From a virus, in the IMG/VR virus record IMGVR_UViG_3300012582_000011, positions 1 to 20,545 of that record: DNA of 20,545 nucleotides; one strand, given 5' to 3'. Positions 1 through 20,545 of this stretch are shown in pieces; position 1 is the first letter of the stretch, and every line of letters begins with the position of its first letter. The position numbers and the translations under genes are program-made. The notes below the pieces were generated by a model, which was given only the letters and a program-made list of their open reading frames with translations, searched no databases and was not told the DNA's origin.

Positions 1-2537
1 AACACGGGTAGGGTAGAGCCCGCAGGCGGGAAGGTAGATTGATCGAGCGTTTTGCTGTTGCGCACGGAAATGTTGTTTCCGGCAATCAAACGCCGACTTT
101 CCGAGCGGACGTTCTGCATATCGCAAAAGAACTGCGTGGCTTCGCAGTAGACATCGAAACCGGTTTGTGCGCTAAACCCGTTCTCAAACGTCATGTCGCG
201 AATGTTAACGTTGCCGCCATAGACCGCGATGCCATATAGCGGAGAGCCTTGTATGTCGCCCTGAATGAAGGAGTTATCGAGTCCGTTCGTAGCATAAGAG
301 ATAGTTGTGCCTACTCGCGCAGCCGCAGTCGAGAAACTCAGAAAATTGCAGTCCCAACAGTTGATGTTCGAGCCCTGAGCCGTGCCACCTGACTTAGCGA
401 TCTGCAAGCCAACCGCAGCGAGCGTGTTTCCGTTGAACCCGACATGCTGGAAGTCAATAAACTGGGGATGAAGGTCGACCGTCAGGCTACCTGTCCAATC
501 CAAATCGACAAGAGGATGTGAAGTGTCTTGGGATGCCGAACTGGCAAAGGTTAAATCAGAAAATCTTCCATAACTTATTCCATCCCCTGCAACGATCCTC
601 TTATTCGCTACTGTCTGAGTAATCCCGCTGCTCAAACGCCCTTCTCCGGTTACAATGAATCCATTTACATGTTGCCAGATAAGTTCGTCGTTGATATTGT
701 AAGGCCCAGAAAGATGCAGTTCACGGTTGTAGATAGAAGCTCCGCTAGCATTGGTCCGGCAGAAGTTTGGTCCACAACCATAGGCTGCGTAAATAGCCGC
801 CTGCAACGCTGGCGTATTGATAGCAGCGGTAGCATTTGGAGAGGCACCCCACCATTCCGGCATTACCTTCAGGTAATTGAATCCCCCCGTTAGGTCCACT
901 ACTCCGTGGCCAGAAGCTCCATCTGCGTTGAAGGCAATCTGGTGCATGTCAGGATTAAAAATACCGCCCAGAATAAAGGCTGTAGGCGTTCCCGGCTTTA
1001 GTGCAACTAGACTAAATACCCAGGTGCCTGGAGACGGGTTCGCCGATAGTCCCATTGTCGCAGAAGTTGATCCACCCGCAGAAGATAGAATATCTTCGGA
1101 ACACATTGCACCGGTAGCCGATTGCCCAAGATTCGCATAGCCTGCGCCGAGCGTGCAAGTTTCAGCCGTAAACGGCTGTCCACCAAAGCCAATCACTAGA
1201 CTGCCCGCAATTGTATTCACAGACCCGGAACTCATGGTCACGCCGGTACCGTTATTCGAGGCACTATTGTCTAGTGATACCACCGGACCCATGCCGGAAT
1301 ATTGACGCACCTCCATCATGTGCGTGGTTAATGATCCGTTCGCAGTGGCCGTGATAATGCAACTCCCAGCGCTCGCATTGGAAGCTACCCACATCCCTTG
1401 ATTGCGTGGTTGATTTACTAGCGACTGGAAAACGTGAATGTAGAAATTGCCGCAAGTGTCTTGGACTTGCGTGGTCCGGAAGGTAAATCCAGGATAGGGG
1501 GCTTCAAGCACCACGAGCGTATTACCCAAGGTTACGCTTAGAGCTGGGAGAGAGCAGATCGCCCCGGCCCCGCATTCCACACTGGCCCGGTTAACGAAGG
1601 TAGCCCCACCTGGCGGAGTTACAGAAGAAATAAGCTTAAATGATCCTCCTCCAGAGAAGTCATTCGTTATGTTGGCTGCGGTTAGAAATGTAGAAACTAA
1701 GCACGAATCACTCGCGTTGGTCGATCCAATCCATCGAATTGTCGCGTTCTTGCTCCCAATAGCATTGACCAGATTGTGTAACCCCGTAGAGGCGTCCGTC
1801 ACGCCATCACACGTCATCCAATCACGGGTATCATAGATTGGCTTAATTTGATAAGCAGGCAGAGTTCCAGCGCCCTGCGATACCAACGTAGAACCAATAG
1901 CCACGTTCTGCACTGCAGTAGTCGTATTTAGCGCAATACGTCCCACCAGACCATTATTGCCCGGATCTGGTAGGCCGCCACCTCCACCACCTCCACTACC
2001 AGAGGAGCCAATCGTGACGCCTCCGAATCCATCGTCGACAATTGTCACATTAGAGCCATTCTTTAGATTAAGCAGGGACTGCGACCCGTTTAAGACGCCG
2101 TTGGTCTCCAGCGTAACTGTGTAAGGAGGAAGAGGCGCTGCTGCAGCCTGAAGTGCTGCCGACACATCCTGACTGGTTCCGGTGATCGTGATCAGCGCAT
2201 TAAAACAGATCGGTGGGCCAGGATAGGCCCCAGTAGCCGAGCATAAAGAGAATCGCCACTGGGACGGCGTCGGCGTTACAAGATTGTTATCCGCCATCGA
2301 TACCGTGAAGCGGGCAAAACTGTCGCAGAAGATCGGCACTACAGTCTGAAATACGGATACGCCGCCAAGCAGGTAAGGACCAGCTCCAGGAGTAGCGTTC
2401 TGACCAGCAAAAGACGCTGAGCCCTGGCACGAACGGTAGAGAAGACCAGTCGGGTCCTTGACCTGGCCTGTGACAGTAGTAGCGGAAGCTATTCCACAAA
2501 AGAAGATGAGCGACGTTAATAGTACAAGTATCTTCAT
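1..2537 (-). CDS. Tail spike/fibre with signal peptide and beta-helix (partial, 3' end outside window)
   Basis: The frame is open from an ATG at 2537 to the window edge, giving at least 845 residues. An in-frame TAA lies two codons upstream, so this ATG is the earliest possible start. Residues 1-19 (MKILVLLTSLIFFCGIASA) form a textbook signal peptide. Residues about 20-130 are a beta-rich domain containing CxGSASFAG and SQWRFSLCSATG. Residues about 135-187 hold a fibre-like segment (SLLNLKNGSNVTIVDDG) and a poly-Gly linker. At about 235-250 DTRDWMTCDGVTDAS resembles the start of pectate-lyase-like beta-helices, and PEWWGA with NTPALQAAI near 560-580 is a second such motif. Between them (about 320-520) sits an Ig-like Ser/Gly-rich domain. 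From about 590 onward beta-helix-like rungs continue. The likely role is receptor or polysaccharide binding, possibly depolymerase activity. No Shine-Dalgarno site is obvious. A secreted enzyme rather than a virion part is the main alternative. Confidence 0.8.
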   Translation of the reverse strand, partial: MKILVLLTSLIFFCGIASATTVTGQVKDPTGLLYRSCQGSASFAGQNATPGAGPYLLGGVSVFQTVVPIFCDSFARFTVSMADNNLVTPTPSQWRFSLCSATGAYPGPPICFNALITITGTSQDVSAALQAAAAPLPPYTVTLETNGVLNGSQSLLNLKNGSNVTIVDDGFGGVTIGSSGSGGGGGGGLPDPGNNGLVGRIALNTTTAVQNVAIGSTLVSQGAGTLPAYQIKPIYDTRDWMTCDGVTDASTGLHNLVNAIGSKNATIRWIGSTNASDSCLVSTFLTAANITNDFSGGGSFKLISSVTPPGGATFVNRASVECGAGAICSLPALSVTLGNTLVVLEAPYPGFTFRTTQVQDTCGNFYIHVFQSLVNQPRNQGMWVASNASAGSCIITATANGSLTTHMMEVRQYSGMGPVVSLDNSASNNGTGVTMSSGSVNTIAGSLVIGFGGQPFTAETCTLGAGYANLGQSATGAMCSEDILSSAGGSTSATMGLSANPSPGTWVFSLVALKPGTPTAFILGGIFNPDMHQIAFNADGASGHGVVDLTGGFNYLKVMPEWWGASPNATAAINTPALQAAIYAAYGCGPNFCRTNASGASIYNRELHLSGPYNINDELIWQHVNGFIVTGEGRLSSGITQTVANKRIVAGDGISYGRFSDLTFASSASQDTSHPLVDLDWTGSLTVDLHPQFIDFQHVGFNGNTLAAVGLQIAKSGGTAQGSNINCWDCNFLSFSTAAARVGTTISYATNGLDNSFIQGDIQGSPLYGIAVYGGNVNIRDMTFENGFSAQTGFDVYCEATQFFCDMQNVRSESRRLIAGNNISVRNSKTLDQSTFPPAGSTLPV

Positions 2538-2579
2538 AAAAAGTTAGAAGGCTGAGGCCTTCGTCAGACCCCAGCCTCC
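2538..2579 (-). terminator. Factor-independent terminator after the capsid genes
   Basis: On the minus strand GGAGGCTGGGGTC (2579-2567) pairs with GGCCTCAGCCTTC (2559-2547) across a 7-base loop. This is a 13-bp stem with three G-T wobbles, followed by TAACTTTTT. It ends directly at the ATG of the tail spike gene, so it may partly terminate late transcription before that gene. It also occupies the place where a ribosome-binding site would be. Confidence 0.75.
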
Positions 2580-2607
2580 GGTTCCTGCTCTACGATTCAT
2601 CAGACTA

Positions 2608-3006
2608 CTACATGATCCCAGCAACCTCCACATCATAGGTCTGCGAGTTATTAGTAGTAGCGATGTTGGTGATGTTGATATTGGCAACGCCCCAGTCGTA
2701 GAAGAAAAAGAAGGTCTGGTCATAGAACAAGTTGTTACCCGCCGAGGCTGCATCTCCATTATAGAGATTAGCAATGTTGCTGCCATCAGTAGCGGTGATT
2801 GGACCCACCTTAACGTTCACGTTTCCACGAACACCTGCACCACCTGATTTGATGCGCAAATATCCCGCGCGAGGACGAACAGGCGTGAAGTTACCAGTTG
2901 TAGGTAAAAGCACAGGGACGTTATTGTTCAGGTTGATATTCGAAAAGTAGACGGCAGGAATACCGTCTGCAGACAACCAGTTAGCAATCGTGTTTACAAA
3001 GGCCAT
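2608..3006 (-). CDS. Small beta-rich virion protein downstream of the capsid gene
   Basis: 132 residues, with AGGAG 8 bases before the ATG. I do not recognise the family. The sequence is rich in Asn, Gly, Val and aromatic residues and predicts mostly beta strands (GYLRIKSGGAGVRGNVNVKV; FFFFYDWGVANINITNI), with no signal peptide and no Cys. It lies 37 bases after the major capsid gene and before a terminator. In tailed phages this slot often encodes a capsid decoration (cement) protein or a head fibre, which is the inferred role. A tail or neck component is the alternative. Confidence 0.6.
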   Translation of the reverse strand: MAFVNTIANWLSADGIPAVYFSNINLNNNVPVLLPTTGNFTPVRPRAGYLRIKSGGAGVRGNVNVKVGPITATDGSNIANLYNGDAASAGNNLFYDQTFFFFYDWGVANINITNIATTNNSQTYDVEVAGIM

Positions 3007-3043
3007 AGTAAGTCTCCTGTGCTACTACCGAATTCCACGCTTA

Positions 3044-4069
3044 TTACGTACTCAATATCTTGATCCCCATACGAGGCGCTAAATTCTCTAGCTGCCATGT
3101 AAGGAACATCTGCGAAGTTAGTACGTCTTGATTAGTGGGACGCAGCCAAGGCGTTAAGCGGAAGTATGATCCTGGATGGAACACAGGATGCATATACTTC
3201 GTGTTAATAATGTAGTAGACCTGGGCCGCGATAAACGGGTCATCCAGCACCACTGCATTGTTGAATAAGAAGTGATAACGGAAGCCAGCCTGGATCGCCT
3301 CTCGGTCCTGCATGTTGTCGCCGTAACGGGCGAAGTACGAGGTCCCAGCGCCCATAAACTGCGCCTTGAAGTTCACGTAACGGGTCCGGTCGCCAAGGAT
3401 CAGATCCGGCTCGTCGTAGCCTAGCTTAACGGTCGCATAGGCAGTGTCCATGATGATGCCGGTAATCGCGGTCGCGGTAGTCGACTGCGGAGTTGGCGGC
3501 TGCCAGAAAGCATTCGCGGCAACCGAGCGATCGATACCAGCGATCGTGTTCACAGCGATCGTTGCGGTCGTAGGAGTGGCAGGAGTACCCGCACCGATCC
3601 ACGATTCGATGTCGTCGATATCATTGGCTGTGTTCTGTGGAGTCGTATGCCACAATGCCCGAGAAAGCTTCTGCAGGAAGGATGAGGAGGCAGCCTCCAC
3701 CTTCATCTGGATGATGTCAAGACCGGACCCGGCGTTGCGAATCACGTCCGTCACCGGAATCGAGATCGCCTCGTAGTAGTCGCGCCAGACCTGGTTCGCC
3801 GGCTGGATCGAGTCTGTGACAGTCGTATTCAGAAGCTGTGCCCCGACGTAAGCACCACCGGTTAACTCCTCCACAAACAAGAGAGGATAAATCAGCTCAC
3901 CACCCTTAAACACCTTACCCTTGCGGCAAAGTGCCCAGAAGGTTGAGGAAGGCAGCATCACGTTGTCGGCGAGTACTGGCTCAATAGCCTTCTGGGTAAT
4001 CGCCTGCATGGTGTTGGCTAGAACTGCCGGGGGTGCGTTTATCCCAGTTCCGAATACGCCGCCTGCCAT
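3044..4069 (-). CDS. Major capsid protein (HK97-fold-like)
   Basis: 341 residues with AAGGAG 7 bases before the ATG. Position (after a scaffold-like gene), length and composition fit a tailed-phage coat protein. Features include an N-terminal region with TMQAITQKAIEPVLADNV and a long helix-like stretch, LDIIQMKVEAASSSFLQKLS (about 119-138), resembling the spine helix. The middle is Thr/Ala-rich (PATPTTATIAVNTIAG), and a later segment has DLILGDRTRYVNFK and FNNAVVLDDPFI, typical of the A-domain of coat proteins. It should assemble around the scaffold into a procapsid and be filled by the terminase. The sub-family cannot be named by eye; HK97-fold is inferred. Confidence 0.8.
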   Translation of the reverse strand: MAGGVFGTGINAPPAVLANTMQAITQKAIEPVLADNVMLPSSTFWALCRKGKVFKGGELIYPLLFVEELTGGAYVGAQLLNTTVTDSIQPANQVWRDYYEAISIPVTDVIRNAGSGLDIIQMKVEAASSSFLQKLSRALWHTTPQNTANDIDDIESWIGAGTPATPTTATIAVNTIAGIDRSVAANAFWQPPTPQSTTATAITGIIMDTAYATVKLGYDEPDLILGDRTRYVNFKAQFMGAGTSYFARYGDNMQDREAIQAGFRYHFLFNNAVVLDDPFIAAQVYYIINTKYMHPVFHPGSYFRLTPWLRPTNQDVLTSQMFLTWQLENLAPRMGIKILST

Positions 4070-4087
4070 AGTAAATCTCCTTAGGGA

Positions 4088-4882
4088 TTAAGCCTGCCCT
4101 GTCAGGTTGTAAATCTGGCTCAAAAACTCTGGATCTTCCTTTAGACGATTAAACGATTCACGCAGATTCTTAGGTGCATTGGGATCAGCAACTGGAGCAG
4201 CTCCGACTGGCATACCAGATGGACGGGCCAACGAAGAAGACAGGAGGTCCTGTCGTGCCTTGTCATAGGCTTCTTTCTTAATCGCTTCATCCGCAGCCTT
4301 ACGCTCGCGAGGAGACTTCCACTCGTCATAGACCTTACGCACGTCAGGCACACCACCTGAGTCCAGGTAACGCTTCTCAGCGGCAGTTTTCACCGCAGCG
4401 TCGTAACCTACTTCCTTGCGAAAATCCTCTGGCGTCATCTGGTAACGCTGCTCAGAGACTACATCTGTGATGTATTTGACCCCTAGGCCGAGAGCCTTCT
4501 GCACCTGCACATAGTTGTCGGAGAGCTTCTTGATCTCGGACATGACAGCGGATTCGAGGTACTCGGCAACGGGTTGGAAGAAGGGGTCCTTGCGCCAGTC
4601 GGTGCCAGTAGTAGTGGGAGTCATAACAGTGTTTTGCTTGTTCTTCGCTGCCTCAAGCGCGGTCCAAATATTCACCACTTCTTCCTGCGCGGCAGCCAAC
4701 TTCTTCTGTTCTTCAGCCATCTTGGCACGCTCAGCTTCCAGCTGCTTAGCTACATCCTGTCCACTAGCTTCCTGGAAGGCACGGAGTTCCCCAAGTGTAG
4801 TCTCGAAGCCATTCTGAGCAGTAAACTTGGTATCGTCGGAGAAGTTCTTACGATCCTTGACCGCCTCAGCAAGCGTTACCAT
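4088..4882 (-). CDS. Capsid scaffolding protein (putative)
   Basis: 264 residues; AGGAGG lies before the ATG. Residues about 40-80 form a charged, Ala/Glu/Lys-rich coiled coil (DVAKQLEAERAKMAEEQKK). A Thr-rich linker (TPTTTGTDW) follows, then further charged helices, a Pro/Ala-rich stretch (RPSGMPVGAAPVADPNAP) and a short C-terminal helical tail (LKEDPEFLSQIYNLTG) that could contact coat protein. High helical charge, no Cys, and location immediately before the major capsid gene are the usual signs of a scaffold. No protease motif is visible, so scaffold processing cannot be inferred. The function rests on position and composition. Confidence 0.65.
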   Translation of the reverse strand: MVTLAEAVKDRKNFSDDTKFTAQNGFETTLGELRAFQEASGQDVAKQLEAERAKMAEEQKKLAAAQEEVVNIWTALEAAKNKQNTVMTPTTTGTDWRKDPFFQPVAEYLESAVMSEIKKLSDNYVQVQKALGLGVKYITDVVSEQRYQMTPEDFRKEVGYDAAVKTAAEKRYLDSGGVPDVRKVYDEWKSPRERKAADEAIKKEAYDKARQDLLSSSLARPSGMPVGAAPVADPNAPKNLRESFNRLKEDPEFLSQIYNLTGQA

Positions 4883-4883
4883 A

Positions 4884-5336
4884 CTACCCTCCTAGTTGCG
4901 GTCCACCGGGTTGCGGCCCAAACGGAGTAGCTCCGCTCGAAGGCTGTTGTTGTGCTGATTGCAAGCCTAGTGGAGGATGAACATTCTTTAAAGTGTCTTG
5001 AGCCTTCTCGAAGGCCTTGATTGCTGCATTCAATCCAGTGACTGCCTGAGAGATTCCCTTGGCTGCATCAGCTACCCGATTGACCGCCACCGGAAAGATT
5101 GCAGAAATGGCCTGCTTATACTTCTGCAGATCAGCCACGATCTTCCCAGGGTCGGCATTCTGAAGCTGGGAATATTCTTGGGAAACAGCAGCACCAATAG
5201 CCTCAGGATTTACTCCACCTGCAGGAGATCCAGGCGCAGAAGATGGAGGTCCACCGCCACCAGGCGCACCACCACCTCCACCAATCTTTGACATTAGGGC
5301 AGGCAGAAGCATGGCGGCAATTGGTGAGGAAGACAC
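4884..5336 (-). CDS. Gly/Pro-rich protein with helical core, unknown
   Basis: 150 residues starting at a GTG 3 bases after the stop of the previous gene, so initiation is probably coupled. No strong Shine-Dalgarno site is seen. Residues 18-42 are almost pure Gly, Pro, Ala and Ser. Residues about 45-115 are an amphipathic helical region (AVSQEYSQLQNADPGKIVADL; ISQAVTGLNAAIKAFEKAQD). The tail is again Gly/Pro/Gln-rich, ending GPQLGG, and its stop lies 1 base before the scaffold ATG. The flexible-helical-flexible layout and its place before the scaffold suggest a minor head protein or assembly chaperone, but no family is recognised. Confidence 0.65.
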   Translation of the reverse strand: MSSSPIAAMLLPALMSKIGGGGGAPGGGGPPSSAPGSPAGGVNPEAIGAAVSQEYSQLQNADPGKIVADLQKYKQAISAIFPVAVNRVADAAKGISQAVTGLNAAIKAFEKAQDTLKNVHPPLGLQSAQQQPSSGATPFGPQPGGPQLGG

Positions 5337-5339
5337 GAG

Positions 5340-5519
5340 TTACTTGGTACCCTTCTTGGTGCCGGGCTTAGTCGGATCGTCTAGAAAGCCCATAGCGTCA
5401 TCCGGCTTAATTTGCGGACTATTCATAATCGCAGGACCAGGATCAGCCTTACCTGGATCAGCATTAAGTGGTGATACTAAAGCTGAGTTCTTGAAGGTAT
5501 TCCCCATCTTATCAACCAT
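5340..5519 (-). CDS. Small Asp/Lys/Pro-rich protein, unknown
   Basis: 59 residues. The ATG at 5519 is chosen because a perfect AGGAGG lies 6 bases before it. The frame is open further upstream (to 5648), but that part overlaps another gene and has an unlikely composition. The protein reads MVDKMGNTFKNSALVSPLNA and then a Pro/Asp-rich body ending in TKPGTKKGTK. It has no predicted fold and is likely disordered. It sits in the chain of small genes between portal and scaffold. Confidence 0.6.
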   Translation of the reverse strand: MVDKMGNTFKNSALVSPLNADPGKADPGPAIMNSPQIKPDDAMGFLDDPTKPGTKKGTK

Positions 5520-5529
5520 CTGTATCCTC

Positions 5530-5790
5530 CTACTTCTTCCGCTGTGAGCGGTGATATTCCAGTACACCACCGGTACGGTCCTGCGCGGTCGGCGGCACCA
5601 TGTCGTCGTTCGATGGAAGAGGGTCGTCATCACGCGCCCACTCATCACGGTTGTGCACAGTATCGATACCAGCAGTCTGCGGGCCGACGAGGACCGAGTC
5701 GCGCCATTTGTCGGCGGTACGGTCGCGGGTCGGGTGGCCGGTATTCTGCGGGAGAGTTTCGGGTTCGCGGCGGTCGCGTCGGTCGGCCAC
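5530..5790 (-). CDS. Arg/Asp-rich disordered protein, unknown
   Basis: 86 residues from a GTG 2 bases after the stop of the preceding small gene. Only a distant GGGAG is available for ribosome binding, so re-initiation is likely. The protein alternates Arg and Asp/Glu (ADRRDRREPETLPQNTGHPT; DEWARDDDPLPSNDD) with no hydrophobic core and ends HRSQRKK. The DNA here is visibly more GC-rich than the flanks. Several open frames on the opposite strand are a by-product of that GC content. I do not recognise it. A small head-associated, nucleic-acid- or coat-binding protein is a guess. Confidence 0.5.
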   Translation of the reverse strand: MADRRDRREPETLPQNTGHPTRDRTADKWRDSVLVGPQTAGIDTVHNRDEWARDDDPLPSNDDMVPPTAQDRTGGVLEYHRSQRKK

Positions 5791-5792
5791 GG

Positions 5793-5921
5793 CTAGTAGC
5801 GGCTCCCACGCTTGTGCGACTTCCGAGTGGAGCGCCGTTCAGATTTCTTTGACGCAGATCGCTTCAACTTAGTGAAGCCCGGCTGGCCCTGCGAGACTGG
5901 CTTCATACGTGGATCTTTCAT
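5793..5921 (-). CDS. 42-residue highly basic protein
   Basis: AGGAG lies a few bases before the ATG at 5921. The frame extends further upstream, but this start has the clear ribosome-binding site. Residues 1-20 are MKDPRMKPVSQGQPGFTKLK. The rest is dominated by Lys, Arg and Ser (KRSASKKSERRSTRKSHKRG) and ends SRY. It has no acidic stretch and no hydrophobic segment. A nucleic-acid-binding or capsid-lumen role is inferred from the charge alone. It follows a 13-residue basic peptide gene, and both share the SHKR ending theme. Confidence 0.6.
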   Translation of the reverse strand: MKDPRMKPVSQGQPGFTKLKRSASKKSERRSTRKSHKRGSRY

Positions 5922-5953
5922 AGTGCTCCTATTATATGGAGACGTGAAGGAGA

Positions 5954-5983
5954 GGCGGCTAGCTTCGCGACAAGTCAGCCGCC
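5954..5983 (-). other. Hairpin between two basic-peptide genes
   Basis: GGCGGCT (5954-5960) and AGCCGCC (5977-5983) form a perfect 7-bp GC-rich stem with a 16-base loop. No T-run follows on the minus strand, so it is not a canonical terminator. It could stabilise or process the late mRNA. Confidence 0.4.
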
Positions 5984-6002
5984 CCAATGAGCCGCTGTCT
6001 GA

Positions 6003-6044
6003 TTAACGCTTATGAGATTTCTTGCGTCCGCGTCGACGAGCCAT
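6003..6044 (-). CDS. 13-residue Arg/Lys peptide
   Basis: An ATG at 6044 encodes MARRRGRKKSHKR followed by TAA. AAGGAGG sits about 6 bases upstream, one of the best ribosome-binding sites in the window, which is the main reason to call such a short frame. Nine of 13 residues are Arg, Lys or His. It could bind nucleic acid (packaged DNA or late mRNA) or the acidic inner capsid surface. Alternatively it is a translated leader for the next gene. The shared SHKR ending with the 42-residue protein downstream hints at relatedness. Confidence 0.5.
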   Translation of the reverse strand: MARRRGRKKSHKR

Positions 6045-6060
6045 AGAGGGCCTCCTTCCC

Positions 6061-6081
6061 GCGTCACAAATGTGTGGCGCT
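6061..6081 (-). other. Hairpin just upstream of the 13-residue peptide gene
   Basis: GCGTCAC and GTGGCGC form a 7-bp stem with one wobble around a 6-base loop. It lies directly upstream of the AAGGAGG site on the minus strand and may influence access to it. Confidence 0.3.
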
Positions 6082-6115
6082 CAAATCACATCGCTCTGAA
6101 TCTAGCGAGAGAGCT

Positions 6116-6373
6116 TTACCGAGGTGACGCAGGTGGTACACCAGGCCGACAAGGACCATTTTGGGTTAGTAAGCAGGAAGCTGATTCGTAAAGCAGTTCC
6201 TCATAGGCTGGGGTTCCATCGCCAGTGTCAGCAATCTTGGACTTGTGGAGATCAAACATAGTCGCCACTTGACCGTCAATCGCAAGCTGGACGCCTAGCC
6301 GCCAGTCTTCCCAGTCTGTACCTTGTCGTAGTATTTCTACCTTGTGTCCGCGTACGACCATCTCAGAGGACAC
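6116..6373 (-). CDS. Small conserved-looking phage protein, unknown
   Basis: 85 residues from a GTG at 6373, or 81 from the ATG at 6361; neither has a strong Shine-Dalgarno site, and an in-frame TAG lies shortly upstream. The sequence has a globular look: VVRGHKVEILRQGTDWEDWR, then LGVQLAIDGQVATMFDLHKS, then an acidic helical part (PAYEELLYESASCLL) and a Pro-rich tail. The family is not recognised. It lies between the HTH protein and the basic peptides, in the portal-scaffold interval. Confidence 0.6.
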   Translation of the reverse strand: MSSEMVVRGHKVEILRQGTDWEDWRLGVQLAIDGQVATMFDLHKSKIADTGDGTPAYEELLYESASCLLTQNGPCRPGVPPASPR

Positions 6374-6431
6374 CGTAGCAGGGATTTTCTATAGGATGGA
6401 TAAACCTTCGCGTAGATCGCGTTCGTCGCGT

Positions 6432-6650
6432 TTACTCAGGAATTCGGATCCACCAACGGCCCATGGGATCCTGATAGGTAGCTACCTGAAAAACAATGAT
6501 CTCACCATCACGGCACATCTCTTGAATGCGACGTACAGATCTACGATATAAGGCAGCAAACTCTTTGACTGATACCCAACGAGCAGATGGGTCTAATACC
6601 CAAGGTGGTAGTGCAGTAGTCGTTATCTGGGATGGGATAGTAGTGTTCAC
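6432..6650 (-). CDS. Small MerR/excisionase-like helix-turn-helix protein
   Basis: 72 residues from a GTG at 6650 that overlaps the portal stop codon by one base (TAGTG). After a flexible N-terminus, residues about 25-72 read WVSVKEFAALYRRSVRRIQE, MCRDGEIIVFQV, then GRWWIRIPE. This is the pattern of the small winged HTH fold shared by MerR-type and excisionase-type proteins: a VxEFAALYxxSxRxIQ helix-turn-helix, a (R/K)xGxI turn, then a wing ending W.IP. It probably binds DNA. A longer upstream reading of this frame lies inside the portal gene and is rejected. A DNA-binding protein here is unusual; it could control late genes or assist packaging. Confidence 0.7.
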   Translation of the reverse strand: MNTTIPSQITTTALPPWVLDPSARWVSVKEFAALYRRSVRRIQEMCRDGEIIVFQVATYQDPMGRWWIRIPE

Positions 6651-8368
6651 TACTTTACCGTACGACCTTTCTTGACAGTGGAGAGTACACGAAGAGCAGT
6701 TTCCTGATCTGCCTTCTCTGCGATTTCCTTTGCACCAGGCCAACCCAAAGTAGAGAGCAACGTTTCTGTATCAATTTTGCCTGCCTGGTTCAAGGCTAAC
6801 GCTGTCTTACGTAGATTCTTTGCACTCATGACTTCTAGTGATCCCGGATCAACCATGATATTCCAAGAGGAATAATCAGAGACTGGTTGCCATTCAGACA
6901 TGGCGAATTCACCCTCGTCCATAGTGGGGAAACGTAAGCCACGACGCTCACCGAAGAATTTAGCCAACAAGTAGAAGACTAGCTCGGCTGCCTTCTGAGT
7001 AGAACGAGCAGACATTCGCGCACGAAGTTTAGTAAGCTTCGAAGACTCCTCAATAGCGGATTCATAGAGTTCAACAGAGAGATTACCAGCACCTGGCTGG
7101 CCGCCACGGGCACCTGAATAGCCTTGGAGTTCGGCTTGGGTTGTAAGCGCATATTTGATGTACTCCAGGTAGGACGCAGGGAACGCATTTGGGGAGACAA
7201 ACTTGGGTTCCCCATGATTCATGTTAACGACTTGAATCTCTCCCGGGAGCCCCCCAAACTTATCAGCATCGAGACCGCTCCCGTCGGGTAATAGCCAAAT
7301 GCCATTATTGCAACGGTATGCGTTTTCAAAGGCTTGCGTAAGAGAACGCTCAGCAAACTCCTGTAGAGTTCGCGTATAGCGAATCGGAGGAGGAGCCCAA
7401 AATCCCTCCAGCTTAGGCAGGCCCCAGTAGGGGATAAAAGGGAACTTCCGGTGGGGTGTGGGGTTATCGCCATCGTAGAGGACGTAGCCGTCACCATCAA
7501 TTGTAAGCCGGCCATTTGGGAACCTCAGCTTGAACTTGGATGGTGTGAGAAACTTGTCAGCAGACTTGGAGCCAGCAGCTTCCTTCACCTTCTCTGGTGT
7601 AGGGTCTAATGTGTAGCAAAAACGTACATTGACCAGACCAGAGGTAGGAACTCCCCGGGTAGCAGGTGAGCCACCCTGTGAGGTCATTGGGCCGAACGGC
7701 ATTGACATGGACGGGACAGTTCCACCGACAGGATTACGGGCAGATGGACGGGTAGGAACACGCCAGCCAGTATCTGGCCATCGACGGCGGACTGCATCAA
7801 GCGTCATTGACCGGGTCCATACAACGTATTCCCAAGAGTCGTCGAGAGCTGTTGGGTCTGGATCAAAGTCATCTGGATCGATCGCATCCAACCAGACGGA
7901 GCCGCGCCCGTTGTAGGCGAAGGGATCGATACCAGCAGCGAGAATTCCAGTACCACCAAAGTTTGCCCACAGTTGGGCCATCATGATGGAAAGGGAATAC
8001 CATTCCTGCTTCCAGATGCCACGAAAGATACGCTCCCGTTCTACGTCACGCTTGCCATCTTCACCGGTTAGGTAGATAACTGGAACGTTATCAGAAAGTT
8101 CAGCAGTCTCAGACAGCATAAACATCTGTAGCTGGGGAATGTCGACACGAGGACGGAACACCAGCGGGCCAGTACCTTGAGAAGTATCTAAACTGTAGAA
8201 GTCCTTGACGTTCTTAAACCAGTCAGCACCCAAGATGTCACGCTTGGCGTCTTTGGCTATACGCTGAAGAAGATCGATCTGCTGGATGATTGTGGGACGC
8301 TCGTCTGAGCCAGATGGATTCGCAGTTCGAGACCACGAAGGACCGGTCATCACAGCAGTAGCACTCAT
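6650..8368 (-). CDS. Portal protein
   Basis: 572 residues with GGAG 8 bases before the ATG. The start overlaps the previous stop as ATGA. The protein forms the 12-fold DNA channel at one capsid vertex. Supporting features are the length, the place after the large terminase and before the scaffold, and an N-terminal helical part (PTIIQQIDLLQRIAKDAKRD). The segment around residues 130-200 (WANFGGTGILAAGIDPFAYN, then WLDAIDPDDFDPDPTALDDS and DAVRRRWPDTGW) is typical of portals. A region around 330-420 has TRTLQEFAERSLTQAFENAY. The C-terminus is a helical barrel-like segment ending KKGRTVK. The portal sub-family is not assigned. Confidence 0.85.
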   Translation of the reverse strand: MSATAVMTGPSWSRTANPSGSDERPTIIQQIDLLQRIAKDAKRDILGADWFKNVKDFYSLDTSQGTGPLVFRPRVDIPQLQMFMLSETAELSDNVPVIYLTGEDGKRDVERERIFRGIWKQEWYSLSIMMAQLWANFGGTGILAAGIDPFAYNGRGSVWLDAIDPDDFDPDPTALDDSWEYVVWTRSMTLDAVRRRWPDTGWRVPTRPSARNPVGGTVPSMSMPFGPMTSQGGSPATRGVPTSGLVNVRFCYTLDPTPEKVKEAAGSKSADKFLTPSKFKLRFPNGRLTIDGDGYVLYDGDNPTPHRKFPFIPYWGLPKLEGFWAPPPIRYTRTLQEFAERSLTQAFENAYRCNNGIWLLPDGSGLDADKFGGLPGEIQVVNMNHGEPKFVSPNAFPASYLEYIKYALTTQAELQGYSGARGGQPGAGNLSVELYESAIEESSKLTKLRARMSARSTQKAAELVFYLLAKFFGERRGLRFPTMDEGEFAMSEWQPVSDYSSWNIMVDPGSLEVMSAKNLRKTALALNQAGKIDTETLLSTLGWPGAKEIAEKADQETALRVLSTVKKGRTVK

Positions 8369-8646
8369 TGCTTCAGCTCCGGTGCTGCGCTACTACCCTT
8401 GCCACTCAACCATTCTTCCAAATATTCAGCTGGAGACTTGCCAGCTTCTCCCTGCTGGCCCTTAAGCATATCCTCAATATTGGCTTCAGCTGCAATCAAA
8501 TCCTTAAGGGATACTGCGGAGGGGCATAGCGTCCCAGCATTCTCTGCGAGAGCTGTCTGCAGAAACATCCAGGCAGCTACCTTCTCTTTCTTGCGGCGTT
8601 GCGAGAACTCAGTGAATATGCCAGTGAGGACCTGCTGCGGGCTCAC
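8365..8646 (-). CDS. Small helical protein between terminase and portal, unknown
   Basis: 93 residues. The GTG at 8646 overlaps the preceding stop as GTGA, with GGAAG about 11 bases upstream. Upstream codons in this frame overlap the neighbouring gene and are Ser/Arg-rich, so they are rejected. The protein is helical: MSPQQVLTGIFTEFSQRRKK, then EKVAAWMFLQTALAEN, then SLKDLIAAEANIEDMLKGQQ. Its stop overlaps the portal ATG. The family is not recognised; a portal-associated or head-completion role is a positional guess. Confidence 0.65.
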   Translation of the reverse strand: MSPQQVLTGIFTEFSQRRKKEKVAAWMFLQTALAENAGTLCPSAVSLKDLIAAEANIEDMLKGQQGEAGKSPAEYLEEWLSGKGSSAAPELKQ

Positions 8647-9068
8647 ACTGACTGATCTTCCGGAGGCGGCATCCCGGCTACCGCTGCTGATCCCGACTCC
8701 CTCCACTGACGGAGTTGATCCTGCTGGACGCGTTTGGCCATCCGTTCGATGATCTGATCCTCGGTCATTACGCGGTGCTTGGAAGGATCGGGGGAAGCTA
8801 AGGGCTGTGCGGTCGGGGCTGTCGTTGTCCATCCGGAACCTCTGACCTCAGCTACAACGAGAGAAGGGGAGCCTGAGCGGATAACCGCTTGCTGATTCGG
8901 GACATCCCAGTCAATTAGAACTTTACCACCAGAATCCAATTTCTCCAAGGATTGTGCGGAGATACGGAGTTCTCCACCGGCTTGATCAACGAGGGCAAGA
9001 AGCAACAGTGTCAAGTAGCTCTCCCGCGATAACGCCCCTTGGGTACGTGGGAAGGAATTCATAATCAT
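8643..9068 (-). CDS. Unknown phage protein downstream of the large terminase
   Basis: 141 residues. The ATG at 9068 overlaps the terminase stop (ATGA), with GAGG 8 bases upstream; a second ATG two codons later is an alternative start. The N-terminal half looks folded: ESYLTLLLLALVDQAGGELR, then ISAQSLEKLDSGGKVLIDWD, then a short beta segment with QAVIRSGSPSLVVAEV. The C-terminal half is a Pro/Ser linker and a charged helix (TEDQIIERMAKRVQQDQLRQ). The function is unknown. Tight coupling to terminase and portal genes suggests a packaging or head-assembly accessory. Confidence 0.65.
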   Translation of the reverse strand: MIMNSFPRTQGALSRESYLTLLLLALVDQAGGELRISAQSLEKLDSGGKVLIDWDVPNQQAVIRSGSPSLVVAEVRGSGWTTTAPTAQPLASPDPSKHRVMTEDQIIERMAKRVQQDQLRQWRESGSAAVAGMPPPEDQSV

Positions 9069-10873
9069 CGCCAGCCTCGCTTCTTCTGCTCCTCTTCCTG
9101 GTCGTAGCGGTCCTTATCGCGGAGGAGCTGCTTGTAGACTGCAGCGGTTACATTGCCGATATGCTCAAATGAAATCTGTGGGTTGAGCTTGGCTAACGCA
9201 CGAGAGTCCTGGTCAGCGTCAGTCGATAGGGAAGAGGTAGCACCTTCAAGTTTACGGGGATGCCATTCACTACGAGCGATATTCGCCAGCATGTAGGCCA
9301 TAAGAACATCGTCGTGACCAAAGGCAATCTCCCAGCGCTCCCAGGAGTCCTTGCGGGTTGCTACGTCCATCTGCCGAACGACTTCCTCGTCGCGGACAGT
9401 ACACATGCGGTGGAGAATGGATTCACGGAAGGTGATTAGCAGTCTCTCCCGGGAACGGTACGTTGTTTCCCAGCCGTAGGTACCGCCACGTTTGCCGGAG
9501 GTGAGACCAGGCGAGACTTTATCGTCGCGTGTACCACGCCACTTATATAGATTGGGGTAGTGGAAATAGTCACGCAGACGCATCTGACACCACAATCCAA
9601 GGTTGCCGGTAAGTTCAATACATAGCATCCCTCGGTTATAGTAGTGTCCAATGTAGTGACAGAGTCGAGCGAGATATTCGGGATCAACTCTTTGAGCATA
9701 TCTAAGAACTTGGTTGCCTGACTCTCCGTCAATTCCAACGATTGCGGCGAAGTCTCCTTCATCTTTTCCTCGTGCGGCATCTACGCCAAAGTAGTAACGG
9801 TGATCCTTGATAGGTGGCTCCCACTGGAAGACCGGAGAGACATCGTTCGGCTTGCAGTACACGTGTCGCGAGTCGCCGCTGACTTCCCCCGCGATCTCGA
9901 CTCGCTTATAAGACAGGATCGAGTTGCGGGCGATCGACATTTCCTCGCGCGTGAAGGCCGGCTCACCGGTTGAGATAAAGGCCACGTCGGGCGTTACAGG
10001 ATATGCCTGATCGAAGATTTCTACGTAGCCACGGCAGGCCGGAGAGTCAATCGTCATGCGCCGCCAAGCGATTTGCGGGAGCGTAGCCTTGACCAGTTTC
10101 CCGTCGATGTTGACTCCCTCATTTAGGAGTAGCTTCTCGTCATCGTCCTTAGGCGCATCGAGCACAGGATGATCATAGTCGACACAGGTCGGATCCATCA
10201 GCCAGGAAAGGAAAATAGGTATGAATTCAGTATCGCCGCGCACTGAGGCGTTCCAGAAGCTATAGAAAACTTCCCCAATACCAGTACGTCCATTAGCGGT
10301 AGTCTCTAGTAATATAATTGTATCTGAATATCGCGGAACTGTCGGCAACAATGCAGCAAAGGTTCCCTCGCCCGGATAAAACGCACATTCACTGCAGTGA
10401 AGATCAGTTAAGCTAACCCCCCTCCCCCCTTCTACGTTACCTGCTGTAGCAATTGATAAGTAGCTGTCCCCATCCTTATGAGGAAATGTAATTTTGTGTT
10501 GTGTCATTGCGGAAAGTCCAAGTACTGACTTAAGCGTCTTTTGTCCAGACAGCGACTCAACAACAAGCGTCCTAGGAGTTTTAAAGAGTTCCTTACTACT
10601 CTTAAAATCGTGTGTTGTTATAAGACTATTAACTCCTGACTTAGAAGCGCCGTGAACCGCAAGCAGTGCATCTGTGTAGGTAGAGATGCCCTGACGGCGA
10701 GCCTTAAGTACTACGGCCCGCATGGGCTTATTCCTTTCATGTTGCCCGCGAAGCGCCTTATGAACCTTTATCTGAGATGGATTAAATATAAAGGGAATAA
10801 GGCGTTGGGTAAGCTTGTCACGAATTGGAAGATGGCCCAGGAAATCTTCAGCCCGCGTTAGACTAAAACTCAT
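9065..10873 (-). CDS. terL: Terminase large subunit
   Basis: 602 residues from the ATG at 10873, which overlaps the HNH gene stop as ATGA with GGCAGG upstream. A start 17 codons earlier lies inside the HNH gene and is less likely. This is the packaging motor. The ATPase part has a Walker-A-like LKARRQGIS (residues 56-64), a Walker-B region SLTDLHCSE (154-162, with SE in place of DE, as in many phage terminases) and the coupling motif LLETTANG (188-195). The nuclease part shows the RNase-H-like acidic residues in FGVDAARGKDEGDF (D365), MLCIELTGN (E420) and FGHDDVLMAY (D521/D522). The C-terminus is a charged tail. It is expected to act with the portal at 6650-8368. Confidence 0.93.
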   Translation of the reverse strand: MSFSLTRAEDFLGHLPIRDKLTQRLIPFIFNPSQIKVHKALRGQHERNKPMRAVVLKARRQGISTYTDALLAVHGASKSGVNSLITTHDFKSSKELFKTPRTLVVESLSGQKTLKSVLGLSAMTQHKITFPHKDGDSYLSIATAGNVEGGRGVSLTDLHCSECAFYPGEGTFAALLPTVPRYSDTIILLETTANGRTGIGEVFYSFWNASVRGDTEFIPIFLSWLMDPTCVDYDHPVLDAPKDDDEKLLLNEGVNIDGKLVKATLPQIAWRRMTIDSPACRGYVEIFDQAYPVTPDVAFISTGEPAFTREEMSIARNSILSYKRVEIAGEVSGDSRHVYCKPNDVSPVFQWEPPIKDHRYYFGVDAARGKDEGDFAAIVGIDGESGNQVLRYAQRVDPEYLARLCHYIGHYYNRGMLCIELTGNLGLWCQMRLRDYFHYPNLYKWRGTRDDKVSPGLTSGKRGGTYGWETTYRSRERLLITFRESILHRMCTVRDEEVVRQMDVATRKDSWERWEIAFGHDDVLMAYMLANIARSEWHPRKLEGATSSLSTDADQDSRALAKLNPQISFEHIGNVTAAVYKQLLRDKDRYDQEEEQKKRGWR

Positions 10874-11376
10874 GAAGACCTGCCTGTTAACAGCAGCCGA
10901 CGTTTCCTGTATTGAGAGCGGCAACTAGGATGATAGGCCATTCCAGTATTAAGAAATTTCATCAGTTTCAGATCGCTATACTGCTTGCAGAAGGCACAGC
11001 GACGCCAGTTAGGATTCCCACAGGCATCTCGCGCTCTCATACGTTGATGCAGAAGCATATGATACGCACGGTCCTCACACACTACTAGGTTCTCAACTCG
11101 ATTATCAGAGGGATCACCATTAACATGATGGATTTCTGCTTGCGAAGGTAACTTCATACCGAGTATGCGCTCGACTATTTCGACATGCTCACGATGGTCA
11201 ACGCCATTCTTACGGAAGATCCTATAACCATTATGGCTTATGGTTCCTTCCCCTACTTTAGCTCGCAACAGCATTGTAGGATCACCATGCCTTAGCCAGC
11301 GGCGATAATGAAGGAAACACCAGCTCCGTCCATAATGAGGACTTCCACATCCTTCAACAGAACAGAGATGAGTCAC
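10870..11376 (-). CDS. HNH endonuclease with zinc-finger flanks
   Basis: 168 residues from the GTG at 11376, which overlaps the upstream stop (GTGA) and follows AAGGAG at 8 bases. Upstream codons in the frame lie in the neighbouring gene. An N-terminal zinc-binding module (C5, C10, C20, H23) precedes the HNH core: HREHVEIVERILG, EIHHVNGDPSDNRVENLVV (H83-H84, N86, D88, N92, N96) and H106/H110. A second Cys cluster (C127, C130 and a later HPSC) ends the protein. This arrangement is common in free-standing phage homing endonucleases. Some phages instead use an HNH protein next to terminase for DNA packaging. Position between a putative small terminase and the large one leaves both open. Confidence 0.88.
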   Translation of the reverse strand: MTHLCSVEGCGSPHYGRSWCFLHYRRWLRHGDPTMLLRAKVGEGTISHNGYRIFRKNGVDHREHVEIVERILGMKLPSQAEIHHVNGDPSDNRVENLVVCEDRAYHMLLHQRMRARDACGNPNWRRCAFCKQYSDLKLMKFLNTGMAYHPSCRSQYRKRRLLLTGRSS

Positions 11377-11924
11377 GCCCGATTCTCCTTCTTTTCCCGA
11401 GGCGTCTGACGGGCATGGCTGGGCATATTGCGAGCTAGTAAGCAGTTCTGTGAGCAATAAAATGAATTACGTGGCATATGGAATTCGTCACGTTCCGTAA
11501 GGATCTGAAAGCCACCCGCCTTGGAAATGTCGATCATACGACCACAGGTCTTGCAGGGTGCCCGGGAGGTACCAGCTTCTAGTTGCTCCTGCTTTTGACG
11601 ACGGGCTAGAGCTACTGCTGTGGAACAAGCTGAGAGTGCATTGAGTAGGAGTCCACAGTCTGAGTAAGCTACTGATTCCAAGGGGACTGATTCCAGTTGA
11701 TGAATCAATTCAGAGACTGAAATCACTGGTGCTGGAATAGGCTTGGAAACAATCTTGGGCTTAGCTACTTTCTTGTCAGCAATTACTGGTGGAAGAACAT
11801 CGGTAGCAATAGGATTCAGCGCAGCAGCTACTTCTCCATTTTTAGCAGCCTTCCGGGCAGCATGTACTTCACGCATTCTAGCACCCAGTGCAGCACGGGC
11901 TTCAGGGGTCCATTGACGGGGCAT
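11373..11924 (-). CDS. Zinc-ribbon protein in small-terminase position
   Basis: 183 residues with AAAGGAG 7 bases before the ATG. The N-terminus (PRQWTPEARAALGARMREVH) is a basic helix resembling DNA-binding segments seen in phage proteins. A Pro/Lys/Val-rich linker follows, then a helical middle (LLLNALSACSTAVALARRQK). A zinc site is formed by CKTCG (about 123-127) and a downstream FYCSQNC (about 154-160). The gene precedes HNH and terminase genes with an overlapping stop/start. A small terminase is possible from position, but no recognisable TerS fold is visible. A zinc-finger regulator is equally plausible. Confidence 0.6.
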   Translation of the reverse strand: MPRQWTPEARAALGARMREVHAARKAAKNGEVAAALNPIATDVLPPVIADKKVAKPKIVSKPIPAPVISVSELIHQLESVPLESVAYSDCGLLLNALSACSTAVALARRQKQEQLEAGTSRAPCKTCGRMIDISKAGGFQILTERDEFHMPRNSFYCSQNCLLARNMPSHARQTPREKKENRA

Positions 11925-11936
11925 AATAATACTCCT

Positions 11937-12146
11937 TTAGTTACTAATAATAGGCCGTGCAGGTACAATGCGAGATTCAGAAGGTGGTTCTTGAGTGGTG
12001 AGAAAACAAACCGTTCCACACTTACGGCAGTAAACTTCGGTGATGTCGGTAGTCATAATAGACGAACCATGGCTGGAGTTTTCCTGCTTCTTTGGCACGA
12101 AGTCATGCTGGTCAGGCTTACACACGGTACGAGTAGTAGTGGTCAT
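11937..12146 (-). CDS. 69-residue zinc-ribbon-like protein
   Basis: AGGAG lies 7 bases before the ATG at 12146, which overlaps the previous stop as ATGA. The protein has CKPDQHDF (C9, H14) and a CRKCG knuckle (about 40-44) followed by another Cys. One zinc ion could be held by these residues. The N-terminus is Thr-rich and the C-terminus Pro/Ser-rich. The function is unknown. It is part of the run of small Cys proteins upstream of the terminase genes. Confidence 0.65.
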   Translation of the reverse strand: MTTTTRTVCKPDQHDFVPKKQENSSHGSSIMTTDITEVYCRKCGTVCFLTTQEPPSESRIVPARPIISN

Positions 12147-12406
12147 TGTTTAACTCCTAACTTAGACGAGAATGAAAACTCAGGACGCGATTCCAAATAG
12201 CGCTGCCGCTTGCGTTCCTGCTCAACTGAATTATCGTAGGTATGGTACATGGAGGCAGCACGTTGGGAAGGCTTGGTAACAGCTCTGGTGCACCCGCAGC
12301 CATGAGCAAAAAACCAAAATTGGTCGTTCTCGTTAAGAAGAAACATACGCTTATCAGATGAGGGACAAGATCCCCAATGACAATTAGGTGCTTCTAGACG
12401 TTTCAC
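12143..12406 (-). CDS. 87-residue Cys-rich protein, unknown
   Basis: GTG start at 12406 with AAGGAG 7 bases upstream. Residues 9-40 contain CHWGSC and FFAHGCGC, a likely zinc or metal site. The C-terminal half is charged and helical (DNSVEQERKRQRYLESRPEF). The family is not recognised. It lies 15 bases after the GT-A gene and overlaps the next small gene by 4 bases, so it is co-transcribed and translationally coupled. Confidence 0.65.
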   Translation of the reverse strand: MKRLEAPNCHWGSCPSSDKRMFLLNENDQFWFFAHGCGCTRAVTKPSQRAASMYHTYDNSVEQERKRQRYLESRPEFSFSSKLGVKQ

Positions 12407-12421
12407 GATACATCTCCTTCA

Positions 12422-13237
12422 TCACTTCACCTCTGCGAATGCAGCTTCATAAGCTGCATCCATCACTTCCAGACTCCCAGTGTAGTCCATATGGCCAGAG
12501 TGGGTCAGCCGAATCCAAGGGGCTGCATAAAGTTTGAAGCCACACTGGCGGGCCAGTTCACAAAAGGCCCAGTCCTCGGAAAGGTATTGTCGACCACCAC
12601 TACCCAAGGGATAACGCACATCTGGGCCGGTGGGAAAGAAGTCGTAGCCGGTACGGCCCTGGAACAGGGGTTCATCAGAGGACTGATCGTAGGTGATGCC
12701 ATCACCCAACTTGGTGATCATAGTTGTAAAGACTTCTCGATGGATACGCAAGAAACCAGTACCTAGATGACGGACCTCGATCAAGGAATCAAGGGAGAAA
12801 TCTCCGGGAGTAGACCAGTTCAGGACTGGGATGAAGCCGTAGTGAGGCAGCTGATCAGGTGGTATACCGGATTTAGCAGCAGCGGCAATGCGGTTCCAGT
12901 CAAGCTGTTTACGGGGATATATTCCTCCGACAATTGGCTCGGGACAGGAGATCAGAGAAAGTGCGTCTTCACTAGTAAAGGAGATATCAGCATCAACGAA
13001 TAGTAGATCAGTGGCTTGGGAATCGAGGAAGTGGGCTACTAGGCGGTTGCGGGCGCGCGGGACCAGGGAATCACAACCCACGTATTTCTGGCCAATGGAC
13101 ATGCCAGACTTTAGACAGGAAATAGTGAGATTCAGCACGGACTGGTGAAATCCAAATAGAAGTGAATTTCCGTAGAGAGGAGCTGCCAGGAAGATACGAC
13201 GCTGGCGAAGCTTAGGCCAGTCAATGGGAGGCCTCAT
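12422..13237 (-). CDS. GT-A-like glycosyltransferase
   Basis: 271 residues; ATG with GAGG 7 bases upstream, overlapping the previous stop as ATGA. The N-terminal Rossmann-like part (RIFLAAPLYG) leads to VPRARNRLVAHFL and the metal-binding LLFVDADISF (DAD at 82-84), the DxD motif of GT-A enzymes that holds the nucleotide-sugar. GTGFLRIHREVF (159-170), YLSEDWAFCELARQCG (218-233) and LTHSGH (244-249) match the acceptor, catalytic and late His features of this group. The enzyme should transfer a sugar from a nucleotide donor in the cytoplasm. It is the last gene of a three-gene sugar cassette. Acceptor unknown: virion protein, phage DNA or host glycan. Confidence 0.82.
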   Translation of the reverse strand: MRPPIDWPKLRQRRIFLAAPLYGNSLLFGFHQSVLNLTISCLKSGMSIGQKYVGCDSLVPRARNRLVAHFLDSQATDLLFVDADISFTSEDALSLISCPEPIVGGIYPRKQLDWNRIAAAAKSGIPPDQLPHYGFIPVLNWSTPGDFSLDSLIEVRHLGTGFLRIHREVFTTMITKLGDGITYDQSSDEPLFQGRTGYDFFPTGPDVRYPLGSGGRQYLSEDWAFCELARQCGFKLYAAPWIRLTHSGHMDYTGSLEVMDAAYEAAFAEVK

Positions 13238-14130
13238 GCGGCTACCTCAGAGGCTGCACGTTGCTGTGTTTCAATCACGTATTGAGCCAGACGTTCTGTG
13301 GTGGAGTGACAGACAAACTTAATATGAAGCCGGCGATGCAGGGAAAGCCATATGGAATGTCCCTCTGGAGTATCCCAGAAAAGACCATCGCGATCTGCAT
13401 ATTGCATGGCTTCCAGTAGCTCACCCTTAGGAAGCTGCATACAAGTAGTCGCTGGGCATTGCTCAAGATCCAGAAATAACGGAATACAGCCGTTAGCCAT
13501 AATCTCATAGTGACGTAGACAATCCCAGCCACCCTTACGCATAGTGAAGGCAAACAGAGATCGAGCATAGTCGTGGTAGTAGTCTGCTTCTGTGGTGAAA
13601 GTATAGGTAGAACGGTCGCGGGGATCGCAGTGCGCCCGGACTCGGTCTTTCGCTACCTGACGCTGAGTTGAGATCTTTGAAGCTGGAATTGCGAAATGGA
13701 TGGGATGGATCTTGGCCATGGGCTCGGCTAATTCACGCTTGAAATAGATTCCGTGGCGGGTTAGGTTGTACATCAGATGAGATTGGTCTTCACCGTCGAT
13801 TAACAGAATCTCATGAGGAGCGTAGGTGCGGCAGACTAGATCGAAGTAGGACTGGTCACGGTGGATGGAACCGTAGATGATCAGATCGAAGGCATGGTCC
13901 ATGATGCGTTGCTTGAGGTTGGAACGATCAACCGGGATCTCAGGAAGTAAACGGGAGAGAGTGAAGCCCTGGCCGTAGAGTTGGGATGAATCTCCGGAGT
14001 AGTCTTGGTACATATGATCAAGACGGGGAGAGTCAATAATGCTGGGACCATAGAGTGTACGTAAGCCATGAAAGAGGCAATCACACTGATAATCCATGCG
14101 CATTGCGGGAGATAAGAATAGAATATTCAT
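13234..14130 (-). CDS. GT-B-like glycosyltransferase (exostosin-like C-terminus)
   Basis: 298 residues. The ATG overlaps the preceding stop (ATGA), with AGGAAG 8 bases upstream. It starts as a Rossmann-type domain (MNILFLSPAMRMDYQCDCLF) and has a mid segment FDLIIYGSIHRDQSYFDLV. The C-terminal nucleotide-sugar-binding region, MRKGGWDCLRHYEI then MANGCIPLFLD (198-221), is the best marker: the R-x-YEIMAxGCIPL pattern is shared by GT-B and exostosin-type enzymes. Some N-terminal sugar-binding loops appear short, so it may act with a partner. It sits between a glycosyltransferase-methyltransferase fusion and a GT-A enzyme, overlapping both by 4 bases. The three are probably translated together and may build one glycan. 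Confidence 0.78.
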   Translation of the reverse strand: MNILFLSPAMRMDYQCDCLFHGLRTLYGPSIIDSPRLDHMYQDYSGDSSQLYGQGFTLSRLLPEIPVDRSNLKQRIMDHAFDLIIYGSIHRDQSYFDLVCRTYAPHEILLIDGEDQSHLMYNLTRHGIYFKRELAEPMAKIHPIHFAIPASKISTQRQVAKDRVRAHCDPRDRSTYTFTTEADYYHDYARSLFAFTMRKGGWDCLRHYEIMANGCIPLFLDLEQCPATTCMQLPKGELLEAMQYADRDGLFWDTPEGHSIWLSLHRRLHIKFVCHSTTERLAQYVIETQQRAASEVAA

Positions 14131-15515
14131 TCCGGCTTCCTCATGACGCCCATACCATAACGGCCCGGGAGTTCGTAGTGAGTAATATCTGGATGGGAGG
14201 AACAGAACTTATAGAACTCTTCCTTGATACCAACTGAGTAGAATTCATGGCCACGCTCGGGGCGGATGTCGTGGGTTATGATTAACCCACCAGGGCGGAC
14301 CCAGTGATAGCAATTGTAGAGATCGCCAATATAGGCATCCCGTTTATGGTCTCCGTCAATGAGGGCTATATCGAAAGAAGAGTCTGGGAAGTGAGTGGTC
14401 AGAGAATTGGAACGGTGGAAGGTCCACTGGGGATGAGTCCAAAGACCAGAGCAGTCGTCAATATCAATCGAAGTCAGCCGGCCAGTAGGATCGTTTTCTT
14501 CTAGGCCCAATAGGAATGCACTAGTTGAGGCTCCATCCCGGGTGCCAATCTCTAAGATCTGTCCCTTGGCATGTTCTCGTAGCCAGGGCAGGAAGTCAAC
14601 CATGTCGCCCTCGCGACAGCCCAGCTCGTAGCGGGAACGGATTAGTATAGGAGTCTGGGGAGCAGGAAAGAAAGTATTAGCTGTATCCAATACAGCTTCT
14701 ACTGATTCAGTGAAATCCATACGAGAGATGGAGTATAGGGCAGACTGCTCTAGGTTCTCACGAGTCACTATGGGATTATCAGAGACCAAATCCATGCAAG
14801 CATCTACCATTTCTAACAGAGAACACCAACGAATCGTTTCTAGCAGCCAGGCATAGTCATTCATGTCAGAGGATTGCTCACTGACTACACACTTGGAGTT
14901 AGCTAATAGGAAGCTTACCCTGGCAATATTGAAGAGATCACGACCGTCGTGGTTGATGTTGAGTACCAGCTTAGATCGGGAGATAAGCTGATCACGGCCA
15001 CCTCCATAGCAGGAATCTGTGGCGACTACGTTGAGGCCAGTAGCACGTAGTTCTTGGATCATCTTTGACCGGCGAGGAGTAAGCCAGCCATAGAATAGGC
15101 AATCAATGTCTTGGATTGGGGCTTTGGGAATCCGAGTAAGATTAGGGGTATAGCCAATGGGAAGGTGTTGGGCTGGGATTCCATGGGATTGCCATTGCTC
15201 TACGTTGTGGGAGTTGTAATCCCAGACGCGGCAAGACGATTGCTTGACTATTTTTTGTACGTTGTCAATGGAGGGATGAGTGGGTTGTTCTAAATTATAG
15301 ACTATGGAATTAGAGGGAAGGATAGTGGTGGGTGGCAGTAGTTCTGCACCGAAGATGATGTTAGTGGACTGGCCTGCTGAGAAGGAATTATCCGTGCACA
15401 TGGTTTCGTGGTCTAGGGCTGATAAAGACCATGCCAGGGAATCCCGGATCTCTAGGAAGGCCTGGGAATGGAGGAAGCCCTTGGGGGAGATACGGGTAAG
15501 GTTATACTTAGCCAT
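14127..15515 (-). CDS. Glycosyltransferase-methyltransferase fusion
   Basis: 462 residues. The first ~285 residues look like a GT-B fold: IIFGAELLPPTTILPSNSIV, then IDCLFYGWLTPRRSKMIQEL (138-157) and a C-terminal sugar-nucleotide region LVLNINHDGRDLFNIARVSF with LLANSKCVVSE (183-213). Residues ~300-462 are a class I SAM methyltransferase: motif I LEIGTRDGAS (321-330), acidic LTSIDIDD (347-354), DIALIDGDHKRDAY (382-395) and VRPGGLIITHDI (406-417), closest to the family with an IDGDH motif. One polypeptide could therefore add a sugar and methylate it or a neighbour. The ribosome-binding site is weak, and the start overlaps the end of the RHH gene by 8 bases, so translation is probably coupled. 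Confidence 0.8.
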   Translation of the reverse strand: MAKYNLTRISPKGFLHSQAFLEIRDSLAWSLSALDHETMCTDNSFSAGQSTNIIFGAELLPPTTILPSNSIVYNLEQPTHPSIDNVQKIVKQSSCRVWDYNSHNVEQWQSHGIPAQHLPIGYTPNLTRIPKAPIQDIDCLFYGWLTPRRSKMIQELRATGLNVVATDSCYGGGRDQLISRSKLVLNINHDGRDLFNIARVSFLLANSKCVVSEQSSDMNDYAWLLETIRWCSLLEMVDACMDLVSDNPIVTRENLEQSALYSISRMDFTESVEAVLDTANTFFPAPQTPILIRSRYELGCREGDMVDFLPWLREHAKGQILEIGTRDGASTSAFLLGLEENDPTGRLTSIDIDDCSGLWTHPQWTFHRSNSLTTHFPDSSFDIALIDGDHKRDAYIGDLYNCYHWVRPGGLIITHDIRPERGHEFYSVGIKEEFYKFCSSHPDITHYELPGRYGMGVMRKPE

Positions 15516-15669
15516 GGGCAGAGTCTCTTTTCTTTTTCTCCAGAGCCCATTCCAGTAGGAGTCTCACTACATCGCTAAGCTTTCTACGGTTATGATCTGC
15601 TAATTCCCAGAGTTCTGCTCTTAGTTCCTCTGAAGCTCTAAAGCATATGACATGGATTAGATCTGCCAC
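15508..15669 (-). CDS. Ribbon-helix-helix-like small DNA-binding protein
   Basis: 53 residues from a GTG at 15669; purine-rich AGGGGAG lies just before it, with a closer than usual spacing. The sequence is a beta strand (DLIHVICFRAS) followed by EELRAELWELADHNRRKLSD and VVRLLLEWALEKKKR. It matches the ribbon-helix-helix layout: one strand, helix, RKLSD turn, second helix. Such proteins dimerise and bind operator DNA. It heads the leftward run of sugar, terminase and structural genes and overlaps the next start by 8 bases, so it could autoregulate the late operon. No database match could be run. Confidence 0.65.
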   Translation of the reverse strand: MADLIHVICFRASEELRAELWELADHNRRKLSDVVRLLLEWALEKKKRDSAHG

Positions 15670-15944
15670 TTCTCCCCTATTCCCCCTATTGACAGATATG
15701 CTAAGCTGGACAAGAAGCGAGCGGGACCCGAACCCCAGCTGGGACTACTTCCCCTTCTAAATCAACAACAATCAATTGCTGAACCACTGATCCAGAATTA
15801 AGGATCGTTATACCAAGTATACGGAAAATATGCCACAGAATTCTGAGACTAGTCGGGGGCAACCCGGCAAAGGCGTAGGGCGACGCGAGTGTATGGGGGC
15901 TCGGCTCTGGTACTGGGAACCTCCCTGGGATGAGTGGGATACAA
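15670..15944. other. 275-base intergenic gap before the RHH gene
   Basis: No convincing gene is seen. A leftward frame (15701-16000) is open here, but its only ATG lies inside the neighbouring gene and its composition is unusual. A weak promoter candidate lies at 15807-15815. A short TTCGGGTCCCGC motif near 15725 looks like a tRNA T-arm but has no cloverleaf around it. Confidence 0.4.
15807..15815 (-). promoter_or_regulatory. Candidate extended -10 promoter for the late operon
   Basis: The minus strand reads TGGTATAAC, an extended -10 element. No good -35 is found 16-18 bases upstream (TGGCAT at 17). It lies about 135 bases before the RHH start. Confidence 0.25.
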
Positions 15945-16322
15945 CTAGACGGCGTCCTCGGGCGACTTGGCCATGGGATCACCGTAGATTGCCAGTGCAA
16001 GCGCTTTAGCGCGTCTGCGCTTATGCATGCGGTAGGCTAGACGGGCATTGTATCCGGGTGGGTTACCATGACGCGCTACTCGATTCGCTGCTGCACGCAA
16101 AGCAGCACGCAAACGTTGAGTTAACCGATCACGGTGCTGAGGACGGTTGCAGAATTCAGCATAGAGTTGATCAGAACGCGTAAACTCATCATAAGAGAAC
16201 GGCTTAGCCCTCTGTGAGCGTAATGTGAGTAGATTACCCAAGCATTTATCCGGTTCAAAACTAGCATAGCAGGGAGTGACAAGCATCTCAATTTGATTCC
16301 AATAATTGGAATTTAAAGTCAT
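15945..16322 (-). CDS. Basic protein at the divergent junction, unknown
   Basis: 125 residues from the ATG at 16322, without a clear Shine-Dalgarno site; a second ATG 12 codons later is possible. The N-terminal part has two Cys residues (TPCYASFEPDKCLGNLL). The remainder is very basic and helical (RDRLTQRLRAALRAAANRVA, then YRMHKRRRAKALALAIYGD). The charge suggests DNA or RNA binding. It is the first leftward gene after the divergent regulatory region, so an early regulator or replication helper is conceivable. The family is not recognised. Confidence 0.55.
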   Translation of the reverse strand: MTLNSNYWNQIEMLVTPCYASFEPDKCLGNLLTLRSQRAKPFSYDEFTRSDQLYAEFCNRPQHRDRLTQRLRAALRAAANRVARHGNPPGYNARLAYRMHKRRRAKALALAIYGDPMAKSPEDAV

Positions 16323-16342
16323 TTGTAATCAATAGCTTAGAA

Positions 16343-16355
16343 ATTGATTATCAAT
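16343..16355. promoter_or_regulatory. Palindrome, possible operator
   Basis: ATTGATTATCAAT is a perfect inverted repeat (ATTGAT-N-ATCAAT) lying 20 bases upstream of the leftward gene start at 16322. Its size and position suit a dimeric repressor site. Confidence 0.4.
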
Positions 16356-16383
16356 GACTTACGAGTGCAAGTCTTTGCATAGT

Positions 16384-16392
16384 TGTGGATAA
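16384..16392 (-). promoter_or_regulatory. DnaA box
   Basis: TGTGGATAA on the plus strand is the complement of TTATCCACA, the consensus DnaA box. Only one perfect copy was seen in this region. Confidence 0.45.
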
Positions 16393-16452
16393 TTGGTAGT
16401 TTGAAAATAATTCTAATTATATGATTCGATTGCAGTTATTGGCTCTCTGAAT

Positions 16453-16481
16453 TTGACATACTGATTACAGAAGAGTAGATT
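16453..16481 (+). promoter_or_regulatory. Sigma-70-like promoter for the 295-residue gene
   Basis: Perfect -35 TTGACA (16453-16458), 17-base spacer, -10 TAGATT (16476-16481, 4 of 6 consensus). Transcription would start near 16488 and give a leader of about 170 bases. Confidence 0.6.
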
Positions 16482-16503
16482 AATACTGTAGTCGAAGATT
16501 AGC

Positions 16504-16609
16504 GAACGGTTAGCAAGTGGCCTGAGTGGCGTACCGTTCCAAGGCGGGTTAGATCCGCGTGATCCTAGACTTAGGGTGTGACACCCTAGACTTGCAATCC
16601 AATGCAAGT
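16504..16609 (+). other. Structured 5' leader of four consecutive hairpins
   Basis: Downstream of the promoter, four stems follow one another: GAACGGT/ACCGTTC (16504-16539, 22-base loop), GCGGGT/ATCCGC (16544-16558, one wobble, loop TAG), TAGGGTG/CACCCTA (16572-16588, loop TGA) and ACTTGCA/TGCAAGT (16590-16609, loop ATCCAA). Parts such as GTGGCCTGAGTGGC and AAGGC recall the D-arm of leucine or serine tRNAs, but no acceptor and T-arm fit, so it is not called as a tRNA. It may be a regulatory leader or a small RNA. Confidence 0.45.
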
Positions 16610-16660
16610 TACCGGACTAGCCAAACGATAGCGGGCATAAATTCAATTCGGAGCACTACA

Positions 16661-17548
16661 ATGGCGAAAACAATGAAACAAGCAATCGGTGAGGCCATGG
16701 CTGCTAAGACTCTGGAAATGAGCCCAGCAACCAAGCCATCCGAAGCTTTAAAAGTGGCTGCCAAAGAAGCGAAAGACAAAGTAGTCCAGATATTCACTCC
16801 GTCCCAAGTCATCGGGACCTTTGCTGAGAATCTGGCTCCTGATACCAGCAAAAAGCTTAAGAGTCTCTACGATAATCTCTTGAGTGAATTTGCTTCTGAA
16901 GCACAATCCCGCATTGAGATAGGAACCACACTGGTCTCTATCCGGGAATTGCTGGGAGAGAACTTTGGGAAATTTCTGGCAGACTGTGTCCAGAAAACCC
17001 TTCGTAAGTCACTCTCAACCTGCTACAGCTACATTGCCTTGTCTCAGGCATTTAACCTCAAGTTTGCCCGTAACAAGGTAGTCAAAGTGGCCCTGTCCCG
17101 CATCTGGGGCGCTGAGGGCTGCTTTGATACCGTCAATGGCGAACTAAAACCAGCCGTTGACGAAGCAATTGGCGCAAGTGGCGGAATCCCTGAAAGCACT
17201 GATTCCTTGACTTGTGAGACATGGGCCAGAAAGTTTGTGGCCAACGTCGATAAGCTGGTTGCCAGTAGCAGGGAAGCCCAACCCGGCGGTCGCAAGTGGG
17301 ATGCTGAGACCATTACCAAGAAACAAGTGGGAGTGGTCAAGGGATTCCGAAGCTTTATCACAAACAAGAGTGTTTCCTCGAACCGTGCCATCAAGTTGCT
17401 TACCAGCATCTTGGTAGAAGCAATGGTCGAAATGAGCGCATCCGACATCAAGCAAGCCATGTCCGATGCTACGGTACAAATTTCCAACCGTAAGCTCGAA
17501 GTCAAGAAAGCCCATGAAGATGTAGTTGCTACTGAAGCAACTGCATAA
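16661..17548 (+). CDS. 295-residue unknown protein, first rightward gene
   Basis: ATG at 16661 chosen because CGGAG lies about 7 bases upstream; an upstream extension of the frame runs through the structured leader and is rejected. The N-terminus is Ala/Lys-rich (MAKTMKQAIGEAMAAKTLEM). The centre, SRIEIGTTLVSIRELLGENF then GKFLADCVQKTLRKSLSTCY and SYIALSQAF (about 100-150), resembles the pattern of DUF3102-like phage and plasmid proteins, which combine a helical segment with an HTH-like region. The C-terminus is helical and charged. It has its own promoter and terminator, so it is expressed as a single unit, perhaps abundantly and early. A DNA-binding or replication-control role is inferred only weakly. 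Confidence 0.75.
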   Translation: MAKTMKQAIGEAMAAKTLEMSPATKPSEALKVAAKEAKDKVVQIFTPSQVIGTFAENLAPDTSKKLKSLYDNLLSEFASEAQSRIEIGTTLVSIRELLGENFGKFLADCVQKTLRKSLSTCYSYIALSQAFNLKFARNKVVKVALSRIWGAEGCFDTVNGELKPAVDEAIGASGGIPESTDSLTCETWARKFVANVDKLVASSREAQPGGRKWDAETITKKQVGVVKGFRSFITNKSVSSNRAIKLLTSILVEAMVEMSASDIKQAMSDATVQISNRKLEVKKAHEDVVATEATA

Positions 17549-17563
17549 CCCGTAACTCAATCA

Positions 17564-17598
17564 CCCTACTAGGTTTAACCGCCTAGTAGGGTATTTTT
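17564..17598 (+). terminator. Strong factor-independent terminator
   Basis: CCCTACTAGG (17564-17573) and CCTAGTAGGG (17582-17591) form a perfect 10-bp stem with an 8-base loop, followed by TATTTTT. It closes the 295-residue gene 15 bases after its stop. Confidence 0.92.
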
Positions 17599-17644
17599 GT
17601 GTCTAGACTACCACTTTCCAGCTACTAGCCTACTATCCCAAAAT

Positions 17645-17673
17645 TTGACTCAACCTACATAGTTTAGTATAAT
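17645..17673 (+). promoter_or_regulatory. Consensus sigma-70 promoter for the small-protein operon
   Basis: TTGACT (17645-17650), 17-base spacer, perfect TATAAT (17668-17673). It lies directly after a strong terminator and about 100 bases before the first small gene, so it should independently drive the downstream run. Confidence 0.85.
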
Positions 17674-17680
17674 AGTATCA

Positions 17681-17747
17681 ATAGGTTAGAGAAGATTGCC
17701 AGCAATCGCGAGCAGTCCACTTTAACCTATCCAACCAAAGCAGTCCA
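17681..17747 (+). promoter_or_regulatory. Leader with an 8-bp stem and a 9-base direct repeat
   Basis: ATAGGTTA (17681-17688) pairs with TAACCTAT (17723-17730), enclosing a small GATTG/CAATC hairpin. AGCAGTCCA occurs at 17711-17719 and 17739-17747. These sit between the promoter and the first gene and could control its mRNA. Confidence 0.4.
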
Positions 17748-17777
17748 TTCCAAAAAACAGAATGAAAAGAGGGTTCA

Positions 17778-17948
17778 ATGAAACCATGGGAAGTACTCCC
17801 ATTCGCTCTCAAATTGCGGATTGTGTTCTTCACAATTGTCATGCTGCTGCTGATGATTGTAGGGACGTATCTTCCACCCACGGCTGCTGCCGACGGCACT
17901 GACCCCATGCCACTGTGCCGTACCAGGGGATGTCAACCCGGCAAGTGA
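17778..17948 (+). CDS. 56-residue single-span membrane protein
   Basis: ATG at 17778 with GAGGG 4 bases upstream. Residues about 13-32 (LRIVFFTIVMLLLMIVGTYL) form one membrane span, preceded by MKPWEVLPFALK with basic residues and followed by a short Pro/Ala tail with a Cys pair (CRTRGC). An alternative ATG 17 bases upstream reads a different frame without a sensible protein. It is the first gene after the consensus promoter. The family is not recognised; an envelope-acting accessory protein is plausible. Confidence 0.6.
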   Translation: MKPWEVLPFALKLRIVFFTIVMLLLMIVGTYLPPTAAADGTDPMPLCRTRGCQPGK

Positions 17949-17950
17949 CC

Positions 17951-17971
17951 CTGAAACAACTCTGAAACAAC
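17951..17971 (+). repeat. Tandem direct repeat
   Basis: CTGAAACAAC occurs at 17951-17960 and 17962-17971, an 11-base period, directly after the stop of the small membrane gene. It could be an operator or an mRNA-binding site. Confidence 0.5.
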
Positions 17972-18015
17972 AGGCCTATGCCTATTGCTACAATATGAAA
18001 ACAAAGGGGTTACTA

Positions 18016-18198
18016 ATGAAACTGTTTCTTGTATTGCTGCTACTGGCTGGTATTGCCATAGCAGAAGGTCCCAGAAACATCTACCGTGTGTTAAGGTTCG
18101 GGCCGGCAAATGTCGGCATCTACTGCACCAACGGAGCGGATCCCACTGTGCTGGGAAATCCAACCGGGCATGTGCTGGAGGTAAGCTGCGGTAGATAA
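18016..18198 (+). CDS. 60-residue exported protein
   Basis: ATG at 18016 with AAGGGG 6 bases upstream; an ATG seven codons earlier lacks a ribosome-binding site. Residues 1-16 (MKLFLVLLLLAGIAIA) form a signal peptide with a likely cut after AIA. The mature part (EGPRNIYRVLRFGPANVGIY, then CTNGADPTVLGNPTG) has two Cys that could form one disulphide outside the cytoplasm. It has no lipobox. The function is unknown; a periplasmic or secreted effector is plausible. Confidence 0.65.
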   Translation: MKLFLVLLLLAGIAIAEGPRNIYRVLRFGPANVGIYCTNGADPTVLGNPTGHVLEVSCGR

Positions 18199-18239
18199 AA
18201 CAAGTCCTCCCCCTGTCCTCCCCCAGAACAGGAATGATT

Positions 18240-18413
18240 ATGCTTTCAGTACTGCAGGCCTGGGCCAACTTGGAGTGGATGGCACTGGGCTTCAAGAATC
18301 AGAACCATTATCACCGTTGCACTGAATGCCGCATAGATGTGTGTTGCCGGTGCGAGGACAAAGATGCCCTCTGGACAACTTGCTCAGAGTGCTCCCAACA
18401 ACTGGCTGCATAG
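18240..18413 (+). CDS. 57-residue Cys-rich zinc-binding protein
   Basis: ATG at 18240 with AGGA 8 bases upstream (a second in-frame ATG lies at 18234). After a helical start (MLSVLQAWANLEWMALGF) it has CTECRIDVCCRCEDKD and later TTCSECS. Seven Cys in CxxC-like spacings suggest a double zinc knuckle. The stop is followed 10 bases later by the next ATG. No family is recognised; a small DNA-, RNA- or protein-binding factor is inferred. Confidence 0.6.
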   Translation: MLSVLQAWANLEWMALGFKNQNHYHRCTECRIDVCCRCEDKDALWTTCSECSQQLAA

Positions 18414-18423
18414 GAGGTATGAA

Positions 18424-18540
18424 ATGGGAACTATTGGAGCTTTGCTGGTAGCGGTTGCTACTCTGGTAGCAGCATTATGGGTTGTGGGCCATCCCCCTCC
18501 GGAGAGACCAGACTACAGACGGAGGAATCCATGGAAGTAA
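18424..18540 (+). CDS. 38-residue single-span membrane protein
   Basis: A perfect AGGAGG 6 bases before the ATG at 18424 supports this start over the longer upstream frame. Residues 1-20 (MGTIGALLVAVATLVAALWV) form one hydrophobic span; the rest is basic and Pro-rich (PPPERPDYRRRNPWK) and probably cytoplasmic. It has no recognised family. It belongs to the run of tiny membrane proteins. Confidence 0.55.
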   Translation: MGTIGALLVAVATLVAALWVVGHPPPERPDYRRRNPWK

Positions 18541-18584
18541 GATCCCTCAAAGAATCGCTTCGCTGTGCTAGAGATCACTCCTGA
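18531..18584 (+). CDS. 17-residue leader-type open frame (tentative)
   Basis: MEVRSLKESLRCARDHS begins at an ATG with GGAGGA 6 bases upstream, overlapping the end of the previous gene. The stop lies 20 bases inside the next gene. It may couple translation of that gene rather than make a product. Confidence 0.3.
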   Translation: MEVRSLKESLRCARDHS

Positions 18585-18765
18585 GCGGCAGAAGAAGATT
18601 GTCCTGGTTGCCAAAGAAATAGTCGATCTCCTGACTGTCAAACATCACTGCAATGTGATGGAGTCCTGGGCTATTTTGGAAACCCTACAAAGTACTTTGA
18701 TGTCTGTTGCTGAGATTGAACGGGTAGAGACAGTTTCCATTAACAAACAACATCCCCAAGCTTGA
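18565..18765 (+). CDS. 66-residue helical protein, unknown
   Basis: GTG start at 18565 with only a weak AAAGAA upstream, so initiation may depend on the overlapping 17-codon frame. The protein is amphipathic helix (TPERQKKIVLVAKEIVDLLT) and a second helix (AILETLQSTLMSVAEIERVE). There is no Cys cluster or membrane span. The family is not recognised. Confidence 0.5.
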   Translation: MLEITPERQKKIVLVAKEIVDLLTVKHHCNVMESWAILETLQSTLMSVAEIERVETVSINKQHPQA

Positions 18766-18883
18766 GGACTGTCGCGACACAGGCCACACGCCTTGGCCTG
18801 CCGATCTACTTCGGGAAGCGGCACCTACCACTATCAACTCACCTTGGTAGTGCTCCGGTGCCGCAAGCGTGTTGGAGATTACT

Positions 18884-19093
18884 ATGGTACTGGCAAAGGT
18901 GGTATCAAAAGCGATCAGCATTTCCTTCTGCCTATTTCTTATCTGGGTAATGGCAAAGTTTATGTTCTGGTTATGGCCTGAGGGGAAGTGGTTTAATCTC
19001 GTTTATCTAGCAGTGTTGTCTGTAGACTACGCTTTAATTGTTTCTGGCATTAAACCCCATGGTTTTGCATCTTGGTTCAAGAAAGAACAGTAG
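18884..19093 (+). CDS. 69-residue two-span membrane protein
   Basis: ATG at 18884 with GGAG 7 bases upstream. Two hydrophobic stretches (SISFCLFLIWVMAKFMFWL and NLVYLAVLSVDYALIVSGI) flank a short loop (WPEGKW), and the tail is basic (WFKKEQ). Two spans in 69 residues recall holin-like or pinholin-like layouts, but no lysis partner (endolysin) is seen in the window. The function is open. Confidence 0.55.
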   Translation: MVLAKVVSKAISISFCLFLIWVMAKFMFWLWPEGKWFNLVYLAVLSVDYALIVSGIKPHGFASWFKKEQ

Positions 19094-19166
19094 ATCACCG
19101 CACACTCTCGTCTATCCGCTATCCCCGCTCGTCAACAACTAACTAAACCAACCAAAGGAGAACCGT

Positions 19167-19349
19167 GTGAAGCACCACACTAACAAACCGTCGACAATTA
19201 ACTTAACTAACTGGACTGAAGGCGAGTTGCTACAAGCAGCCGCAGATATTTTCCTCCAGGACGGGCCCCTGAACGACCAGAAAATAGAAGAACTGTCTGC
19301 TATTGATCGCGAGTTTGAACGGCGCGATTCCCTACTGCTCCACCGCTAG
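19167..19349 (+). CDS. 60-residue acidic helical protein, unknown
   Basis: GTG at 19167 with AAGGAG 6 bases upstream. The sequence is KHHTNKPSTINLTNWTEGEL, then a helix LLQAAADIFLQDGPLNDQK and IEELSAIDREFERRDSLL. The family is not recognised. It follows a 73-base gap with no clear promoter. Confidence 0.6.
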   Translation: MKHHTNKPSTINLTNWTEGELLQAAADIFLQDGPLNDQKIEELSAIDREFERRDSLLLHR

Positions 19350-19355
19350 AGATTT

Positions 19356-19430
19356 GGTGGGATCATCTGTTGAAGTTCATTTCAATGAAAGGTTATAGGC
19401 AACGTACGCGCCTATCCGGGTGGTCCCATC
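19356..19430 (+). other. Structured RNA segment before a short gene
   Basis: GGTGGGATC (19356-19364) pairs with GGTCCCATC (19422-19430) with two wobbles. Inside are TTGAA/TTCAA (19370-19385) and ATAGGC/GCCTAT (19395-19415). The three-stem layout ends exactly at a TTG start candidate, so it may control translation. Confidence 0.35.
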
Positions 19431-19523
19431 TTGCTTCCTGAAGAGATTCCTGATATTCCAGATCCGTTTACAATTCCTGATTATGGTATAAGGCGCGTAG
19501 CGCCGCTAAGGAGACGCCAGTGA
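19431..19523 (+). CDS. 30-residue Pro/Ile/Asp-rich protein (tentative)
   Basis: This frame ends in a TGA that overlaps the next gene's GTG as GTGA, the overlap seen elsewhere in the window. From a TTG at 19431 it reads LPEEIPDIPDPFTIPDYGIR and ends RVAPLRRRQ. The frame stays open upstream to an in-frame TGA at 19385-19387, but has no ATG or GTG there, so the start is uncertain. The repeated IPD/IPE pattern looks protein-like. Confidence 0.4.
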   Translation: MLPEEIPDIPDPFTIPDYGIRRVAPLRRRQ

Positions 19524-19930
19524 TCATCTTGGATGAAGCCCGCACTATTGCCATCTGGTATACCCCACTCAATAAAGAGCTGGACTTTATGGGCTGTCTA
19601 CAACGCCCAGAGGATCCCACTAAAAGTATGAGTGGTAAACCACGGGATCCAGATGGCTACGACTTTGACTACCGCTTCCGTTACTATAAAGACGATCAAG
19701 CATTCAATTCTGAAGATGAGAAGCATTGGTATCACGTGGAGATCCATGCTATGCCAGTAGTAGAAGTATTGGAGAAAATCCGCTTATTAACTAAGATGCT
19801 GGCCCGCATGAATGATCATGAAGCCCAGTTGAGTGAAATTGTCAATGACGGCGACTGGAAGAAGTTTATCGATACATTCAGGGCCCAGCCCTGGGCTCAT
19901 ATGAAAGCTGAGAAGGTGTCCCATGCCTAA
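19520..19930 (+). CDS. 136-residue unknown protein
   Basis: GTG at 19520 with AAGGAG 6 bases upstream. It starts with a short beta part (MIILDEARTIAIWYTPLNKE), then a charged segment (DPDGYDFDYRFRYYKDDQAF), then a beta strand (EKHWYHVEIHAMPVVEVLEK) and C-terminal helices. No catalytic motif is visible. Its end overlaps the next start by 8 bases. It could be an inhibitor-type or accessory protein; no family is recognised. Confidence 0.65.
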   Translation: MIILDEARTIAIWYTPLNKELDFMGCLQRPEDPTKSMSGKPRDPDGYDFDYRFRYYKDDQAFNSEDEKHWYHVEIHAMPVVEVLEKIRLLTKMLARMNDHEAQLSEIVNDGDWKKFIDTFRAQPWAHMKAEKVSHA

Positions 19931-20105
19931 CCCACGACCTGCTGTATTCTGGGAAACTACTCCGGGCATGGCTTGCCAGTTTCTAAGAGACTTGGCGATC
20001 CGTCAGGAGTTGTTCGTGGACAATAAAACTATAGAGACTGCCGTAGAGGCTTACGATTTGGCTAGACTAATCTATATACGTCACACAAAAAAGGAGGTTC
20101 GATGA
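19923..20105 (+). CDS. 60-residue helical protein, unknown
   Basis: ATG at 19923 inside the end of the previous gene, with AAGGTG 7 bases upstream. It reads PNPRPAVFWETTPGMACQFL, then helices RDLAIRQELFVDNKTIETAV and EAYDLARLIYIRH, with a basic tail. The family is not recognised. The next gene starts 4 bases before its end. Confidence 0.6.
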   Translation: MPNPRPAVFWETTPGMACQFLRDLAIRQELFVDNKTIETAVEAYDLARLIYIRHTKKEVR

Positions 20106-20191
20106 CTCCGATTGAAATCTGGTGTCTGATTATGGTGGTAGCTGTTATTGGAGTGCTGCTACAGAATCTAATCGCCGGAGACAAGTCATGA
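20102..20191 (+). CDS. 29-residue single-span membrane peptide
   Basis: AAGGAGG lies about 5 bases before the ATG. The peptide is MTPIEIWCLIMVVAVIGVLL followed by QNLIAGDKS, one hydrophobic span with a short tail. Its TGA overlaps the next ATG as ATGA. Strong start signals and tight coupling on both sides make it credible despite its size. Confidence 0.55.
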   Translation: MTPIEIWCLIMVVAVIGVLLQNLIAGDKS

Positions 20192-20472
20192 CTGATTCCA
20201 TACGTACTCCCAAAGACCTTCCCCGGGAAGAATTAATGAAACTGGCGGATGAAACTCTTCAGAGGTATCCGGGGGCAGTTATACACTTCAAGTTTACCTG
20301 CTCATATTGTGGGGCTAGGTGCACACTTACTGATCCCAATGTGTTATATGAAAGCGGGCAGTGCTACAGTTGTGGTCATGATACGACTATTACCCAAGGT
20401 GGATTCATGATTATGACGCAACTGAAGGAGGGTGAGGACGATAGTCTAAGCCATAGAAAGGAATCCGCATGA
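20188..20472 (+). CDS. 94-residue zinc-ribbon protein
   Basis: ATG at 20188 with GGAG 7 bases upstream; an in-frame upstream extension overlaps the membrane peptide gene and is rejected. A helical N-terminus (LPREELMKLADETLQRYPGA) precedes a zinc ribbon: TCSYCGARC (about 38-46) and QCYSCG (about 61-66). The C-terminus is acidic. Likely a small DNA-, RNA- or protein-binding factor; no family is recognised. Confidence 0.65.
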   Translation: MTDSIRTPKDLPREELMKLADETLQRYPGAVIHFKFTCSYCGARCTLTDPNVLYESGQCYSCGHDTTITQGGFMIMTQLKEGEDDSLSHRKESA

Positions 20473-20545
20473 GCCACATTGAATGCAGTTGTTCTGAATG
20501 TGGCAAGAGTGGAGAAGTATTCTTGCATAGCCGATGCCATGCCGG
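20469..20545 (+). CDS. Cys-rich small protein (partial, 3' end outside window)
   Basis: ATG at 20469 overlaps the previous stop as ATGA, with AAGGA 6 bases upstream. The visible start MSHIECSCSECGKSGEVFLH then SRCHA has a CxCxxC cluster and a CH pair, typical of a zinc finger. The rest lies beyond the window. Confidence 0.55.
   Translation, partial: MSHIECSCSECGKSGEVFLHSRCHA

Follow-up and report, generated by a model that had tools for sequence, protein, structure and literature searches.

Some viruses carry enzymes for building or modifying glycans. In the chlorovirus PBCV-1, protein A064R carries a methyltransferase fused to glycosyltransferase (GT) domains. It builds the end of the glycan on the major capsid protein and O-methylates it, acting with a further sugar methyltransferase, A061L (PMC9614988). 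Glycans on the capsid and tail-tube subunits of Mycobacterium phages have been linked to phage glycosyltransferases (Freeman 2023, as cited in PMC12619734). Phages whose DNA bears glycosylated bases are also well known (e.g. PMC12838424).

Here we describe a three-gene cassette in a 20545-base IMG/VR virus record (the window), which is probably a fragment of a viral genome. The best explanation, in our judgement narrowly probable, is that its products build and O-methylate a short glycan on virion proteins, in the cytoplasm and late in infection.

Organization of the cassette and neighboring genes

The three genes lie on the minus strand. GTMT (14127-15515; 462 aa) fuses an N-terminal GT-B-like domain to a C-terminal class I SAM O-methyltransferase. 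GTB (13234-14130; 298 aa) is a putative glycosyltransferase with a GT-B fold and a conserved GWDCxRH motif, and GTA (12422-13237; 271 aa) is a putative GT-A-like glycosyltransferase of phrog_1574, related to Anp1/GT62. A preliminary description had the three genes overlapping by 4 bases, and both junctions are indeed ATGA stop/start overlaps (14127-14130 for GTMT/GTB, 13234-13237 for GTB/GTA; both minus strand). From coordinates, the first recurs in L002, L007, L009, L031, and L054, and the second in L002, L007, L009, and L010.

A 15-base gap separates the cassette from three small Cys-rich ORFs downstream, all on the minus strand. The nearest (12143-12406) is kept in relatives and the next (11937-12146) in most of them. 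The third (11373-11924) is conserved, contains Cys pairs, and lies immediately before the HNH and terminase genes; it is a possible candidate for the small terminase. An HNH endonuclease (10870-11457), the terminase large subunit (9065-10924; phrog_2, 7.2e-22), the portal protein (6650-8368; phrog_156, 7.8e-10), and the major head protein (3044-4069; phrog_9953, 1.4e-19; 92-97% identity in close relatives) follow on the same strand, as expected from the earlier claim that the cassette is co-directional with terminase and capsid genes.

The window, L009, L010, and L012 have the HNH gene, whereas L006 and L007 lack it; because its presence varies among relatives, it is probably a homing-type insert. 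The listed terminase start is a TTG at 10924, and relatives align from about residue 18. The true start is probably the ATG at 10873, judging from this alignment, and would give a 4-base overlap with the HNH stop.

Promoter- and terminator-like sites in the window did not exceed those in shuffled sequences, and no convincing terminator breaks the run from the cassette to the head gene. A strong 12-pair terminator-like hairpin (17563-17592, plus strand) lies just past a divergent gene at 16559-17548. From the gene order, we infer that the trio would be expressed late.

Predicted identity of the three proteins

The C-terminus of GTMT matches Pfam Methyltransf_24 (1.1e-14; 55.6 bits against a cut-off of 26.3), and a seven-member profile matched PDB entry 6g7d (2e-6). 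In Foldseek searches, its AlphaFold model matched SafC and other SAM O-methyltransferases and, separately, the GT-B enzymes 8xsh and 4w6q, with GtfC among the GT-B matches. The model pTM was only 0.54, which may be expected if the two domains are loosely placed. The motifs LEIGxRDGAS and ALIDGDH..HDI are conserved, and the SAM motif is kept.

GTB had no match in the Pfam, PHROG, or NCBIfam family libraries, the NCBIfam search returning zero matches. Its AlphaFold model, built from nine sequences, reached a pLDDT of 77.7 and a pTM of 0.81. Against solved GT-B enzymes the best Foldseek match (E 1.2e-4, probability 1.00, TM about 0.5) supports assignment at the level of fold only; matches included methylmannose-polysaccharide mannosyltransferase, T4 α-glucosyltransferase (AGT), PimB', and BshA. 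The GWDCxRH motif is conserved across 21 diverse phage proteins.

GTA is a member of phrog_1574 (4.4e-33), and its relatives match Anp1 (GT62) and Glycos_transf_2. Anp1 matched 16 of the 22 members of the family alignment at E values up to 1 (best 5.3e-7), the window protein itself not among them. The DxD, SEDxxF, and C-terminal HxG motifs are invariant in all 22 sequences. Searches against PDB sequence profiles yielded no convincing match for GTA or GTB; a profile match to STIV A197 (E 0.28) was set aside as evidence.

By family, fold, and motif the three proteins are transferases, with predicted rather than demonstrated activity. The Pfam, PHROG, Foldseek, and motif evidence upholds the domain assignments first proposed for them (a GT-methyltransferase fusion, a GT-B-like and a GT-A-like enzyme). 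Profile searches, suggested at the same time as a check on each enzyme, placed GTMT in Methyltransf_24 and GTA in phrog_1574 and left GTB without a family.

No membrane helices were found in GTMT, GTB, or GTA (top 19-residue hydropathy, 1.2). That all three enzymes are predicted to be soluble would also suit the modification of a soluble substrate of host or phage origin (a protein of the host, a nucleotide, or a small metabolite), for example as a counter-defence. We regard this as decidedly unlikely, because three transferases with variable sugar-supply genes exceed the needs of a single inactivating tag, and such a target does not explain the constant linkage to virion genes documented below.

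Conservation and variation of the cassette

A scan with the terminase, made without reference to the cassette, retrieved ten loci on ten contigs. GTMT, GTB, and GTA occur in the same order upstream of the terminase large subunit gene (TerL) in all seven contigs that cover the region (L006, L007, L008, L009, L010 with a partial GTMT, L012, and L013); L011 begins inside GTA, and L005 and L014 stop short of the cassette. A GTB profile scan added the close contig L028 with the trio and six distant trio contigs (L032, L033, L066, L030, L031, and L054). As the distant loci were retrieved through GTB, their independent evidence is limited to the presence of GTMT and GTA. TerL of L032, L033, and L066 is 38% identical. 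In L030, L031, and L054 the trio lies directly upstream of probable virion genes, including a tail-fibre match (phrog_19966) in L031, and L031 and L054 carry a terminase of a different family (phrog_38) further downstream. Linkage of the trio to packaging and virion genes extends over three phage groups. It had been reasoned that finding the genes unlinked in related phages would tell against the cassette; linkage held in 7 of 7 relatives and in the six distant contigs.

Outside the trio-bearing groups, GTB occurs without GTA. A single-protein scan of viral contigs detected no GTMT relatives, which the terminase and profile scans later found; a profile scan of bacterial genomes detected none. 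For the close pair L007/L009, dN/dS was 0.07 for GTMT, 0.05 for GTB, and 0.09 for GTA, compared with 0.04 (portal) and 0.01 (capsid protein); we excluded pairs whose synonymous sites were saturated. The trio genes are under purifying selection and kept for function. Their grouping is not due to chance, since all seven terminase-retrieved relatives that cover the region share the gene order and the frames are under this selection.

Gene content inside the cassette varies. A nucleotide-sugar epimerase lies between GTMT and GTB in L013 and L028 (the L013 protein matched phrog_540 and Epimerase, 4e-51, in a scan; the L028 copy is a homologue by eye). An extra methyltransferase-like gene is present in the cassettes of L013 and L066, a phrog_1458 protein lies between GTB and GTA in L054, and L008 has an endonuclease VII-like ORF. 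The 4-base overlap is kept at several of these insertions: the L028 epimerase ends at 9639 and the next gene starts at 9636, and the inserted gene in L066 ends at 3234 with GTB starting at 3231. Judged by gene content, the cassette looks like a glycan locus whose product changes between relatives.

Sets of sugar epimerase, GT, and methyltransferase genes are typical of surface-glycan loci, and GTB has relatives in some bacterial genomes, mostly of Bacteroidota. On these grounds the enzymes could modify a glycan of the host surface in the course of infection, for example to prevent superinfection or to stop progeny from sticking to debris. We consider this unlikely. The trio proteins lack membrane helices, and the scan of the relatives G001 (52.7 kb) and G002 (54.0 kb) showed no Gtr-type flippase, membrane GT, polymerase, or acyltransferase family. 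Neither carries a recognised lysogeny gene, so that a lasting change to the host surface has no evident use. These records carry no completeness value; we take both genomes as near complete because they share their gene order from different starting points.

Candidate targets and comparison with known systems

GTB and GTA have relatives in several other settings. In T4-like contigs, GTB relatives belong to clusters of several GT genes, flanked by gp47- and gp46-like genes. Such clusters (L035-L071 and similar T4-like loci) hold up to six glycosyltransferase-like genes and a Methyltransf_24 gene, and they read as an unnamed glycan pathway inside the recombination module. In T4-like phages of Stenotrophomonas, Caulobacter, Sinorhizobium, and Ochrobactrum, GTA relatives adjoin genes for the sliding clamp and the polymerase; in the replication modules of other contigs they adjoin polymerase, helicase, and FkbM genes. 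In L112-L182, an Anp1-like GT is paired with an FkbM methyltransferase inside replication modules whose genes read as DNA polymerase, helicase, and nuclease. In cyanophage ACG-2014f, a GTA relative has tail-collar genes, a GT2, and an epimerase around it. As relatives occur both in replication modules and among tail-collar genes, the two families serve more than one setting; we rejected them as a general marker of virion glycosylation because of the former. Sugar-type methyltransferases are frequent neighbors: of 67 loci with GTB relatives, 30 have Methyltransf_24 at a distance of up to 4.5 kb, and of 72 loci with GTA relatives, 48 have FkbM within that distance. This pairing counts in favor of the proposed glycan pathway.

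The replication-module relatives, the T4 AGT among the GTB fold matches, and the precedent of phage DNA with glycosylated bases (PMC12838424) are all compatible with a DNA target. The transferases would then add sugar to a modified base in the phage DNA and the methyltransferase would cap it, protecting the DNA from restriction and Cas nucleases. Several results make this rather unlikely. The trio sits with packaging and virion genes rather than replication genes, and the structural matches of GTB are generic ones (E about 1e-4, TM about 0.5). T4-type DNA glycosylation requires a gene for synthesis of the acceptor base. PF00303 (thymidylate synthase/hydroxymethylase type), which was matched in control genomes, was absent from the window, from four relatives (G001, G002, G004, and G006), and from the six distant trio contigs, records that are possibly incomplete. 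A Pfam/PHROG scan of 51 proteins of G001, G002, and G006 found no base-modification families; it did find AAA ATPases, RusA, a PD-(D/E)XK nuclease, and an endolysin, with a DNA polymerase in G006. A search for PF12851 (Tet/JBP dioxygenase) gave no match, in control genomes as well. The near-complete genomes G001 and G002 (L015-L020) showed no recognizable DNA polymerase family, and the family A polymerase of G006 lies near the contig end.

The preliminary description had left virion protein, DNA, and host surface open as targets. Our analysis favors the virion, on gene location and precedent. The DNA is less likely because a base-modification gene was not found in the near-complete relatives, and the host surface because a flippase or membrane transferase was not found there either and the trio has no membrane helices. 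Under virion glycosylation, the trio would form one translationally coupled block at the start of an operon for packaging and morphogenesis. The three enzymes, soluble and cytoplasmic, would add sugars in turn from host nucleotide-sugars, in a presumed order, and the methyltransferase would O-methylate one sugar, probably the terminal one. Acceptors would most likely be capsid, decoration, or tail proteins from the same operon, yielding particles with a methyl-capped surface glycan. We recognized neither an obvious acceptor sequon nor an acceptor rich in Ser/Thr.

Runs of tail-region genes in the phage family of the window, and in the distant trio contig G018, start with Sec-signal-peptide-like N-termini (e.g. 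MKKLALLVALLLPSAAWAQ), which are conserved between relatives and odd for virion proteins. These runs are found at 3-2537 in the window, 4699-9339 and 3605-4690 in L016, 2016-6449 and 6450-7427 in L019, 11440-17453 in L219, and 5699-9921 in L220 (all minus strand), and at 605-3829 in L022 and 5374-6405 in L054 (plus strand). Because many tail-region proteins of trio lineages begin this way, we also raise the very improbable option that the cassette glycosylates tail proteins in the cytoplasm before Sec export, by analogy with accessory-Sec adhesins. The tail proteins of such a phage would then be secreted glycoproteins.

If virion glycosylation is correct, methyl-capped glycans would be a trait stably kept in an uncultured phage family, made by a linked three-enzyme unit common to phages with different packaging genes. 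It would also give likely functions to the GWDCxRH GT-B, Anp1-like GT-A, and GT-B/methyltransferase fusion families, whose function is now unassigned in hundreds of phage contigs, and provide a defined gene set for probing why phages coat themselves with sugar.

Among known systems, the gtr serotype-conversion loci of temperate phages are likewise three-gene phage sugar cassettes. They need a membrane flippase and membrane-bound transferases, whereas the trio proteins lack membrane helices and neither component was found in the trio or among the G001/G002 families. GTB shares the GT-B fold with AGT of the T4 α/β-glucosyltransferase system and has the T4-like relatives near gp47 and gp46 described above. 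The trio differs from that system in its three transferases and methyltransferase, in its position beside packaging genes, and in that no acceptor-base synthase gene was found in its relatives. By these features the cassette does not classify as a T4-type DNA glycosylation system, nor as a gtr cassette. The trio resembles the Mycobacterium phage enzymes, as reported in the source cited, in being phage-encoded glycosyltransferases with a virion context, although its glycan is a prediction, and GTMT and GTB gave no match to phage isolates by tblastn. Soluble predicted glycosyltransferases are retained alongside virion genes, one of the features expected of virion-glycosylating phages.

In function the cassette would be most like PBCV-1 A064R. 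PBCV-1 is a eukaryotic virus with a proven glycan and enzyme activities, whereas those of the trio are predicted. Its A064R has two GT domains, the first of a GT-A fold, whereas GTMT fuses a single GT-B-like domain and the two further GTs of the phage trio are separate genes. In domain make-up, A064R and GTMT are nevertheless alike, each a virus-encoded GT and SAM methyltransferase on one chain, and as A061L accompanies A064R, extra methyltransferases accompany the trio in L013 and L066. The cassette brings familiar types of enzyme together in a new arrangement, and it is real, conserved, and under selection.
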